Of a stretch of DNA of 64,000 nucleotides, positions 1-64,000 are shown in pieces (positions within the stretch are counted from its first letter, which is position 1; each line of letters starts with the position of its first letter). The position numbers and the translations under genes were made by a program. The notes beneath the pieces are model-generated. The model searched no databases and was not told the origin of the DNA. It saw only the letters and a list, made by a program, of their open reading frames with translations. This DNA comes from Polaribacter sp. L3A8 (GTDB taxonomy: Bacteria > Bacteroidota > Bacteroidia > Flavobacteriales > Flavobacteriaceae), in assembly GCF_009796785.1 (NCBI RefSeq), contig NZ_CP047026.1, positions 806,001-870,000 on the forward strand. The letters run 5' to 3'.

Positions 1-6
1 AGCCCT

Positions 7-85
7 GATTGCAGCAATTGTTTGAGCTCTTTTTTATGCTTTTTCAGAATAAAAAAAGCGAGTGTCTTTCGACTTCGCTCAAGAT
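7..85. repeat. Dispersed intergenic repeat, copy 1
   Basis: The stretch 7-64 (core TTGTTTGAGCTCTTTTTT, then a short gap, then AAAAAAAGCGAGTG) closely matches 27747-27796 in the hisD-hisG gap, about 27.7 kb away. It is partly self-complementary. It is followed at 67-85 by a diverged copy of the CTCGACTGCGCTC-type palindrome that also occurs at 21150-21186 and 26312-26329. It lies downstream of the gene ending at 129, so it is intergenic. It is read as a dispersed non-coding repeat; its function is unknown. Confidence 0.6.
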
Positions 86-128
86 AAACTCCAAGCAGAA
101 AATAGCTTCAAAAAAATAACTTTTAATT

Positions 129-857
129 TTACTCTAAAACTTTTACCTCAATATCTTTTAAAACAATTTCAGAAACTTTTTTAAGGGTATTATTTTCATA
201 AGCTTTGTCAATATCAACTAGAGAAACTTCTTTATTTAAAGGCTTGTAATTATGAAAATCTACAAAACGAATTCCGTTTTTTACACATTGTTCCTTTAGA
301 ACTCTAAACCTTTTTCCGCCTTCGTTTGTATGGTAGGAATACCCTAAATAATCAACTAAAAAATCTTCTTTACCAATCCAATAAATAAAAACATCTTCAA
401 AATCTTCTCCTCCTCCATTTTCAGAAAATGTAACTTCTATTTTGTAATATTCTTTTCCTTTTATAGTGACTGATGGCAATAATTTTTTATTTACAGCTTT
501 GTCATTTAACCCAAAAGGCAACACAGAAAAATAATGTACAGAATTTACGGCATTAGCATATTTAGAAGAATCTACTTTAGACAGTTTTTGCTCTTCTAGA
601 TTGATAAACCTTTTAAAACCGTCATTTGTTAGACCATCTATAACAGAATCGAACTCTCTAATTAATTTATAATTACCGTTTTCTCGATAAGCAACATACT
701 CTTTGTCTCTAAATTTGAATTTAATTTCTGAATTAGCCACTTTATCAGCACCAGCATACAAAATAGTTTTATCTATGATTTGCTGTGCAGTTAACTTGTT
801 TTCAGACGGTTTACAAGAAATTAAAAAAGCTAAAAAAAGAATTGGTAAATACTTCAT
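129..857 (-). CDS. Putative lipoprotein, DUF6503-like
   Basis: This 242-residue protein begins with a lipoprotein signal (hydrophobic stretch then ISCK, lipid-acceptor Cys near residue 16), so it is probably anchored in the envelope. The start was placed at 857 because an upstream in-frame start would put 48 non-signal residues in front of the lipobox and overlap smpB. The body is a mostly beta, charged domain without visible catalytic motifs. It resembles the flavobacterial DUF6503 group, which is sometimes misnamed deoxyribose-phosphate aldolase; I see no support for that enzyme activity. It is divergent from smpB and ends next to a dispersed repeat. Function is unknown. Confidence 0.75.
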   Translation of the reverse strand: MKYLPILFLAFLISCKPSENKLTAQQIIDKTILYAGADKVANSEIKFKFRDKEYVAYRENGNYKLIREFDSVIDGLTNDGFKRFINLEEQKLSKVDSSKYANAVNSVHYFSVLPFGLNDKAVNKKLLPSVTIKGKEYYKIEVTFSENGGGEDFEDVFIYWIGKEDFLVDYLGYSYHTNEGGKRFRVLKEQCVKNGIRFVDFHNYKPLNKEVSLVDIDKAYENNTLKKVSEIVLKDIEVKVLE

Positions 858-889
858 TGGTTTTGTTTTATTGAGTGGGTAATAGATTT

Positions 890-897
890 CAAAATTA
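890..897 (-). promoter_or_regulatory. -7 box for the lipoprotein gene
   Basis: Read on the minus strand this is TAATTTTG, an exact match to the Bacteroidota -7 consensus TAnnTTTG. It lies 32 bases upstream of the start at 857. No good -33 TTG lies at the usual distance. Confidence 0.45.
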
Positions 898-922
898 CAT
901 TTCTTTGACCAAAGTAAAAATG

Positions 923-930
923 TATCTTTG
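923..930 (+). promoter_or_regulatory. -7 box for smpB
   Basis: TATCTTTG is an exact TAnnTTTG match 28 bases before the smpB ATG. A TTTG at 904-907 is a possible -33 element, but the 15-base spacer is short for this phylum. Confidence 0.5.
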
Positions 931-958
931 TTAAAATTATTTAAATAAAAATCAGTCA

Positions 959-1426
959 ATGGCTGTTCAGAAAAATATAAACATAAAGAACAAAAAAGCA
1001 CGTTTCGAATTTGAAATTCTAGACAAATACGTGGCTGGAATTCAGTTAACAGGAACGGAAATTAAATCGATTCGTTTAAGTCAGGCTAGAATTACAGAGA
1101 GTTTTTGTGAATTTAATGAAGGCGGAGAATTGTTTATTGTTAATATGTACATTCAAGAATACATGTTTGGGCATCACTTTAACCACAAACCTAAAAGTGA
1201 GCGTAGATTGTTAATGAATAAACGCGAATTACGTTCTTTAAGAAAAGATGTTGAAGCAAAAGGAAATACCATTGTTCCTTTACGCTTGTTTATTAATGAT
1301 AGAGGTTTTGCCAAGTTAGAAATTGCCTTAGCAAAAGGTAAACAAACACATGACAAACGTGAAGTATTAAAAGACAGAGACAACAAACGAGATTTAGCAC
1401 GAATTAAAAAGAGCTTTAACGGATAA
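959..1426 (+). CDS. smpB: SsrA (tmRNA)-binding protein SmpB
   Basis: SmpB binds tmRNA and delivers it to stalled ribosomes for trans-translation. The 155-residue length fits the family. The N-terminal half carries the OB-fold signature (KKARFEFEILDKYVAGIQL, then GTEIKSIR), and HHFNHKPKSERRLLMNKRE follows in the middle. The basic C-terminal tail (KREVLKDRDNKRDLARIKK) is the segment that inserts into the ribosome. The stop overlaps the ATG of the UbiA-family gene by one base (TAATG), suggesting translational coupling. The partner tmRNA gene was not seen in this window. Confidence 0.97.
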   Translation: MAVQKNINIKNKKARFEFEILDKYVAGIQLTGTEIKSIRLSQARITESFCEFNEGGELFIVNMYIQEYMFGHHFNHKPKSERRLLMNKRELRSLRKDVEAKGNTIVPLRLFINDRGFAKLEIALAKGKQTHDKREVLKDRDNKRDLARIKKSFNG

Positions 1427-2394
1427 TGGATTTTTTAAGACTTATTCGTTATAAAAACCTCTTTATGGTTTTATTAACAATGGTTTTAACCAAGTACGCT
1501 TTAATAGATTCTATTTTTTTTAGTAATATTAGTTTTAAAAACTACACGTTAATTCACACTACATATACAGGTATTACTTTAACCCATTATCAGTTTACAC
1601 TACTTACTTTTAGCGTTCTATTAATTACGGCTGGTGGTTATATTATTAATGATATTTTTGATATTGATACCGATAAAATAAACAAACCAGCAAAACTTAT
1701 TATAGGAAATTCTATTACTATAAAAAAGGCATGGTTTCTGTATTCTTTTACGAGTCTTTTAGGATTATTTATAGGAAGTTATGTATCTATAACGACAGAA
1801 AACACAGAATACATTTTTATCTTTTTAGGAACCATTTTAGCATTGTTTTTATACTCTAAATACCTAAAAAAAACATTTTTAATTGGTAATTTAGTAGTTT
1901 CTATTCTTTTAGGTTTGGTTATTTTTATCACTGTATTATTTAATGAGCCCAAACCTCATAGTAGTAATCTATTAGAAGTAATGAGTAATATTGGCACCGG
2001 AATCCGTTTGTTACTAATTACAGTTACCTACATTGTTTTTTCTGTTCTAACCAATTTTATTAGAGAAATTATAAAGGATATAGAAGACATAAATGGCGAT
2101 TTAAAAATAAAAGCAAAAACTTTACCCATTATTTTCGGTAGAAAAAGAGCTTCTAAAGTCGCTTTTTTCTTTAGTGCCATATTATTGGTATTTCTATTGA
2201 TAGTGCTACAATCCTTAAAAGAAGACATACTCCTTTTAGGTTATGGAATTGTCTTTATTCTATTTCCATTCCTTTATTTTATGTATCAATTATGGATTTC
2301 AGAAACGAAGAAAGACTTTTCTAAACTAAGCAGTTTGATGAAAATAGTGATGCTTTTTGGTATATTATCGATGGTATTGTTTAAAATAAAATAA
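1426..2394 (+). CDS. UbiA-family prenyltransferase
   Basis: This 322-residue integral membrane protein has about eight or nine hydrophobic segments. It carries the two Asp-rich motifs of the UbiA superfamily: NDIFDIDTDKINKP near residues 75-88 (NDxxDxxxD) and KDIEDINGD near residues 216-224. These motifs bind Mg-prenyl-diphosphate. Flavobacterial homologues are usually named geranylgeranylglycerol-phosphate geranylgeranyltransferase, but the aromatic or glycerol acceptor cannot be decided from sequence alone. It is co-directional with smpB (1-base overlap) and maf. Confidence 0.88.
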   Translation: MDFLRLIRYKNLFMVLLTMVLTKYALIDSIFFSNISFKNYTLIHTTYTGITLTHYQFTLLTFSVLLITAGGYIINDIFDIDTDKINKPAKLIIGNSITIKKAWFLYSFTSLLGLFIGSYVSITTENTEYIFIFLGTILALFLYSKYLKKTFLIGNLVVSILLGLVIFITVLFNEPKPHSSNLLEVMSNIGTGIRLLLITVTYIVFSVLTNFIREIIKDIEDINGDLKIKAKTLPIIFGRKRASKVAFFFSAILLVFLLIVLQSLKEDILLLGYGIVFILFPFLYFMYQLWISETKKDFSKLSSLMKIVMLFGILSMVLFKIK

Positions 2395-2437
2395 TAAAAA
2401 CAGATTCCTGCCTTTGCAGAAATTACAAAAGAAACAA

Positions 2438-3016
2438 ATGTTAAGAGAAAAATTAAAACAATACAACGTAATACTAGCCTCAAAATCTCCAAGAAGACAA
2501 CAATTCTTTAAAGATTTAGACATCGATTTTAAGATTCAGCTTAAAGAGGTAGAAGAAATTTATCCTCCTGAATTAAAAGGAACAGAAATTACCGATTTTT
2601 TAGCGGATTTAAAAGCGCAAGCATTTAGTAATTTAACCGAAAAGGATTTATTAATTACATCCGATACCATTGTTTGGTTAGATGAAAAAGCATTAGGTAA
2701 ACCAAAAGACGAAGCTGATGCTTTTAATATGTTAAGATCTTTATCTGGCAAAAAACATGAAGTAATTACATCGATAAGTATAAAAAGCAAATTTTTTAAG
2801 AAGATTATAAGTGATGTAACTACCGTTTCTTTTAAAGAGCTTTCTGATGATGAAATAAATTATTACATCAAGAATTATAAACCTTTTGATAAAGCTGGTG
2901 CATACGGAATTCAAGAATGGATTGGTTTTATAGCTATTGATAATTTAGAAGGCAGTTATTTTAATGTAGTAGGCTTGCCGGTTCATAAACTTTATAAAGA
3001 ATTGATGATTTTATAA
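2438..3016 (+). CDS. maf: Maf-like nucleotide pyrophosphatase
   Basis: Maf proteins hydrolyse non-canonical or excess nucleoside triphosphates (dTTP/UTP in the YhdE type) to monophosphates. The 192-residue protein has the family landmarks in order: ASKSPRR near residue 14, SDTIVWLD with the catalytic Asp in the middle, GKPKDEADAF, LSGKKHEVIT, and YIKNYKPFDKAGAYGIQ. The ATG at 2438 was chosen over a TTG at 2414 because it directly precedes the conserved N-terminal strand. It sits 43 bases after the UbiA gene and is probably co-transcribed with it. Confidence 0.93.
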   Translation: MLREKLKQYNVILASKSPRRQQFFKDLDIDFKIQLKEVEEIYPPELKGTEITDFLADLKAQAFSNLTEKDLLITSDTIVWLDEKALGKPKDEADAFNMLRSLSGKKHEVITSISIKSKFFKKIISDVTTVSFKELSDDEINYYIKNYKPFDKAGAYGIQEWIGFIAIDNLEGSYFNVVGLPVHKLYKELMIL

Positions 3017-3040
3017 AACAAAATGACTACTTATACTCTA

Positions 3041-3100
3041 TTAATGAGATAATTATATATTTACCTGGATAAAAGGTAATATACTATACAAACTCATTAA
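3041..3100 (+). other. Nested inverted repeats between maf and the small ORF
   Basis: An outer pair, TTAATGAG (3041-3048) and CTCATTAA (3093-3100), encloses an inner pair, TTACCT (3061-3066) and AGGTAA (3074-3079), that can be extended with one bulge. No T-run follows, so it is not a typical terminator. It lies just upstream of the putative promoter of the 37-residue ORF and could be an operator or a processing structure in the maf 3' region. Confidence 0.3.
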
Positions 3101-3105
3101 AACTA

Positions 3106-3139
3106 TTGTTTTCTAAGGCTTGGATACCAACTAATTTTG
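3106..3139 (+). promoter_or_regulatory. Promoter of the 37-residue ORF
   Basis: TTG at 3106-3108 and TAATTTTG at 3132-3139 form an exact Bacteroidota -7 box with a 23-base spacer, at the long end of the accepted range. The ORF begins 20 bases further on. Confidence 0.5.
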
Positions 3140-3158
3140 CACCCGCAAAATAAAAATA

Positions 3159-3272
3159 ATGATGAGAACAAGTAATCAAAAAGCAAACACAGAAAACAAA
3201 GTAGGAACACAAGCAAAGAATTTTAGTCAAACAAGTTCTATCGTTTGGAACTTAAAAAGACGTTACAGATAA
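3159..3272 (+). CDS. Small basic protein of 37 residues, unknown
   Basis: An ATGATG start opens a 37-codon frame ending in TAA. The peptide begins MMRTSNQKANTENK, contains QAKNFSQTSSIVWNL, and ends in a basic KRRYR tail. It is hydrophilic and basic, with no signal peptide or membrane segment. It has its own promoter (3106-3139) and is followed 30 bases later by a strong intrinsic terminator (3303-3337). This makes it an isolated monocistronic unit rather than chance coding. It is not recognised as a named family. The compact basic C-terminus would fit an RNA- or ribosome-associated microprotein, but that is inference. The alternative is a small RNA with an incidental ORF. Confidence 0.5.
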   Translation: MMRTSNQKANTENKVGTQAKNFSQTSSIVWNLKRRYR

Positions 3273-3302
3273 ATAAATAAAATCTTTTAGTTAAGTATTC
3301 GT

Positions 3303-3337
3303 AAGCTCTTTTTTATAAAAAAGAGCTTATTTTTTTA
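3303..3337 (+). terminator. Intrinsic terminator after the small ORF
   Basis: AAGCTCTTTTTT and its complement AAAAAAGAGCTT form a stem at 3303-3328, followed by a run of T to about 3337. Confidence 0.8.
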
Positions 3338-3534
3338 TCGCTATTTTAGACGGTAGGCCTTTTTATTCATGGAATTTTTAAGGGTAATTTTTAAGCTGAT
3401 TTAGCTTTCTTTTACAAGACTTAATTGTACTATTTTAAACAGTCTTACTTCTTAATAAACTTTTCTCTTCTCTAAAGCAAAATAAAAGTTTATTTTTACG
3501 CAAATTTTACAACACAATACAACACAATTATATA

Positions 3535-4488
3535 ATGAAGAAATACACGTACACAGAAAAGAAAGACACGCGTTCAGGTTTTGGAGATGGTTTAACAGAA
3601 TTAGGAAGAACAAACCCAAACGTAGTTGCCTTATGTGCAGATTTAATTGGTTCTTTAAAAATGGATCAATTTATTGAAGAAAACCCTGAGAGATTTTTCC
3701 AAATTGGTATTGCAGAAGCAAACATGATTGGTATTGCTGCTGGTTTAACAATTGGAGGTAAAATTCCTTTTACAGGAACATTTGCTAACTTTTCTACAGG
3801 TAGAGTGTACGACCAAATTCGTCAATCTGTAGCATATTCTGGTAAAAACGTAAAAATTTGTGCATCTCATGCAGGAGTTACTTTAGGAGAAGATGGCGCA
3901 ACACACCAAATATTAGAAGATATTGGTTTAATGAAAATGTTACCAGGAATGACCGTTATTAATACGTGTGATTACAACCAAACAAAAGCAGCAACGATTG
4001 CAATTGCAGATTTTGATGGACCTGTTTACTTACGTTTTGGTCGCCCAAAAGTGCCTGTATTTATGCCAACTGATGAAAAATTTGAAATTGGTAAAGGAAT
4101 ACAATTAACAGAAGGAACTGATGTAACAATTGTTGCTACAGGTCATTTAGTTTGGGAATCTTTACAAGCAGCAGAACAATTAGAAGCAGAAGGAATTTCT
4201 GTAGAAGTAATTAACATACACACAATTAAACCTTTAGATGAAGAAATAATTTTAAAGTCTGTTGCTAAAACAGGTTGTATTGTAACTGCTGAAGAACATA
4301 ATAAGTTAGGTGGTTTAGGTGAAAGTGTTGCAAGAACATTAGCTTTAAACACCCCTACTCCGCAAGAGTTTGTTGGTACAGATGATACTTTTGGAGAATC
4401 TGGAACACCAGAACAGTTAATGGCTAAATATGGTTTAGATGCTGCTGCAGTTGTTAAAGCTGTTAAAAAAGTAATTTCTAGAAAATAA
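3535..4488 (+). CDS. Transketolase C-terminal subunit (split type)
   Basis: This 317-residue protein corresponds to the Pyr and C-terminal domains of transketolase, which transfers two-carbon ketol units in the pentose phosphate pathway. Visible landmarks are RSGFGDGL near residue 13, QIGIAEANMIGIAAGL near residues 56-71 (Glu that activates thiamine diphosphate), HAGVTLGEDGATHQ near residues 117-130 and GRPKVPVF. The C-terminal domain contains VATGHLVWESLQAA and EEHNKLGGLGE. The PP-domain partner usually encoded next to it is absent between 3017 and 3534, and the upstream neighbour is the 37-residue ORF. A near-match -7 box (TATTTTTA) is visible around 3492. Confidence 0.92.
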   Translation: MKKYTYTEKKDTRSGFGDGLTELGRTNPNVVALCADLIGSLKMDQFIEENPERFFQIGIAEANMIGIAAGLTIGGKIPFTGTFANFSTGRVYDQIRQSVAYSGKNVKICASHAGVTLGEDGATHQILEDIGLMKMLPGMTVINTCDYNQTKAATIAIADFDGPVYLRFGRPKVPVFMPTDEKFEIGKGIQLTEGTDVTIVATGHLVWESLQAAEQLEAEGISVEVINIHTIKPLDEEIILKSVAKTGCIVTAEEHNKLGGLGESVARTLALNTPTPQEFVGTDDTFGESGTPEQLMAKYGLDAAAVVKAVKKVISRK

Positions 4489-4536
4489 ATGCGTTTTAAG
4501 TTTAAAGCGTACTTGTATTAACTTTAAATAAAAAAA

Positions 4537-5133
4537 ATGATGAAAAAAGTAATTTTAATGATGTTTTTGGCTTTTGGTTTTAACCAAGTGTCAAACGCTC
4601 AAGTAGATTTTGGTATTAAAGCTGGTGTAAACTACAATAATAGTGGAGACGACTCTGTTGAAAGTTTAGGAACTGATGTAGTTGATGGAGCAAAAGCTAA
4701 ATCTGGTTATCATGCAGGAATTTGGTTTCGTGGAGATATCCCTGTTTTAGGTTTGTATGTAAGACCAGAAATTGTTTATACACAAGTTAAGACAGAGTTT
4801 GAGCAAGCAGTCGGTTCAGATGATTATTCATTTAAGAAGTTAGATGTACCTGTTTTAGTAGGTAAAAAATTCTTAGGATTTGCAAATGTTTTTATTGGTC
4901 CTTCTTTTCAATACATTTTAGATGATGAAATTACTTTTCAAGATTTGACTTCTGATGAACTTGATAAGTTCTCTGTAGGACTTCAAATGGGAGCTGGAGT
5001 AGAGTTTGGTAATATAGGTATAGATGTACGTTGGGAAAGAGGTTTATCTGGAAACGAAGCTAAGTTTGCTGATAAATTTACCGTAGATAACAGAACGAAT
5101 CAAATAATATTTGGACTTTCTTTAAAGTTATAA
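4537..5133 (+). CDS. Outer-membrane beta-barrel protein (PorT/OmpW-like fold)
   Basis: The 198-residue protein has a Sec signal peptide cleaved after about residue 21 (VSNA-QVDFG). A typical flavobacterial eight-strand barrel follows: GIKAGVNYNN near the start, alternating hydrophobic strands such as GLYVRPEIVYTQ, and a C-terminal strand IIFGLSLKL ending in a hydrophobic residue. It belongs to the broad outer-membrane beta-barrel domain 2 / porin-family group. No specific function can be assigned. It lies 48 bases after the transketolase gene, and a terminator follows at 5158-5190. Confidence 0.8.
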   Translation: MMKKVILMMFLAFGFNQVSNAQVDFGIKAGVNYNNSGDDSVESLGTDVVDGAKAKSGYHAGIWFRGDIPVLGLYVRPEIVYTQVKTEFEQAVGSDDYSFKKLDVPVLVGKKFLGFANVFIGPSFQYILDDEITFQDLTSDELDKFSVGLQMGAGVEFGNIGIDVRWERGLSGNEAKFADKFTVDNRTNQIIFGLSLKL

Positions 5134-5157
5134 GCACACAAATTATTTAATATTAAA

Positions 5158-5190
5158 AAAGCTCTTGAAAATTTCAAGAGCTTTTTTTTT
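5158..5190 (+). terminator. Intrinsic terminator after the barrel gene
   Basis: GCTCTTGAAA (5161-5170) pairs with TTTCAAGAGC and is followed by a run of nine T. The A-run on the left makes it potentially bidirectional. The rest of 5191-5381 is AT-rich sequence with nothing recognisable. Confidence 0.85.
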
Positions 5191-5381
5191 GTATTAAAAT
5201 ACACCTTCTTAGAATATAATAGACTTATTTAAGAGTTTATTAGAAATAACAAAACAACTATTTAAAAACAATTCACCTTACCAGACCAATTAAAAAATAT
5301 ATTGTAAATACAACTAATAGCGTAACACAAAACCTCTCTTAGAAAAAGTTTTTTCTTAATCAATCTAAAATATCAAACAAT

Positions 5382-5409
5382 AAAAAACCAGTGAAAATAA
5401 ATTCACTGG
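5382..5409 (-). terminator. Intrinsic terminator of the astacin-like gene
   Basis: CCAGTGAA (5388-5395) and TTCACTGG (5402-5409) form an 8-bp stem. On the minus strand it is followed by a T-run (the A-run at 5382-5387). Confidence 0.75.
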
Positions 5410-5474
5410 CTTAATTTTATAATTATTAACCTATTTTTATTGAGTAATTTATAAAAAATTATGTTTACACATAA

Positions 5475-6371
5475 CTAGTATACAGCATTTATAATTGCTT
5501 TGTCGTTTGTTGTCATGTAACTTCTGTTTGGAACGATTGTACCACCATCTATCTTTTTCATAGTTCTCCAACCATTTGCTTTTGCTGTAGCAGTTTGCCA
5601 AAAATAAGACCCATACATCATTATAGAATTTACATCTACTACGTCTGAATATTCCCAACCATTTGCATCTGATAATTTTACATAATTAAACTCTTTGTTA
5701 TCATCAATATTATTATATAAAACAGTTAAATAAGCATCTCTGTTCCAATGATTTTGTTCATGAACAATACCAGCTGCATGTAAAAATTCATGGATAGTAG
5801 AACCTTCTGAACAATTTGAAGCGATGTTCATAGATTGACCTGGAGATTTTTTATTTCTATAGCCAATTTGAGCAGAACATCCACTATCGTTACTGTAGTT
5901 AACCCATACATATCCTGCAGTATCTGTACTTACCCACTTTCTTACAGTAAGATCTGTGTTATTTGTAATGTATTGCGCAGCATTATCTACTTTATTTTTA
6001 GTAGCTTGAGGCATACTAGAAGAGTACTTATAAAGTAAAGTGCTATTTGGCCATTTACCACCACGTCTATCCCATACACCTTGTCCTTTTGCATTAACAT
6101 TAGATTCAGCAAAATCTTCATCAGTAAAAAGCATATCTCCTAAGGCATAATTTCCATCCCCTAAAGCAATCATTTCAACTTTAGTTCCATACAATAATTT
6201 AGATTCTTTTGGCAAATTTTCATCATACGTAACTTGTTCGGCTGCTAATGTTAATTTTAATTCATTAGTCATTGATTCACTTAGGTTTTCTGTTTCAATT
6301 CCTGCTTCTGACTGGCAAGAAGCCAAAATTAGTACAGTTAAAACAATTGATAAATTCTTAAGGATTTTCAT
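5475..6371 (-). CDS. M12A (astacin-like) metallopeptidase, lipoprotein
   Basis: The 298-residue protein is a predicted secreted zinc endopeptidase. A lipobox (LASC, Cys19) indicates envelope anchoring. Residues about 100-298 form the astacin domain: WPNSTLLYKYSSSM starts it, the zinc-binding motif HEFLHAAGIVHEQNH spans residues 194-208 (His194, Glu195, His198, His204), and the Met-turn SIMMYGSY lies near residues 249-256 with the Tyr typical of astacins. Residues 25-95 look like a short propeptide. The gene stands alone between two terminators. Confidence 0.92.
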   Translation of the reverse strand: MKILKNLSIVLTVLILASCQSEAGIETENLSESMTNELKLTLAAEQVTYDENLPKESKLLYGTKVEMIALGDGNYALGDMLFTDEDFAESNVNAKGQGVWDRRGGKWPNSTLLYKYSSSMPQATKNKVDNAAQYITNNTDLTVRKWVSTDTAGYVWVNYSNDSGCSAQIGYRNKKSPGQSMNIASNCSEGSTIHEFLHAAGIVHEQNHWNRDAYLTVLYNNIDDNKEFNYVKLSDANGWEYSDVVDVNSIMMYGSYFWQTATAKANGWRTMKKIDGGTIVPNRSYMTTNDKAIINAVY

Positions 6372-6888
6372 AATTTAGTTGTTTTTAATTAATAGTTTGG
6401 TTAATTTTCGATTAATAATTACGTAAACTTAAACATTTTATTACAAATAACACATTTTTATTTTCAAAAAAACAACTATCAAAACTAAAATTATTAAAAA
6501 ACCAAAATTAATAGCATTAAATTTAAGTATCCTAATTATTAACATTTAAATTATTTGTTTTAAGAAAACACATAAAAATTATCATCAATAACTCTTAAAA
6601 ATTTTAAAGAACTTTTTAATAAATAAACATTGTACTTTTTTTAGCAATTATACATTCTAATTTTTAGCACTAATTAACAAGAATATAGAAGTGAATATCA
6701 TTTTTAAGAAAGCTTATTTCCCCTTGCTCTATCTTAATGCTAATATGTTACAGTTTTAAAAAATAAATCTTTTAAAAGGCATCTTTATAACAAAAAAAAA
6801 GACTCTTAATTTCTTAAGAGTCTTTTTTTATAAACCAGAATTTATTTTAGGTTTGTATAGTATCTAATTTTAGTGTTTTTTAAATACT
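6372..6888. other. Non-coding AT-rich gap
   Basis: About 517 bases between two minus-strand genes. Very AT-rich, with no ORF or RNA gene recognised. The only clear element is the bidirectional terminator at 6792-6829. The promoter of the astacin-like gene should lie in the part nearest 6372, but no exact TAnnTTTG box was found there. Confidence 0.6.
6792..6829. terminator. Bidirectional intrinsic terminator
   Basis: GACTCTTAA (6801-6809), loop TTTC, TTAAGAGTC (6814-6822), flanked by an A-run on the left and a T-run on the right. It can end the minus-strand gene 6889-7785. Confidence 0.85.
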
Positions 6889-7785
6889 TTATTTTATATC
6901 CGGATTTAGATAATCTGGTAAAGTTGGATTGTTTGTATCGCTAAAATCATTTGCAGGATTACCATCTTTATTTGCATCTTCATTGATTGTTAAAACACCA
7001 TCTCCATCATCATCTGTATCAAAATAATTTGGGATACCATCTAAATCGGTATCATCATCTCTAGGATCTCCATTACCATCAGTATCTTCATCAATAGAAG
7101 CAACACCATCGTTTTCATGATCTGTACCTTTTACAAAATCATACAAATCGATGTAAAAAAGTAAACATTCATTTGCAGAAATACTTCCGCTACCAATATT
7201 TCCATAAGCTAAACCAGAAGGAATAAATAAAATTCCTTTCCCTCCGTTTTCATAGGTAATAGGACCATTATCAGTAATATTATCACCACTTTTAAAATTG
7301 GTAAAACCATAAGACCAACCTCTAATTGTTCCAAAACTAGTAAAATTAGGTCTAACTAAATTTAACCAAATAGGAGTTGAACTACTATCAAAAGAATCAC
7401 TAATACTCTCTGTATCTACAATTCTTTGTCCATTATATTTCACAAAAACAGAATCTACAACCGTTGGTTTTCCTTTATCTATTGTTGGGCTACCTAAATT
7501 ATTTACATAATAATATAATGTATAATCAATTTCATTTTCGGTAATACTCATCGATTTTAACTTAGCATCATCATAAAGCGCAGTTGCTCCATCAACCAAA
7601 GCTGTAACAGTTTTTGTAGATGTATCAAAATAATGTTTTTTTAGAAATTGAACTAAAGTATCATTATCGATTAAAGCTTGTGCCTCGTGATCAAAGTTAT
7701 CTACCTCGGTAGAACTGCTACTTCCACAAGAATATAGTAGAATTGAAATAATTGCAAAAGCAAAAATATTTTTTATTTTATTCAT
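6889..7785 (-). CDS. FKBP-type prolyl isomerase lipoprotein with Asp-rich calcium-binding tail
   Basis: The 298-residue protein starts with a lipoprotein signal (LLYSCG). The middle carries an FKBP peptidyl-prolyl isomerase domain: [33 protein letters not shown] and [10 protein letters not shown]. From about residue 225 the sequence becomes Asp/Asn-rich (DENDG-, DTDGNGD-, [23 protein letters not shown] repeats), as in thrombospondin type 3 calcium-binding repeats. It probably assists folding of surface proteins outside the inner membrane. The first 100 residues are a helical stretch of unknown role. Confidence 0.85.
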
Positions 7786-7797
7786 TTAATCTTAAAA

Positions 7798-7831
7798 TTT
7801 GAGCACGCAATTTACCAATTTTATACCTTTG
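7798..7831 (+). promoter_or_regulatory. Promoter of the S4-domain gene
   Basis: TTTG (7798-7801), 22-base spacer, TACCTTTG (7824-7831): both boxes match the Bacteroidota consensus, 33 bases before the ATG at 7865. Confidence 0.7.
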
Positions 7832-7864
7832 TAAAAAGACAAACGTTATATTTTAACTATTTTT

Positions 7865-8245
7865 ATGAGAATTGATAAATATTTGTGGTGTATTAGAGTT
7901 TTTAAAACAAGAAGTTTGGCAACAACAGCTTGTAAAAAAGGACAAATTAAGATCGCCAACAGTAGCATAAAACCATCTAAAGAAGTTTTTGGTGATGAAT
8001 TGATTTTAGTTCGAAAAAATCAAATCAATTATCAAATAAAAGTTTTAGATTTACCCGTAAGTAGAGTCGGCGCAAAATTAGTAGATCTTTATAGAAAAGA
8101 TGTTACCCCAAAAGAAGAGTTTGAAAAAACAGATCTTTTAAAATTTGCAAAAGATTATTACAGAAAAAAAGGAGCTGGTAGACCCACAAAAAAAGACAGA
8201 AGAGATATTGATAATTACCAAGACGATACAACAGAAGAAATATGA
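7865..8245 (+). CDS. S4-domain RNA-binding protein (Hsp15-like)
   Basis: The 126-residue protein begins with the S4 RNA-binding fold: MRIDKYLWCIRVFKTRSLAT, ACKKGQIKIA and KPSKEV are the standard strand-helix blocks. The C-terminal third is highly charged (KKGAGRPTKKDRRD). This is the layout of Hsp15/HslR, which binds free 50S subunits carrying a stalled nascent chain; that role is inferred from the family. The last four bases overlap the start of the phosphoribosyltransferase gene (ATGA), pointing to coupled translation. Confidence 0.88.
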   Translation: MRIDKYLWCIRVFKTRSLATTACKKGQIKIANSSIKPSKEVFGDELILVRKNQINYQIKVLDLPVSRVGAKLVDLYRKDVTPKEEFEKTDLLKFAKDYYRKKGAGRPTKKDRRDIDNYQDDTTEEI

Positions 8246-8751
8246 CAACAAAAGGTAGCATTATATTAAATCAATTGCAAATTTCTCAGAAAATTAGAAG
8301 AATTGCATATCAGATATACGAAACTAATAGTTCGGAAAAAGAGATTATACTAGCAGGTATTGTTGGTAATGGCTACCTTTTTGCTGAAAAATTATTAGAA
8401 GTTTTGGAAGAGATATCACCTTTAAAAGTAACTATTTGTAAAGTTAATATTGATAAAAAACATCCTTTAAAACCTGTTACTACTTCTTTAGAAATTGCAG
8501 ACTACAAAAACAAGTCTTTAATTTTAGTTGATGATGTTTTAAGCTCTGGAACTACTTTAATATACGGAATTAAACATTTTTTAGATGTTCCGTTAAAACG
8601 ATTTAAAACAGCAGTTTTAGTGAATAGAAACCATAAAAAATACCCTGTAAAGGCAGACTTTAAGGGCATTTCTTTATCTACTTCTATAAAAGAACACATA
8701 CAAGTAGAGTTTTCTACAAAAGAAACTGAAGCGATTGCTTATTTAGTTTAA
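8242..8751 (+). CDS. Phosphoribosyltransferase-domain protein (PyrR-like)
   Basis: The 169-residue protein has a type I PRTase fold with the PRPP-binding loop ILVDDVLSSGTT near residues 93-104 and an upstream strand IILAGIVGNGYLFA. It resembles the PyrR/hypoxanthine PRTase group; the substrate base cannot be read from the sequence. It overlaps the S4 gene by 4 bases. At its 3' end it overlaps shikimate kinase tail-to-tail by 9 bases (8743-8751). Confidence 0.85.
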   Translation: MTTKGSIILNQLQISQKIRRIAYQIYETNSSEKEIILAGIVGNGYLFAEKLLEVLEEISPLKVTICKVNIDKKHPLKPVTTSLEIADYKNKSLILVDDVLSSGTTLIYGIKHFLDVPLKRFKTAVLVNRNHKKYPVKADFKGISLSTSIKEHIQVEFSTKETEAIAYLV

Positions 8752-9258
8752 GATTGTTGCTAACTCTTCTGCGACTTCCATTTTTGTTTTATGGTCTATT
8801 TTTAGGCGTGTTTTTGCTTGCTCGTAATAAGGACGTCTTTCAAAAAGGTGTTTCGCAACAAACTCAGGTATTTTATCATCACCTAAAGAAGCTATTAAAG
8901 GACGTTTACTTTTCTTTCTAATTAAACGCTCTATCATCGTTGCTGTACCTCCTTCTAAATAAATAGATATCGTTTCTCCTTTATTAATTTCTTCCATATT
9001 ATTTGCATAACAAGGCGTTCCGCCACCTAAAGCAAGGATAAAATTTTCATCTTTGGCCAAAATTTCTTTCAAATAGGTGTTTTCTATTAACCTAAAATAC
9101 ACTTCTCCTTTGGTTTCAAATATTTTAGAAATAGGCATTCCTTCTTTCTCAATAATATAGTCATCCAAGTCTAAAAACTTCATAGACAACTTTTTAGAAA
9201 GTCGTTTACCAATACTTGATTTTCCCGAAGCCATATACCCTAATAATACTATTTTCAT
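8743..9258 (-). CDS. aroK: Shikimate kinase
   Basis: Phosphorylates shikimate in aromatic amino-acid synthesis. The 171-residue length is typical. Visible motifs are the P-loop GYMASGKSS (residues 7-15), LDLDDYIIEKEG (shikimate-binding Asp), ALGGGTPC, and the lid plus second Arg region KRPLI and ERRPYYEQA. The gene is convergent with the phosphoribosyltransferase gene, overlapping by 9 bases. Confidence 0.95.
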   Translation of the reverse strand: MKIVLLGYMASGKSSIGKRLSKKLSMKFLDLDDYIIEKEGMPISKIFETKGEVYFRLIENTYLKEILAKDENFILALGGGTPCYANNMEEINKGETISIYLEGGTATMIERLIRKKSKRPLIASLGDDKIPEFVAKHLFERRPYYEQAKTRLKIDHKTKMEVAEELATILN

Positions 9259-9329
9259 TGATTTTTATTTTTATGCAAATATCTATAATTTTTTTTCAAT
9301 TTAATACTAATAGTTCCAATGTTTGATTG

Positions 9330-9337
9330 TATATTTG
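9330..9337 (+). promoter_or_regulatory. -7 box for the tRNA-Lys/tRNA-Leu unit
   Basis: TATATTTG is an exact TAnnTTTG match, ending 18 bases before the 5' end of tRNA-Lys. No clear -33 box is seen at the usual distance. Confidence 0.55.
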
Positions 9338-9355
9338 CAACCGGTTTACAAAATA

Positions 9356-9428
9356 GACCTGGTAGCTCAGTTGGTAGAGCATCTCCCTTTTAAGGAGAGG
9401 GTCCTGGGTTCGAGCCCCAGCCCGGTCA
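9356..9428 (+). tRNA. tRNA-Lys (anticodon UUU)
   Basis: A full cloverleaf folds by eye: D-arm GCTC...GAGC, anticodon stem TCTCC/GGAGA with loop CTTTTAA (anticodon TTT), T-arm CTGGG-TTCGAGC-CCCAG, discriminator A at 9428. CCA is not encoded. The acceptor stem GACCTGG/CCCGGTC has one mismatch, U5 opposite C68; the other six pairs are standard. Confidence 0.93.
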
Positions 9429-9436
9429 CAAAAAAA

Positions 9437-9466
9437 AAGGTTAAGCACATGCTTAACCTTTTTTTA
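9437..9466 (+). terminator. Terminator between the two tRNAs
   Basis: AAGGTTAAGC (9437-9446), loop ACAT, GCTTAACCTT (9451-9460), then T-run. It would separate tRNA-Lys from tRNA-Leu transcription or act as a leaky stop. Confidence 0.75.
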
Positions 9467-9478
9467 CTTTAATAAAAA

Positions 9479-9562
9479 GCGCACGTGGCGAAATTGGTAG
9501 ACGCGCAGCCTTGAGGGGGCTGTGTTCGCAAGAACGTGGAAGTTCGAATCTTCTCGTGCGCA
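9479..9562 (+). tRNA. tRNA-Leu (anticodon GAG)
   Basis: A class II cloverleaf of 84 nt: acceptor GCGCACG/CGTGCGC perfectly paired, anticodon stem CAGCC/GGCTG with loop TTGAGGG (anticodon GAG), long variable arm TGTTCGCAAGAACGT, T-arm GGAAG-TTCGAAT-CTTCT, discriminator A. It reads CUC and CUU codons. Confidence 0.95.
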
Positions 9563-9730
9563 CTTTTACACTTCTTTTAGATTTCAATTTTTTTTAAATT
9601 AGTGTAAACACTATCTTATTTTATTACAAGTAGATATTTTTAACACTACAATTTCATCATCAGTAAAAAAATCGCATGGTTTTACAATAAAATTAACCTT
9701 TTTAAGCGCTTTTATTACTATTATTGCAAT

Positions 9731-10534
9731 ATGCAAAGACTATTATATATATTGTGCTTATTCGCATCTTTAAGTACATCCTCTCAGAACGATACCTTAC
9801 GTGTTACAACACTAAAAGGACAAATTATTCACGCAAAAACTAAAAAAGCTTTAAGTGCTGCACACATATTAAATCTAAATAGTGTACAAGGTACAATTAC
9901 CAACGATAGAGGTTTTTTTGAAATGCCAACAAAAGCGAATGACACTATTTTAGTTTCGTATTTAGGGTTTGCGTCTATAAAACTAAAAATAACAAACGAT
10001 TTATTAAAAGGAAACGAATTGTTAATTGCTTTATATGAAAAACCAGAAGAAATTAGAGAAGTTGTTATAAAATCTACCAAATTAATTGGAGTTTTAGAAA
10101 TTGACATAAAACAAGTACCTAAGGATCGATTTACAAGGATTAAAATTAATGGAATACCACAGACCTATGAAGTAGGTAAACCTAAAGGAAAAGACTTCTC
10201 CTCGCCTATTGCCGCATTGTTTCAACCTGTTGATTTTTTATACAATCTGTTTGGTAAAAAACCTAAACAATTACAAAAATTACAAAAATTGAAGAATGAA
10301 GACAATTTACGTAAAATGTTATCAGGTAAGTTTGACAGAGAGGTTATGATGGAATATCTACAAATGGATAGACAAGAGCTTACTGAGTTATTAACCGATT
10401 GTAACTACTCTGAATATTTTATTAAAAAGGCTTCTGATTTACAAATGATTGAAGCTGTATTAGATTGCTACGAAAACTACAAAGCACTTAAAAAAGGAAA
10501 GATTGAGCGTGATAAAATTCCTGTAAAGAATTAA
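9731..10534 (+). CDS. Secreted protein with carboxypeptidase-regulatory-like domain
   Basis: The 267-residue protein has a Sec-type N-terminus (MQRLLYILCLFASLSTSSQ). A CarboxypepD-regulatory-like beta-sandwich follows at about residues 27-100 (LKGQIIHAKTKKALSAAHI, then VSYLGFASIKLKI), the module seen at the front of TonB receptors. The remaining 165 residues are helical and charged without a recognised domain. There is no beta-barrel, so it is not a receptor. Such proteins are common and uncharacterised in Flavobacteria. It stands alone, with a terminator 46 bases downstream. Confidence 0.7.
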   Translation: MQRLLYILCLFASLSTSSQNDTLRVTTLKGQIIHAKTKKALSAAHILNLNSVQGTITNDRGFFEMPTKANDTILVSYLGFASIKLKITNDLLKGNELLIALYEKPEEIREVVIKSTKLIGVLEIDIKQVPKDRFTRIKINGIPQTYEVGKPKGKDFSSPIAALFQPVDFLYNLFGKKPKQLQKLQKLKNEDNLRKMLSGKFDREVMMEYLQMDRQELTELLTDCNYSEYFIKKASDLQMIEAVLDCYENYKALKKGKIERDKIPVKN

Positions 10535-10580
10535 TTACTTTAACTGCTATATGCTCTTAACAAGCATAATAAATATTTAA

Positions 10581-10614
10581 AAGTCTTGAGAATTTTCTCA
10601 AGGCTTTTTTTTGT
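10581..10614 (+). terminator. Intrinsic terminator
   Basis: AAGTCTTGAGAA and TTCTCAAGGCTT form the stem (10581-10606, one G-T pair), followed by TTTTTTTT. Confidence 0.8.
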
Positions 10615-11004
10615 ATTGAAAAAGGCCAAAAACACGAATGCTTTTGACCTTAATCAACTATTAAAACTAACTTAACTATAACTAAAAATACCTTTACTCT
10701 TATTTAGAATGATCCTTTCCTTAGTTTAACACAAGTTATAAAATCACTCTTTTAAATGAATTGTACTTGTATTCTTAACTCTCCTTAACTTTCATCATCA
10801 ACTACATTAATAAGACTAAGAAGAAACACTTTAGTTACATCTAAAAAATGAGTTTAACAAAATTTTAAGTATTAAAGAAAAAAGCATAAAAAAAATCCAG
10901 CGTTAGCTGGATTTTTCAATTGATATTTATTTGTAAAAAATATATTAACTACCTTTAAAATTGTTTGCCTTACAGCAACAGAAATTTATAATAAGTTAAA
11001 CTTC
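10615..11004. other. Non-coding gap with a second terminator
   Basis: About 390 AT-rich bases. An imperfect hairpin lies at 10622-10651 without a T-run. A clear bidirectional hairpin follows at 10888-10916. No ORF with a plausible start and no RNA gene was recognised. Confidence 0.5.
10888..10916. terminator. Bidirectional intrinsic terminator
   Basis: AAAAATCCAGC (10891-10901), loop GTTA, GCTGGATTTTT (10906-10916). It ends the minus-strand SPFH gene whose stop is at 11005. Confidence 0.85.
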
Positions 11005-11835
11005 TTATTGATTTCCTAAAATAATTGGCATTCCAGATTTTCCAGAACCAATTACAATTACTTTACTGTTTGTAGATTTAGCCAATTCTACAGTAGCCTG
11101 AATTCCTTTTTCTTGTAAAATCTTATCAGATAAAGAAGCATTCAATATTTTGTTTGCTACAGCTTTACCTTCTGCATCAATTCTTTGTCTTTCTGCTTCT
11201 TTCTTTGCTTTAGAGATTCTAAACTCGTATTCTAAAGATTCTTGTTCTTGTTTTAATTTTGTTTCAATAGCAATTCTAATTGTAGAAGGCAACTTTACAT
11301 CTTCCACTAAAACTCTTGTAACTGATAAAAATTGATCTCTTAAAACAATTTTAATTTCGTCTAAAATTTCCTGCTCAATTACATCTCTTTTACTAGAATA
11401 TAATTGCTCTGGAGTATAACGACCTACAACGCTTCTTGCCGCTGCATTAATAGCAGGATCTAACAACTCACGCTCATAATCTTCTCCTTTTGTTTTAATT
11501 AACTTACCTAAATTAGAAAATTCTGGCTCGTACCAAATAGTTCCGTTTACTTTAACTTCTAGTCCGTTTACAGAAAGTACATTCATTTCATCTGAAATTG
11601 ATTGCTGACGCACTTTTCTTACGATCATTCTATTCCAAGGTGCAACAATCTGAAATCCTTCTCCGTACGTTTTTTCTGTATTAATACCATCTCCTAAAGC
11701 TTCAAAAATTACCCCTCCTTCTCCAGGACCAATAGTTACTGTAGATTTAGAGAATAAAATTATAACTATTACTGCTAATATGATAAAAAAAACGCCCCCT
11801 TTAGGAAACTTAATATCCATTTGATTATTCGCCAT
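11005..11835 (-). CDS. Prohibitin-like SPFH-domain membrane protein
   Basis: The 276-residue protein has a short cytoplasmic N-terminus, one membrane segment (about residues 14-31) and a band-7/SPFH domain: VTIGPGEGGVIFEALG, GEGFQIVAPW and EVKVNGTIWYEPE. A charged coiled-coil follows (KLKQEQESLEYEFRISKAKKEAERQR), then a conserved hydrophobic tail. This is the bacterial prohibitin layout, which forms large ring assemblies that organise membrane proteins and proteases; that role is inferred from the family. A good promoter lies just upstream. Confidence 0.9.
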   Translation of the reverse strand: MANNQMDIKFPKGGVFFIILAVIVIILFSKSTVTIGPGEGGVIFEALGDGINTEKTYGEGFQIVAPWNRMIVRKVRQQSISDEMNVLSVNGLEVKVNGTIWYEPEFSNLGKLIKTKGEDYERELLDPAINAAARSVVGRYTPEQLYSSKRDVIEQEILDEIKIVLRDQFLSVTRVLVEDVKLPSTIRIAIETKLKQEQESLEYEFRISKAKKEAERQRIDAEGKAVANKILNASLSDKILQEKGIQATVELAKSTNSKVIVIGSGKSGMPIILGNQ

Positions 11836-11858
11836 TTATTTTTGTTTTTAAATTCTTT

Positions 11859-11889
11859 CAAATTTACAATATAACTTCATTAAAAACAA
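11859..11889 (-). promoter_or_regulatory. Promoter of the SPFH gene
   Basis: On the minus strand: TTG (11889-11887), 20-base spacer, TAAATTTG (11866-11859), an exact -7 box 24 bases upstream of the ATG at 11835. Confidence 0.7.
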
Positions 11890-11968
11890 TCTATATCAGC
11901 ACAATCTTCCTTAGGTTTTTTCAATTGTACACATGCAAATTATAACTAAAAACAGCAACAATTAAATA

Positions 11969-12355
11969 CTAATCTAATCGATCTTTAACATATTCAATTT
12001 CTGTTTTTCCATGCTTTTTAGGCTGACCATTTTCATCTAAAGAAACCATCACTATTTTGTCTATCTCTATAATGGTTTTTCTAGTTAACTTATTTCTAAC
12101 ACTACAGGTTAGTGTCATTGAAGTATTTCCGAATTTTAAAACATCAATTCCTATTTCAATAATATCTCCTTGTTTTGCAGAACTTATAAAATCTATTTCA
12201 GACATATATTTTGTTACTGTTCTTGCGGTTTCTAATTGAATAATGGCATAAATAGCCACCTCTTCATCAATAAATTGCAATAATCTACCACCAAATAAAG
12301 TTCCATTCGGATTTAAATCTTCTGGTTTTATCCATTTTCTTGTGTGAAATCTCAT
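11969..12355 (-). CDS. Acyl-CoA thioesterase, hotdog fold
   Basis: The 128-residue protein matches the YciA/BACH-type hotdog thioesterases that hydrolyse acyl-CoA. The active-site region NPNGTLFGGRLLQFIDEEVAIYA sits near residues 15-37, with the catalytic Asp on the hotdog helix. The strands DFISSAKQGDIIEIGIDVLKFGNTSM and a C-terminal MVSLDENGQPKKH follow. Chain-length preference is unknown. It lies 15 bases downstream of the VWA-like gene and is probably co-transcribed with it. Confidence 0.85.
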   Translation of the reverse strand: MRFHTRKWIKPEDLNPNGTLFGGRLLQFIDEEVAIYAIIQLETARTVTKYMSEIDFISSAKQGDIIEIGIDVLKFGNTSMTLTCSVRNKLTRKTIIEIDKIVMVSLDENGQPKKHGKTEIEYVKDRLD

Positions 12356-12370
12356 ATAAAATTTTGTTTT

Positions 12371-14398
12371 TTAAATTTTCCCATAATATTTTCTAACAAA
12401 CCATTCTACTGTAAGTAAAGCTATTACAAAAAATAAAACCCACTGCCAATCAATTAAGTGTTGCTCTTTTACAATTGATTTTTGGGTGGTATAAAATGAT
12501 TTATCAGCTAAAATTGCTTTCTTTAATTTTTCTACTTCATCTTTAAAATACAACTTCCCTCCTGATTTATCAGCTAATTTTAATAGTTTTTTTGAATCTG
12601 CATTCGTAAACTGTTCTTCAATTTGGTTAGCTGTTACTTTAAACTTACCATGTTTCTTTATTTGTTGTCCAATTACTGATACTATATAACTGTAATCTCC
12701 AGGACCTAAATTCTCTATTTCTGTTTGATAAGAGTTATTCATTAAAGAAAAAGGTATTTTTGTTTCCTTTTTAGTATCTGTATTTGTAATCGCAATCTCT
12801 AAGGAGGCTCTTGCATCGAATTGATAGTTTTTATCCAAATAAAAGGCAGATATATCTATTACAGCAGCATCAGAATACAAACTTTCTGCATGTACATCTA
12901 ATCGATTTCTCTTTTTAGTAGATGCTAAATATTGTACTAAGTTTCCTATAAATGTATCGAAATCTTGAAAAGAATTGGAGTTTAAAAAACTAGCGGCTCT
13001 CCACCTCCATAAACCTTCTCCTAATAAAATAGCAGACTTTTGATTATTGATTTCTAAAGTTGCTAATAAAGGCTGTTTGGTTTGTAATCCGTTAATATTT
13101 TGAAATAATAATGTTTGGTATTCTCTAGAAATTGCTACCTCTCCAAATTGATCTTTAAGCGGAGGAAATTGATTAAAACCGATATCCTTTTGTAAAAAAG
13201 TTAAAAATGAATTACTAAAAAAGGCTCCATAATTTTCTGTTTGATGAAGTACCTTTTTAGAGACCCCTAATTGTTTTTTATTGATAAAATTCCAATCTGA
13301 ATTTGCTCCCGAAATTAAAAAATAGTTGCTATTACTCGTTTTAATATCAATTAAAACCTTATTAAACTTATTATTTGGTTGATACAACATAATTAATTGA
13401 TAGTCATTAATTTGACTTTTAAAATCATCAATTAAAAAAACAGAAACAGCACGTTGTTTATTGCTTTCTATCGATTTTTTTAATGTCCCTAAATCTGGAT
13501 GTAAAACAGAAGCTAAAATCAGTACTTTTGTTTGCTCATCTATTACTTCTACAGAGAAACTTTTAACGTTATTCTTTGTGTTTTTTTCCCCTTCAATTTT
13601 ACGAATAGAAGCTGTGTAATACTGCAGTCCTTCTTTAGTAGAAGTTAAATTTGTTGTGATTGTTTTAGAATTATCCGTTGCAGAAAACTGCACCTGTTTT
13701 GTAAAAACGGTTTTTCCTTTTTTAACTATCGAAAACTGAGAAATAACGTTTTCTTTACCTTCATAATTCAGTAATACTTCTACGGGAAATTTATTTTTGA
13801 TGTAACTGTATTTATTAACGCTTAACTGACTTATTTTTAAATCTTTATAAAGAGTAGTATCCCCAAAAACAACTGGATATATTTTTTGCTTAGCATTGAT
13901 AAACTCATAATCATTCCCTATTGTTTGGTTTCCGTCTGTTAATAATACTATTGGTGCAATTTTATGCTCATATAATTGATTTACTGTAGTTATTGCTTTG
14001 TAAATATTAGTTTCTCTATCTAAAAAAGAAAGGCTGTCTAAACGGTTTAATTTCCTTCCGAAAGAAAAGGCATTAATATCAAATTTATCAGCAATACTTC
14101 TATCATTTTGAATCTCTTGTAAAAAAAGGGATATGTTTTTATCTTCCTTAAAAAAGGGAATGGATTTAGAATCATCAACCAAAACAGTTAAGACAGGTTT
14201 TATGTTTTCATTCTCAATACTCTTAATTGTTGGGTTTATCAATAATAAAAGCAACAAAAAAAGACTCACTGTTTTTAAAACAAATAATAATACATTAATT
14301 TTTGCGCTATTTTTTTGTTTAAAAAAATACTGAAAATAAGCTATTGAAACACTCAATAACAAAGCTAGAATACAATAAATAACAGTGGTAGTTTGCAA
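12371..14398 (-). CDS. VWA-like membrane protein
   Basis: The 675-residue protein has two N-terminal membrane segments (about residues 5-25 and 35-56) and one at the C-terminus (IDWQWVLFFVIALLTVEWFV). Between them a von Willebrand A-like domain starts at residue 68, with MIDAS residues DDSKS (75-79), Thr130 and TDG (154-156). The remainder is predicted extracytoplasmic beta-sandwich sequence. The layout matches flavobacterial BatA/BatB-like proteins of unknown function. The start is a TTG at 14398; no in-frame ATG lies nearby. The thioesterase gene follows after 15 bases. Confidence 0.75.
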   Translation of the reverse strand: MQTTTVIYCILALLLSVSIAYFQYFFKQKNSAKINVLLFVLKTVSLFLLLLLLINPTIKSIENENIKPVLTVLVDDSKSIPFFKEDKNISLFLQEIQNDRSIADKFDINAFSFGRKLNRLDSLSFLDRETNIYKAITTVNQLYEHKIAPIVLLTDGNQTIGNDYEFINAKQKIYPVVFGDTTLYKDLKISQLSVNKYSYIKNKFPVEVLLNYEGKENVISQFSIVKKGKTVFTKQVQFSATDNSKTITTNLTSTKEGLQYYTASIRKIEGEKNTKNNVKSFSVEVIDEQTKVLILASVLHPDLGTLKKSIESNKQRAVSVFLIDDFKSQINDYQLIMLYQPNNKFNKVLIDIKTSNSNYFLISGANSDWNFINKKQLGVSKKVLHQTENYGAFFSNSFLTFLQKDIGFNQFPPLKDQFGEVAISREYQTLLFQNINGLQTKQPLLATLEINNQKSAILLGEGLWRWRAASFLNSNSFQDFDTFIGNLVQYLASTKKRNRLDVHAESLYSDAAVIDISAFYLDKNYQFDARASLEIAITNTDTKKETKIPFSLMNNSYQTEIENLGPGDYSYIVSVIGQQIKKHGKFKVTANQIEEQFTNADSKKLLKLADKSGGKLYFKDEVEKLKKAILADKSFYTTQKSIVKEQHLIDWQWVLFFVIALLTVEWFVRKYYGKI

Positions 14399-14465
14399 TG
14401 ATTTTTATTTAAGTTGAAAGATATAAATAACTATTGAAAAATGAATGCTAATTTTTTGAGTCTTT

Positions 14466-15314
14466 CTATGAATTTTTCAATTTAGATTTATACCAAATAT
14501 TTAAAATTAAGCCACCAATAATTAAGGCAATTCCTAAGAAACTATAAAAAGTATAAATTTCTCCAAATAAAAAGACTCCAAAAGTAGCCGTATAAATTAC
14601 TTCGAAATACTTTATAGGAGCCACAATATTGGTGGATGCTGTTTGAAATGCTTTGGTCATATAAACTTGGCCAACATAACCAAAAACACCTAATAACAAC
14701 AAAAAGAGCCATTCAATTCCTTTAGGAGTTGCCCAATTATTAATAGAAAGTACACCTCCTAAAACTGTAGCAAACAACATAAAATAATTTACAATTACAA
14801 TAGGATGCTCGCTTTTTCCTATTTTATTGATAATAACATACACAAGACCACTTAATACAGATGCTAATAAAACGAGAATTAACCCCGTTGTATTTATCTG
14901 ATGATCAAATCCTTTTAAAACAAAAACACCAACAAGTGAAATTATAAAAAAGAACCATTGTAAAGGTTTAATTTTTTCTTTTAATAAAAACACTGCAAAA
15001 ATAGCCGAAAAAATTGGTGCAATATATCTTATAGATACGGCAGTACCAATAGATAAATATTTTACAGACATAAAAAAAAGAATCATAGAAGTGGTACCTG
15101 CTAATGCTCTTAATATTAATAATTTATTATTTTTACCAATCATGGGTATTTTATTTTTTAATAAAAAACCAAACGTAAAAAACAGCGAACCTAAAGACCT
15201 AAAAAACACAATTTCGAAGGTTGGCACATCTTTTAAATATTTTACAGTAGAATTCATACAAGCAAAAGCAAGTGTACTTATCAACATGTATTTAATCGCT
15301 TTTTTTACATTCAA
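14466..15314 (-). CDS. EamA/DMT-family transporter
   Basis: The 282-residue protein has ten hydrophobic segments arranged as two EamA halves; the second starts near residue 145. It contains the family features RSLGSLFFTFGF, IRYIAPIFSAIFAVFLLKEKIKPLQW and APIKYFEVIYTATFGVFLFGE. It is a predicted exporter of small metabolites, substrate unknown. The start is a TTG at 15314, giving a basic cytoplasmic N-terminus (MNVKKAIKY); an ATG at 15287 is the alternative. It is the last gene of a three-transporter minus-strand run. Confidence 0.85.
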   Translation of the reverse strand: MNVKKAIKYMLISTLAFACMNSTVKYLKDVPTFEIVFFRSLGSLFFTFGFLLKNKIPMIGKNNKLLILRALAGTTSMILFFMSVKYLSIGTAVSIRYIAPIFSAIFAVFLLKEKIKPLQWFFFIISLVGVFVLKGFDHQINTTGLILVLLASVLSGLVYVIINKIGKSEHPIVIVNYFMLFATVLGGVLSINNWATPKGIEWLFLLLLGVFGYVGQVYMTKAFQTASTNIVAPIKYFEVIYTATFGVFLFGEIYTFYSFLGIALIIGGLILNIWYKSKLKNS

Positions 15315-15379
15315 AATTAAGGGCTATTTTTTTTAAAACAATACCTAAAAAGGTTTTCATATTTAACAACAAAACTATA

Positions 15380-16711
15380 TTATATATCTGGTTTTAAAGA
15401 ATTATCTGGTTTTCTTAAAGTTAAAGAGCCTATGAATAAAAAAACTAAAAAAGACAATAAAACATAACTGATATACCGATAACTTCCAAAAATAGTAAAA
15501 CAATAACTAAATAAACTTGGTGCCAATGCACTTGCTATTACTAAAAAACTCATTACTTTACCTGTAATAGCACCTAAATAATTTCTACCAAAATAACGTG
15601 GCCAAGTAACTGCATTTACAACTGCAAAAAGTCCACTATACACCCCTAAGCCAATAATTAAAAGATAAATTCCTATTGTAGTGTCTAAAATTAAAAGTCC
15701 AACAGCAGCCAAAAAACCACTAAAAATCATGATAAAAAGATAAAATTTATGCTGAATATAATCACTTAAAATATTTGCAAGTGTAGACACCGAAATAGCT
15801 ATTATAGAAATGGGTAAAAAAACAGCTATAGCATCTGTTTTTTCATAACCTTGTGTTTTAAAAATTGAAACTACATGAAAGGTAAACCCAGTACTAAAAA
15901 AACTGTTAAAGGCTAAAGCCAAACCAAACATCCAAAAAGCTCTAGTTTTTTTAGCTTCTTCTAAGGTAAAATTGATTTCAGAATTATTAATTTTCTTCTT
16001 ACTTTTCTTTTTAGAAATAAATCCATCAGGAATTAAACCAAAATCTTCTGGTTTATTTCTATAAAACTGAAGGATTAAAAAACTAAAAATAAACAAACAA
16101 ACCGCTAATATTTGCCAACTTACCTCCCATCCATTTTTATCAATTAAATAATTAAACAAAATTGGCGAACTAGAAAAACCTAATGAAACTGCAATACTGC
16201 TAATAGAATTTACTTTACCTCGGTTTTTATCAAACCACATCATTACCATATTTCTAGAAGACATGGTTAATACTCCTTGTCCGCAAAAACGTACTAAAAA
16301 AAACAAAAAACTTAGCAACACAAAAGGAATTAACCAAGATTTTAAGTTTAAAAATAATTTTAGGTGATTACTAATGCCTTCTGAATAAGAAAAAAGAATT
16401 AGTGCGACTCCTAAAAAAAAAGCAGCAAAAAAAGCTACAAATCTTGCCCCAAACTTATCAAACAACCTTCCTGCCTTTGTTACAAAAAAAGCACTGACTA
16501 AAGTACCTATTAAATAAGCGTTGCTAAATTGGTTTCTTGTTAAGCCCAAAGCATCTTTTACAGGATCTGTAAACACAGAAACCCCAACAGTCTGCCCCGG
16601 AATACTAAATAAAACGCCAATACTACCTATAATTAAAACGACATAACCGTAAAAAAAAGGCCATTTTTTAGGGTTGATAAAAGAAAATGAATTTATATTT
16701 TTCATCATCAT
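15380..16711 (-). CDS. Major facilitator superfamily transporter
   Basis: The 443-residue protein has twelve predicted membrane segments. The loop between segments 2 and 3 has KAGRLFDKFGARF, the MFS motif A variant. A long basic cytoplasmic loop (about residues 228-250, KKKSKKK) separates the two halves. The start of the protein (FFYGYVVLIIGSIGVLFSIPGQTVGVSVF) resembles the oxalate/formate-antiporter (OFA) and monocarboxylate branch. Substrate is unknown. The start follows the stop of the adjacent EamA gene by 4 bases, so they form an operon. Three consecutive ATGs are possible starts. Confidence 0.87.
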   Translation of the reverse strand: MMMKNINSFSFINPKKWPFFYGYVVLIIGSIGVLFSIPGQTVGVSVFTDPVKDALGLTRNQFSNAYLIGTLVSAFFVTKAGRLFDKFGARFVAFFAAFFLGVALILFSYSEGISNHLKLFLNLKSWLIPFVLLSFLFFLVRFCGQGVLTMSSRNMVMMWFDKNRGKVNSISSIAVSLGFSSSPILFNYLIDKNGWEVSWQILAVCLFIFSFLILQFYRNKPEDFGLIPDGFISKKKSKKKINNSEINFTLEEAKKTRAFWMFGLALAFNSFFSTGFTFHVVSIFKTQGYEKTDAIAVFLPISIIAISVSTLANILSDYIQHKFYLFIMIFSGFLAAVGLLILDTTIGIYLLIIGLGVYSGLFAVVNAVTWPRYFGRNYLGAITGKVMSFLVIASALAPSLFSYCFTIFGSYRYISYVLLSFLVFLFIGSLTLRKPDNSLKPDI

Positions 16712-16715
16712 TATT

Positions 16716-17657
16716 TTAAGGTTTTATTCTTTCTTCTTCGATTACTTTTACAATTCTTTTACGAGAAGTAATAAAATAAACACCTGTTAGCAACACCATA
16801 GATGCTATTATTGATTGAAGAGTTAAAACTTCGTCTAAAAAAAACCACCCCATAAACAAAGCAATTACAGGGTTTACATAAGCAGAAGTAGACACTTTTT
16901 CTGTTGCAACATTTTTTAGTAAAAAATTAAAGGCTGTAAAAGCAATAACTCCACCAAAGAGTATCAATACAAACATGGCAATTTGCACTTTAAAGCTCCA
17001 AGATAATGGCGAAACCCATTCTTCATTAAAACTTAAACTTGCTATAAATAAAATAACACCTGCCACCAGCATTTGATAACCTGTGCTTACTAAATGACTT
17101 TTGGGTAATTCTGCTTTTGAAACAAAAACACTACCATAACTCCAACTTAAAACACAAGTTAGTATCATAAAAACCCCCAACAAGCTTCCTTCTGAGGTTG
17201 TTAATTCTTTTTGACTAACCAATAAATACATTCCTAAAATACCTAAAACCACTCCAATCATCGATTTTTTTTGAAACGGTTTTTGGTCTATTAACCGTAA
17301 TAAAAATAAAACAAATAAAGGTTGGGTAGATGCTAATAAGGCTCCAAAACCACTATCTACATACTTTAAAGCCCAAACAAAAACACCATTGCCGTATACC
17401 AAAAAGAAAAAAGAAGCAATAGCCGCATTTCTAAGCTGTATTTTAGAAATAGATAAATTATGTTTTAAAACAGCAGCTAAAATGATCATTAAAACTCCTG
17501 CAGTAGTAAAACGAATACCCGCTAAAAAAAATGGCGATAATTCTGTTACTGCAATTTTATTAAACACATAAGTAGATCCCCAAATAACATAAATGGAAAT
17601 AAATGCCAATATTATAAGTAATTTTGATTTTTTCAAATGATGGTAATTTCTATTCAA
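16716..17657 (-). CDS. EamA/DMT-family transporter
   Basis: The 313-residue protein has ten membrane segments in two EamA repeats: IYVIWGSTYVFNKIAVTELSPFFLAGIRF opens the first, and SYGSVFVSKAELPKSHLVSTGYQML the second. SAYVNPVIALFMGWFFLDE near the C-terminus is a standard family motif. It resembles RhaT/YedA-type drug/metabolite exporters. The start is a TTG at 17657; no ATG occurs before the first membrane span. It is the first gene of the EamA-MFS-EamA run. Confidence 0.85.
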   Translation of the reverse strand: MNRNYHHLKKSKLLIILAFISIYVIWGSTYVFNKIAVTELSPFFLAGIRFTTAGVLMIILAAVLKHNLSISKIQLRNAAIASFFFLVYGNGVFVWALKYVDSGFGALLASTQPLFVLFLLRLIDQKPFQKKSMIGVVLGILGMYLLVSQKELTTSEGSLLGVFMILTCVLSWSYGSVFVSKAELPKSHLVSTGYQMLVAGVILFIASLSFNEEWVSPLSWSFKVQIAMFVLILFGGVIAFTAFNFLLKNVATEKVSTSAYVNPVIALFMGWFFLDEVLTLQSIIASMVLLTGVYFITSRKRIVKVIEEERIKP

Positions 17658-17744
17658 AGGTAGAAATAGAAAAGTTATAAATAAAATTACAGATTAACCT
17701 ATTTTGCATTTATTTTAACAGAACAACTTCTTCTGAAACATTTA

Positions 17745-17772
17745 AACCTCATAAGTCTAAACTTATGAGGTT
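17745..17772. repeat. Perfect palindromic hairpin
   Basis: AACCTCATAAGT (17745-17756), loop CTAA, ACTTATGAGGTT (17761-17772): a perfect 12-bp stem between the EamA and YiaAB genes. No T-run follows on either strand. It may be a small dispersed repeat of the kind seen in the histidine operon gaps. Confidence 0.55.
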
Positions 17773-17799
17773 CTGGTATAAAAACCATTATCAAACTAA

Positions 17800-18285
17800 C
17801 TATTTTTCTTCTGTAGCTTTATTGTTGATAAAATCAATATCTCGGGTATTTTTTTGTACAGTAATTGCACCAAATAAACTGAGTAAAAATGAAATTCCGT
17901 AAAACCCTTTTTCACTTAAAAGTAAATCGGCATTTCTAAGTCCGATAATTAATAATAACAGCGATGCAATTACAATTACCCAACTTATGCTATAATAAAT
18001 ATCACTTACTTTTATATGCTCTGCTTTATCTCTAATTACTTTTTGTAGTGATATAACAGCATAAACTCCCATTAGAATAATGGCAAAATAATACCCTTTT
18101 TCATTCAACTCCATAGAAGCATTCCATAAACCAATACAATAAGACAAGAGTCCGATGATTAAAACTCCCCAAGAAGCACCAACATAAGCCGACGTTGGTT
18201 TTTGGTTGGATTCATTTTTAGATTTGTTCTTTTTACTTTCTTTTTTAGTTTCTTCATTAATAGAAGATGTTGTTTGATAATTCAT
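17800..18285 (-). CDS. YiaA/YiaB-type inner-membrane protein
   Basis: The 161-residue protein has a basic cytoplasmic N-terminus (KKESKKNKSKNESNQK) and then two copies of the YiaAB two-helix unit. The first is GASWGVLIIGLLSYCIGLWNA ... GYYFAIILMGVYAVISLQKVIRDK. The second is SWVIVIASLLLLIIGLRNADLLLSEKGFY. E. coli YiaA and YiaB are membrane proteins of unknown function. The start was moved from 18321 to the ATG at 18285, which removes an implausible hydrophobic extension. Confidence 0.82.
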   Translation of the reverse strand: MNYQTTSSINEETKKESKKNKSKNESNQKPTSAYVGASWGVLIIGLLSYCIGLWNASMELNEKGYYFAIILMGVYAVISLQKVIRDKAEHIKVSDIYYSISWVIVIASLLLLIIGLRNADLLLSEKGFYGISFLLSLFGAITVQKNTRDIDFINNKATEEK

Positions 18286-18435
18286 AATATTTAGTTTAAT
18301 AATTATGATACAAATTTGCAACAGTTTTACAATTCTATAAACTCTTTTTAAGACAATTACTAACGACTAAAATAAACTATACAACTATATATTATAATAA
18401 ATAAGTATATTTACTACTATTTTACTGACGACATA

Positions 18436-19932
18436 ATGATAAACTTAAAAGAAATAATAAGCACTTTTACAAAGGAACAACAACAAGATTTTATCTTATA
18501 CCTAGATAAAAAAAACAAAAGAAAAGATGCTAAAGACAGTCTGTTAGTAAAACTGATTGTTTCGGATAATTTATCGTCTGCAGAACTAGCTCACAAACTC
18601 TACGGCAAACAAAATAAGCCTGCATTACATGCTTTAAGAAAGCGTTTGTTTCAATCATTAATAGATTTTACGGCAAACATAAGTATGAAAGAAGAAAACT
18701 CTATCGATATAAAATTAATAAAATATATTCTTTCTGCCAGAAACTTTCTACAAAAAGGACAAATTAAAGTTGGGTATCAAATTTTAGACAAAACGATCCT
18801 GATAGCCAATGAACATCAGCTATTTTCTATCTTAAATGAAATTTATCATACTAAAATTCAGTTTTCTCATTTAAATAAAAGTTTAAACCTAGACGGTTTG
18901 ATTATTGATTTTAAAGAAAACCAACAACAATTGTTATTAGAAGATCATTTAAATATTGCTTACGCACAGATTAGAAAATCGCTTGTAGATTACCAACAGA
19001 ACAAATCTAATTTAGACATAAAACAACTTATAGAAAACGTACTACAAGAACATCATATTACCATATCAGACTCATTATCGTTTAAATCTCTGTATCAAAT
19101 AGTTCAAATTACCAGTATTTCTTCTGCTCAAAAATTCGATTATTATAATATTGAACAATTTATCATTAACACCTATCAAGTAATTAAAAATCATACCTCT
19201 AAAAACAAACAACTTTTTTACCATATAGAGGTTTTGTATCTTATTGCAAACGTACTTTTTAGAAACAAAAAGTTTACTGAATCTTTACAATATTTAAATT
19301 TGATGCTATTGAATATGAAAGAGAATAAGCAAAAATATTATTCTGATTTTGCCGCGAAACATCATTTATTACTTGCCTTAAACCTTAATTACACCAAGCA
19401 TCAAGAAGAAGCAATTGTGTTATTAGAACCTTATTTAAATAAGAAAAGCCTTAATATGATTGGGCAATTAGACATAGCACTTACGCTAATTGTTTTTTAC
19501 TATCAGCACAAATCATTAGAAAAAGCACAGAAATTATTTGCTTCCTTTTATCATTCAGATAAATGGTATATAGATAAAGCGGGTATTGTTTGGACCATTA
19601 AAAAGAACCTAATTGAAATCTTATTACAAATAGATTTAGGAAACATCGACCTGGTAGATTCTCGATTAAAAAGTTTTAAAAGAAACTATTTTTCTAACCT
19701 ATCAGAAATCAATCAAGAAAGGGTAATTACCTATTTAAAGTTAGTAGAAGTTTATTATAAAAACCCAGAAATTGCCACATCAAAAGAATTTAAAGATAAA
19801 GTAGAAACTTCTTTTAGTTGGATTGACATCAAAAAAGAAGATATTTTTATGATGAGTTTCTTTGCTTGGTTAAAAGCAAAAATGACCAAACAAGATATTT
19901 ATTTGGTCACTCTAGATTTGATAAATAGTTAA
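18436..19932 (+). CDS. Helical-repeat (TPR-like) protein, unknown
   Basis: The 498-residue protein has no signal peptide or membrane segment. It starts with a helical region (MINLKEIISTFTKEQQQDFILYL, then KPALHALRKRLFQSLIDF) and continues as a long array of amphipathic helices resembling degenerate tetratricopeptide repeats (for example KFTESLQYLNLMLLNMKENK and KSLEKAQKLFASFYH). It is probably a cytoplasmic scaffold or regulator. I do not recognise a named family. Composition is similar to its neighbours. It stands alone upstream of a small lipoprotein gene. Confidence 0.65.
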   Translation: MINLKEIISTFTKEQQQDFILYLDKKNKRKDAKDSLLVKLIVSDNLSSAELAHKLYGKQNKPALHALRKRLFQSLIDFTANISMKEENSIDIKLIKYILSARNFLQKGQIKVGYQILDKTILIANEHQLFSILNEIYHTKIQFSHLNKSLNLDGLIIDFKENQQQLLLEDHLNIAYAQIRKSLVDYQQNKSNLDIKQLIENVLQEHHITISDSLSFKSLYQIVQITSISSAQKFDYYNIEQFIINTYQVIKNHTSKNKQLFYHIEVLYLIANVLFRNKKFTESLQYLNLMLLNMKENKQKYYSDFAAKHHLLLALNLNYTKHQEEAIVLLEPYLNKKSLNMIGQLDIALTLIVFYYQHKSLEKAQKLFASFYHSDKWYIDKAGIVWTIKKNLIEILLQIDLGNIDLVDSRLKSFKRNYFSNLSEINQERVITYLKLVEVYYKNPEIATSKEFKDKVETSFSWIDIKKEDIFMMSFFAWLKAKMTKQDIYLVTLDLINS

Positions 19933-20020
19933 TTATTAATCTCTTTTATAATTCAAAAAAAAACATTCCTTTGGCATAATAATTGTTTAATATTATTATT
20001 TTTTAATAAAAATAACTACT

Positions 20021-20509
20021 ATGAAAAAACTTTATGTATTTCTTTTAATTGTTACCACTTTATCATTATCTAACTGCAGTAAAGAAGACATTGACGCTAG
20101 ATATACAATAGATGATTTACAAAAAATCCATGGAAATAGCTCTAAAAAATGGAAAGTTGAAGCTTTTTACAAAACCTATGAAAATGATGTCCTCAGCGAA
20201 TTTAATGAATGTTATACCGATGATGCATACACTTTTTTCTACGATACAAATGAAGCTCAAGTAACACTTGGTAATATTTCTTGTTACTACGATAACCCAA
20301 CAGAACAAGACGGTCGTTTAACTTATAACTTCTACGAAGATACAGGTAAAATTTTCATCAATATTTCTAAAGGAGAAAGTCTTGATGAAAATTTTAGAAA
20401 TATGCTTACTATTCTTAGTTTAGAAGAACTTAGTGAAAATAGAATGGTTTTTACAGGAGGTGAATCTCCATATTATGGAAAAACTTTAGTCTTTACAGCA
20501 ACTCCGTAA
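20021..20509 (+). CDS. Small lipoprotein, lipocalin-like
   Basis: The 162-residue protein has a lipoprotein signal (SLSNCSK, Cys near residue 19). The body has repeating beta strands (KKWKVEAFYKTYENDVL, YTFFYDTNEAQVTLG, RMVFTGGESPYYGKTLVFTATP), as in flavobacterial lipocalin-like lipoproteins. Ligand and role are unknown. It converges on hisIE with only 16 bases between stop codons and no obvious terminator. Confidence 0.65.
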   Translation: MKKLYVFLLIVTTLSLSNCSKEDIDARYTIDDLQKIHGNSSKKWKVEAFYKTYENDVLSEFNECYTDDAYTFFYDTNEAQVTLGNISCYYDNPTEQDGRLTYNFYEDTGKIFINISKGESLDENFRNMLTILSLEELSENRMVFTGGESPYYGKTLVFTATP

Positions 20510-20525
20510 AAGTTGTAAAAAAAGG

Positions 20526-21125
20526 TTATTTATGTCTACCTTTCAACTCTTCTTCAATATCTTTTAAAGTAAAGCCTTTTGCCTGTAACAACATTAAGTA
20601 GTGAAACATCAAATCTGCAGATTCATATAAAAATAACTCGTCGTTATTATCCATCGCTTCAATTACAGTTTCTACTGCTTCCTCACCTACTTTCTGAGCT
20701 ACTTTATTAATTCCCTTTGCAAATAAACTTGCTACATAAGATTTTTGAGTATCCTTATTAGCAACTCTTTCTGTAATTACATCTTCTAAAGTAGAAAAGA
20801 AACCATAATTAGACTTATTTTCTTCATTCCAACACGTATCAGAACCTTTATGGCACGTTGGTCCGTTTGGGTTTACAGAAACTAATAAAGTATCATTATC
20901 ACAATCTAGTTTTATATCAACTAAATTTAACACATTTCCACTTTCTTCTCCTTTTGTCCATAAACGTTTTTTAGTTCTAGAAAAGAAAGTAACTAATTTT
21001 GTTTCTTGTGTTTTAGCAAAAGCTTCTTCATTCATATACCCCAACATCAACACATTTTTTGTAGTTGCATCTTGAATGATTGCGGGTACTAAACCGTCGT
21101 TGTTTTTATTAAAATCGATATTCAT
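20526..21125 (-). CDS. hisIE: Phosphoribosyl-AMP cyclohydrolase / phosphoribosyl-ATP pyrophosphatase
   Basis: A bifunctional enzyme for the second and third steps of histidine synthesis, 199 residues. The HisI half (about 1-105) has LGYMNEEAF, SRTKKRLWTKGEESGN and the zinc site LDCDNDTLL ... GPTCHKGSDTCW. The HisE half (about 115-199) has SYVASLFAKGINKVAQKVGEEAVETVIEA, ESADLMFHYLMLL and a helical C-terminus. It is the last gene of the operon. A 14-bp palindrome separates it from hisF. Confidence 0.96.
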   Translation of the reverse strand: MNIDFNKNNDGLVPAIIQDATTKNVLMLGYMNEEAFAKTQETKLVTFFSRTKKRLWTKGEESGNVLNLVDIKLDCDNDTLLVSVNPNGPTCHKGSDTCWNEENKSNYGFFSTLEDVITERVANKDTQKSYVASLFAKGINKVAQKVGEEAVETVIEAMDNNDELFLYESADLMFHYLMLLQAKGFTLKDIEEELKGRHK

Positions 21126-21149
21126 AATTTTTATTTTATTTGTCTCCTC

Positions 21150-21186
21150 GAGCGCAGTCGAGAGGTTATTGTTCTCGACTGCGCTC
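21150..21186. repeat. Palindromic repeat, CTCGACTGCGCTC family, full copy
   Basis: GAGCGCAGTCGAGA (21150-21163) and TCTCGACTGCGCTC (21173-21186) form a perfect 14-bp inverted repeat with a 9-base loop in the hisIE-hisF gap. A single arm recurs at 26312-26329, and a diverged form at 67-85. Confidence 0.8.
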
Positions 21187-21195
21187 TAACTGACA

Positions 21196-21951
21196 TTACA
21201 ATCTCACTGGAATGTTATTCTTTTTTAACTCTTTTTTTAATTCTAAAATAGGAATTTCTCCAAAGTGAAAAACACTTGCTGCCAAAGCTGCATCTGCTTT
21301 ACCTTCTTTAAAAGTATCTACAAAATGTTGTACAGTTCCTGCGCCACCAGAAGCAATAATTGGTATATTTAATTCTTCGGATAATTTAGCCAAAGCCTCA
21401 TTTGCAAAACCAGATTTTGTACCATCATTATTCATAGAAGTAAACAAAATTTCTCCTGCTCCTCGATTTTCAACTTCTTTTGCCCATTCAAATAAATTAA
21501 GCTCCGTTGGTATTGTTCCGCCTGCTAAATGTACCGTCCATTCTCCATCAATTTGTTTTGCATCTATAGCAACAACCACACATTGACTTCCAAATTTTTC
21601 TGCCAATTCATTTACCAAATCTGGTCTTTTTATGGCAGATGAATTAACAGATACCTTATCTGCGCCCCATTTTAACAACTCATTTACATTTTCTATAGAT
21701 GATATTCCTCCACCAACTGTAAACGGAATATTTACTTGTTCCGCAACCTGATGTACCATTTCAATCATGGTTTTTCTACCTTCTAACGTTGCAGAAATAT
21801 CTAAAAAAACCAATTCGTCTGCACCTAAATCTGCATATTGCTTTGCTAAAACTACAGGATCTCCTGCATCTATTAAATTTACGAAATTAACACCTTTTAC
21901 AGTTCTTCCGTTTTTAATATCTAAACAAGGTATTATTCTTTTTGTTAACAT
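21196..21951 (-). CDS. hisF: Imidazole glycerol phosphate synthase cyclase subunit
   Basis: HisF pairs with HisH to turn PRFAR plus ammonia into imidazole glycerol phosphate and AICAR. It is a 251-residue TIM barrel. [18 protein letters not shown] carries the first catalytic Asp (residue 11), [14 protein letters not shown] the second, and FTVGGGISS and IIASGGAGT bind the two phosphates. Typical length, ATG start. A 64-base palindrome fills the gap to hisA. Confidence 0.97.
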
Positions 21952-21964
21952 TTTATTCTAATTC

Positions 21965-22028
21965 GTCATTGCGAGGCACGAAGCAATCTGTCAATTAATT
22001 AAGAGATTGCTTCGTTCCTCGCAATGAC
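21965..22028. repeat. Palindromic repeat, CATTGCGAGG family, copy 1
   Basis: Left arm 21965-21989 begins GTCATTGCGAGG and ends CGAAGCAATCT. Right arm 22004-22028 is its near-perfect reverse complement (one mismatch). It fills the hisF-hisA gap to within 2 bases of the hisA stop. Diverged copies are at 23298-23376 and 27849-27912. Confidence 0.85.
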
Positions 22029-22030
22029 AT

Positions 22031-22768
22031 TTATTTTGTTAATATAAATTGTTCTATTTGTTTTAAGCTAATTTTATTCTCATAAATCGCTTTTCCTATA
22101 ATAACACCTTCGCAACCATTTTCTGCTAATCTAGGAAGCTCATCAAAAGCAGAAATTCCTCCAGAAGCAATTAATTTTACGTTATTTACTTCAGATAAAA
22201 TCTGCTGATAGATATCAAAACTTGGCCCTTGTAACATGCCATCTTTAGAAATATCTGTACAGATAATATACTGAATTCCTTTTTGTTGATATCCTGTAAT
22301 AAACGGAATTAATTCTAAACTACTTTCTTCTTGCCAACCATTGGTTGCAATTTTTCCACCTGAATTATCAGGATAAAAATCTGCTCCTAAAATAATTTTT
22401 TCTGAGCCATATTTTTCAATCCAACTTTCAAAAATCTCACTATTTTTAACAGCAATACTTCCTCCAGTAATTTGATTTGCACCAGAATTAAAAGCAATTT
22501 CTAAATCTTTATCAGACTTTAAACCACCACCAAAATCAATCTTTAAATTGGTTTTTGATGCAATTTGTTCTAATACTTTATGATTGATAATCTGGCTCGC
22601 TTTTGCACCATCTAAATCTACAACATGTAAATACTCGATACCTGCAGCTTCAAATTCTTTGGCAACTTCTAACGGATTTTCGTTATAAATCTTCTTGGTA
22701 TTGTAATCGCCTTTTGTTAAACGAACACATTTTCCGTCAATAATATCTATGGCTGGTATTATTCTCAT
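22031..22768 (-). CDS. hisA: ProFAR isomerase (HisA)
   Basis: HisA opens the ribose ring of ProFAR by an Amadori rearrangement. The 245-residue TIM barrel has [17 protein letters not shown] with catalytic Asp8, [27 protein letters not shown] with the second catalytic Asp, and [13 protein letters not shown]. The start was placed at 22768. The longer frame to 22849 only adds residues encoded by the low-complexity repeat in the gap. Confidence 0.97.
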
Positions 22769-22771
22769 TTT

Positions 22772-22853
22772 TTTGTTTGGTTTTTGGTTTTTAGTTTTTG
22801 GTTGGTGGATATATATATCTACAAACAACCATAAACCAATAACTATCAACTAA
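22772..22853. repeat. GT/AC-rich imperfect palindrome, hisA-ridA gap
   Basis: A TTTGGTTTTTGGTTTTTAG-type arm and an arm of ACAAACAACCATAAACC-type sequence flank the 12-bp palindrome GATATATATATC (22808-22819). On the mRNA strand an A/C-rich stretch of CCAAAAA units lies directly before the hisA start. A related element fills the hisH-hisB gap. Confidence 0.6.
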
Positions 22854-23234
22854 CTACTTGTTTAATGCAGTAACTTGAATTTCTATTTTCATTCTTGGAT
22901 CAGACAATCCTGCTGCAAACATAGTAGCTGCGGGTCTAACTTCTCCTAAATACTTCTTTAAAACAGGCCAACATTGTTCAAACTCTGTAGCATCAGGTAA
23001 AATATAAGTGATGCGTACAATATTACTCATACTAGAACCTGCTTGCTCTAAAACACCTTCAATGTTTTTTAAACATTGCTCTGTTTGGTTTACAACATCA
23101 TCTGCAATCGTCATATCCTCATAATTGAAACCTGTTGTTCCAGAAACAAAAACCCAATCACCTTGCACTACAGCTCTAGAATATCCCATTTCTTTTTCGA
23201 ATGAAGAACCTGAACTTATTAATTTTCTTGCCAT
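22854..23234 (-). CDS. RidA/YjgF-family protein
   Basis: The 126-residue protein has the Rid family layout: SRAVVQGDWVFVSGTTGFN, VNQTEQCLKNIEGVLEQAGSSMSNIVRIT and PAATMFAAGLSDPRMKIEIQVTAL. The Arg of the RPAAT segment normally binds the substrate carboxylate in RidA, which hydrolyses reactive enamine/imine intermediates. RidA proper has a downstream Glu that is also visible (KIEIQV). Its position between hisH and hisA is unusual and suggests it is co-regulated with histidine synthesis. Its substrate is unknown. Confidence 0.9.
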   Translation of the reverse strand: MARKLISSGSSFEKEMGYSRAVVQGDWVFVSGTTGFNYEDMTIADDVVNQTEQCLKNIEGVLEQAGSSMSNIVRITYILPDATEFEQCWPVLKKYLGEVRPAATMFAAGLSDPRMKIEIQVTALNK

Positions 23235-23297
23235 AATTAATTTTTTATTATTTATCCTGAATTTATTTCAGGGTCTTTTTATTATATATTTATCTCT

Positions 23298-23376
23298 GTC
23301 ATTACGAGGAACGAAGTAATCTCATCATTAAAAACGAGATTCCTCAATCGCCCAAAAAGGCTCATTTCGGAATGAC
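23298..23376. repeat. Palindromic repeat, CATTGCGAGG family, copy 2 (diverged)
   Basis: It begins GTCATTACGAGGAACGAAG and ends CATTTCGGAATGAC. The interior is enlarged compared with copy 1, with the segment CAATCGCCCAAAAAGG inserted. It occupies the ridA-hisH gap. Confidence 0.7.
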
Positions 23377-23388
23377 AATCAACTTCGT

Positions 23389-23970
23389 TTATAAATTAAG
23401 GAAGTTTTGTAAAATTTTTGCGCCTTCTACTCCACTCTTTTCTGGATGAAATTGTACTCCGTAAAAATTATCTTTTTGCAATGCAGATGCATATTCAATT
23501 TCATAATCTGTGGTTGCAATTGCTTCAGCACAAGATTCTGCATAGAAACTATGTACCAAATACATAAATTCTTTTTCTTTGATACCTGTAAATAAATCTG
23601 ATTTTAAATCATAAATAACATTCCAACCCATTTGCGGAACTTTTACAGCTTTAGAAAATTTCTTTACATCAACATCAAAAATACCCAAACCTTTTGTGTT
23701 TCCTTCCGAAGAAGAATTACACATTAATTGCATTCCCAAACAAATACCCAAAACAGGTTGTTTTAATGTAGGAATAACTTTGTCTAAGCCGCTTTCTTGC
23801 AACATTTGCATGGCAGAACTTGCTTCGCCAACTCCTGGGAAAATAATTTTATCTGCAGCTCTTATTTCATCAATATTATTTGATAAAATAGCCTCTACAC
23901 CTAAACGTTTAAAAGCAAACTGAATGCTTTTAATGTTTCCTGCTCCGTAATCGATAATTACTAATTTCAT
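23389..23970 (-). CDS. hisH: Imidazole glycerol phosphate synthase glutaminase subunit
   Basis: HisH releases ammonia from glutamine and channels it to HisF. The 193-residue class I glutaminase shows DYGAGNIKSI at the start, an oxyanion strand FPGVGEA, nucleophile Cys77 in GICLGMQLM, and the His-Glu pair in QFHPEKSG (His175, Glu177). Typical length. Confidence 0.97.
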   Translation of the reverse strand: MKLVIIDYGAGNIKSIQFAFKRLGVEAILSNNIDEIRAADKIIFPGVGEASSAMQMLQESGLDKVIPTLKQPVLGICLGMQLMCNSSSEGNTKGLGIFDVDVKKFSKAVKVPQMGWNVIYDLKSDLFTGIKEKEFMYLVHSFYAESCAEAIATTDYEIEYASALQKDNFYGVQFHPEKSGVEGAKILQNFLNL

Positions 23971-23974
23971 TCTT

Positions 23975-24050
23975 TTGGTTGTTGGTTATTCGTTTTTGGT
24001 TGTTGGTTGTTGGTTGTGTACTAATTACCATCAACTAAAAACTAACAACT
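23975..24050. repeat. GT/AC-rich imperfect palindrome, hisH-hisB gap
   Basis: Repeated GGTTGTTGGTT units on the left and CATCAACTAAAAACTAACAAC on the right can pair imperfectly. It is similar in style to the element at 22772-22853. On the mRNA strand CCAACAA units precede the hisH start. Confidence 0.55.
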
Positions 24051-24053
24051 ATT

Positions 24054-25193
24054 CTATAAAACTCCTTTTGTAGATGGTAAAAACATTTTATTTGCATCTC
24101 TTTTAACTGCCATTTTCATTGCTTTTGCAAAAGCTTTAAAAATACCTTCTATTTTATGATGCTCGTTTGCGCCTTCTGCTTTAATATTTAAGTTACATTT
24201 TGCGCCATCGGTAAACGATTTAAACAAGTGTAAAAACATTTCTGTTGGCATATCTCCAACCATTTCTCTTTTAAAATCAGCCTCCCAAACTAACCAAGGT
24301 CTTCCGCCAAAATCTACAGCTGCTTGTGCCAAACAATCGTCCATTGGCAAGCAAAAACCATAACGTTCAATGCCTAATTTATTTCCTAATGCTTTGTGAA
24401 ATAACTCGCCCAAAGCAATCATGGTATCTTCTATCGTATGATGTTCATCTACCTCTAAATCTCCATCAACTTTTACAGTTAAATCCATCGCTCCATGACG
24501 ACCAATTTGATCTAACATGTGATCGAAAAACTTTACTCCCGTAGAAATATCATTTTTACCAGAACCATCTAAATTTAGTTTGATATAAATCTTAGTTTCG
24601 TTGGTATTTCTGGTGATTTCAGAAACTCTATCTTCTAACTTTAAAAACTCATAGATCTCTTTCCAATCTGTACTTGTTAAAGCAATACAATCTAAAATTT
24701 CTTGTTTAGAAGTTTCTATTTCATCAGCACCTAATTCTGGGTCTTCTGATAAGAAAATTCCTTTTGCTCCTAAATTTTTAGCCAATTCCATGTCGGTAAT
24801 TCTATCACCTAAAACAAAAGAATTTACCAAGTCATATTCTTCAGAAAAATATTTGGTTAACAAACCAGTTCTTGGTTTACGAGTTTCTGCATTTTCATGC
24901 GGAAAAGTTTTATCAATACAAACTTCAGAAAAAACAACCCCTTCTTTTTCAAAAGCAGTTATAACTTTATTTTGTGCTGGCCAAAAAGTATCTTCTGGAA
25001 AAGAAGCTGTTCCCAAACCGTCTTGATTGGTAACCATTACCAATTCGTACTCTAATTCGCTAGCAATTTTTGCCATGTATTGAAATACTTTCGGATAAAA
25101 TTCTAACTTTTCTAAACTATCTAATTGATAATCTACAGGTGGTTCTAACACCAAGGTTCCGTCTCTATCTATAAATAATACTTTCTTACTCAT
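24054..25193 (-). CDS. hisB: Histidinol-phosphatase / imidazoleglycerol-phosphate dehydratase
   Basis: A bifunctional enzyme of 379 residues. The N-terminal HAD-type histidinol phosphatase (about 1-165) begins [15 protein letters not shown] with the nucleophile Asp, then [10 protein letters not shown] and [15 protein letters not shown]. The C-terminal IGP dehydratase (about 185-379) has the metal-binding motifs [16 protein letters not shown] and [19 protein letters not shown], plus [16 protein letters not shown]. The fusion is the same as in enteric bacteria and common in Bacteroidota. Confidence 0.97.
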
Positions 25194-25209
25194 CTTATCT
25201 TGTTTTCCT

Positions 25210-25230
25210 GCAAGGTTTTAAAAACCTTGC
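25210..25230. repeat. Short palindrome, hisB-hisC gap
   Basis: GCAAGGTTTT (25210-25219), one base, AAAACCTTGC (25221-25230): a perfect 10-bp inverted repeat. A related CAAGGTT...AACCTTG element is at 27645-27663. Confidence 0.7.
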
Positions 25231-25240
25231 GATAGTATTC

Positions 25241-26302
25241 TTATTGTTTTTTAATAGCTTTTAATGCTCTTAATAATCTTTGGTTTTCTTCGCAAATACC
25301 TACACTTATACGCAAGCAATTTTTACACAATGGTTGTGTAGTTCTATTTCTAATAACCACACCATATTCTATTAATTGGTTGTAACGCTTTGTAGCATCA
25401 TCTACCTTTAACAGCAAAAAATTACCGTCTGATGGAAATACTTTTTCTATATAACTATCGCAGCTTTCTAACTCTTTTTTAAGTCGTTTTCTTTCGCTAA
25501 TTAATTGAGAAATTTCGTTTTGAACTTCATCTATTTTTTGCAACCTTTCAATTGCTCTTTGCTGACTTAATTCGTTTACGTTATATGGTGGTTTTATGTT
25601 GTTTAAAATTTTAGTAATTTCTTTGGATGCATAACAAACTCCCAAACGAATACCTGCTAAACCAAAGGCTTTTGATAAAGTTTGCGTTATGATTAAATTA
25701 GGAAATTCGGCTAACCTTTCTAACCAGCTTTTTTGCTCAGAAAAATCGATATACGCTTCATCTATAACCACTAAACCTTTAAATTTTAAAAGTAATTCTC
25801 TAACAGATTCTACCGTAAAACTGTTACCTGTTGGGTTGTTAGGCGAACATAAAAACAAAATTTTACTATGTGCATCTGCACTTTTTAAAATCTGGGCTAC
25901 TTTTGGCTGAAAATCATCACTTAATAATACCTCTCTGTTTTCTATAGCATTTATATTTGCCAAAACACTATACATTCCGTAGGTTGGTGGTAATGTAATT
26001 ACATTGTCTACATTAGGCTCACAAAAAGCTCTGTAGATTAAGTCTAAAACTTCATCACTTCCGTTACCTAATAAAATATTTTCTTTAGAAACTCCTTTTA
26101 TCTCAGACAACAAATCTTTTACATTATTCTGTTGTGGATCTGGATAGCGATTTACACCGTTTTCGAAAGGATTTTCATTAGCATCTAAGAAAATCATTTC
26201 TTTTGTATTGGCATCTTCATACTCATCTCTTGCAGATGAATATGGTTTTAGAGATTTTATATTTTCTCTAACTAGGCTACTTAAGTTAAATTTAGTTTTC
26301 AT
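25241..26302 (-). CDS. hisC: Histidinol-phosphate aminotransferase
   Basis: A PLP-dependent class I/II aminotransferase of 353 residues that makes histidinol phosphate from imidazole-acetol phosphate. Motifs are LDANENPFENGVNRYPDP, LGNGSDEVLDLIYRAFC, FLCSPNNPTGN, VIDEAYIDFSE and the Schiff-base lysine in TQTLSKAFGLAGIRLG. The start was set at 26302: the in-frame extension to 26335 reads through the palindromic repeat at 26312-26329 and would add SSRAQSRG-type residues. Confidence 0.96.
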   Translation of the reverse strand: MKTKFNLSSLVRENIKSLKPYSSARDEYEDANTKEMIFLDANENPFENGVNRYPDPQQNNVKDLLSEIKGVSKENILLGNGSDEVLDLIYRAFCEPNVDNVITLPPTYGMYSVLANINAIENREVLLSDDFQPKVAQILKSADAHSKILFLCSPNNPTGNSFTVESVRELLLKFKGLVVIDEAYIDFSEQKSWLERLAEFPNLIITQTLSKAFGLAGIRLGVCYASKEITKILNNIKPPYNVNELSQQRAIERLQKIDEVQNEISQLISERKRLKKELESCDSYIEKVFPSDGNFLLLKVDDATKRYNQLIEYGVVIRNRTTQPLCKNCLRISVGICEENQRLLRALKAIKKQ

Positions 26303-26311
26303 AACAAAACC

Positions 26312-26329
26312 TCTCGACTGCGCTCGAGA
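26312..26329. repeat. Palindromic repeat, CTCGACTGCGCTC family, half copy
   Basis: TCTCGACTGCGCTCGAGA contains one arm of the element at 21150-21186, here in the hisC-hisD gap. Confidence 0.7.
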
Positions 26330-26343
26330 AGACATTTAATATA

Positions 26344-27627
26344 TTATTTTAAATCTTTTAAACGAATTGAAACTGCATTTTTATGTGCATCTAATCCTTC
26401 TGCTGCTGCCATTAACTCAATAGACTTTCCTATTGTTTTAATACCTTCTTTTGTAATTTTCTGAAACGTAATACTTTTGGTAAAACTATCTAAATTTACC
26501 CCTGAATACGATTTAGAAAATCCGTTTGTTGGTAAGGTATGGTTTGTACCTGATGCATAATCTCCTGCACTTTCTGGTGTATAATTACCTATAAAAACAG
26601 AACCTGCGTTTTCTATATTGTCTATGTAAAAATCATTATTATTTGTACAAACAATAAAATGTTCCGGACCATATTCATTAATTAACTCTAACGCTATTTC
26701 ATCATTTTCTACAAAAATAGACTTTGAATTTTGAATGGCTTTCTGAGCAATTTCTACTCTAGATAATTTAGCCAACTGAATTTCAATTTCCTTTTCTACT
26801 TTAGCAATCATTTCTTTTGATGTGGAAACCAAAACAACCTGACTGTCTGCGCCATGTTCTGCCTGACTTAATAAGTCTGACGCTACATAACTTGCATTTG
26901 CAGAATTATCTGCAACTACTAACAATTCACTTGGGCCAGCAGGCATATCTATAGCAACACCATGTTTTGTAGACAATTGTTTTGCCACTGTTACATACTG
27001 ATTTCCTGGACCAAATATCTTATAAACTTGCGGAATGGTTTCTGTACCAAATGTATACCCTGCAATTGCCTGTATACCACCTACTTTTATAATTTTTGTA
27101 ACACCACAAAGATTTGCTGCATATAAAATTGCTGGATGAATTTTACCTTCTTTATTTGGAGGAGAACACAATACAACTTCTTTACAACCTGCAATTTGAG
27201 CAGGAATAGCCAACATTAATACTGTAGAAAACAAAGGTGCTGTGCCTCCTGGAATATACAAACCAACTTTTTGAATTGGTCTTTTTTCTTGCCAACAAGA
27301 AACTCCGTTTACCGTTTCTACAAAAACTTTTGTTGTTTTTTGCGCTTCGTGAAACTTTGTAATATTGTCTTTAGCAACATTAATTGCTTCCTTTAATTCG
27401 TTAGAAACTAAAGTAATTGCTTCTTTTATTTCATTAACAGAAACAATATTGCTTTGTAAAGAAACACCATCAAACTTTTGAGTGTATTTCTGTACAGCTG
27501 CATCTCCATTTTCTTTGATATCAGCAAAAACATCATTTACAATACCTTCTATATCATCAACCGTTTTTGTGGGTCTTTCTAATATTTTATTCCAATCTTT
27601 TCTTGATGGGTTTATAATTGTATTCAT
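26344..27627 (-). CDS. hisD: Histidinol dehydrogenase
   Basis: A zinc-dependent NAD enzyme of 427 residues that oxidises histidinol twice to histidine, the last step. Recognisable stretches are VGLYIPGGTAPLFSTVLMLAIPAQIAGC, GGIQAIAGYTFGTE, FGPGNQYV, DMPAGPSELLVVAD, LLSQAEHGADSQ, EYGPEH and the active-site segment AGDYASGTNHTLPT. Typical length and ATG start. Confidence 0.97.
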   Translation of the reverse strand: MNTIINPSRKDWNKILERPTKTVDDIEGIVNDVFADIKENGDAAVQKYTQKFDGVSLQSNIVSVNEIKEAITLVSNELKEAINVAKDNITKFHEAQKTTKVFVETVNGVSCWQEKRPIQKVGLYIPGGTAPLFSTVLMLAIPAQIAGCKEVVLCSPPNKEGKIHPAILYAANLCGVTKIIKVGGIQAIAGYTFGTETIPQVYKIFGPGNQYVTVAKQLSTKHGVAIDMPAGPSELLVVADNSANASYVASDLLSQAEHGADSQVVLVSTSKEMIAKVEKEIEIQLAKLSRVEIAQKAIQNSKSIFVENDEIALELINEYGPEHFIVCTNNNDFYIDNIENAGSVFIGNYTPESAGDYASGTNHTLPTNGFSKSYSGVNLDSFTKSITFQKITKEGIKTIGKSIELMAAAEGLDAHKNAVSIRLKDLK

Positions 27628-27644
27628 AATCTATTTTTCTCCTT

Positions 27645-27663
27645 CAAGGTTGCTAAAACCTTG
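27645..27663. repeat. Short palindrome near the hisD start
   Basis: CAAGGTT (27645-27651), 5 bases, AACCTTG (27657-27663). It lies within 20 bases upstream of the hisD ATG and is related to 25210-25230. Confidence 0.55.
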
Positions 27664-27733
27664 TAGGTGTTTTACTTTTTAATTTATACTTACAGAGTTC
27701 TTTAAACCTTGCAGTATGTTTGCAAACTTGCCA

Positions 27734-27821
27734 TTTGCGTTAGGGATTGTAGCATTTGTTTGAGCTCTTTTTTCTTTTTCAGAAAAAAAGCGAGTGCGAA
27801 AAGCCCGTTAAAACGCCCAAA
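27734..27821. repeat. Dispersed intergenic repeat, copy 2
   Basis: It reads TGCGTTAGGGATTGTAGCAT, then TTGTTTGAGCTCTTTTTT, CAGAAAAAAAGCGAGTGCG and AAAGCCCGTTAAAACGCCC. The central part matches 7-64 at the left window end. The outer ends GCGTTAGGG and CCCGTTAAAACGC are partly complementary, giving a cruciform-like unit. Confidence 0.65.
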
Positions 27822-27848
27822 ATAGTATTCTAATTTTAATTTTTATCT

Positions 27849-27912
27849 GTCATTACTAGGTACGAAGCAATCTCTTACTTAAAACACAGGTTGCTTTGTG
27901 CCTCGCAATGAC
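27849..27912. repeat. Palindromic repeat, CATTGCGAGG family, copy 3
   Basis: The left arm GTCATTACTAGGTACGAAG and right arm TTTGTGCCTCGCAATGAC are imperfect complements. It ends 7 bases before the hisG stop at 27920. Confidence 0.75.
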
Positions 27913-27919
27913 GTACGTT

Positions 27920-28777
27920 TTACAATACCATTTTTTCGATAGGGCAAACTAAAATACCTTCTGCTCCGTTGGCTTTTAATTCATCTATAATTTCCCAAAA
28001 TTCATTTTTACTAATTACAGTGTGCACAGAACTCCAACCTTTTTCTGCCAATGGCAAAACAGTAGGACTTCTCATACCTGGTAACAAGTTTAAAATAGCA
28101 TCTAGTTTATCATTAGGTGCATTTAACAACACGTATTTAGAGTTTTGTCCTTTTAAAACGGATTGAATTCTAAACTGAATTTTCTCTAAAATGGCTCTTC
28201 TTTCTACTGATATTTTAGAAGAAACGGCTAATACAGCTTCTGACGTTAGTAAAACCTCTATTTCTTTTAAACCATTTTTAAATAAAGTGCTTCCACTAGA
28301 AACAATATCACAAATACCGTCTGCCAACCCAATATTTGGTGCAATTTCTACAGAACCGTTTATAATGTGAATATCTGCCTTAATATTTTTTTCTTTTAAA
28401 AACTTTTTTACCGTTTCTGGATACGAAGTTGCAATTCTTTGTCCGTCTAAATCTTGTAACGAATTTGCATTCGATTCTTTTGGCACCGCAATAGAAACCT
28501 TACATTTAGAAAAACCTAAACGTTCTACAAACTCTATATCTGCTCCTTTTTCTATTAAAACATTCTCTCCAATAATGGCAGCATCTACTACTCCATCTTT
28601 TAAATATTGAGGAATATCGCCATTTCTAAGATAGAAAACTTCTACAGGAAAATTTCTTGCGGATGCTTTTAATTGATCTTTTCCGTTGTCTATTGAGATT
28701 CCGATATCTTTTAAGATATTCATTGAATCTTCATTTAATCTTCCTGACTTCTGTACTGCAATTCTTAAATTACTCAT
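27920..28777 (-). CDS. hisG: ATP phosphoribosyltransferase, long form
   Basis: HisG condenses ATP with PRPP, the first and feedback-inhibited step of histidine synthesis. The 285-residue length marks the long form with a C-terminal ACT-like regulatory domain (about residues 210-285). Motifs are LRIAVQKSGRLNEDSMNIL, GDIPQYLKDGVVDAAIIGENVL, ATSYPETVKKFL and the PRPP loop GLADGICDIVSSGSTL. The start was set at 28777 because MSNLRIAV is the conserved N-terminus. It is the first gene of the operon, preceded by an attenuation leader. Confidence 0.97.
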   Translation of the reverse strand: MSNLRIAVQKSGRLNEDSMNILKDIGISIDNGKDQLKASARNFPVEVFYLRNGDIPQYLKDGVVDAAIIGENVLIEKGADIEFVERLGFSKCKVSIAVPKESNANSLQDLDGQRIATSYPETVKKFLKEKNIKADIHIINGSVEIAPNIGLADGICDIVSSGSTLFKNGLKEIEVLLTSEAVLAVSSKISVERRAILEKIQFRIQSVLKGQNSKYVLLNAPNDKLDAILNLLPGMRSPTVLPLAEKGWSSVHTVISKNEFWEIIDELKANGAEGILVCPIEKMVL

Positions 28778-28816
28778 TTTTGTTTTTGTTTGATGCCTGA
28801 GCAAATACGGTTTAAA

Positions 28817-28852
28817 ATTAAAAAAACCCGTTTGATTTGCTCAAACGGGTTT
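28817..28852 (-). terminator. Attenuator terminator in the his leader
   Basis: On the minus strand AAACCCGTTTGA (28852-28841), loop GCAAA, TCAAACGGGTTT (28835-28824) forms a perfect 12-bp stem followed directly by a T-rich run (28823-28817 and beyond). It ends about 46 bases before the hisG ATG, between the His-rich leader peptide and hisG, as expected for transcription attenuation. Confidence 0.85.
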
Positions 28853-28882
28853 ATAAATATCTTGATTTTATTCAATACACTT

Positions 28883-28939
28883 TTAAATCGCTTGACTGCA
28901 ATTGTAAAAATGATGATGATGGTTTTGAATAAATGTCAT
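28883..28939 (-). CDS. His operon leader peptide
   Basis: An 18-codon ORF starting with ATG encodes MTFIQNHHHHFYNCSQAI, with four consecutive CAT histidine codons at 7-10. It lies 31 bases before the terminator hairpin and about 105 bases before hisG. In attenuation, scarce His-tRNA stalls the ribosome at these codons and lets transcription continue into hisG. TTTATTCAA inside the leader (28933-28925, mRNA sense) is perfectly complementary to TTGAATAAA just past the stop (28875-28867). That pairing spans the His codons and would be opened by a ribosome there. The exact antiterminator was not resolved. A His run of this kind is unlikely by chance in this position. Confidence 0.85.
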   Translation of the reverse strand: MTFIQNHHHHFYNCSQAI

Positions 28940-28958
28940 GTCTTGTTTATTTCTTTGG

Positions 28959-28991
28959 CAAATATCAAAATTTTATTTTTAATAATACAAA
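28959..28991 (-). promoter_or_regulatory. Candidate his operon promoter
   Basis: On the minus strand TTTG (28991-28988), 21-base spacer, GATATTTG (28966-28959): a 7/8 match to TAnnTTTG, 20 bases before the leader-peptide ATG. Confidence 0.45.
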
Positions 28992-29269
28992 CTATTCACT
29001 TAAAAATTAGTTTTAATGTTAATATTTATCAGTTTTTAATTTTTTGTTTGATTTTACAACTCTCATTTTTTGATTTTTTAATAAATGACAATAAAAACAA
29101 AACATTCTGTAATTAGCATACCTATAAAACCAACTCATATTTAAACATTACCTATAATCCTATCAATTTAAAACAAGACGCTATTGCACAATCGTTTCAG
29201 AAACATCTTTTGAACTCAAAAATCTACCGCCAATAGTCTTTATAAAACGGATACATGGATTAGAAGCAC

Positions 29270-29277
29270 TATTTTTG
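29270..29277 (+). promoter_or_regulatory. -7 box for the MBL-fold gene
   Basis: TATTTTTG, an exact TAnnTTTG match 31 bases before the ATG at 29309. No clear -33 TTG. The rest of the 28992-29269 gap has nothing recognisable. Confidence 0.45.
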
Positions 29278-29308
29278 ATGAAAATTGCAATGCATCAATT
29301 TAAATAAA

Positions 29309-30445
29309 ATGATTAAAAAGATATTAAAACACATAATGATAACAACTCTTATTATAATAGGCATATTAGTAATCGCTTACTTCTTATTTACAAATTATTA
29401 CCCAAGTTTTGGTGGAGATGTTTCTAAAGAGGAACAAGAAACCTACAAAACATCTCAACAATTTAAAGACGGCAAATTTAACAACACCAATCCGGTGCCT
29501 AAAGAGTTAAGCTTTAACGAGAATTTAAAGGTAGCTTATACCTTTTTTACTAAAAAAGTACCAAATGCAAGACCTAAAGAAGATTTAAAACCCATTACTA
29601 TAGATTCTTTAAGTATTGCTAATTATAAAGGGAAAGCTAGAATGATTTGGTTTGGGCATTCGTCTTTTCTATTACAAATAGACGGAAAAACAATTTTACT
29701 AGATCCTATGTTTGGTAAAGTACCTGCACCTCATCCGCTGTTAGGTGCAAACCGTTTTAATGAACAGTTTCCGATAGAAATTGCCAAATTACCAAAAATT
29801 GATGCCGTCATTTTTTCTCACGATCATTACGATCATTTAGATTATGAATCTATTTTAAAAATTAAAGACAAAACCAATCATTTTTATGTTCCCTTAGGTG
29901 TGGGTACACATTTAAAAGCTTGGAACATTCCTTCTCATAAAATAACAGAACTAGATTGGTGGCAAAATGTACAGTTAGATAATTTAAACTTGGTGTGTAC
30001 GCCTGCGCAACATTTTTCTGGTAGAAAATTAAACAACGGACAAAGTACTTTATGGAGTTCTTGGGTTATTCAGTCTAAAAATGAAAACATTTACTTTAGT
30101 GGTGATAGTGGCTACGCAAAGCACTTTAAAGAAATTGGTAAAAAATATGGCCCTTTCGATTTAGCTTTGATGGAATGTGGGCAATACAACGAAATGTGGA
30201 CTGATATACACATGATGCCAGAAGAAACTGCCCAGGCAGGAATTGATGTGCAAGCAGAGAAAATAATTCCGATTCATTGGGGTGGTTTTAAATTGGCTAT
30301 GCACGAATGGACAGATCCCATTGAGCGTGTAACTATAAAAGCGAAAGAATTAAACCTAAAAGTAATTACGCCTAAAATTGGTGAAGAAATTATAGTGAAA
30401 GATTCGCTACAGACCTACACCAATAATTGGTGGAAAGATTTGTAG
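29309..30445 (+). CDS. MBL-fold metallohydrolase (NAPE-PLD/UlaG-like)
   Basis: The 378-residue protein has an N-terminal membrane anchor (about residues 8-29) followed by a metallo-beta-lactamase fold. MIWFGHSSFLLQIDGKTILLDPMFG begins the domain, SHDHYDHLD is the HxHxDH metal motif, TPAQHFSGR and YFSGDSGYAKHF provide further ligands, and IPIHWGGFKLAMHEW closes the site. It matches the branch containing NAPE-phospholipase D and UlaG; the natural substrate is unknown. The active site probably faces the periplasm. The ATG at 29309 was preferred over a TTG at 29285. Confidence 0.9.
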   Translation: MIKKILKHIMITTLIIIGILVIAYFLFTNYYPSFGGDVSKEEQETYKTSQQFKDGKFNNTNPVPKELSFNENLKVAYTFFTKKVPNARPKEDLKPITIDSLSIANYKGKARMIWFGHSSFLLQIDGKTILLDPMFGKVPAPHPLLGANRFNEQFPIEIAKLPKIDAVIFSHDHYDHLDYESILKIKDKTNHFYVPLGVGTHLKAWNIPSHKITELDWWQNVQLDNLNLVCTPAQHFSGRKLNNGQSTLWSSWVIQSKNENIYFSGDSGYAKHFKEIGKKYGPFDLALMECGQYNEMWTDIHMMPEETAQAGIDVQAEKIIPIHWGGFKLAMHEWTDPIERVTIKAKELNLKVITPKIGEEIIVKDSLQTYTNNWWKDL

Positions 30446-30775
30446 TATCCTTTTTACATTGAAAGAGTTATCAACATAAAAAGTTGACAATAGTTGTTAA
30501 GTTGATGACAATTATCACGTTTTTATCCTTTGAATTCTATAAATTTGAAACAGATTGCTGAAAAATAAAATTGCTAGACGTTTTCAAAATCTTTATATAT
30601 TAATAATTCCTGATAGAACAACTAGTTTTGGTTGTTTTCTTTGGGATGTAATGAGGTGTTGTTAGCTTTCAGTTTGTTGAGTATAAATTAAAAGCACTAT
30701 GTGGAAAACCGTAAGACTATTCTTTTCTAAAAACTTTACTTTGTAAATATTAAATTTAAAGAAGTAAATACAATT
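30446..30775. other. Non-coding gap
   Basis: About 330 AT-rich bases between the MBL-fold gene and the lipoprotein gene. No terminator, RNA gene or ORF of credible length recognised. ACTTTG at 30730-30735 is only a weak promoter candidate. Confidence 0.4.
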
Positions 30776-31411
30776 ATGAAAAAAATCACATTATTACTAA
30801 TTGGAGTAACTTTTATTATTTCTTGTGGAAACAATAAAGAGGAACAAATGTTGTACAATTATCAACAGAAAAATGTTAAGGCTTTAAATTTTGACTTAAA
30901 AGACCTGGATTTTAAGATTCAAAAAATAGAAAAAATTACTGATATAAGTGCTGCTGATAGTATAAAACTCGTAAAACAAAAGCTTGCAGAATATTGGACA
31001 AAAAAACCTGAACAAGCACTTATAGACACTTTGAGTTTTAAATATGTGAAAGATATTATAAATAAGACCATAAGGCAACAAGATACTCTTTATAAATCTT
31101 ATCAAGAATTAGTATTGTCTGCAATTCGTAGAAATGGATTTTCCGATAAATTAAGGTATAAAAGACAAAGAGATAACGCAATGGAGCAAAAGTTATCAAA
31201 TGAAAAAATACTAATTAAAATAAAATCTCTTGAAAAATATTACAATCAACTTTCAGAAAACCTAGACTCTATACTTTCGTCAAAATATAAAGCAACTTAT
31301 TCACAAAACAACCCAATGCTAGGAAATACAAAACAAACTTTTGACAAAATATTTTATACTAATTCTACACAAACTGAATTTGTAATAAGAGAATCAACAA
31401 ATAATGACTAA
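30776..31411 (+). CDS. Lipoprotein of unknown function
   Basis: The 211-residue protein starts MKKITLLLIGVTFIISCGNN, a clear lipoprotein signal with Cys near residue 17. The mature part is almost entirely helical and charged (KALNFDLKDLDFKIQKIEKI, KRQRDNAMEQKLSNEKILIKIKSLEKYYNQL), suggesting coiled coil. No family recognised. It opens the accessory stretch that continues to 35604. Confidence 0.65.
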   Translation: MKKITLLLIGVTFIISCGNNKEEQMLYNYQQKNVKALNFDLKDLDFKIQKIEKITDISAADSIKLVKQKLAEYWTKKPEQALIDTLSFKYVKDIINKTIRQQDTLYKSYQELVLSAIRRNGFSDKLRYKRQRDNAMEQKLSNEKILIKIKSLEKYYNQLSENLDSILSSKYKATYSQNNPMLGNTKQTFDKIFYTNSTQTEFVIRESTNND

Positions 31412-31496
31412 AAATTGTTAAATTATTGTTTCATTCAAATTAGTTACATTTATATAACAAAACAACTTTAGTAACAAACAAAAAAAAACCAAATCC

Positions 31497-31523
31497 AATA
31501 ATAATAATAATAATAATAATAAT
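31497..31523 (+). repeat. AAT trinucleotide repeat, nine units
   Basis: Nine perfect AAT units. The last T is the first base of the TTG start codon of the next gene, so the repeat occupies the whole ribosome-binding region. Slippage would change the spacing between any upstream promoter or translation signal and the start. Confidence 0.9.
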
Positions 31524-32401
31524 TGAACATAGTATATAATATAGTAATACCAATAATTTCAGCTTTAGTCGGAGGTATGTTTTCTGTCTGGGTTTTTAAC
31601 AAAGGGTTAGCTAGAAAAATAAAAGAAGAAAGGTGTAATAGAATTAAAAATAATTACCAAATCGAAGAGTATTTCTTTTATAATTTAAGGGCTATATTAT
31701 GCTTCATTGATAGACAGGTCAATGGGATTTCTGAAACATCACAGAACACCAAAAATTGGTATAATAAAAATTTAACATTAGTAACGTTTTCTGAATTAAA
31801 AATGACCGAATTAAGAGAATTAGACTTTAAATTATTATTTCAAATTTTAGTAATTGATAGAATAGGTAAATCAGAAAAAAAAGCACATGATTTTATTGAT
31901 ATCAAAAATTGTCTTCACAACATTGAGGACTTTGTTGAAAAGCACAAAAAGGAAAACGAAAAATTTCAGATTGAACTAGAAAAACATTTGGATAATTGGA
32001 ATAATTCCATACAAAGGCTTATGCAACTTTATAATCATTTTGTATTCCTCAAACCAAACGAGGATGATAAATTAATGCCGATTCTAAAAAAACATATTTT
32101 TACGAAACAAACAAAATTAACGAATAAAGGAATTCAACAAAATATGGAGATTTTTTATAAATCATTTATTCTCCCTTTAAAGAAAGATATTTTAGTTTAT
32201 AAAAACTTGAATGACGAAAGAATACTACCAATTATAGATAATATTATAGAATGTCAAAATAGCTATCAACAAACAAAAAATTTGAGGTATCAAAGACGTA
32301 AAAATTTGCTTTTCTCTGGAAGAAGATTAATTAGTGTAAAACATATTTTAAAGAAAAGCTTGGAATCAATAGAAAAAAGAAAAAAAAAACGAATTGACTA
32401 A
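31523..32401 (+). CDS. Single-span membrane protein, unknown
   Basis: The 292-residue protein has one N-terminal membrane segment (about residues 3-25, IVIPIISALVGGMFSVWVF) followed by a long, lysine-rich, helical cytoplasmic domain with no recognised fold. The start is TTG at 31523: a stop codon lies directly upstream in frame, and the first ATG (31577) would lose most of the membrane segment. The AAT repeat abuts the start. The anchored-effector layout and its neighbours would fit a phage-defence or exclusion protein, but nothing in the sequence proves it. Confidence 0.6.
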   Translation: MNIVYNIVIPIISALVGGMFSVWVFNKGLARKIKEERCNRIKNNYQIEEYFFYNLRAILCFIDRQVNGISETSQNTKNWYNKNLTLVTFSELKMTELRELDFKLLFQILVIDRIGKSEKKAHDFIDIKNCLHNIEDFVEKHKKENEKFQIELEKHLDNWNNSIQRLMQLYNHFVFLKPNEDDKLMPILKKHIFTKQTKLTNKGIQQNMEIFYKSFILPLKKDILVYKNLNDERILPIIDNIIECQNSYQQTKNLRYQRRKNLLFSGRRLISVKHILKKSLESIEKRKKKRID

Positions 32402-32500
32402 AAAAGCCTGCAATTATTCCTTTTTTTTCTCTTAATTTATGTAACCAACCATTGTAAGTAATAATGAACTGTAGAAAATTATAACGTTTATATAATTTAA

Positions 32501-33640
32501 ATGGCAAAAAAGATAAACACTGAAGAAATAATTAAACGATTTAAGCAGTCTCATGGAGATGAATATGATTATAGCTTAGTTTCATATTCCAAAATGAAAG
32601 AGAAAGTTGAAATTGTATGTTCATTACACGGATCTTTTTGGCAAACTCCTGACCATCATATTCGTGGAACAAAATGTCCTGAGTGTAGGTTGAAAGAACA
32701 AGGAAAACTAAAAAAAGAAAAAGCAGCAAATAAATTTATCGAAAAATCAATTTCTATTCATGGAAATATTTATGATTATTCTAAAACGGAATATAAGGGC
32801 AATAAAATAAAAGTTGAAATTATTTGCCAAAAACACGGAAACTTTAAACAAACACCTAGTAACCATTTGTCAGGTTTTGGATGTTCAAAATGTGGGAGAG
32901 AGAGGACTGAATTATCAAGAAAATTACAACCAAAAGAATTTTATAAGAGATGTAAAGAACTTCATAGTAATTTTTATTCATACCCAAAAAATGACTATCA
33001 GAATCCTGAATCAAAAATAGATGTCACTTGCCCAAAACATGGTGATTATAAAATTAAGGCAAGAAATCATCTTTGGATTAGTCAAGGCTGCAATGCTTGC
33101 TATAAAGAATCTAAAGGAATTAACAGAAGAATACCTTGGTCAGAATTTATTAAAGCAGCAAAAAAATATCATGGTAATATATACAAGTATGACCATAATT
33201 CATTTGAAATGTTGTCTGAACCGTTAAGTATATTTTGCAAAAAACATGGATGGTTTGAACAACGAGGACACAAACATATTGCAGGTCAAGGTTGCCCTAA
33301 ATGTGCAAGACAACTACATCGTGGAAAATGGAACTCGAATTTAATACCTGATGAACTAAAAAATTTGAATTGTAATTTATACTATTTTCGATTGACTGGA
33401 AATTCAGAAACTTTTTATAAAATCGGAATTACAAATAATGTGAACAGAAGAAAAAAAACTATTGAACGAGAATCAAATTATTATTATAAAATAGAAGTTG
33501 TTCAGATTTTAGAAGGGACATTGTATTCATCTATGCAATTTGAAGAACTACTACATAAAGAATATAAAGAAGATTCTTATATTCCTAAAATAAAATTCCC
33601 AGGTTACACCGAATGTTTTTCAATTGATGTTTTATCCTAA
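32501..33640 (+). CDS. DUF723-like zinc-ribbon repeat protein with GIY-YIG-like C-terminus
   Basis: The 379-residue protein contains four tandem units of about 58 residues, at roughly 10-67, 78-134, 147-203 and 216-272. Each has the pattern HG-x-YDYS ... C-x2-HG-F-x-Q-x-H-x2-G-x2-C-x2-C, with one Cys/His pair and one CxxC pair that could hold zinc. The C-terminal 90 residues begin YYFRLTGNSETFYKIGITNN and continue NRRKKTIE, which resembles GIY-YIG nucleases of the MUG113/T5orf172 type; Glu343-Glu344 or nearby could serve as the metal ligand. The likely role is a DNA-binding nuclease from phage or a mobile element. Confidence 0.75.
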   Translation: MAKKINTEEIIKRFKQSHGDEYDYSLVSYSKMKEKVEIVCSLHGSFWQTPDHHIRGTKCPECRLKEQGKLKKEKAANKFIEKSISIHGNIYDYSKTEYKGNKIKVEIICQKHGNFKQTPSNHLSGFGCSKCGRERTELSRKLQPKEFYKRCKELHSNFYSYPKNDYQNPESKIDVTCPKHGDYKIKARNHLWISQGCNACYKESKGINRRIPWSEFIKAAKKYHGNIYKYDHNSFEMLSEPLSIFCKKHGWFEQRGHKHIAGQGCPKCARQLHRGKWNSNLIPDELKNLNCNLYYFRLTGNSETFYKIGITNNVNRRKKTIERESNYYYKIEVVQILEGTLYSSMQFEELLHKEYKEDSYIPKIKFPGYTECFSIDVLS

Positions 33641-33868
33641 TTTCAAAAAAAATAAATTATTACATACAACACCATATAAACTTTACTACTGGTTTTAGCC
33701 AATTTACAAAAGTCCTCTCGGACTTTCTATCTGTTATTTATTTGCTAACTTTAGTGCTTAATTCACGCAACAAAACATATTCAAACACTTTAGGCACAAG
33801 TAACCCACGAATGAAAATTCAGTAAAAAAATGTACCTTTACATTTAGTAAAAAACACTAGAAAGATTC

Positions 33869-35026
33869 TTGACAATTGAACACAACATATCACGAATAGA
33901 TTATCTTCTAAAGTTATACAGAATAACTTTGAAAGAGTTATTGGAAAAAATCAGCGAAGGCCTGAAAAACCCAATAACTAAGGATGACTTATACTCTAGT
34001 GAAATTAAAATTAGTCATTTAAAGAAAATTGATAAAGTTTTCAATAAAGGTCTTGAGTACTATATTAATCCTCGACCAATTTCAGAAAACAAAGATGCTA
34101 GTATTTTTTTTAGAAAAGATAAATTCAATTCTGACTTAAATATTGGAGCTAAGAAAATCGTGAATCAGTTTGAGGATTTAAAAAATTCATTAACTGCAAT
34201 ATCTAAATTATCTGACATACAATTTGAGAGAAAAATTCCAATTTTCTCAATAAAAGATAGTCCTAGAAAAGTAGCTCAGGAAATTAGGAATTTATTATAT
34301 CCGAACGAGTTTTCGCCAATTTTAAGAGGTTTTTTAAAAGAACTTATATCAAAATTTGCAGAAAACAATATAATGGTATTTGAGTTTATAGAAACTTGGA
34401 ATAAAAAAGATACTGCAAATATTAATGGCTTTTATCTCAACCCAAATGTGATTGTTTTAAAACGACAACAAAAATCATTTAGAAGAGAAATCTTTACTTT
34501 AATTCACGAGTTAGGTCATTATTTACTTAATGAAGAAGAAATTGAAGAAGTTGATGTTAAATCAATATCTCAAAAAGATTTAAGTAAAATAGAAAATTGG
34601 TGTAATGAATTTTCTTATTTCTTTTTAGTTGGAAATTATGCAAACACTCTTGAAGGTCTAAATAAAGCAGATTCATCAAATGATTATCATTTTGATTTAA
34701 TTCAAAGAATTTCAAAAGAAACGAACTTAAGCACATTAGCATTATATACAAGATTGTTGTTTTCTAAAAAGATTTCTTATAAAGGTTATAACAATGTCAA
34801 AAATGAACTTGAAGAACTTTATAGAAAGAAAAAAGAGGAAGAAAACAAAAAAAAGGAATTAGATAAAATTTCAGGAATAAAAAAAGGTGGTTCGGTTCCT
34901 AAACCTATTAACTCACCACTATTTGTAAACACACTACAAACCGCATTATATGGTGGAGTTATTAATGAATATGACTTTTGTAAAAAACTAAATATTAGAC
35001 CTGAAAAAATTGATAAATACATCTAA
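33869..35026 (+). CDS. ImmA/IrrE-family metallopeptidase
   Basis: The 385-residue protein carries the COG2856 zinc-peptidase motif FTLIHELGHYLLNEEE (HExxH near residues 213-217), preceded by GFYLNPNVIVLKRQQKSFRRE, a standard family stretch. The N-terminal 65 residues are helical but are not a clear Xre HTH. The C-terminal part (about 310-385) is a Lys/Glu coiled coil and a short conserved tail. The start is TTG at 33869. Its stop overlaps the ATG of the PIN-like gene (TAATG). In this family the peptidase usually cleaves a repressor or acts as antitoxin partner. A near-match -7 box (TACCTTTA) lies near 33832. Confidence 0.85.
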   Translation: MTIEHNISRIDYLLKLYRITLKELLEKISEGLKNPITKDDLYSSEIKISHLKKIDKVFNKGLEYYINPRPISENKDASIFFRKDKFNSDLNIGAKKIVNQFEDLKNSLTAISKLSDIQFERKIPIFSIKDSPRKVAQEIRNLLYPNEFSPILRGFLKELISKFAENNIMVFEFIETWNKKDTANINGFYLNPNVIVLKRQQKSFRREIFTLIHELGHYLLNEEEIEEVDVKSISQKDLSKIENWCNEFSYFFLVGNYANTLEGLNKADSSNDYHFDLIQRISKETNLSTLALYTRLLFSKKISYKGYNNVKNELEELYRKKKEEENKKKELDKISGIKKGGSVPKPINSPLFVNTLQTALYGGVINEYDFCKKLNIRPEKIDKYI

Positions 35027-35604
35027 TGAGGTTTATAATTGATACAAGCACTTGGGTTTCATTAGTTAGATACTACAAACCTTTTGATAATAATTCTGTA
35101 ATTTATGATTTTTTCAAACAAAAAATTAGAGACGGAGAATTTATCTTATTATCAGAAGTATCAATAGAATGTTCTTATGTTTCAAAAAAAATCGTTCCAA
35201 AAGAATTGGACTTTATAATTGACAAACAATTTATTACAAAAACGGCAAGTTTACTTCCAACTAGGAAATTTTATAACTTATTAGATAATCAGTTTTGTAA
35301 TCAATTCCAAAAAAGATTATTATCAGAAACAGATATTGAATCTTTAACAAATGATTTTCTCAAATCAGCTGATGCAAAAATAATTCTTAAATCAATAGAA
35401 ATCTCAAAAACTTTAGATAATCAAATCACAGTTGTAACTGAGGAAACAAGTTCTAATAATGACAATAAATTATTCAAAAAAATCCCTTCGATTTGTAAAG
35501 AATTAAATGTTGAATATATTGGATTACCTAAATTAATAGAGTTATTCAATAAAGAAATCAACGTTCAAATTAAAAATACCAGTGCCAACAAAGAACTGAG
35601 CTAA
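35026..35604 (+). CDS. PIN-like DUF4411 protein, putative toxin
   Basis: The 192-residue protein starts with FIIDTSTWVSLVRYYKPFD, the first acidic motif of a PIN-type nuclease (Asp6). It continues with a conserved Glu strand (LLSEVSIECSYVS), a SADAKIIL block and VVTEETSSNN near residue 145, then CKELNVEYIGLPKLIELF. This matches DUF4411. Translation is coupled to the ImmA/IrrE gene by a one-base overlap. Such pairs are known as toxin-antitoxin-like modules; toxicity here is inferred from that context. A terminator follows. Confidence 0.8.
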   Translation: MRFIIDTSTWVSLVRYYKPFDNNSVIYDFFKQKIRDGEFILLSEVSIECSYVSKKIVPKELDFIIDKQFITKTASLLPTRKFYNLLDNQFCNQFQKRLLSETDIESLTNDFLKSADAKIILKSIEISKTLDNQITVVTEETSSNNDNKLFKKIPSICKELNVEYIGLPKLIELFNKEINVQIKNTSANKELS

Positions 35605-35646
35605 AGAAATTCTTTTCTTCTTTAAATTTACGCACTATTATTCTAG

Positions 35647-35687
35647 GCTCATAATACTATCAATTCGTATTATGAGCTTTTATTTTT
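35647..35687 (+). terminator. Terminator of the ImmA-DUF4411 unit
   Basis: GCTCATAATAC (35647-35657) and GTATTATGAGC (35667-35677) form an 11-bp stem followed by TTTTATTTTTT. Confidence 0.85.
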
Positions 35688-35749
35688 TATGTAATTACTA
35701 TTTATTAAAAAACAACAGTTATAAAACTGAATGAAACGCAAAAAACTCA

Positions 35750-35780
35750 TTGAATAGCAATGATTTTAGTACTATTTTTG
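35750..35780 (+). promoter_or_regulatory. Promoter of ttcA
   Basis: TTG (35750-35752), 20-base spacer, TATTTTTG (35773-35780). The ATG at 35786 is only 5 bases after the box, so the transcript may have little or no leader. Confidence 0.7.
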
Positions 35781-35785
35781 CGCCC

Positions 35786-36580
35786 ATGGAAAATCTAAAA
35801 CAAGTAACAAAGAAATTACAGCGTGGCGTTGCAGAAGCTATTCAGCAATTTACAATGATTGCCGAAGGAGATAAAATTATGGTTTGTCTTTCTGGTGGAA
35901 AAGACAGTTACGCTATGTTAAACATGTTATTGTATTTCCAGAAAGTAGCGCCTATTTCTTTTGAAATTGTTGCCGTTAATTTAGATCAAAAACAACCTGG
36001 TTTTCCGGTAGAGGTGCTCCCCACCTATTTACAGAATTTAGGTGTAGCTTATAAAATTATAGAAAAGAATACCTATAAAATTGTAATGGACAAAACGCCA
36101 GAAGGTAAAACAACCTGTAGTTTATGTTCTCGTTTGCGTAGAGGAACTTTATATGAAGCCGCCAAAGATTTAGGCTGTAATAAATTGGCTTTAGGACACC
36201 ATAGAAATGATATTATAGAAACCTTTTTCTTAAACTTCTTCTTCTCTGGTAAAATGGAAACCATGCCACCAAAGTTTAAAAACGATGCAGGAGATTTAAT
36301 TGTATTAAGACCTTTGGCTTTTTGTAAAGAAAGTGACATTGAAGCGTATGCAGACTTTATGGACTTCCCTATTATACCTTGTAACTTGTGTGGTTCTCAA
36401 GAAAACTTACAACGTAAAAAAGTAAAACAAATGATTACCGATTGGGAAACCGAATTCCCAAATAGAAATGCCATTATGATGAATGCTTTACAAAACGTAT
36501 CGCCTTCTCACCTTTTAGATCAAAGTTTGTATGATTTTGATCAATTAGAAAATAAGATACCAGCAACTTCTTTAACCTAA
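35786..36580 (+). CDS. ttcA: tRNA 2-thiocytidine synthetase TtcA
   Basis: TtcA thiolates cytidine 32 of certain tRNAs, using ATP and an iron-sulfur cluster. The 264-residue protein has the PP-loop [14 protein letters not shown] near residues 32-45, the cluster cysteines [10 protein letters not shown] (CxxC) and [12 protein letters not shown], and [15 protein letters not shown], all diagnostic. The start was set at the ATG at 35786 rather than the longer frame from 35750, which would read through the promoter. Confidence 0.95.
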
Positions 36581-36732
36581 GTAGTATAAAATAAAACTCT
36601 TTATTTAATTTATAAAAACATTAGCATTTCATTTTTATCATTCTATATCTAAAAGGTTAATTTAGCTATCTCTTTTTAAAGTTAATTCAACTTTAAAACA
36701 CAAAGTTATTCATAGTTAAAAAACCAATAAAC

Positions 36733-36993
36733 ATGAGCTTAACATCAGACAATGTAATTCCTGGAAATCACGGAAAAGTATTTGAAACAAATGCAAAAGA
36801 TAGTATCGATTTAGAGAGTATAAAAAACAAATTATTGTCTCTAGATGGTATTAAAGAAGTAAGCTTAAATTCAGAAATATTTCCAATAGAATTTACTGTT
36901 TACACCACAAAACTAATTAAAATTAAAGAGATTGAAGATACAGTAAAGACTATTGGTTTTCATGCAATTCCAAAAACTCTTTTTCCATTATAA
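36733..36993 (+). CDS. HMA-like small protein lacking CxxC
   Basis: The 86-residue protein has a beta-alpha-beta-beta-alpha-beta pattern (GKVFETNAKDSIDLESIKNKLLSLDGIKEVSLNSE, then EFTVYTTKLIKIKEIEDTVKTIGFHAIP) like heavy-metal-associated domains and copper chaperones. No Cys is present, so the metal-binding CxxC is missing. It may be a ferredoxin-like domain with another role. It has its own strong terminator and no clear partner. Confidence 0.65.
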   Translation: MSLTSDNVIPGNHGKVFETNAKDSIDLESIKNKLLSLDGIKEVSLNSEIFPIEFTVYTTKLIKIKEIEDTVKTIGFHAIPKTLFPL

Positions 36994-37003
36994 AAATACT
37001 CAA

Positions 37004-37058
37004 ACTGCTGATAATAAACAATAGCATTTAAAAGTAGTTTATTATCAGCAGTAATTTT
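37004..37058 (+). terminator. Terminator with a 16-bp stem
   Basis: ACTGCTGATAATAAAC (37004-37019) and GTTTATTATCAGCAGT (37037-37052) pair perfectly around a 17-base loop, followed by AATTTTT. The stem is unusually long for this genome. Confidence 0.8.
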
Positions 37059-37251
37059 TCACTCAACACTTTATAACTAAAAGAATCATTAAAGTTTATT
37101 TGTTATAAAAACGATTTTAAGAAACACTTAGTTTAAATAGATCTTTCTATAATCACCTTTTTTCACCTCAATCCTTTTCTAGTTTTTTTTTAATTATTTC
37201 ACCTATAAAATTATAATTTTAAGTTAAAATCAGTAAAATATTTTTCTATTA

Positions 37252-37267
37252 CTAACCGATTGTTTAG
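37252..37267. promoter_or_regulatory. Operator-like site O1 before the TetR gene
   Basis: CTAACCGATTGTTTAG: 15 of 16 bases match the site at 37873-37888. It overlaps the -7 box TAGTTTTG at 37265-37272, so bound regulator would block transcription of its own gene. Confidence 0.65.
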
Positions 37268-37272
37268 TTTTG
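37265..37272 (+). promoter_or_regulatory. -7 box of the TetR gene
   Basis: TAGTTTTG, an exact TAnnTTTG match 17 bases before the ATG at 37290, overlapping operator O1. Confidence 0.6.
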
Positions 37273-37289
37273 TCCTGTACTTAGAAATA

Positions 37290-37853
37290 ATGGCTAGAAA
37301 GAAAAATTATAACGAGAGCGAAGTAGTAGAAAAAGCAATGAACCTTTTTTGGGCAAATGGCTACGAAAACACTTCTATGCAAATGCTAGAGAAAGAAATG
37401 GGCATTAACAAGTTCTCTATCTACGCTAGTTTTGGCAACAAGCATGGTTTATTTATAGAAAGTATTAAATGTTACAAAGGAAAGTTGAATCTTATTTTTG
37501 AAAAATTTAAGAAAGCATCCAATGGTGTGGAAGACATTAAACAATTCTTTTATGATTCTGTAAACGCTAAGTTTAAAGAAAGCCATCAAAAAGGATGTTT
37601 ATTAACCAATACATACAATGAGTTTTCTGAAAGCGAAGATTTATTAATTAAAGAGGATATGACTATTTTTATGAACAACTTAAAAACATTGCTCATTCAA
37701 AAATTAGAACAAGACGGCACTAGAGATGCTGAAACAGTACAAAAACAAGCCAATTTTTTACTCTTGGCAAAACATGGTTTGGCTGCTGCAGCTAGAGTAA
37801 ATACAAAACAAGAAATAGAAGATTATATAGAAATGACTTTTAAAAACATATAG
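37290..37853 (+). CDS. TetR/AcrR-family regulator
   Basis: The 187-residue protein has an N-terminal TetR helix-turn-helix: VEKAMNLFWANGYENTSMQMLEKEMGINKFSIYASFGNKHGLF (residues about 12-55). A helical ligand-binding domain follows with QKGCLLTNTYNEF, typical of the AcrR subgroup. The ATG at 37290 was chosen over 37260, which lies inside the promoter. It precedes a co-directional five-gene redox operon, and similar operator sites lie in front of both, so it probably represses itself and the operon until a small molecule or oxidant binds. Confidence 0.93.
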   Translation: MARKKNYNESEVVEKAMNLFWANGYENTSMQMLEKEMGINKFSIYASFGNKHGLFIESIKCYKGKLNLIFEKFKKASNGVEDIKQFFYDSVNAKFKESHQKGCLLTNTYNEFSESEDLLIKEDMTIFMNNLKTLLIQKLEQDGTRDAETVQKQANFLLLAKHGLAAAARVNTKQEIEDYIEMTFKNI

Positions 37854-37872
37854 GCATTTTTTTACCCAATAT

Positions 37873-37888
37873 CTAAACGATTGTTTAG
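37873..37888. promoter_or_regulatory. Operator-like site O2 before the redox operon
   Basis: CTAAACGATTGTTTAG is a perfect 6-bp inverted repeat (CTAAAC/GTTTAG) around GATT, matching O1 at 15 of 16 positions. It lies 39 bases before the ATG at 37927. Confidence 0.7.
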
Positions 37889-37926
37889 TTAAAATTAACA
37901 TAAATAATAAATTAAAATCAGAAATT

Positions 37927-38478
37927 ATGACAACATTAAAAATTAACAACATAGAAACAGCTCCAGAAGAAAGTAAAGCTTTATTAGAAGGTTCTCAAAA
38001 AGCATACGGAATGATTCCTGGATTACATGGAGTTTTATCTACCTCTCCTCAAGCTTTTGAAGCTTACCAAACATTACATGATTTATTTACAAAAACTGCT
38101 TTTAATGCAGACGAATTAACGGTAGTTTGGCAAACAATCAACGTAGAGCACGCTTGTCATTATTGTGTACCTGCACATACAGGAATTGCAAAAATGATGA
38201 AAGTAGACGATGCTATTATAGAAGCTTTACGTAACGAAACTCCGTTATCAGATGAAAAATTAGAAGCTTTACGTACCTTTACATTAATAATTACACGTAA
38301 CAGAGGTCATGTGCCTCAAGAAGATTTAAATACATTTTACGCAGCTGGTTATACAGAAAGAAGTGTTTTAGATATTATCTTAGGTTTATCTCAAAAAGTA
38401 ATTAGTAATTACACAAATCATATTGCAAATACGCCAGTAGATGCTGCTTTTCAACCATTTGCTTGGGAGAAAAAATAA
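37927..38478 (+). CDS. Carboxymuconolactone decarboxylase/AhpD-family protein
   Basis: The 183-residue, all-helical protein has the AhpD-type redox site EHACHYCVPAHTG (Glu74, Cys77, Cys80, His84) and the flanking helices of the CMD fold (WQTINVEHACHYC, LRTFTLIITRNRGHV). The intact CxxC suggests thiol peroxidase or disulfide-reductase activity rather than lactone chemistry. It is the first gene of the predicted TetR-controlled operon. Confidence 0.88.
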   Translation: MTTLKINNIETAPEESKALLEGSQKAYGMIPGLHGVLSTSPQAFEAYQTLHDLFTKTAFNADELTVVWQTINVEHACHYCVPAHTGIAKMMKVDDAIIEALRNETPLSDEKLEALRTFTLIITRNRGHVPQEDLNTFYAAGYTERSVLDIILGLSQKVISNYTNHIANTPVDAAFQPFAWEKK

Positions 38479-38499
38479 TTCATAAAATAACATTATTAT

Positions 38500-38537
38500 A
38501 ACTACAAATCTTCTGAATAAAACGGAGATTTGTAGTT
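38500..38537 (+). other. Intercistronic hairpin
   Basis: AACTACAAATCT (38500-38511) and AGATTTGTAGTT (38526-38537) form a perfect 12-bp stem between the first two operon genes, with no T-run after it. It may stabilise or process the mRNA rather than terminate. Confidence 0.6.
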
Positions 38538-38561
38538 ATTCATATTAAAAAAAATCTCATT

Positions 38562-38876
38562 ATGATTAAAGTATCTGTAATGTACCCAAACAGTAATAAT
38601 GTACAGTTTGATGTAGATTATTATAAAAATAAGCATTTACCTATGATTGTAAATGCATTGGGCTCTGCCTTAAAAGGTTTAGAGTTAGATTTAGGAATTG
38701 CCAGTAGAGTTCCTGGAGAACCGGCTCCTTACGTAGCAATTGCACATTTATTATTTGATGATGTTGCTTCTTTTCAGGCTTCATTTGGTCCGCATGCAAA
38801 AGTATTTGCAGACGATGTAAAAAATTATAGTAATGTACAAGGAAATCTTCAAATTAGTGAATTGATAAAATTTTAA
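38562..38876 (+). CDS. EthD-like ferredoxin-fold protein
   Basis: The 104-residue protein matches the EthD family: MIKVSVMYPNSNNVQFDVDYYKNKHLPMIV, with the conserved Tyr and the KHLPM motif, and HLLFDDVASFQASFGPHAKVFADDVKNYSN. These are small dimeric alpha+beta barrel proteins linked to oxidative degradation pathways. The enzymatic role is unknown. The stop is 4 bases from the next start. Confidence 0.88.
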   Translation: MIKVSVMYPNSNNVQFDVDYYKNKHLPMIVNALGSALKGLELDLGIASRVPGEPAPYVAIAHLLFDDVASFQASFGPHAKVFADDVKNYSNVQGNLQISELIKF

Positions 38877-38880
38877 AAAA

Positions 38881-39537
38881 ATGAACGAAAAATTAAAAAT
38901 AGACATCGTTTCTGATGTTGTTTGCCCTTGGTGTACCATTGGATACAAACGTTTAGAAAAAGCGATAACGGAATTAGGCATTCAGGATGAGGTTGAAATT
39001 GAATGGCAACCTTTTGAGTTGAACCCCAATATGCCAGTTGAAGGTCAGAATGTAAATGAACATATTACAGAAAAATATGGTTCTACAACCGAGCAACAAA
39101 ACGAATCGAAGCAAATGATGACCGAAGCTGGTGCAGAATTAGGTTTTAAATTTGACTATTTTGATGAAATGCGCATGGTAAACACCTTTGATGCTCATGT
39201 TCTTTTAGAATATGCAAAAGATTTTGGGAAACAAACCGAATTAAAAATGCGCTTAACAGCATCCTTTTTTAGCGAACGTAAAGATGTTTCTAAAAGAGAC
39301 ATTCTAAAAAAAGCATTATTAGATGTCGGTTTAAATGCAGATGAAGGAATGGCTAAATTAGATAATGAAGATGCCAGAAACGAAGTAAGAACAAAACAAA
39401 ATTATTGGAAAACTTTAGGAGTTAATTCTGTACCAACTATTGTTTTTAATAGAAAAAGTGCAGTAACAGGCGCACAACCCGTAGCTAACTTTAAACAAGT
39501 ACTATCTGAATTACTAAAAGAACACCAAACTGCTTAG
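38881..39537 (+). CDS. DsbA-family (FrnE-like) oxidoreductase
   Basis: The 218-residue thioredoxin-fold protein has active-site CPWC at residues 15-18 (SDVVCPWCTIG), a helical insert, and the cis-Pro loop GVNSVPTIVFN near residue 180. It has no signal peptide, so it acts in the cytoplasm, as FrnE does in oxidative-stress tolerance. It is tightly packed after the EthD-like gene. Confidence 0.92.
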   Translation: MNEKLKIDIVSDVVCPWCTIGYKRLEKAITELGIQDEVEIEWQPFELNPNMPVEGQNVNEHITEKYGSTTEQQNESKQMMTEAGAELGFKFDYFDEMRMVNTFDAHVLLEYAKDFGKQTELKMRLTASFFSERKDVSKRDILKKALLDVGLNADEGMAKLDNEDARNEVRTKQNYWKTLGVNSVPTIVFNRKSAVTGAQPVANFKQVLSELLKEHQTA

Positions 39538-39570
39538 TCGTTTAGGTAATTTCTTTAAAAAATAAAATCC

Positions 39571-40230
39571 ATGGAAGCAAATAAAGGAGAATTAGATGCA
39601 TTACTAAACGTAAAACGTAAAGAAGGTACCAAAAAATTTACCGAAGAAAAAAATAAGATTTACGCAGATGGTATTACAAGTGTAGCCAATTCTGGTATCC
39701 TTAACAATGCCTTAAATGTAGGTGATAAAGCACCAAATTTTACATTAAAAAATGCGTTAAACAAGGAGGTTTCTTTATACAACGAGCTAGAAAATGGTCC
39801 AGTAATTTTAACTTGGTATCGAGGCGGATGGTGCCCTTATTGCAACATTACACTACATTATTTACAAGAAAAATTACCCGAATTTACAAAAGCAGGTGCT
39901 ACACTGATTGCTTTAACTCCAGAGTTACCAGACAACTCATTAGACACTGCGGAAAAAAACAATTTAGAATTCACTGTTTTAAGTGATCTTGATAATGTTA
40001 TTGGAAAAGAATATGGTGTTGTATTTCAATTAACAGATGAAGTGGCTGATATTTACGAAGTTGGATTCGGTTTAAGTGAAAAAAATGGAAATGATGACAA
40101 TCAATTGCCTTTAGCAGCAACGTATGTTATCGACAAAAACGGAATTATTCAATATGCTTTTTTAGATGCTGATTATAGACAAAGAGCAGAACCATCAGAC
40201 ATAATCGCTGCATTGGAAAAATTGAAATAA
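39571..40230 (+). CDS. Peroxiredoxin-like AhpC/TSA-family protein
   Basis: The 219-residue protein contains APNFTLKNALNKEVSLYN and then LTWYRGGWCPYCNITLHYLQ, an AhpC/TSA thioredoxin-fold site with WCPYC in place of the usual peroxiredoxin PTxxC. DNQLPLAATYVIDKNGIIQYAFLDADYRQRAEP matches the C-terminal strand. An N-terminal helical extension of about 50 residues precedes the fold. It is a probable thiol-dependent reductase or peroxidase, cytoplasmic, fourth gene of the redox operon. Confidence 0.85.
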   Translation: MEANKGELDALLNVKRKEGTKKFTEEKNKIYADGITSVANSGILNNALNVGDKAPNFTLKNALNKEVSLYNELENGPVILTWYRGGWCPYCNITLHYLQEKLPEFTKAGATLIALTPELPDNSLDTAEKNNLEFTVLSDLDNVIGKEYGVVFQLTDEVADIYEVGFGLSEKNGNDDNQLPLAATYVIDKNGIIQYAFLDADYRQRAEPSDIIAALEKLK

Positions 40231-40242
40231 AATTATAAAACC

Positions 40243-40929
40243 ATGACAAACGTAAAACCAAAAGTACTATTCTTTGATGTTAACGAAACGCTTTTAGACC
40301 TTTCTCCTGTAAAAAAGCAAATTGGTATCGCTTTAGGCGGTAGAGAAGATTTACTTTCTTTATGGTTTACAACAATGTTGCAGTATTCTTTAGTGGTTTC
40401 CGCAAGCGGACAATACAAACCTTTTACCCATATTGGTGCGGCAACGTTACAAATGATTGCCGCAAATAATGATATTACAATTTCAGAAGAAAAAGCACGT
40501 AAAATTATTGTAGCAGCAATGCAAAATTTACCTGCGCATCCAGAAGTAAAAGAAGCTTTAACACAATTAAAAAAAGCAGGTTACAAATTAGTTGCGTTTA
40601 CAAACTCTTCTAACGAAGGATTAAAAAATCAATTTAAAAATGCTGGCTTAACGGATTATTTTGATGACTTACTTAGTGTAGAAGATGCTGGTAAGTTTAA
40701 ACCATTTACCAATACATACGTTTGGGGAGCTCACAAAATGGGCGTTCAATTAGAGGATTGTATGCTTATTGCAGCACATGGTTGGGATGTTGCGGGTGCT
40801 CTTTGGGCAGGTTGGCGCGCTGCTTTTGTAAGTAGACCTGGACAACAACTTTTTCCGTTAGCTCCAGAAACAGAGATTGTAGCAAATGATTTAAAAAAAG
40901 TAGCAGAAATTCTAGTGAAATATACTTAA
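40243..40929 (+). CDS. Haloacid dehalogenase-type hydrolase (HAD)
   Basis: The 228-residue protein follows HAD subfamily IA. FFDVNETLLDL has the nucleophile Asp12, LVAFTNSSNEGLKNQF is motif II, GKFKPFTNTYVWGAHKMG contains the motif III Lys, and MLIAAHGWDVAGALWAGWRAAFVSR is motif IV with an Ala-His-Gly-Trp-Asp run, as in type II 2-haloacid dehalogenases. True dehalogenase activity is not certain. Last gene of the operon; a strong terminator follows. Confidence 0.88.
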   Translation: MTNVKPKVLFFDVNETLLDLSPVKKQIGIALGGREDLLSLWFTTMLQYSLVVSASGQYKPFTHIGAATLQMIAANNDITISEEKARKIIVAAMQNLPAHPEVKEALTQLKKAGYKLVAFTNSSNEGLKNQFKNAGLTDYFDDLLSVEDAGKFKPFTNTYVWGAHKMGVQLEDCMLIAAHGWDVAGALWAGWRAAFVSRPGQQLFPLAPETEIVANDLKKVAEILVKYT

Positions 40930-41000
40930 GCCTATATAGTACCTGAGGCTTCTTTTAACCTCAACTATATATTTTATTTCAGCTTAAGAAATGATATAAA

Positions 41001-41041
41001 AAAACACCCTTTGCTACAAATTAATGTGCAAAGGGTGTTTT
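41001..41041. terminator. Bidirectional terminator
   Basis: AAAACACCCTTTGC (41001-41014) and GCAAAGGGTGTTTT (41028-41041), perfect 14-bp arms with a 13-base loop. It serves the redox operon and, in the other direction, the FKBP gene. Confidence 0.85.
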
Positions 41042-41079
41042 GTAATTTATATATTGTACTATACTTTAGTAACAGTAAT

Positions 41080-41508
41080 TTATATAATAGCTACAACTTC
41101 AAGATCAAAAACAAGTTCTTTACCAGCTAAAGGATGATTCCCATCAATAACAACGCTCTTATCTTTTACTTCAACAATCATTAAATTCATTTCTTGTCCT
41201 TCTGGAGACTTAGAAACCAATCCAATACCAACTTTTGGCTCCATATCTTGTGGAAGGTCAGATTTATTTACTTCTTGAATCAATTGATCATTTACCTCAC
41301 CATACGCTTCTTCTTTAGCGATAGTAATCGTTTTCTTTTCATTCACTTTCATGTCAATTAAACCTTGCTCAAAACCAGAAATTAACTGTCCTTGTCCTAA
41401 AACAAATTCTATTGGCTCTTTTCCTTCAGACGTATCAAAAATTTGTCCGTCAGCTAATTTACCTGTATAATGTACTTTTACTGTATTGTTTTCTTTTACT
41501 TGACTCAT
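41080..41508 (-). CDS. SlyD-like FKBP-type prolyl isomerase, copy A
   Basis: The 142-residue protein has the SlyD layout: VKENNTVKVHYTGKLADGQIFDTSEGKEPIEFVLG (FKBP strands), an insert-in-flap domain (KKTITIAKEEAYGEVNDQLIQEVNKSDLP) and the closing GNHPLAGKELVFDLEVV. It catalyses prolyl isomerisation and acts as a chaperone in the cytoplasm; no signal peptide and no His-rich metal tail. A near-identical paralog is at 48723-49151, about 87% identical by hand count, and the upstream sequence is also shared. Confidence 0.94.
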   Translation of the reverse strand: MSQVKENNTVKVHYTGKLADGQIFDTSEGKEPIEFVLGQGQLISGFEQGLIDMKVNEKKTITIAKEEAYGEVNDQLIQEVNKSDLPQDMEPKVGIGLVSKSPEGQEMNLMIVEVKDKSVVIDGNHPLAGKELVFDLEVVAII

Positions 41509-42155
41509 ACTATATTCTTTAATTTTAAAAATAGTTTTTGCATAATTCTTACACTAAAACGATCTTAGTTTGAACTTACAAAAAGTTTGTCGGTCAAAAC
41601 CAAGCCAAAAAAAATAAAAACACCTAAACAACTCCATTTAAAAGAAACAAAACACGCAATGATTAACTTATAACAACAAAAAACAATTTAAGCACCTTAT
41701 TTTATATAATTTTAAGGAACCAAAACGGATCCCTAACTTTGTCAGTTTTAAGTAGTATTTAGGTGATATCTATGACAAGTTTTTAAAATTAGTATTCTAC
41801 TTTTAAAAATAACATCCTATTTATAAGGTTTTATTTAAACTTCAACATAAATAATTGTTTTCAAGTAGAAAATTTACCTCAATTAATTTGTATATTTATC
41901 TTGATAAAAATTTCTCTTTTTACAATACAAATAATGTGAACTTAAAAAAAAATAATTTAGTCTATTCGTTAAGAATACCTTAAGAAAACTTCTAAATTAA
42001 ACCTTACCTCAACTAAATAATTCTATACTTTTTAACTACAAGCTAAACCAAACCAACTGATGATTCTTCTTTTTAAAAGACAACTTATTTTAAATAAAAA
42101 AATGGCTTTAATCACTATTTGTTACACTAATATTAACCTCTTATACAACTAACAA
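41509..42155. other. Intergenic region shared with the FKBP duplication
   Basis: About 647 bases. The first 280 bases after the FKBP start resemble 49152-49440 after the second FKBP gene: both have TTTTGCATAATTCTTACAC and further out ACTTTGTCAGTTTTAAG followed by AGTATTTA. The rest is AT-rich upstream sequence of the protease gene; no exact -7 box found before 42156. Confidence 0.65.
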
Positions 42156-44792
42156 ATGAAACTTAATTTTCATTTTTTTATAACTATTATTTTTTGTTTA
42201 TCCTTTTTTTTAGGGACAGCTCAAAATAATTCATTATTTAAATTAAATCCATCAAAATATATTGAACAAAGCAAAGAAGCAACAGTTTATAGCTTTGATT
42301 ATAACAAACTGAGCATTGCTTTAAATAATACAAAAGGTTTAAACACGCTTTCAAAAAAAGAAAAAAACATTATTTATTTTCCGAATGCTAATGGTACACT
42401 AGAAAGATTTAAAATCACTGAGTTATCTGTTATGCAAAATGCAATGCAAAAAAAATATGCTAGTATAAAATCTTATGTAGGTTACGGCATAGATACCCCT
42501 TCTAATTATTTAAGATTTAGCCTCTCACCTAACAAAGGTTTTTCTGGTGTACTTTTAGCAAGTGATCATTCTGTATTTTATCAACCAAATACTCATTTAA
42601 AAAATAGTTTTTCTATTCTTCAAACACCCTCAGATGAAATGTTATTACCTTTTTCATGCAAAACGAGCGTTAAAAACAATAATTTAAAACAAAAAGGTAT
42701 ATTAAAAAAGAATACTTCTCAAAAAAGAGTTTTTACGATAGCATTGTCTGTAACTGGTGAATATTCTAGTTTTCATGGCAACTCATTAGCAGATGTAAAT
42801 GCCGCTTTGGTTGCTAGTTTAACGAATATAAATGCCGTTTATGAAAGAGATTTTAATGTAACTTTTGTTTTGGCTGAAAATAATGATGCTATTATTTATC
42901 TTGATGAAGAAACCGATCCATATTCTGATTTCTCATCCGAGTATGGAGAAGAGTTACAACAAAACCTTGATGAAGTAATAGGCGATTCTAATTACGATTT
43001 AGGTCACCTTTTATCTGCTGTAGGCATAGAAGGAAATGCCAATTGCATAGGTTGTATATGTGAAAGTGGTAAAAAAGGAAGCGCATATTCGTCTAGCAAC
43101 ACACCTACTGGTTTTTATTTTGATTTTAGTTTGCTTGCACATGAAATAGGTCATCAATTAGGCGCTAACCACACATGGACTGCCGGAGGAAACGAAAGAA
43201 CTAAAGTACAAGTAGAACCTGGTAGTGGATCTACAATAATGGGATATTCTGGGTTAGGAAAATCATCTAACATTCAATTGGCAAACGATGCTTATTTTCA
43301 TGGCATATCAATTGAACAAATAAAAAATACGCTAAACAATACTACTTGTGGCACTACTAACGTATTAAACAACAATTCAAATACAACAAACACAAGAACA
43401 GATTTACTTTTACCCATTGGCACTCCTTTTAAATTAAGTGCTTTACCTAATAATGAAAATAAACAAACCTACTGCTGGGAGCAAATAAATGATAATGGCG
43501 CAAAAACAGTATATCCAAACCCAGACTTAAAAGACCCAGATGCTGTTTTATTTAGAAGTTATCCGCCAACTACAAATTCTGTTAGGTATTTTCCTAACCT
43601 TACAGACCTTAGATTTGGCTTAAATAGTACCCAATGGGAAAAAATACCCAATATTTCTAGATCTGCAAATTTTAGATTAACAACTAGAGAAAATATTCCT
43701 TTAGAAGCAGCCACTAATTTTGATGATATTAAAATTACATTTGATGATGCCTATGGCCCTTTTGAAATTATAAATTTTGCAGAAGATAATATAACAATAG
43801 CAAAAGGAAGCTCTCAAACCATTAAATGGCAGGTAAATAACACCAATAAACTATTGGGTGCAGAGCAGTTAAATTTATTACTTTCTACAAATGGTGGTAT
43901 TTCTTATGATAGGGTTATTGCTAAAAACATACCCAACAATGGCGCTTACACTTTTAATATTCCAAATATAACTTCGTCTGAATGCCGATTTATGCTAGAG
44001 GCTTCTAATAACAATTTCTTTGCCATAAATAAAAAAAACATTGCCATTGATGTAGCACTTTTTAATAATTGTACGAATTATGAATCTGAACAAAATTTAG
44101 ATTTACAGATATTTAATGAAGATCAGATTTTACCTTTTATTGTAACACATACTATAACAGTAGCAGAATCTAACATAATATCAGACATTAATATAGGTGT
44201 AAATATAGCACACGCTAATATTGGAGACTTAAAAATAACAATTAAAAGCCCAAAGGGCACCGAAATTACACTTAAAACACGCAATAGTTGTTCTATTGAA
44301 AAAAACTTAATTACTGTTTTTGATGATGAATCTATTGCTTTTAACTGTTTAAAAAGTGGCTCTAATATTCGTCAAAAATCACTTAACGACGCATTATCAA
44401 CCTTTAATAATGAAGATGCTAAAGGAGATTGGACTATTGAACTTACCGATATTGGACTTGAAAACTATGCCGTTTTAAATTCTTGGTTTATAGAATTATG
44501 TAAAAAAGAAGAGAAAAATGTTATTTTTAAAGATGACGTTTTTAAAAATTTTGTGGTATTTCCAAATCCAAATTCTGGAAATTTTAGTATCAAAGCAAAA
44601 GCGCTTCATTCTTATAAAAAATTAAATATAGAACTTTTTAATATTAACGGTCAACTTATTTACTCTAAATACCTACCAGAGGTTACCTTTTTAAATGAAA
44701 ACATTTCCATATTAAGACTAAAATATGGAGTGTACTTTTTAAGAATTACAGATTCTAATAACTCTTATTCTAAAAAAATAATAATCAATTAG
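42156..44792 (+). CDS. Secreted zinc metalloprotease with P-domain and T9SS sorting signal
   Basis: The 878-residue protein has a Sec signal (to about residue 23, GTA-Q), a propeptide, and a reprolysin-like (M12B-type) protease domain. The zinc site HEIGHQLGANHTW is at residues 329-341, with a Met-turn STIMGYSG. A beta region follows, and then at about 640-780 a proprotein-convertase P-like domain (IGDLKITIKSPKGTEITLKTR, GDWTIELTDIG). The last 75 residues (FVVFPNPNSGNFSIKA ... YGVYFLRITDSNNSYSKKIIIN) form a T9SS type A sorting domain, so it is exported through the outer membrane and probably cleaved or retained at the surface. Confidence 0.93.
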   Translation: MKLNFHFFITIIFCLSFFLGTAQNNSLFKLNPSKYIEQSKEATVYSFDYNKLSIALNNTKGLNTLSKKEKNIIYFPNANGTLERFKITELSVMQNAMQKKYASIKSYVGYGIDTPSNYLRFSLSPNKGFSGVLLASDHSVFYQPNTHLKNSFSILQTPSDEMLLPFSCKTSVKNNNLKQKGILKKNTSQKRVFTIALSVTGEYSSFHGNSLADVNAALVASLTNINAVYERDFNVTFVLAENNDAIIYLDEETDPYSDFSSEYGEELQQNLDEVIGDSNYDLGHLLSAVGIEGNANCIGCICESGKKGSAYSSSNTPTGFYFDFSLLAHEIGHQLGANHTWTAGGNERTKVQVEPGSGSTIMGYSGLGKSSNIQLANDAYFHGISIEQIKNTLNNTTCGTTNVLNNNSNTTNTRTDLLLPIGTPFKLSALPNNENKQTYCWEQINDNGAKTVYPNPDLKDPDAVLFRSYPPTTNSVRYFPNLTDLRFGLNSTQWEKIPNISRSANFRLTTRENIPLEAATNFDDIKITFDDAYGPFEIINFAEDNITIAKGSSQTIKWQVNNTNKLLGAEQLNLLLSTNGGISYDRVIAKNIPNNGAYTFNIPNITSSECRFMLEASNNNFFAINKKNIAIDVALFNNCTNYESEQNLDLQIFNEDQILPFIVTHTITVAESNIISDINIGVNIAHANIGDLKITIKSPKGTEITLKTRNSCSIEKNLITVFDDESIAFNCLKSGSNIRQKSLNDALSTFNNEDAKGDWTIELTDIGLENYAVLNSWFIELCKKEEKNVIFKDDVFKNFVVFPNPNSGNFSIKAKALHSYKKLNIELFNINGQLIYSKYLPEVTFLNENISILRLKYGVYFLRITDSNNSYSKKIIIN

Positions 44793-45030
44793 ATTGCTAA
44801 AAATAGATATTAAACACACAGTATTTATTCTGTATCACACTATTTATCTCGCTTTAAATTAGTTAAATAAACAACAATTTAAAGCACCCTAAACATTAGT
44901 AATAAAAGAGCTATTTTTAATTAAAACCAACTAAAGCTATAAGATATTTAGGTTTACCATACTAAAAACAGAATACCTGCTCTATTGTATATTATAGCAT
45001 AATAACCATTTTTTATTAAAGTTATTACAT

Positions 45031-45064
45031 AAAAAAACTGCCTGAAAATTAATTTTCAGGCAGT
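45031..45064 (-). terminator. Terminator of the lipoprotein gene
   Basis: ACTGCCTGAAAATT and AATTTTCAGGCAGT (45037-45064) form a perfect palindrome. On the minus strand a T-run follows (A-run at 45031-45037). Confidence 0.85.
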
Positions 45065-45086
45065 CATTTGTTCTGATTATAATAAA

Positions 45087-45995
45087 TTATTGATTGTTTC
45101 TAAAACCAGAAGTTACACTACGCCATAATATTTCTGCTTCACCACCTTTACAACGGTAAGCTCCCATACGTAATTTAGCTTGTTTTGCTAAATCTGCTCT
45201 TGGAACTTGAAAGTTAGTAGTTACTCCATTTATATTCGCATTTACATAATGAGTTAAAGCTTGTCCTGGGTTTTGATGAAAACCTGTAGTTACATTAACA
45301 TTAAAATCTCTATTTTGTCTTACTCTTGTTATAGGGCCAAACAATGTTCTTCCTCCAGCACCTGATCCACCACGTACTGTTATTTGCTCACGGTAAATAT
45401 CATAATACTGTACACCATTTACTTTAATAGGCTTAGCTACGAACAAGCAAATTGCTGGATCTGGAGATCCGCCTCCACCATTATGAGTTCCTTTAGCTTG
45501 TATAAAATAAGTACCATTACTGTTACCTAAATCACCATTAGTAGATGTAGATGCGCCGTCTCCTGCTTTTTTAATTCTAACAACACCATTTACACTAACA
45601 TAATTTCCGCTTTTTTTGTTTGTCACCACTTTACTAGCTCTTTCTATTCTTGGTTGTAGTCCATCAGTACTTGTACCTGCTCTTAGTCTATAAACTCCCC
45701 AAGTATACGTTGTACCATTGGTTGTTTGAACATAATTATACGGACAAGATCTATCGTCTATTTCTGTATTAACATTCTTGTTAACATCAAAACCACCTGA
45801 ATAAGTATACTTTTGATTACCGAAACTACATGCGGAAGTTAAATTATTACTTTCAGGAGCAGAACTTTCATCCTGAATAGCATTCATGTCATCTTCCAAT
45901 ACTTCTTGGTCATTGTTTGAACAAGAAATTGCAACTGCTGACAATGCAACGATTGCCAGTGTTTTTAAAGTCATTAAATTTAATTGTTTTTTCAT
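45087..45995 (-). CDS. Lipoprotein, possible polysaccharide-lyase-like jelly roll, paralog A
   Basis: The 302-residue protein has a lipoprotein signal (ALSAVAISCSNN). Its mature part shows beta-strand periodicity, with RIERASKVVTNKKSGNYVSVNGVVRI, TYFIQAKGTHNGGG and a C-terminal AKLRMGAYRCKGGEAEILWRSV. That layout is reminiscent of PL7-type alginate-lyase jelly rolls, but the catalytic Arg/Gln/His/Tyr set could not be confirmed. It shares lipoprotein N-terminus style, the VTTG segment and the LR-GxY motif near the end with the paralog at 47199-48122. Confidence 0.6.
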   Translation of the reverse strand: MKKQLNLMTLKTLAIVALSAVAISCSNNDQEVLEDDMNAIQDESSAPESNNLTSACSFGNQKYTYSGGFDVNKNVNTEIDDRSCPYNYVQTTNGTTYTWGVYRLRAGTSTDGLQPRIERASKVVTNKKSGNYVSVNGVVRIKKAGDGASTSTNGDLGNSNGTYFIQAKGTHNGGGGSPDPAICLFVAKPIKVNGVQYYDIYREQITVRGGSGAGGRTLFGPITRVRQNRDFNVNVTTGFHQNPGQALTHYVNANINGVTTNFQVPRADLAKQAKLRMGAYRCKGGEAEILWRSVTSGFRNNQ

Positions 45996-46297
45996 TTTAA
46001 TTATAATTTAGGTTAGTTGATAAGAATGATTTGTTCACTATAAACCTTCATTCTTTTTGTAAACATAAAATTAAATCATTTTACCTCCATCCTGAGGTAT
46101 ACTGTCTTACCACGCTCTAACCTGTTCTGTTCTAAACTGTGATGCTATGTACTTTTAAGATAGTTACATCTCCCTAAAAAATGAATTATTATCTTTTTTT
46201 TATAGTTAAATAAATAATACCTCTATATAAAACCTTAATAAAAAAATAGCTATAACCATAAGTTAAATAAATTTTATTAAATATCGTTTTAAAATAA
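45996..46297. other. Leader region of paralog A
   Basis: The stretch nearest the gene (46009-46120) resembles 46908-47010 upstream of the truncated copy: TAGGTTAGTTGATAAGAATGA, GTTCACTATAAAC and ATCCTGAGGTATACTGT versus ATCCTGACGTATACTGT. The remainder is AT-rich with nothing recognisable. Confidence 0.5.
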
Positions 46298-46326
46298 AAA
46301 AGCTATCCATAAATTGGATAGCTTTT
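46298..46326. terminator. Terminator after the truncated copy
   Basis: AAAAGCTATCCA (46298-46309) and TGGATAGCTTTT (46315-46326). A near-identical hairpin lies at 47143-47171, part of the same duplication unit. Confidence 0.8.
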
Positions 46327-46352
46327 ATTGTAACTCAAAAATAGTGCTAAAA

Positions 46353-46905
46353 TTAATTAACCCTACACAATTTTGTGTTTCTATATCTTATTCTAGCAGT
46401 AGTATCACCAAAATCACTTGCAACATAACCACCATATCTAAGAGTTGCTTTTTGCGCTGTATAAGTATGACTAAGGGTTAGAGATTTAGTTCCTGTTCCA
46501 TTTGCTTCCGATATTTTTATAATCGAAAAATGTTTATTTTTACTACTATATCCTGTTGTTACATTTAAAATATATTCTCTCCCTTTAACAAGGTTTTTTA
46601 AAAAAGAAGATGTTCTTCTACCAGATCTTTGATCTGTAAACGGTTCTACAGAATGACTAACACTTACTTTAAAAAGATTAGGGTTAGATGTTTTTTACAG
46701 CTTGTACCCCTAAAATAGCACTATGAGCTACTTCTCCTTTTCTTAAACCATCTGCTATTGTACCTTGAGAATGCACTTGTGCGAAATTTGTTTCAGAATC
46801 ACTTAAATCATCCAAAATAATTCTAGCTGTAAACCTAATATTTTTATTTGCACCTCTAGTTACAGGTAAAAAATCACGTTCTATTCTACACTTTGTTGTA
46901 GGATA
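46353..46905 (-). pseudogene. Truncated, frameshifted copy of the 47199-48122 lipoprotein
   Basis: The 553 bases align closely with 47199-47750, the C-terminal part of the neighbouring gene, and keep the same final codons (CRVN). Near 46690 there is one extra T in a T-run (six against five in the intact gene), which breaks the frame. At 46905 homology stops, and the sequence switches to leader-type sequence (TAGGTTAGTTGATAAG) normally found before the start codon. The signal peptide and N-terminal half are therefore missing. It is a decayed tandem copy that an ORF search would miss. Confidence 0.85.
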
Positions 46906-47142
46906 GGTTAGTTGATAAGAATGAATTGTTCACTATAAACATTCACTCTTTTTGTAAACTTAAAATGAAATTAGTTTATACCTATCCTGACGTATACTGT
47001 ACCTCCTGTTTTATAAATTGTTTTAATTTGTGTTATTATAACTATTACCCAAATAAAATTAATAATACCGCAATACAAGAACCTAATAAAAAATCAGCAT
47101 ACCACAAGTTAAATGAAATTTATTAAGTACGATTTAAAATGA

Positions 47143-47171
47143 AAAAGCTACCCATAAATTGGATAGCTTTT
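47143..47171. terminator. Terminator after paralog B
   Basis: AAAAGCTACCCA (47143-47154) and TGGATAGCTTTT (47160-47171), a duplicate of the hairpin at 46298-46326 with one mismatch in the stem. The gap 46906-47142 otherwise holds duplicated leader sequence. Confidence 0.8.
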
Positions 47172-47198
47172 ATTGTGACTAGAAAAATAGTGCTAAAA

Positions 47199-48122
47199 TT
47201 AATTAACTCTACACAATTTTGTGTTTCTAAATCTTATTTTAGCAGTTGTATCGCCAGAATCACTTGCAACATAACCACCATATCTAAGAGTTGCCTTTTC
47301 TGCCGTATAAGTATGACTAAGGGTTACAGATTTAGTTCCTGTTCCATTTGCTTCCGATATTTTTATAATCGAAAAATGTTTATTTTTACTACTATATCCT
47401 GTTGTTACATTTAAAATATATTCTCTTCCTTTAACAAGGTTTTTTAAAAATGAAGTTGTTCTTCTACCAGATCTTTGATCTGTAAACGGTTCTACAGAAT
47501 GGCTTACAGTTACTTTGTAAAGATTTGGGTTAGATGTTTTTACAGCTTGTACTCCAAAAATAGCACTAGCAGCTATTTCTCCTTTTCTTAAACCATCCAT
47601 TATTTTTCCTTGTGAATGTACCTGTGCAAAATTTGTTTCAGAATTACTTAAGTCATCCAAAATAATTCTAGAGGTAAACCTAATATTTTTATTGACTCCT
47701 CTAGTTACAGGCTGAAAAGAACGTTCTACTCTACATTTTGTTGTAGGATATCTAGAAGACGACCCTGTTAAAGAATAAACTCCATAAGTTCTCCTTGATC
47801 CATTAGCTAAAGTAACAGTTTGATGACTATAACCACCAACATTAGTTCTACAATCTAAGGTTCCTATATTTACAGGGTTGGTTATATCAGAACAAGCATT
47901 ACCAGCTAATGCATCATCTCCAAGGCTTGGAAACCTTGTTTCATTGCAATTTGTTGCGCTTGTTAAATTTTCTAGGTCATAAAGAAGTTCTTGGTTTTCA
48001 TCGCTCGCAACATCTTGCAATGTTGATTCAGAATCATCTTCACTACTACAGCCCATAACTGTACTTACTAATAAAACTATTAATAGTTTTTTTACATACT
48101 TTAAATTTTGTTGTTTTTTCAT
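47199..48122 (-). CDS. Lipoprotein, possible polysaccharide-lyase-like jelly roll, paralog B
   Basis: The 307-residue protein has a lipoprotein signal (VLLVSTVMGCSSE) and an acidic linker, then a beta-rich domain: KCRVERSFQPVTRGVNKNIRFTSRIIL, NFAQVHSQGKIMDG, SYTHTYTAEKATLRYGGY-like C-terminus. QVHSQGK could match the QIH-type strand of PL7-like enzymes, and RVER the Arg-containing strand. The assignment to that fold is tentative. It is the intact parent or sister of the pseudogene at 46353-46905 and a distant paralog of 45087-45995. Confidence 0.62.
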   Translation of the reverse strand: MKKQQNLKYVKKLLIVLLVSTVMGCSSEDDSESTLQDVASDENQELLYDLENLTSATNCNETRFPSLGDDALAGNACSDITNPVNIGTLDCRTNVGGYSHQTVTLANGSRRTYGVYSLTGSSSRYPTTKCRVERSFQPVTRGVNKNIRFTSRIILDDLSNSETNFAQVHSQGKIMDGLRKGEIAASAIFGVQAVKTSNPNLYKVTVSHSVEPFTDQRSGRRTTSFLKNLVKGREYILNVTTGYSSKNKHFSIIKISEANGTGTKSVTLSHTYTAEKATLRYGGYVASDSGDTTAKIRFRNTKLCRVN

Positions 48123-48622
48123 TTTTAATTTAGGTTTAGGTTAGTTGATAAAAGCATAAAAATAATTCCTACACCTACTCCTCCCATCCTGCACCAACCT
48201 GTATAACTATCAATCTAAATAGGCTTTATAGTTTAAAAAAAACGCTATCATCTCTTCTAATTTATGATTTCTACTTTTATAAACATAACAACTGATAACT
48301 AAAAAACCTCTTTGAGTCGTAACAATCTAAAAAAAACACATCAAATAACTGATCGCAGTTTTTAGAAGAAAAGAAAAAAAATATCAAAGTAGTTAATGAA
48401 TCCTTAAAGAAAAACACAAATTCTGAAGGCTGATAATAAAAAATTAAGAGGTCTAAAAAAATAATAGAAAGTCATTTATCTATTTTAAAACAATCTTAAA
48501 TATAACAAAATTAAGAAAACACACTAAAAAATAAATTTACCCTTGCTAAAAACAACACTGTATTGAAATCTGTTTATTAACATCAAGTGGGGCATAAAAT
48601 AATAAAAAAAAATTAATTATAT
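48123..48622. other. Non-coding upstream region of paralog B
   Basis: About 500 bases. The first 30 bases share the TAGGTTAGTTGATAA leader motif with the other array members. The rest is AT-rich; no ORF, RNA gene or exact minus-strand TAnnTTTG box recognised. Confidence 0.4.
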
Positions 48623-48623
48623 T

Positions 48624-48658
48624 AAAAACAGGGTTAAACTATAAATAATTTAACCCTG
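48624..48658. terminator. Terminator of the second FKBP gene
   Basis: CAGGGTTAAA (48629-48638) and TTTAACCCTG (48649-48658). On the minus strand it is followed by TTTTT; on the plus strand by AATTTTT. Confidence 0.8.
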
Positions 48659-48722
48659 AATTTTTATACTTACACTATTTTTAGGATAGTGTTATATTTG
48701 TATTATAATTGGTATTGGTAGT

Positions 48723-49151
48723 TTATTTAATCTCTACAACTTCTAGATCAAAAACAAGATCTTTACCTGCTAAAGGATGGTTACCATCTATTACAATACT
48801 TTCATCTTTTACTTCTACAACCATTAAATTCATTTCTCTACCGTCTGGCGATTTAGAAACTAGTCCCATACCTACTTGTGGCTCCATATCTTGAGGAAGA
48901 TCAGATTTATTTACTTCTTGAATTAAATCTTTATTTACCTCTCCGTATGCTTCTTCTTTAACAATTGTAATGGTTTTCTTTTCACTTACTTTCATGTCAA
49001 TTAAACCTTTTTCAAAACCAGGTATTAAACTTCCTTCTCCTAAAGTAAATTCTATAGGTTCTTTTCCTTCAGACGTATCAAAAATTTGCCCGTCTGCTAA
49101 TTTACCTGTATAATGTACTTTTACTGTATTGTTTTCTTTTACTTGACTCAT
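48723..49151 (-). CDS. SlyD-like FKBP-type prolyl isomerase, copy B
   Basis: The 142-residue protein is the same length as the copy at 41080-41508, with about 19 substitutions. The FKBP strands, insert-in-flap domain and closing GNHPLAGKDLVFDLEVVEIK are all intact. Several changes fall in the substrate-facing flap (for example GQGQLISGFEQG to GEGSLIPGFEKG), so the two copies could differ in client preference. Both genes point the same way and bracket the protease/lipoprotein segment. Confidence 0.94.
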   Translation of the reverse strand: MSQVKENNTVKVHYTGKLADGQIFDTSEGKEPIEFTLGEGSLIPGFEKGLIDMKVSEKKTITIVKEEAYGEVNKDLIQEVNKSDLPQDMEPQVGMGLVSKSPDGREMNLMVVEVKDESIVIDGNHPLAGKDLVFDLEVVEIK

Positions 49152-49753
49152 ACTATCTTATTTAATTTGAAAAATAGATTTTGCATAATTCTTACACAAA
49201 ACTCTTTTAGTTTAAACTTACAGAAAGATTATCCGCCAAAATCAAGCCAAAAAAATAAAAACCTTATAAATAACTACTTCTAAAAGGAACAGAACAGGCT
49301 GTAATCGGCTAATAAGGACAAACAGCAGCAATAAGGTTCTTTTTTAATTTAATTTATTACCACCATAACTCATCCGCAACTTTGTCAGTTTTAAGAAGTA
49401 TTTATGACAACTTTGTAAAACCTGCATCCTTATTATAAAAATATTAAATTCCGATAACAATTTTACTACAATAACAGCACCAAATTAATACACCTTTATA
49501 AAGGTTCATCATTTTTTTATAAAACTCGTACGAATAACTAATGCTTAATTTTTATATAAACTTTCCTCCTACATTTTTAAATCTCAATTATAAAATGACA
49601 TAAATAGCTCATTTTGATTGCTGTTTTTTTAACTCAAAAAAGGTACTTTAGCTCTCTATATTTTAAGAGCTATATCAACTATTAAATACCATCTAAAAAT
49701 CGAATTTTATACTAATATTGTATCCTGCATAAGTTAAAAAAAATTGAAAGAAA
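49152..49753. other. Intergenic region, partly duplicated
   Basis: About 600 bases. The first 290 bases are recognisably related to 41509-41790. The remaining part precedes sbcD and contains a 7/8 -7 box (TAATATTG near 49713). No coding or RNA feature recognised. Confidence 0.5.
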
Positions 49754-50956
49754 ATGAAAATACTGCACACTGCCGATTGGCATTTAGGACATCGACTGCA
49801 CGAACAATCTCAATTTGAAGAACAATCTTTATTTTTAAATTGGATTGAAACTTACATTATTGAGCAAAAAATTGATGTACTTTTAATTTCTGGCGATGTT
49901 TTTGACACTGGTTCTCCATCGAACCAAAGTTTAGAAATGTATTACAGTTTTTTAGTAAAACTTAACGGCACCACATGTAAATCTATAATTATTACCGGTG
50001 GAAACCATGATTCTCCAGGTACTTTAAATGCACCAAAACATATTTTAAACGCACTTTCTATTAAAGTAGTTGGTAAAGCAACGGAACATATAGAAGATGA
50101 AGTTTTTGAAATTAAAATTAATGATGAAACAGTAATTATTGCAGCTGTACCTTATTTACGAGATGGAGATATTAGACGTGCAGTTGCAGGCGAAACTTTT
50201 GATGAATTAACAGATAAATACAAAACAGCATTAATTAATCATTACAATTCCGCAGCCAAACAATGTGAAGCCATAAATACAAGTAATGCACCTGTAATTG
50301 CCATGGGACATTTATTTGCAACTGGTGGTTCTATTAGTGATAGTGAGCAAAATATTTATGTTGGAACCTTAGGACATATTGGTGCCCAAGATTTTCCAAC
50401 ATATTTTGATTACGTGGCACTTGGGCATTTACACAGACCTCAAATAATTGGTAATAATGATAAAATACGGTATTCTGGATCGCCCAATATTTTAAGTTTT
50501 AGCGAATTAAAATATGATAAAAAAATAATTGTTTTAACAATAGAAAACAATAAAATTAGTTCGATTGAAGATGCTATAATTCCGCATTTTAGAAACTTTT
50601 ATAAATTAGAAGGAACCATTGATGCATGTATTGCTCAGTTTCCAACTATAATTTCTAACGCTTACAAATTAACACCTTGGGTAGAAATTGCACTTAAAGA
50701 AGCACATACTGTAAATACAGACGATTTAAAAAATGCTGCAGAACAATATCCTTTTGAAATTTTAAAAATTGCTTTAAAAAAACAACGAAATACCAAAGGT
50801 ATTGAAGAATTGTTAGCCGAAACAAAATCGATAAAAGAACTCTTGCCAATGGAAGTTTTTGAATTAAAATGCGAAGAAATGGGCTATGATTTAGAAAACA
50901 AACCCGAAGTTAAAGATGCTTTTAATGAAATTTTACAATCTGTTAAAAACCAATAA
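49754..50956 (+). CDS. sbcD: Exonuclease SbcCD, nuclease subunit SbcD
   Basis: SbcD/Mre11 is the Mn-dependent nuclease that, with SbcC, cleaves hairpins and protein-blocked DNA ends. The 400-residue protein shows the phosphodiesterase motifs: LHTADWHLGHRL (residues 4-15), LLISGDVFDTG, IITGGNHDSPGTL, and later MGHLFATGG and YVALGHLHRPQ. The C-terminal part (about 290-400) is the SbcC-binding region. It is followed after 11 bases by sbcC. Confidence 0.97.
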   Translation: MKILHTADWHLGHRLHEQSQFEEQSLFLNWIETYIIEQKIDVLLISGDVFDTGSPSNQSLEMYYSFLVKLNGTTCKSIIITGGNHDSPGTLNAPKHILNALSIKVVGKATEHIEDEVFEIKINDETVIIAAVPYLRDGDIRRAVAGETFDELTDKYKTALINHYNSAAKQCEAINTSNAPVIAMGHLFATGGSISDSEQNIYVGTLGHIGAQDFPTYFDYVALGHLHRPQIIGNNDKIRYSGSPNILSFSELKYDKKIIVLTIENNKISSIEDAIIPHFRNFYKLEGTIDACIAQFPTIISNAYKLTPWVEIALKEAHTVNTDDLKNAAEQYPFEILKIALKKQRNTKGIEELLAETKSIKELLPMEVFELKCEEMGYDLENKPEVKDAFNEILQSVKNQ

Positions 50957-50967
50957 GACAGCTTCCT

Positions 50968-53900
50968 ATGAAAATTTTAAAGATAGAATTACAAAATATA
51001 AATTCATTAAAATCAGACGCAGCTACTGTAATAGATTTTGAAAGCGAACAGTTTAAAGATGTTGGTTTGTATGCAATTACAGGTTCTACAGGTGCAGGAA
51101 AAACAACAATATTAGATGCCATAACCATTGCTTTATACCACAATGTACCAAGATTTAATGGTACAAAAGGGACTTTAATAGATGTTGTAAGTCATGGCGC
51201 TAATGATGCATTTAGTAGAATTACTTTCGAAAACGACCTAACCGTTTACGAAGCCTTTTGGGGAATTAGAATTGCTGATAAAAAAGGAAAAAAATACAAG
51301 AACGCTAAAGAAGAAGTCAGTTTAAAAAACTTAACAACAGATACTATTTTAGCAACTCAAAAAAGAGACTTAATTACAAACATAACTCAGGTTACACAAT
51401 TAGATTACAATCAGTTTTTACGATCTGTAATGTTAGCACAAGGAGAATTTGCTTCTTTTTTAACTGCCAAAGGACCTGAAAAAGGACGTTTATTAGAACA
51501 AATTACAGGCGAGCAGATTTATAAAAAAATTGGGCAAGGTATTTTAGATCGAAAATCGAAAGAAGAAAAAAAATTAGTAGAAATTCAATCTAAAATTAAT
51601 GCAGATGATGTTTTAACGGAAGATGCTAAAGCAGAATTAGTACAAAAAAACAAAACCTTAGATGCCGAAATTATAAAAACAGAAAAGGATTTAACAGCAA
51701 CGCAACTTATTGTAAATTGGTATGTGCAATTACAAGAATTGATGGTACAGTCTGAAACTCTAGATAAAAACGCTATAACTTTAGCGGTCTTTATAGAGAA
51801 GCATCAACCTGAATTAAATTTATTAGCCTTACATGAAAAAGCAGCGCCTTTTAAAGAGTTAATTCAGAATTTAAACAATACTGAAAAAGAAGTTATCGCT
51901 AAAGAAAATCAATTAAAAACAATTGAAAAAGAAATCGTTGTTCTAAAACCACAAATTGAAAGTTTAGAGCTTATCTCGAAAAAAGAAGCGCTAGAAATAG
52001 ACGTTTCTGAGAAAGAGTTTTCTGCTTGGTTGCCAAAATTTGATGCAATTACAAAGTTAGATAGTGAGTTAAAAAATGAAGCTGCAGCCAACCAAAAATC
52101 AAAAGAAAAATTAACCGAATTAACGCAACAAATTGATGTTTTAAAAGTTGATCAACAAAAATTAAAGCAAGAATTAACGGTTACAGAAGCAACTATTAAA
52201 ATTGATGAAACTTATATTTCTACAAACATTTATTTAAAGGAAGTAGCTTTAGAAATATCTGATTGGACAAGCGGTTTAACCACTTTAAAAGCACGTAAAG
52301 AAACATTAAATACTAGTGCTTTATCAATTAATCAGAAAAAAGAAGGCATCATAAAAACTACCGAAAGTTTAAAAACCAATAATGAAATACTTCTGCAAAA
52401 AATAACTGCATTTAAAAAGATAGAGAAAGAAATTACCGTTGTTAATGCAGCACTAAATAAAAATAACATAAGTGATTTAATCACCAAAAAAGACAACCTT
52501 CTTTCCTTAGAAACAAATTGGAAACAATTTAAAACACTGGCAGAACAACATCAAAAATCAACAATAACAAAAACAACTTTAGAAACAAGTAAAAAATCTT
52601 TTTCTACGGATTTAGAAAACCTTCAAAAACAAATAGAAGCCTCAAAAAAAGAACTAGAAATTCAAGAAAAATCGGTGTTAGATGCCTCTAAAATTTTAGA
52701 GTTAGAAAAAAGTGTTGCTAAATATGAAAATGACCGTCAGCATTTAATTAACGGAGAACCTTGTGGTTTATGTGGTTCTAAAGAACATCCGTTTACGGAA
52801 CATTTAGTTGAAATTAATATTTCTAAATCTGAATTAGAACTTACCAACAGAAAGGAAAAATTACATAAATTAATTGATTCTAAAACCACTTTAGATAAAC
52901 ATAAAGTTCAATTAAACACTAAAATAGATAGTTTATCGCAGCAAATTAACACCATTATAAATGAGTTAAAAACGATTGAAACGAATGCAAAACAATTAAA
53001 TCTTACATGTAATTTAAGCAATAGTACTCAAATTGATCTTGAGATACATTTATTAATGGAACAACTTAAAGTTTTAAATGAAAACATTAAAATTGCACAA
53101 CAATTACAACTTGACAAAAATAGGTTATCAAAAGAAATTGAAATACAAAACCAAGCAGTTTCTACTTTAAAAACCACGGTTGCAACACTTGAAGAAAAAA
53201 ATAAAAATGCAAAAATTGATATTGAACAGGTTCAAAAATCTATCGATAGTTTATCTAAAATTTGTGCAGATTTAGAAACGGGTCTTAAAACCAAACTTTC
53301 TAAATTTAAGTATCAGCTACCATCACCAGAACATACAAACATATTTATTAAAGAAATTGAAATACAAATTTCTCAGTTTCTGAAAACTGAAAAGAATTTA
53401 GAGGCTTTAAAAGCAGCTACCAAAGTAATTGACAACAAGTTAGAAAACCATACAAAACAATTAGAAACTTATTTAAAAACACAAACTGAATATCTTAAAT
53501 CGATAAGTGATACCACACAAAAATTAGCGCAATTAAAAACCGAACGAATTGCCATTTTACCTATTGATATTTCTGTAGAAAATAAAAGAAATAGTTTGCA
53601 ACTTGTAAAAAATAAACTGGTTGAAAAGGCAAAATTGAGTGCTACTGCATTGCAAAAATTAATAGATGCTAAAAATAAACAAGATACTTTAAAAGTTGAA
53701 AATAATACAGAGCAAAAAAGATTAAAAGATAAATTAACAACCTTAAAAATAACACTAGAGTCAGAATTAAAAAACAGTGATTTTACCTCTAAAGAAAATA
53801 TAGAAAGTGCTTTACTTTCGGTTGAAGACAAACAAAAATACACTAAAAACAAAGAGCGCATAAAAGAGAATGAACTACAAATTAAAACCTTAAAAGAGGT

Positions 53901-54621
53901 AAATATAAAAGCAATAGAAACCCTAAATAAATCTAGAAATTTTGAAATCACCGAAACAGAAAGTAAAGAAACTTTAAAAGAATTTAAAAGTAAAAAAGAT
54001 AACTTCTTAACAGAAAAAGGTAAAATTACTGAAGCTTTAAGAAAGGATCAAGAAATTAGAAATCGAAACCAAGAGACCTATAAAAAAATTGATGCGCAAG
54101 CAGAAATTTGTAAAGTTTGGAAAGAACTCTTTGTCATCATCGGTAATTCTAAAGACGCATTTAATGTGTACGTACAACGCTTAACTTTAAAACATCTGTT
54201 AGACCTAGCCAATGTACATTTGTACAAATTAAATAAGCGGTATTCTTTAAAAATGGAAGATAACTACAAACCGAAAGAAGAGCTTAATTTTAATTTAATA
54301 GACCATTATCAAACAGATCAAGCAAGATTGGTAGATACTTCTAGTGGTGGCGAAAAGTTTATAATTAGTTTGGCTTTGGCTTTAGGTTTATCTGATTTAG
54401 CGAGTAAAAATGTAAAAATAGATTCTCTTTTTATTGATGAAGGTTTTGGTACTTTAGATAGCAATACGCTAGAAACCGTAATTTCTACCCTAGAAACGCT
54501 ACAATCGCAAGGCAAAATAATAGGAATAATATCTCACGTAGAAAATTTAAAAGAGCGTATACCTACTCAGATTCAAATTACCAAAAAAAGTAACGGTGTT
54601 AGTGGAGTTATGGTAATTTAG
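50968..54621 (+). CDS. sbcC: Exonuclease SbcCD, ATPase subunit SbcC
   Basis: A 1217-residue SMC/Rad50-like ATPase, longer than E. coli SbcC. Walker A GSTGAGKTT is at residues 39-47, and LRSVMLAQGEFASFLTAKG is a family hallmark. Two long coiled coils flank the zinc hook GEPCGLCGSKEHP near residue 600. The C-terminal lobe has the ABC signature LVDTSSGGEKFIISLALAL and Walker B DSLFIDEGFGTLD. It forms the complex with SbcD for processing double-strand-break ends and inverted repeats. Interesting in a genome rich in palindromes. Confidence 0.97.
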   Translation: MKILKIELQNINSLKSDAATVIDFESEQFKDVGLYAITGSTGAGKTTILDAITIALYHNVPRFNGTKGTLIDVVSHGANDAFSRITFENDLTVYEAFWGIRIADKKGKKYKNAKEEVSLKNLTTDTILATQKRDLITNITQVTQLDYNQFLRSVMLAQGEFASFLTAKGPEKGRLLEQITGEQIYKKIGQGILDRKSKEEKKLVEIQSKINADDVLTEDAKAELVQKNKTLDAEIIKTEKDLTATQLIVNWYVQLQELMVQSETLDKNAITLAVFIEKHQPELNLLALHEKAAPFKELIQNLNNTEKEVIAKENQLKTIEKEIVVLKPQIESLELISKKEALEIDVSEKEFSAWLPKFDAITKLDSELKNEAAANQKSKEKLTELTQQIDVLKVDQQKLKQELTVTEATIKIDETYISTNIYLKEVALEISDWTSGLTTLKARKETLNTSALSINQKKEGIIKTTESLKTNNEILLQKITAFKKIEKEITVVNAALNKNNISDLITKKDNLLSLETNWKQFKTLAEQHQKSTITKTTLETSKKSFSTDLENLQKQIEASKKELEIQEKSVLDASKILELEKSVAKYENDRQHLINGEPCGLCGSKEHPFTEHLVEINISKSELELTNRKEKLHKLIDSKTTLDKHKVQLNTKIDSLSQQINTIINELKTIETNAKQLNLTCNLSNSTQIDLEIHLLMEQLKVLNENIKIAQQLQLDKNRLSKEIEIQNQAVSTLKTTVATLEEKNKNAKIDIEQVQKSIDSLSKICADLETGLKTKLSKFKYQLPSPEHTNIFIKEIEIQISQFLKTEKNLEALKAATKVIDNKLENHTKQLETYLKTQTEYLKSISDTTQKLAQLKTERIAILPIDISVENKRNSLQLVKNKLVEKAKLSATALQKLIDAKNKQDTLKVENNTEQKRLKDKLTTLKITLESELKNSDFTSKENIESALLSVEDKQKYTKNKERIKENELQIKTLKEVNIKAIETLNKSRNFEITETESKETLKEFKSKKDNFLTEKGKITEALRKDQEIRNRNQETYKKIDAQAEICKVWKELFVIIGNSKDAFNVYVQRLTLKHLLDLANVHLYKLNKRYSLKMEDNYKPKEELNFNLIDHYQTDQARLVDTSSGGEKFIISLALALGLSDLASKNVKIDSLFIDEGFGTLDSNTLETVISTLETLQSQGKIIGIISHVENLKERIPTQIQITKKSNGVSGVMVI

Positions 54622-54729
54622 AAAATTATTTTTTATAAACAACCTAAGTATAAAAGAGATTATAAATCAGTTTTTTATCCAAATTACAAAGTAAAACCTC
54701 GTTAAGAAACTAAAATAGTAAAACAAAAA

Positions 54730-55185
54730 ATGACTACCATTAAAAGAACAAATTCAGATAATCTAGATTTTATAAAATTGGTAAAAGAATTAGATATTGA
54801 TTTGGGTGTATATTACAAAGAAGAAGAATCTTTTTATGGAGAATTAAATAATATCGACAAAATAAAACACACTATTGTTGCTTATAATAAAGAAGATGAA
54901 CCTATTGGTTGTGGAGGAATTAAAGAATTCTCTATAAAAGAAATAGAGATTAAACGAATGTACATAAAACCAAATTATCGAGGACAAGGAATTGCATCAA
55001 TAATATTAAATGAATTAGAAAACTGGAGTAGTGAATTAAATTATGAAAAATGTATTTTAGAAACTCTTAAAGAAAAACCTTACGCAATTGCTTTTTATGA
55101 AAAGAATAAATATAATGAAATTTCTAATTTCGGAGAATATGCAAAAGCTAAAAACAGTGTTTGTTTTGAAAAGACATTAAAATAA
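54730..55185 (+). CDS. GNAT-family N-acetyltransferase
   Basis: The 151-residue protein has the acetyl-CoA binding signature IKRMYIKPNYRGQGIASIILNELENWS (R/Q-x-x-G-x-G/A) near residues 75-101. It also has the strand pair IVAYNKEDEPIGCGGIKEF before it and EKCILETLKEKPYAIAFYEKNKYNEI after it. It resembles YafP/ElaA-type small acetyltransferases; substrate unknown. It is 108 bases after sbcC. Confidence 0.9.
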   Translation: MTTIKRTNSDNLDFIKLVKELDIDLGVYYKEEESFYGELNNIDKIKHTIVAYNKEDEPIGCGGIKEFSIKEIEIKRMYIKPNYRGQGIASIILNELENWSSELNYEKCILETLKEKPYAIAFYEKNKYNEISNFGEYAKAKNSVCFEKTLK

Positions 55186-55218
55186 ATTGACTTAAAATAG
55201 TAAAATTATCAATCAATA

Positions 55219-55252
55219 AAAATGTCTACCACATTGCTGCAATAGACATTTT
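55219..55252. terminator. Bidirectional terminator
   Basis: AAAATGTCTA (55219-55228) and TAGACATTTT (55243-55252) around a 14-base loop. It ends the TonB receptor transcript on the minus strand and can also end the GNAT gene. Confidence 0.75.
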
Positions 55253-55282
55253 ATCCAACTAAAACTAACTAATATTATTTAC

Positions 55283-57517
55283 TTAAAACGTATATGTAAT
55301 TGTTGCTTTTGCAAAAAACGGAGTTCCTGGTGTAAAGTGAATTTCTTCTACAGATTCCGTTTCGTTTTGTAATCTACTTTCTGTTGCAAACTGAGTTTCA
55401 TTCCATGCTACATCAAAAATATTTTCTAAAGCTACACCAAAAGTAATGTCGTTCATTTTATAGTTGATGTTAAAATCACTTACAAAATAACCATCTGCAA
55501 CAATAGAATTATCTTCATTTGCAGGTCTATCATCTATAAAACGGTAGCGTAAGCCTCCAGAAAAGTTACCCAGATTAGAGAATGATAATCCTCCAGACAT
55601 TGTAAAATCTGGCGATAAAGGAATGTAATCTTCCCCAGAAATATTTTCTAAACTTCTTGATTTTGTAGCCGTTAAATCTGTATCTAAATACAACCAATCT
55701 GTAAATTGATATCTTAATCCAAAATCGAAACCAAATCTTTCTGATTTACCAGAAGGTTCTATTACACCAGCATCACCAACATAAACCAATTCTTCTTCAG
55801 ATAACAAATACCAAACCGCCGTGTTTAATACTAAATTTTTAGTAGGTTTCCAGATATTACCAAAATCTGCACCATAAGCTCTTGGTAAAATTTTATCTGT
55901 TTCTTGTTGTAAAATTACTCTTGCATCGTTAGAATGAAACCCAATTCCAGATTTTAAATACCATTGTAAATTATCATTCTGTGTAAATAAAAAGTTCAAT
56001 TTAGGGTTTACAATTGCTTCCGATTTTGACAGCGTTTTATAAGTTGGATTTAATCGATCATTATATAAAAACTTAAAATAATCTAAACGTACTGAAGGTG
56101 ATATTTTAAATTTACCAACTTCAAAATCAGCATTAAAAAAGGCAAACATATTGGTTTGTTTTACATCACCTAATTGAATCTGATTTAATGTCTCTGACCT
56201 ATTTTTTGTATGAGATAATTCAATATCATTTATTAAATCGTAACGTAACCCTGCTCCTTTTGTATACGTAGCTTCTACGTTTCCGTAATTTACAATATTA
56301 GATAACTGTACATTCATTCCAAAAATATCTCTATCTTCAAATTGTTTAATTTGATCGCCATTTACAGCATCCTCTAAAAAGAAAGTAAAGTTAGAGTACA
56401 ACTCAAAATTATAATGAGAGTAAAATGCATTTGCTTTTAATAAAGAATCATCATCTAAGGTTTTATTTAACTCCACGTTAAAATTTGTTCTAGAAGTAAA
56501 ACCTCCTTCAGTATCATCTATAGCGCCAAATCTGTTAATATTTCCGTTTGCTATTTCTCTTTCTGGTACTTGCCCAGAGGCATCCCAACTACTTGTAAAA
56601 TGTGATGCTGTTAAAGAAATTCTGTCGGTATCATTTATAAAAGCGTTGTATTTACCAAAAATATTAACTCTATTAAAGTTTTGTGGAGACTCAAAAGCGC
56701 CATCTGTTTCTATATATTCTACAGCAACATACGCGTTTTGATCTTTTTTATTATCTAACAAATTAAACATCCCTAAAGTTCTTAGCGAGTTAAAATCTCC
56801 AAAACCTACTGAAACCGTATTGTTATTTATCGCCTTTTTGGTAGAAAAATCTACATAACCAGCAGTATTAAAATCGCCCGTATTTGCATAATAAGGTCCT
56901 TTACCAAAATTAATTTTCTGAATCGTTTCTGGAATTACAAAATGCAAATCGCTATATCCTTGTCCGTGTGCATGAGAAACCATATTAATTGGCATTCCGT
57001 CTACAGAAAGCGCAATATCTGTACCATGATCTATATCAAAACCTCTTAAAAATATTTGTTCTGCTTTCCCTCCACCTGCATGTTGACCAATAATTAAACC
57101 TGGAACTTTTCTTAAAATTTCTTGCGAAGAATTTACCGGATTTAACTCTAAATCTACTTTTGTAATAGTTTCTAAAGCATTCATTTCTTTACGTAAAACC
57201 AACTCATCTAACTGAAATATTTTAGAAACCAACGCTATTGTAATTCCGTTTTCTATATCGGTTTTAGTTATAATAATTTCTCTTTTTTCAAAACCTAAAA
57301 GACCAACTTCTAAAACATCGTTAGCTACTGTGTTTTCTAAAATAAAGCTACCATTTTCAGTTGTGTGTGTATGCGTATTTTTTACAGAATTGTAGATATA
57401 CACATTCTCTACAGGTTGTTTAAAATCATCTACAACACGTCCTTTTAATTGTTGTGCAAAAGACTGTAAACAAAGTATCATCGCAAAAAGAAATATTAAT
57501 TTTTGTTTCATATTCAT
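55283..57517 (-). CDS. TonB-dependent outer-membrane receptor
   Basis: The 744-residue protein has a signal peptide (cleaved near SFAQ), a carboxypeptidase-regulatory-like N-terminal domain (about 22-105), a plug domain (SSQEILRKVPGLIIGQHAGGGKAEQIFLRGFDIDHGTD, GYVDFSTKK) and a 22-strand barrel ending in ATITYTF with the terminal aromatic residue. The plug contains MVSHAHGQGYSDLHF, a His-rich loop that might contact a metal or metal complex. It is last in a cluster with the TPR lipoprotein and DUF4331 pair, which suggests a shared surface uptake function; substrate unknown. Confidence 0.93.
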   Translation of the reverse strand: MNMKQKLIFLFAMILCLQSFAQQLKGRVVDDFKQPVENVYIYNSVKNTHTHTTENGSFILENTVANDVLEVGLLGFEKREIIITKTDIENGITIALVSKIFQLDELVLRKEMNALETITKVDLELNPVNSSQEILRKVPGLIIGQHAGGGKAEQIFLRGFDIDHGTDIALSVDGMPINMVSHAHGQGYSDLHFVIPETIQKINFGKGPYYANTGDFNTAGYVDFSTKKAINNNTVSVGFGDFNSLRTLGMFNLLDNKKDQNAYVAVEYIETDGAFESPQNFNRVNIFGKYNAFINDTDRISLTASHFTSSWDASGQVPEREIANGNINRFGAIDDTEGGFTSRTNFNVELNKTLDDDSLLKANAFYSHYNFELYSNFTFFLEDAVNGDQIKQFEDRDIFGMNVQLSNIVNYGNVEATYTKGAGLRYDLINDIELSHTKNRSETLNQIQLGDVKQTNMFAFFNADFEVGKFKISPSVRLDYFKFLYNDRLNPTYKTLSKSEAIVNPKLNFLFTQNDNLQWYLKSGIGFHSNDARVILQQETDKILPRAYGADFGNIWKPTKNLVLNTAVWYLLSEEELVYVGDAGVIEPSGKSERFGFDFGLRYQFTDWLYLDTDLTATKSRSLENISGEDYIPLSPDFTMSGGLSFSNLGNFSGGLRYRFIDDRPANEDNSIVADGYFVSDFNINYKMNDITFGVALENIFDVAWNETQFATESRLQNETESVEEIHFTPGTPFFAKATITYTF

Positions 57518-57532
57518 AATTTTTTTGCGAAT

Positions 57533-58828
57533 TTAAATATTTTTTATCTCTTTTTCTGTTAAAGGACCTAACTCATATATGGCACCTAATAATTCAGTTT
57601 TTAACAATCTAGCTTCCTCAACTTCTCCATTTCCTTTTAAAATATAAGCCGTATGTAATAAAGCTTCTGGTTCAAAAGTTTTACCAATTACATGGTTTCT
57701 AGAGATTTCTAGCGCTTTTTTTACATTTCCGTTTTTAAAGTGAGACCAAGCTAATAAATCGTAAGATTGTGCAGTAGCGCGTCCTTTAACCTCTTGTTCT
57801 GCAAGTGTTATTGCTTTTTCTGTTTTTGTAACATCATCTGCAAATAATAAAACGTCGTATTTATGATACATTACACCGTATTTTTTATTCGCTACTTTTG
57901 CTACATATTTTTTAATTTGATTTTCTTTTTCGACAACATCTCCCATGTACTCTGCAATTTCTGCTTTTAATAAATGATAATCTGGCGCTGCGTTTTCTTT
58001 TGTAACTGTTTCTAAAATGCGCAATGCTTCTGCAGGATTTCTTTCGTGAGAAAAAACAATCCAAGCAATTCCTTTTTTAGCATAACTATCATTTTTATCT
58101 AATGCTAAGGCACTTAAATACGTATTATAAGAATCTTTAATTCTACCTGCATGACCATAATAATCTGCTAAATTTGTATAATTCCATTGCGTTAAATACG
58201 TATTGTTAGAAGATTTTGCAATAACTAATGCTGCTTCTAAATATTTAATTGCATTGTCTAAATTACCTATGTGATCATTGTATTTAGAGACTCTAATTAA
58301 ATAATCGAAATCTTTAAAATTTTTCACTTTAGATAAGTATTCTTCTACTTTAGGTAAGTTTCCTAATTCTAAATACACATCAATTAACATATAATGTGAT
58401 TGTTGTAAATTCTCACCAATAGATTCCGCTTTTGTTACCAAAGCCAAAGCTTCTTTAAAACGATGTTGAGAAATATAGTTTCTTGCCAAACTTCTTAAAT
58501 AACCAGCGCTATTATAATTTGTTTTTTCATTGGCAATTAATAAGTTTTGTTCTGCTTTTTTTAGTGCATCAATATTACCCGTAATTTTAAACATGGTGGT
58601 ATTTGCTGCAGCTAATTTTGCATTATAAGGAAATTGGTTTGGTGTTTTATCTAGCTTTGTTTTCCAGAAATTATATTCTGATGTTGAGTTCTCTAAAGCT
58701 ATATTTTTAGTAGTTGTTAAATAACTATTATAGTCATTTACGTTTGTTATTTGCTTGTTTGGTTCTGTAGTGCAACTAGTTGCTATTGAAAAAGTTACAA
58801 ATAATAAAATTAGTTGGATAGATTTCAT
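57533..58828 (-). CDS. TPR-repeat lipoprotein
   Basis: The 431-residue protein has a lipoprotein signal (FSIATSCTTE) followed by tetratricopeptide-like helical pairs through most of its length, for example RFKEALALVTKAESIG, NLDNAIKYLEAALVIA, NPAEALRILETV and NVKKALEISRNHV. It is probably an envelope adaptor that interacts with the TonB receptor encoded 15 bases downstream. A terminator-like hairpin (58853-58893) separates it from the upstream DUF4331 genes. Confidence 0.8.
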   Translation of the reverse strand: MKSIQLILLFVTFSIATSCTTEPNKQITNVNDYNSYLTTTKNIALENSTSEYNFWKTKLDKTPNQFPYNAKLAAANTTMFKITGNIDALKKAEQNLLIANEKTNYNSAGYLRSLARNYISQHRFKEALALVTKAESIGENLQQSHYMLIDVYLELGNLPKVEEYLSKVKNFKDFDYLIRVSKYNDHIGNLDNAIKYLEAALVIAKSSNNTYLTQWNYTNLADYYGHAGRIKDSYNTYLSALALDKNDSYAKKGIAWIVFSHERNPAEALRILETVTKENAAPDYHLLKAEIAEYMGDVVEKENQIKKYVAKVANKKYGVMYHKYDVLLFADDVTKTEKAITLAEQEVKGRATAQSYDLLAWSHFKNGNVKKALEISRNHVIGKTFEPEALLHTAYILKGNGEVEEARLLKTELLGAIYELGPLTEKEIKNI

Positions 58829-58852
58829 AATTTATATTTTTTAGTTAGTTTG

Positions 58853-58893
58853 ATAAAAAAAAACTGGCGCTAGTCCCCCGATTTGCGCCAGTT
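58853..58893 (-). terminator. Intercistronic terminator-like hairpin
   Basis: On the minus strand AACTGGCGC (58893-58885), a 14-base loop and GCGCCAGTT (58870-58862) are followed by nine or more T. It lies between the DUF4331-C gene and the TPR gene in the same orientation, so it may lower expression of the TPR and receptor genes relative to the secreted proteins. It is unusually GC-rich for this region. Confidence 0.8.
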
Positions 58894-58904
58894 AACAAAG
58901 CATT

Positions 58905-59471
58905 CTACCAAGGAGAAGCTAAGTATGGAAAAGATATTAAAAATTCTTTATCGTTTCCATCTACATGATCATTAGAAAAATCTGGGTTTTCAGTAAAATC
59001 TTCACCTCCAAAAATCAATAATAATTCAACTGTAATTACATCATCTGCTAATGCTCTACCAGAAAGTGTATTTGCTGCATTACCATCGTAAAATGTAGTG
59101 GTACCATCTAAAGAAACATTTAAAACATCTGCGGCTAAAAAACCTGTAAATGCTGCTGCATCTTGTCCTAATGCATTTTTATCTCCATCGTTTGCAAAAG
59201 CAGGGCTTAAACCTTTTAAATTAGCCTCAAACATAGATTGAAACATAGCTCCTTGATTAGAAGGAATAGTAACGTTAAAAGCATCTTTACTATCAGCAGA
59301 AACAAAAACAGTATTTATTGCTGGTCTACCCATTTGATCTTTTTGAGCGTACGTACCAGAAAAATCTGCACCTGCTTCTACCATAGTATTGTCATCATCG
59401 TTATTAGTACAGCTCATTACAAAAAGAGATAATACTGCTACTGCTAAATATTTTATTTTATAAATTTTCAT
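58905..59471 (-). CDS. Lipoprotein with DUF4331-like C-terminal half
   Basis: The 188-residue protein has a lipoprotein signal (FVMSCTNND). It then has MGRPAINTVFVSADSKDAFN, the segment that opens the second half of DUF4331 proteins (GRPxxNxV...KDxFN), followed by GFLAADVLNVSLDG, ANTLSGRALADDVITVELLLIFGG and ISFPYLASPW at the C-terminus. The first half of a normal DUF4331 protein is missing here and is supplied by the adjacent gene. It is 27 bases downstream of that gene. Confidence 0.82.
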   Translation of the reverse strand: MKIYKIKYLAVAVLSLFVMSCTNNDDDNTMVEAGADFSGTYAQKDQMGRPAINTVFVSADSKDAFNVTIPSNQGAMFQSMFEANLKGLSPAFANDGDKNALGQDAAAFTGFLAADVLNVSLDGTTTFYDGNAANTLSGRALADDVITVELLLIFGGEDFTENPDFSNDHVDGNDKEFLISFPYLASPW

Positions 59472-59498
59472 GATATTATTTTTTAAAGTTGATTATAA

Positions 59499-60149
59499 TT
59501 ATTGTTTTGCGTTAGATGTTACCCAAGTATTAATTTTACCAGAACCACCAATAGAAGATTTAGGTACTTCTACTACAATAGAAAGCACATTAGATCCTGC
59601 AAAAGTATCTGCTCCTGGATTGTTAAAGCTTGTAGCCATACCACCAACAATAGCTCCGTATTGTGCAAAATCCATAAAGAAAGGATCATCTCTTGGTCCT
59701 GCAAAAAGTTTCATTCCGTTTGTATTTGCAACAATTGCAGAAGCACCATACTTAGAAATTTCAACTTCAGATTTTGTTGCCATTTCATTAACAGTACTAT
59801 TTAATCCTGTTGTTGATGGAGAAAAAGGTCCGAAAAAATACATTTTACCATCTCTTGGAATTGCCTGAATTACTAAATCTTCTACCATATCATTATTGGT
59901 ATCAATATTAAATTCTACCATAACATTTTCTGCAAAAGATGCCGTTGCAGATGCAGTAGGGCTTAATAACCCTTGCACGTTAGCAACAAATACTAAATTG
60001 TTTGTGTCTTCTCCTTGAAACGCATAGAAGTCTGTAATGTCTGCTGTTGTACCTTTAGATGCAGGAGCGTCTATATGATCTGCTGCAACTGTAACTAAAC
60101 CGATAACCGCTGCGAAAACGGTTGCTACTAAAATTTTACTTTTTTTCAT
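59499..60149 (-). CDS. DUF4331-like N-terminal half, secreted
   Basis: The 216-residue protein has a Sec signal (VFAAVIGLVTVAADHIDAP) and then DHIDAPASKGTTADITDFYAFQGEDTNNLVFVANVQGL, the hallmark opening of DUF4331. It goes on with FAENVMVEFNIDTNNDMVEDLVIQ and ends with VLSIVVEVPKSSIGG ... INTWVTSN, just where the second domain would begin in a single-chain DUF4331. It therefore forms the first half of a split pair. Function of the family is unknown. Confidence 0.85.
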   Translation of the reverse strand: MKKSKILVATVFAAVIGLVTVAADHIDAPASKGTTADITDFYAFQGEDTNNLVFVANVQGLLSPTASATASFAENVMVEFNIDTNNDMVEDLVIQAIPRDGKMYFFGPFSPSTTGLNSTVNEMATKSEVEISKYGASAIVANTNGMKLFAGPRDDPFFMDFAQYGAIVGGMATSFNNPGADTFAGSNVLSIVVEVPKSSIGGSGKINTWVTSNAKQ

Positions 60150-60342
60150 TGTGTGAGTTTTTAAGTTAATATTTAATTGAATCTCACAGATACTTACGAG
60201 GAGAAAGTTGTTTTGGTTTTAAAAAAGTTTGTTTTTTTTTAATTATTTTTAAAACCCCTTGTAAACAAAGAGAAAAACAGTAGAAATAAAATGTTATATC
60301 AGTAAATATTTGTAGTATTGTAAAAAGAAATTTATATAAAAA

Positions 60343-61170
60343 TTGAATACAAACGATAAGAAACCTTCTTGGAAACACAGACTCCATGAAATTATTTATG
60401 AAGCAGACACTAAAGAAGGTAAATTTTTTGATGTAATATTATTAATTGCCATCATTGCTAGTATTTTATTGGTGATGCTAGAAAGTATCGAAAGTTTTGA
60501 TGCTAAATATCATACCTATTTAAATATTTCTGAATGGATTATTACCATTCTGTTTTCTATAGAATATATATTAAGGGTTGTTGCCATAAACAAACCTTTT
60601 AAATATATTTTTAGTTTCTACGGTATTATCGATTTTCTATCTACCATACCAAAATACTTATCGCTTGTAATTGTTGGTTCTCATCATTTTGCTGCACTAA
60701 GAGCATTACGCTTACTTAGAGTTTTTAGAATTTTAAAATTAGCAAGATATGTTGGTGCATCTAATAAACTGTTAATAGCTTTAAAAGCAAGTAAAGCAAA
60801 AATAGCAGTTTTCTTATTTTTTGTAGTGATATTATGTATCATTTTAGGAACCATTATGTATATGGTAGAAGGAGCCGTAAATGGTTTTACTAGTATTCCT
60901 AGAAGTGTCTATTGGGCAATTGTTACCTTAACCACAGTTGGTTTTGGAGACATTGCGCCACAAACACCATTAGGGCAATTAATTGCTAGCATTATTATGA
61001 TTTTAGGATATGGTATTATTGCCATTCCTACAGGAATTGTAAGCTCGGAAATGACTAAAAATACCGATAATAAAATACATACAAACACACAAGCTTGCCC
61101 AAACTGTGGGAAAGAAAACCATAAAGATGGCGCAGAATTCTGTTACAATTGTGGTAGTAAATTAAACTAA
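60343..61170 (+). CDS. Voltage-gated potassium channel with C-terminal zinc ribbon
   Basis: The 275-residue protein has six membrane segments. Segment S4 carries regularly spaced arginines (RALRLLRVFRILKLARY), the pore has the selectivity filter TTVGFGD near residue 204, and S6 is IASIIMILGYGIIAIPTGIV. After S6 comes a short linker and a zinc ribbon with two Cys pairs (ACPNCGKENHKDGAEFCYNCGSKL). The start is TTG at 60343; no in-frame ATG precedes the first span. It directly abuts miaA (stop at 61170, ATG at 61171). A 7/8 -7 box lies at 60305-60312. Confidence 0.9.
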   Translation: MNTNDKKPSWKHRLHEIIYEADTKEGKFFDVILLIAIIASILLVMLESIESFDAKYHTYLNISEWIITILFSIEYILRVVAINKPFKYIFSFYGIIDFLSTIPKYLSLVIVGSHHFAALRALRLLRVFRILKLARYVGASNKLLIALKASKAKIAVFLFFVVILCIILGTIMYMVEGAVNGFTSIPRSVYWAIVTLTTVGFGDIAPQTPLGQLIASIIMILGYGIIAIPTGIVSSEMTKNTDNKIHTNTQACPNCGKENHKDGAEFCYNCGSKLN

Positions 61171-62094
61171 ATGACTTCTAATAATTTTTTAATTACCATT
61201 GTAGGGCCAACCGCAATTGGTAAAACAGCGTTAAGTATTCAATTAGCAAATCATTTTAAGAGTGATATTATTTCTTGTGATTCTAGACAGTTTTACAAAG
61301 AAATGACAATTGGTACCGCAGTGCCAGATGCAGATGAATTGGCAGCAGCAAAACATCACTTTATACAAAATAGAAGTGTTTTTGAAGATTATAATGTAGG
61401 TTCTTTTGAAAGGGATACACTTGCTAAACTAGACGAACTTTTTAAAGAAAACCCAGTACAAATAATGGTTGGTGGTTCTGGTTTATATGTAGATGCAGTT
61501 TTAAAAGGATTGGATTATTTCCCCGAAGTAGATCCGAAAATTAGAGAAACGTTAAATCTACAATTAGAAAAAGAAGGTGTAGAAGTACTACAAGAACAAT
61601 TAAAAGAATTAGACTTAGAGACTTATAACATAATAGAGTTACAAAACCCAAAAAGAGTAATGAGAGCTTTAGAGGTTTGTATAGGTTCTGGTATTCCCTA
61701 TTCTACTTTTAAGAACAAACCCAAAGCACCTAGAAATTTTACTTCTATTAAAATAGGATTAGACGCAGATCGACAAATTATTTACGATAGAATAAATATG
61801 CGTGTAGACATCATGATAAAAAATGGCTTGCTAGAAGAAGCAAAAACATTATACCCTCATAAAAATTTAAATGCTCTACAAACGGTAGGTTATAGAGAAT
61901 TGTTCTCTTATTTTGACGGTGATTTTACCAAAGAATTTGCCATTTCAGAAATTAAAAAAAACACCCGAAGGTTTGCAAAACGACAAGGCACTTGGTTTAA
62001 GAGGGATAAAAACACCTTGTGGTTCGATTATCAAACCGATATAAACACCATTATTACTGAAATTTCTGATAAAATTAACATATCAAAACTATAA
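61171..62094 (+). CDS. miaA: tRNA dimethylallyltransferase
   Basis: MiaA adds a dimethylallyl group to N6 of adenosine 37 in tRNAs that read U-starting codons. The 307-residue protein shows the P-loop TIVGPTAIGKTALS (residues 9-22), ISCDSRQFYKEMTIGTA, MVGGSGLYVDAVLKGLD, NPKRVMRALEV and the C-terminal TVGYRELFSYFDG and TRRFAKRQGTWFKRD. All are diagnostic. It abuts the potassium-channel gene without a gap. Confidence 0.97.
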   Translation: MTSNNFLITIVGPTAIGKTALSIQLANHFKSDIISCDSRQFYKEMTIGTAVPDADELAAAKHHFIQNRSVFEDYNVGSFERDTLAKLDELFKENPVQIMVGGSGLYVDAVLKGLDYFPEVDPKIRETLNLQLEKEGVEVLQEQLKELDLETYNIIELQNPKRVMRALEVCIGSGIPYSTFKNKPKAPRNFTSIKIGLDADRQIIYDRINMRVDIMIKNGLLEEAKTLYPHKNLNALQTVGYRELFSYFDGDFTKEFAISEIKKNTRRFAKRQGTWFKRDKNTLWFDYQTDINTIITEISDKINISKL

Positions 62095-62099
62095 AAACT

Positions 62100-62128
62100 T
62101 TTGTAATTCACTCACTTTTATATCTTTG
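62100..62128 (+). promoter_or_regulatory. Promoter of the OmpH-like gene
   Basis: TTTG (62100-62103), 17-base spacer, TATCTTTG (62121-62128): both elements match, 20 bases before the ATG at 62149. Confidence 0.7.
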
Positions 62129-62148
62129 TTGCACAAAAAATCAAAAAC

Positions 62149-62670
62149 ATGAAATCAAAAATTATATTTATTGCTATTGCTTTGTTAAGCACCATTTCTA
62201 TTGCACAATCTAAAGTAGGTACAGTAGATAGCGAATATATTTTAAGCCTAATGCCAGAAACAAAAATTGTTTTAGAAAGATCTCAAAATTACGGTGCAAA
62301 ATTAGATTCTTCCTTTAATATTAAAGTAAAAACCTATCAAACCAAAGTAGATGCTTTTAAAAAGAATGAAAAAACACTTGGTGAACTCGCTAAACAAGGA
62401 GCATATAAAGAATTAGCAGAATTAGAAGCTGATATTAAAAAATATCAACAAAACGGAAACAAGTTAATGCAATTAAAGCAAGACGAATTAATGCGTCCTT
62501 TGTATAAAAAATTAAGTGAAGCTATCACTACCGTTTCTAAAGCAGGTAAATACACACAAATTTTAACCGTTTCTGGTAACGATTTTGCATACATAGACAA
62601 CAATTTTGACATTACAAAACTAGTATTAAACAACTTAGGTATCGTAATGCCAACTGAAACTGAAGAATAA
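62149..62670 (+). CDS. OmpH/Skp-family periplasmic chaperone
   Basis: The 173-residue protein has a Sec signal (cleaved after SIA-QS). The Skp layout follows: KVGTVDSEYILSLMPET at the start of the mature chain, then a long coiled coil (YQTKVDAFKKNEKTLGELAKQGAYKELAELEADIKKYQQNGNKLMQLKQDELMRPLYKKLSEAIT), and a C-terminal strand TQILTVSGNDFAYIDNNFDIT. Skp-like proteins escort outer-membrane proteins through the periplasm. It has its own promoter and terminator. Confidence 0.93.
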   Translation: MKSKIIFIAIALLSTISIAQSKVGTVDSEYILSLMPETKIVLERSQNYGAKLDSSFNIKVKTYQTKVDAFKKNEKTLGELAKQGAYKELAELEADIKKYQQNGNKLMQLKQDELMRPLYKKLSEAITTVSKAGKYTQILTVSGNDFAYIDNNFDITKLVLNNLGIVMPTETEE

Positions 62671-62696
62671 GTTTTAATCAAAATATTTTTTTTTAT

Positions 62697-62725
62697 AAGC
62701 CTCACATTTTTGTGAGGCTTTTTTT
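62697..62725 (+). terminator. Intrinsic terminator
   Basis: AAGCCTCACA (62697-62706), loop TTTT, TGTGAGGCTT (62711-62720), then TTTTTA. Confidence 0.9.
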
Positions 62726-62861
62726 ATGACCTTTAATTTTACAAATAAAAAACGAGTGTTTCTACGTGTTGATTAGCATATTAAAAAGAAACTAAGTTTA
62801 CATAATTCTTATAAAGTATAAAAAGAGATCAAATTTAACCCAAACTTTAACCCCTCAACTT

Positions 62862-64000
62862 ATGAAAAACTATTTTATGTATGCAAGTCTAGCATTTATG
62901 TTACTTGGATGTAATCCTCCTAAAACTAAGGAAGAAAAAAAGATTCTAACCTACACACCAATTACAGCGGTACCAATGCCAACCACATTGGTTTCTGGTC
63001 AAAAATTCCCTACAGATTCTACAACTATTAATAATTGGATAAAAAAAAGTACAGTAGTTAAAAACCTAGAAACTAACACCAACATTATTACACATGGTTG
63101 GGATATTTGGGATGCATTAACAGCTTTTACAAATCAAGATAATAATGGTCAGAAATTAAGAAGGTTTGAAACTTGGTACACTCCAGGAGATATTAAAACA
63201 GCTTTAAAAGCTCAACAAAAGAATAGTAGCTTTAAATTAGAAGATATAAACAGGTCTCACACAGGTCATTTAGTAATTCCGCATCAAAACATACATGGAG
63301 ACCAAGTAAAAAGTGTCGATATTATTGGTTTTGTTAAATGCAATCCTATTTCTGCAGCACATATTTACAACAACCAATTGTATTATTTCGAAGTTTTAAA
63401 AAGTATGATAAAGCCTGGTAAAATAGCAAATATTCCTGCTTTTCCTGCATCAACAGTGTTGATAAAACCTGTTTTTCAGGTATTAACAGATACAGTAACT
63501 GTAAAAATTGCACCCGGAAAATATAGGCTTCCTACATGGCCTGGGTACCATAATCAAATACCAATGGATTCTGTAATCGCTCACGGATTTGGTCCTGAAT
63601 CTTGGAAAAATGACATAACCATTACCACTACCGGAACAACAGATGCTGCAAATAAAGTATTTTCTATTAACGAATTTATTCACTTTAAATTAAATAAAGA
63701 ACAAGCAGAAGAGTTAAAAGGAACCAATTTTGTTACTGGAGGAACACCTAAGGCAGGACAATATGCTGTATTGGTTGGCATGCACGTAAATACAAGAGAA
63801 AATAGAAGATGGACATGGCAAACGTTTTGGTGGTCAGAAAATCCTACCGCGCCACAAAGTCCGAGTTCTTCAATTATTGCAAATAAGCAACCTGCTCGTT
63901 TAGATATTGCAGCAAAACATTATGCAATGTCGGTAGCTTATAATATGATTAGTCCTGCACAACCTTACACTGGCGGTACAAATGCAATTACCATTAATGA
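62862..64000 (+). CDS. Partial lipoprotein, unknown family (runs off the window)
   Basis: An open frame begins with ATG at 62862 and stays open for 379 codons to the window end without a stop. It starts MKNYFMYASLAFMLLGCNPP, a lipoprotein signal with Cys near residue 17. The mature part has Trp-rich blocks (THGWDIWDALTAFTN, RRFETWYTPGDIKTALKAQQ, MHVNTRENRRWTWQTFWWSENP) and single His residues (SHTGHLVIPHQNIHGD) that could be ligands. I do not recognise a named family. The 3' end lies outside the window. Confidence 0.8.
   Translation, partial: MKNYFMYASLAFMLLGCNPPKTKEEKKILTYTPITAVPMPTTLVSGQKFPTDSTTINNWIKKSTVVKNLETNTNIITHGWDIWDALTAFTNQDNNGQKLRRFETWYTPGDIKTALKAQQKNSSFKLEDINRSHTGHLVIPHQNIHGDQVKSVDIIGFVKCNPISAAHIYNNQLYYFEVLKSMIKPGKIANIPAFPASTVLIKPVFQVLTDTVTVKIAPGKYRLPTWPGYHNQIPMDSVIAHGFGPESWKNDITITTTGTTDAANKVFSINEFIHFKLNKEQAEELKGTNFVTGGTPKAGQYAVLVGMHVNTRENRRWTWQTFWWSENPTAPQSPSSSIIANKQPARLDIAAKHYAMSVAYNMISPAQPYTGGTNAITIN

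Follow-up and report, generated by a model that had tools for sequence, protein, structure and literature searches.

The 64,000-nucleotide stretch of DNA analysed here (the window) carries on its minus strand a his operon that starts with hisG and comprises seven further his genes (Table 1). A Rid-family (Ribonuc_L-PSP) gene at 22854-23234 lies inside the operon between hisH and hisA, and the hisF-hisA and hisG-hisD gaps hold a dispersed repeat, CGTCATTGCGAG(G), at 21964-22029 and 27902-27913; CGTCATTGCGAGG has 21 exact copies in the genome, against none for the reversed control. Upstream of hisG, an earlier note on this DNA had described an 18-residue peptide with four consecutive His residues, a 12-bp hairpin with a T-run and a complementary pair of stretches within and behind the leader. 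All three were recovered: the leader ORF MTFIQNHHHHFYNCSQAI contains four CAT codons in a row, the hairpin AAACCCGTTTGA/TCAAACGGGTTT (28852-28824) forms 12 pairs and is 46 bases away from the hisG ATG, and the pairing between TTTATTCAA and TTGAATAAA covaries among relatives. Folding of the RNA that spans leader ATG and T-run (28818-28939) gave -32.0 kcal/mol, compared to -13.5 ± 2.6 kcal/mol for shuffled RNA (z = -7.1), and none of 200 dinucleotide shuffles equalled this value. Further upstream lies a promoter-like sequence, a TTTG that matches the -33 box of Bacteroidota promoters, followed by GATATTTG. The latter is close to the Bacteroidota -7 consensus TAnnTTTG (PMC9723704), with the first T replaced by G. 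Of 279 distinct loci, 71 have an exact TAnnTTTG motif at a distance of 8-35 nt upstream of the leader start, compared to 10 of 279 after shuffling.

Table 1 Features of the his leader region and operon in the window (arms and regions named as in the text).
Feature	Position	Strand	Remarks and basis
Promoter-like sequence	28959..28991	-	TTTG 28991-28988 and GATATTTG 28966-28959; read directly
Leader ORF MTFIQNHHHHFYNCSQAI, 18 codons	28883..28939	-	ATG at 28939, TAA at 28885-28883
Region 1, TTTATTCAA	28925..28933	-	codons 3-5, directly 5' of the His run; partner is region 2; covariation, folding
Four His codons (CAT x4)	28910..28921	-	sensing codons; read directly, conserved in relatives
Arm X, TCAAGCG	28889..28895	-	over the Gln-Ala codons; antiterminator 5' strand; partner 28847-28841; comparison, folding
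Region 2, TTGAATAAA	28867..28875	-	partner is region 1; overlaps hairpin P2; covariation, folding
Hairpin P2	28855..28882	-	28882-28872 with 28865-28855; predicted within the antiterminator; alignment, folding; weak outside the window's arm type
Arm E, terminator 5' arm AAACCCGTTTGA	28841..28852	-	common to X, arm 4 and D; read directly, double changes, folding
Terminator loop	28840-28836	-	read directly
Arm 4, terminator 3' arm TCAAACGGGTTT	28824..28835	-	T-run 28826-28820; read directly, double changes, pattern scan
Element D, ATTTGCTCAGGC	28795..28806	-	12 nt complementary to E and terminator loop; ends 17 nt 5' of the hisG ATG; shuffles, swaps
hisG	27920..28777	-	first gene of the operon; ATG at 28777
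hisD, hisC, hisB, hisH, Rid-family gene, hisA, hisF, hisIE	20526..27627	-	remaining operon; gene annotation

The hisG upstream regions of relatives, whose alignment the earlier note had proposed, were gathered as 206 loci from the genus and named relatives (L001-L206) and 158 loci from the family and class (L207-L364), where class refers to the GTDB class, which we take to be Bacteroidia. As named loci partly repeat others, the 364 loci include duplicates, and counts of distinct loci are given where stated. The closest named relatives belong to Polaribacter (Flavobacteriaceae), with a HisG identity of 92%. In 202 of the 206 genus and named loci, hisG was preceded by an ORF that starts with ATG and has three or more His codons; the other four have a leader with a single His codon (L042), lie at contig ends (L052, L074) or have a non-ATG leader start (L126). 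When at least three His within 8 residues were demanded, an ATG-started ORF of this kind occurred in 60 of 60 sampled genus and named loci (1.7% of shuffles) and in 144 of 158 family and class loci (3.6% of shuffles). At least four His within 8 residues were encoded in 51 of the 60 and 114 of the 158 loci, the latter rising to 116 with GTG and TTG starts, and in none of the shuffles. Allowing GTG and TTG starts at the threshold of three, a leader was present in 352 of 364 loci, this threshold being a loose one that 3-5% of shuffles also pass. A predicted short ORF with a run of cognate codons is a regular feature upstream of hisG in this sample. A Shine-Dalgarno-like motif was not found in 277 of 279 distinct leader loci.

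An intrinsic terminator is positioned between this leader and the first structural gene. Within the window, a pattern scan of positions 20000-29300 returned 8 terminator-like sites (3.8 expected), among which the hairpin before hisG has the longest stem. Among the relatives, a hairpin of -8 kcal/mol or lower in front of a T-run followed the leader in all 203 genus and named leader loci (0/203 in shuffles) and in 131 of 149 family and class leader loci, adding up to 334/352 compared to 0/352 in shuffles, and four pairs of the stem exhibited double (compensatory) changes. We also looked for relatives devoid of both peptide and terminator, which would speak against attenuation; most relatives carry both. 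The leader was not found in three loci of family f42 (L360, L361, L363). Six loci of family f39 (L355-L359, L362), at a guess Bacteroidales, have His-rich ORFs with a terminator that was not found or an X:E match (see below) that is nearly nil, and may use another mode. Outside the class, five of 78 matching genomes were examined; three had no such leader, and two (L383, L385) had a His-rich ORF followed by a hairpin and T-run, which is a weak indication.

Regions 1 and 2 (TTTATTCAA:TTGAATAAA) were paired in 81.0% of the alignment cells among 49 diverse sequences, compared to at most 50.9% in slid registers. The covariation score of 0.181, for which relatedness is not controlled, was higher than in shuffled alignments (0.071; 0/500) and slid registers (at most 0.107). 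Double-changed cells numbered 25 compared to 8.4 after shuffling (0/500), with one slid register giving 23, and the count of pairs with a double change, five, was not above that of shuffles (4.6). Compensated examples are AAT with ATT (L096), ACT with AGT (L038) and ACG with CGT (L148); in some loci, such as L101, the pair is lost. In the other design classes, too, a segment that begins just 5' of the start codon and ends with the His run pairs with the sequence behind the stop; for the four classes, this pairing was equalled by at most 3 of 60 shuffles in 181/228, 10/13, 14/31 and 18/30 loci. Between stop codon and terminator, a further hairpin, P2, was paired in 90.9% of the cells with modest covariation. 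Since P2 and region 2 have bases in common, P2 and the 1:2 pair are mutually exclusive. P2 was more than 1 kcal/mol more stable than shuffles in 193 of 228 loci of the window's class and in 7/13, 12/31 and 10/30 loci elsewhere, and is clear in the window's class only.

The earlier note could not identify an antiterminator arm. We found a matching one in the last codons of the leader itself, TCAAGCG (arm X), which sits one codon before the stop and pairs with CGTTTGA of the terminator 5' arm (arm E). Leaders of the family mostly end in ...QA[I/N/K/S/R], and their end codons usually read NTCARGCG (GTCAAGCG in the window; 162 of 173 distinct loci), a sequence complementary to CGTTTGA(G) of the terminator 5' arm and loop. 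This peptide end is apparently conserved because the RNA arm X must match E. In L029, L172 and L223, the Gln codon has turned into a stop inside arm X, so that the leader peptide is shortened, and the letters of the arm are kept. At least eight contiguous X:E pairs were present in 162 of 276 distinct loci, compared to 6.2% of shuffles, and the last paired base was located 4 nt 5' of the first base of the stop codon in 183 of the 241 loci with at least six pairs. Of the distinct loci, 124 of 140 in L001-L206 and 87 of 136 in L207-L364 had an X:E duplex energy that at most 5 of 100 shuffles equalled; in the remaining 49 of 136, more shuffles did so. His run and arm X also keep their distance: the distance from the end of the run to the 8-mer arm downstream is 13 nt in 134 of 162 distinct loci (the 11 of the 173 loci with other end codons being dropped from this count), and 13 nt is about the reach of a ribosome as given by its footprint length. 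With assumed footprint lengths, a ribosome at the His codons leaves X free, and one at the stop codon covers it.

Within the family, X:E was paired in 95.9% of the alignment cells and covariation was not found; X and E are almost fixed inside the family, and the alignment therefore gives no covariation signal for this pair. A ninth pair, formed with a loop base, was present in 111 of 232 loci compared to 86 ± 6 after shuffling, and for the eighth pair the covariation sought was absent (173 compared to 171 of 232), relatedness being controlled in neither count. Swaps between design classes of different lineages are a stronger test of X:E than the within-family alignment. There, the terminator arm GGCTTACC goes along with the leader end GGTAAGC or similar, and the terminator arm CGTCTGAG with CTCAGGC. 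X combined with E of its own design class yielded -11.9 to -12.3 kcal/mol in the three named classes, compared to -7.1 to -10.6 kcal/mol across classes; for the GGCUU class, the values were -12.3 within and -7.4 to -10.1 across. A mixed remainder class had no common X:E partner (-8.1; own pairs -10.7). X:E is a pairing that uses the terminator 5' arm and excludes the terminator, with covariation between lineages and none within the family alone.

The RNA was then folded with an assumed ribosome footprint masked and with none, half or all of arm 4 included. With half of arm 4, the window RNA strongly preferred the 1:2 pair when no ribosome was present (P(1:2) 0.92, P(X:E) 0.01) and formed the terminator only, with a P(X:E) of 0, when the ribosome was at the stop codon. 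When the ribosome was placed on His codon 1 or 4 to represent stalling, X:E formed with P2 inside (P(X:E) 0.97 and 0.96). Folding with and without a stalled ribosome had been suggested by the earlier note. Before arm 4 was added, X:E was preferred in the ribosome-free RNA as well (0.85), and at full length the terminator won in every ribosome state. As X:E is favoured early and the terminator wins at full length, the switch must be kinetic and decided during RNA synthesis. The same procedure was applied to 302 distinct loci whose terminator follows the stop codon at a distance of 8-60 nt, 243 of them with the window's arm type (an arm with GTTTGA, GTCTGA, GTTCGA or GCTTGA) and 59 with others. 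With half of arm 4, the antiterminator exceeded 0.5 in the stalled state in 226/243 window-type and 36/59 other loci, compared to 0/243 and 2/59 in the stop state and 32/243 and 7/59 without a ribosome. Shuffling of X reduced this number to 9 of 120 in the stalled state. In the stop state, the terminator exceeded 0.5 in only 197 of 243 window-type and 36 of 59 other loci.

Taken with the anatomy, conservation, covariation and folding described so far, the locus is very probably a ribosome-mediated (leader-peptide) transcription attenuator of the his operon of the classical kind, in line with the attenuation reading of the earlier note, which gains support from conservation, 1:2 covariation and the X:E antiterminator. 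RNA polymerase would transcribe the leader with a ribosome following, given that ribosome and RNA polymerase are coupled in Bacteroidota as we assume. When charged His-tRNA is scarce, the ribosome would halt on the His codons, where it would cover region 1 and leave X free, so that the 1:2 hairpin could not form. The emerging arm E would then pair with X, with P2 folded in between, the terminator would be blocked and the operon transcribed. When histidine is plentiful, the ribosome would move on to the stop codon, which lies one codon beyond X, and would cover X, so that E would pair with arm 4; most likely, the switch ends transcription under these conditions. If no ribosome is present, the long 1:2 hairpin would enclose X, favouring the terminator once half of arm 4 has been made. 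From this arrangement we infer co-transcriptional timing, dependence on His-tRNA, read-through into hisG and a response to histidine starvation.

A further element, D, lies between the terminator and hisG. Loci of the window's arm type comprise the family and six class or order loci outside it. Among 239 distinct loci of this type, 193 had a match of D to E and the whole loop that was better than in 38 or more of 40 shuffles; of 48 loci with other arm types, 3 did. A strong D match occurred in 190 of 235 loci compared to 17 after shuffling, and in 160 of these 190 loci D ended 13-19 nt 5' of the ATG. As A/T-rich linkers of variable length would misalign D, it was tested by swaps and not by pair-by-pair alignment. 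A complement to TTGA, loop and TC was present in 167 of 274 own loci, compared to 64 ± 5 when the locus was exchanged for one with another loop. When each of 55 loops was represented by a single random locus, the complement was found in 17-21 own compared to 4-10 other loci, and 29 of the 55 loops were without such a complement. Judged by these swaps, D follows the sequence of the terminator loop. In leaders of other operons, D was sought and seen in 0 of 13 pheA and 1 of 19 ilvD loci.

What D does may be one of several things: candidate roles are a translational layer, an action of the terminated leader in trans, or a lock. In cis, E:D usually falls short of the terminator hairpin in stability by about 2-6 kcal/mol (median 3.8; window 1.0). 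Among 188 loci chosen in advance for a strong duplex, E:D surpassed the terminator in 11, and it is a weak candidate for the resting state in cis. Pairing of D mainly with the hisG start codon was rejected as well, since out of 224 loci the own match beat 29 or all 30 swaps in 51, compared to 132 for E:D. In some clades, D fits E and the hisG start alike, so that its effect may even be of either sign. As a tentative model, to which we give less than even chances, arm E and the loop may constitute a hub in Flavobacteriaceae for which X, arm 4 and D compete. The attenuator would then be two-layered: either E:D, acting in cis on transcripts extending beyond the terminator, determines how accessible the hisG start is, or D is bound in trans by terminated leader RNA via the exposed loop of the latter. 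If this is true, an attenuator of the leader-peptide type in which one and the same strand also governs how the first gene is translated would be new to us.

Other explanations of the locus have to account for the same observations. The hairpin might be a fixed terminator that ends an upstream transcript or insulates hisG, next to a His-rich ORF arisen by chance, and terminator-like hairpins are indeed common here, with 8 sites in 9.3 kb. However, peptide, X, 1:2 pair and terminator co-occur, and their pairs covary, in most class loci examined. Such a chance peptide was also rejected because shuffles seldom (at least three His) or never (at least four His within 8 residues) yielded an ORF of this kind, and we consider the combination highly improbable. 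We likewise consider it very unlikely that an RNA-binding protein, a T-box or a riboswitch acts on the hairpins with the peptide being incidental. Sub-threshold matches to PyrR (E 0.005), PyrG_leader (E 0.006) and trpB (E 0.07) do cover the terminator region, but their scores (32.7 compared to 54 bits, 32.9 compared to 65 and 26.5 compared to 59, respectively) are all under the curated cut-offs. No known Rfam family reached the cut-off over the leader region; in the whole window two tRNAs alone did so, and there was no T-box or riboswitch match at the gathering threshold. RF00514, which we take to be the enteric histidine operon leader of Rfam, was absent from the gathering-threshold matches and from the 30 matches with E-values of 10 or lower. 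From one design class to another, the His codons and the plan of the arms remain the same.

The position of D close to the hisG start and its dependence on the loop would also suit a switch that mainly acts on hisG translation rather than on termination, with E holding or releasing D. Against this, terminator and T-run are kept in nearly all leader loci, including lineages without D, and the terminator hairpin usually outcompetes E:D in cis by the margin given above, so that we give this explanation very little credence. We also rejected a fixed operator in the DNA as a substitute for pairing in the RNA, because X and E, as well as loop and D, change their letters together. Transcription attenuation by a translating ribosome remains our reading of the locus, with D, if functional, as a second level of control.

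The his and trp leaders of E. coli and Salmonella are among the closest known systems. Like these, the leader studied here has a leader peptide with cognate codons, a 1:2 hairpin, an antiterminator, a terminator with a T-run and the first his gene downstream. Unlike these, its antiterminator strand is located inside the last codons of the leader, it gives no match to an Rfam operon leader at the cut-off and it has the additional arm D before hisG; a Shine-Dalgarno-like motif is missing in nearly all loci. For D alone, the trp leader of Bacillus subtilis is an analogy: there, a single leader governs termination as well as access to the start of the first gene, the driver being the TRAP protein and not a stalled ribosome. 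Some attenuators in Bacteroidetes were reportedly predicted by Vitreschak and others in 2004 (FEMS Microbiol Lett).

The enteric his and trp attenuators are described in the portion of PMC9413887 considered here, which also places his-leader attenuators in Firmicutes lineages; hisS and hisZ leaders are covered in PMC2965389. Our leader resembles those of the Firmicutes in its three to five His codons and in a terminator and alternative antiterminator found by comparison; the phylum is different, and the likeness is one of description. A transcriptome study of 2021 (PMC9723704) reported that hisG of Flavobacterium psychrophilum and other Flavobacteriaceae is preceded by a structured 5' element; gene and family are the same as here. 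Its section on 5' cis-regulatory RNAs names no arms, antiterminator, class-wide distribution or D, and its supplement (Table S7, SI D9) may hold more. A map of B. thetaiotaomicron mentions sORFs reminiscent of leader peptides (PMC7366714), and a his-gene survey of the superphylum, in the portion considered, names attenuation once, for enterics (PMC8305728). Already known are thus the attenuation principle and the presence of an element before flavobacterial hisG. The arms, the antiterminator, the class-wide covarying plan and D of a Bacteroidota his leader were not recognised in any description within the open-licence literature found.

Leaders of other operons were found in the same genome. 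Directly 5' of pheA, a Phe/Tyr-rich leader, MLNNYFTCFYFYFYFFSKRGDFVTCC, is followed by a terminator (L365:1900-2240 (-); G000:C1 near 2389745-2390281), and the leader end GAGACTTT matches AAAGTCTC of this terminator. An Ile/Val-rich leader, MKKQILNSISIIIVIVIITT, with a terminator is located 174 nt 5' of ilvD (L366:3150-3550 (-); G000:C1 near 2571812-2573428); an X:E-like match of ilvD in this genome was no better than in shuffles. Before trpE (L367/L368), no Trp leader was seen with a scan for at least four of one residue in 10, which would miss two or three Trp. In samples made up of the own genome and the 30 (pheA) or 29 (ilvD) best-scoring among at most 39 further genera of the family, leader and terminator were present in 30 of 31 pheA and 19 of 30 ilvD loci, with an X:E-like match in 27 of 30 and 8 of 19, respectively. 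Covarying arms in many lineages of the class indicate that classical ribosome-timed attenuation is common for his and, in one family, phe operons of bacteria without a Shine-Dalgarno motif at the leader. This makes testable how tightly ribosome and RNA polymerase are coupled in Bacteroidota and how a leader ORF starts in time without Shine-Dalgarno pairing.

Some individual loci depart from the common layout. L008, L021, L043 and L050 have an additional 60-85 bases between terminator and hisG with a small repeat hairpin (GTCATTC...GAATCT or similar). In L042, the leader MTFIQNYHRFYNCSQAI is retained together with the arms and has a single His codon; this locus is perhaps a switch that is losing its sensor.
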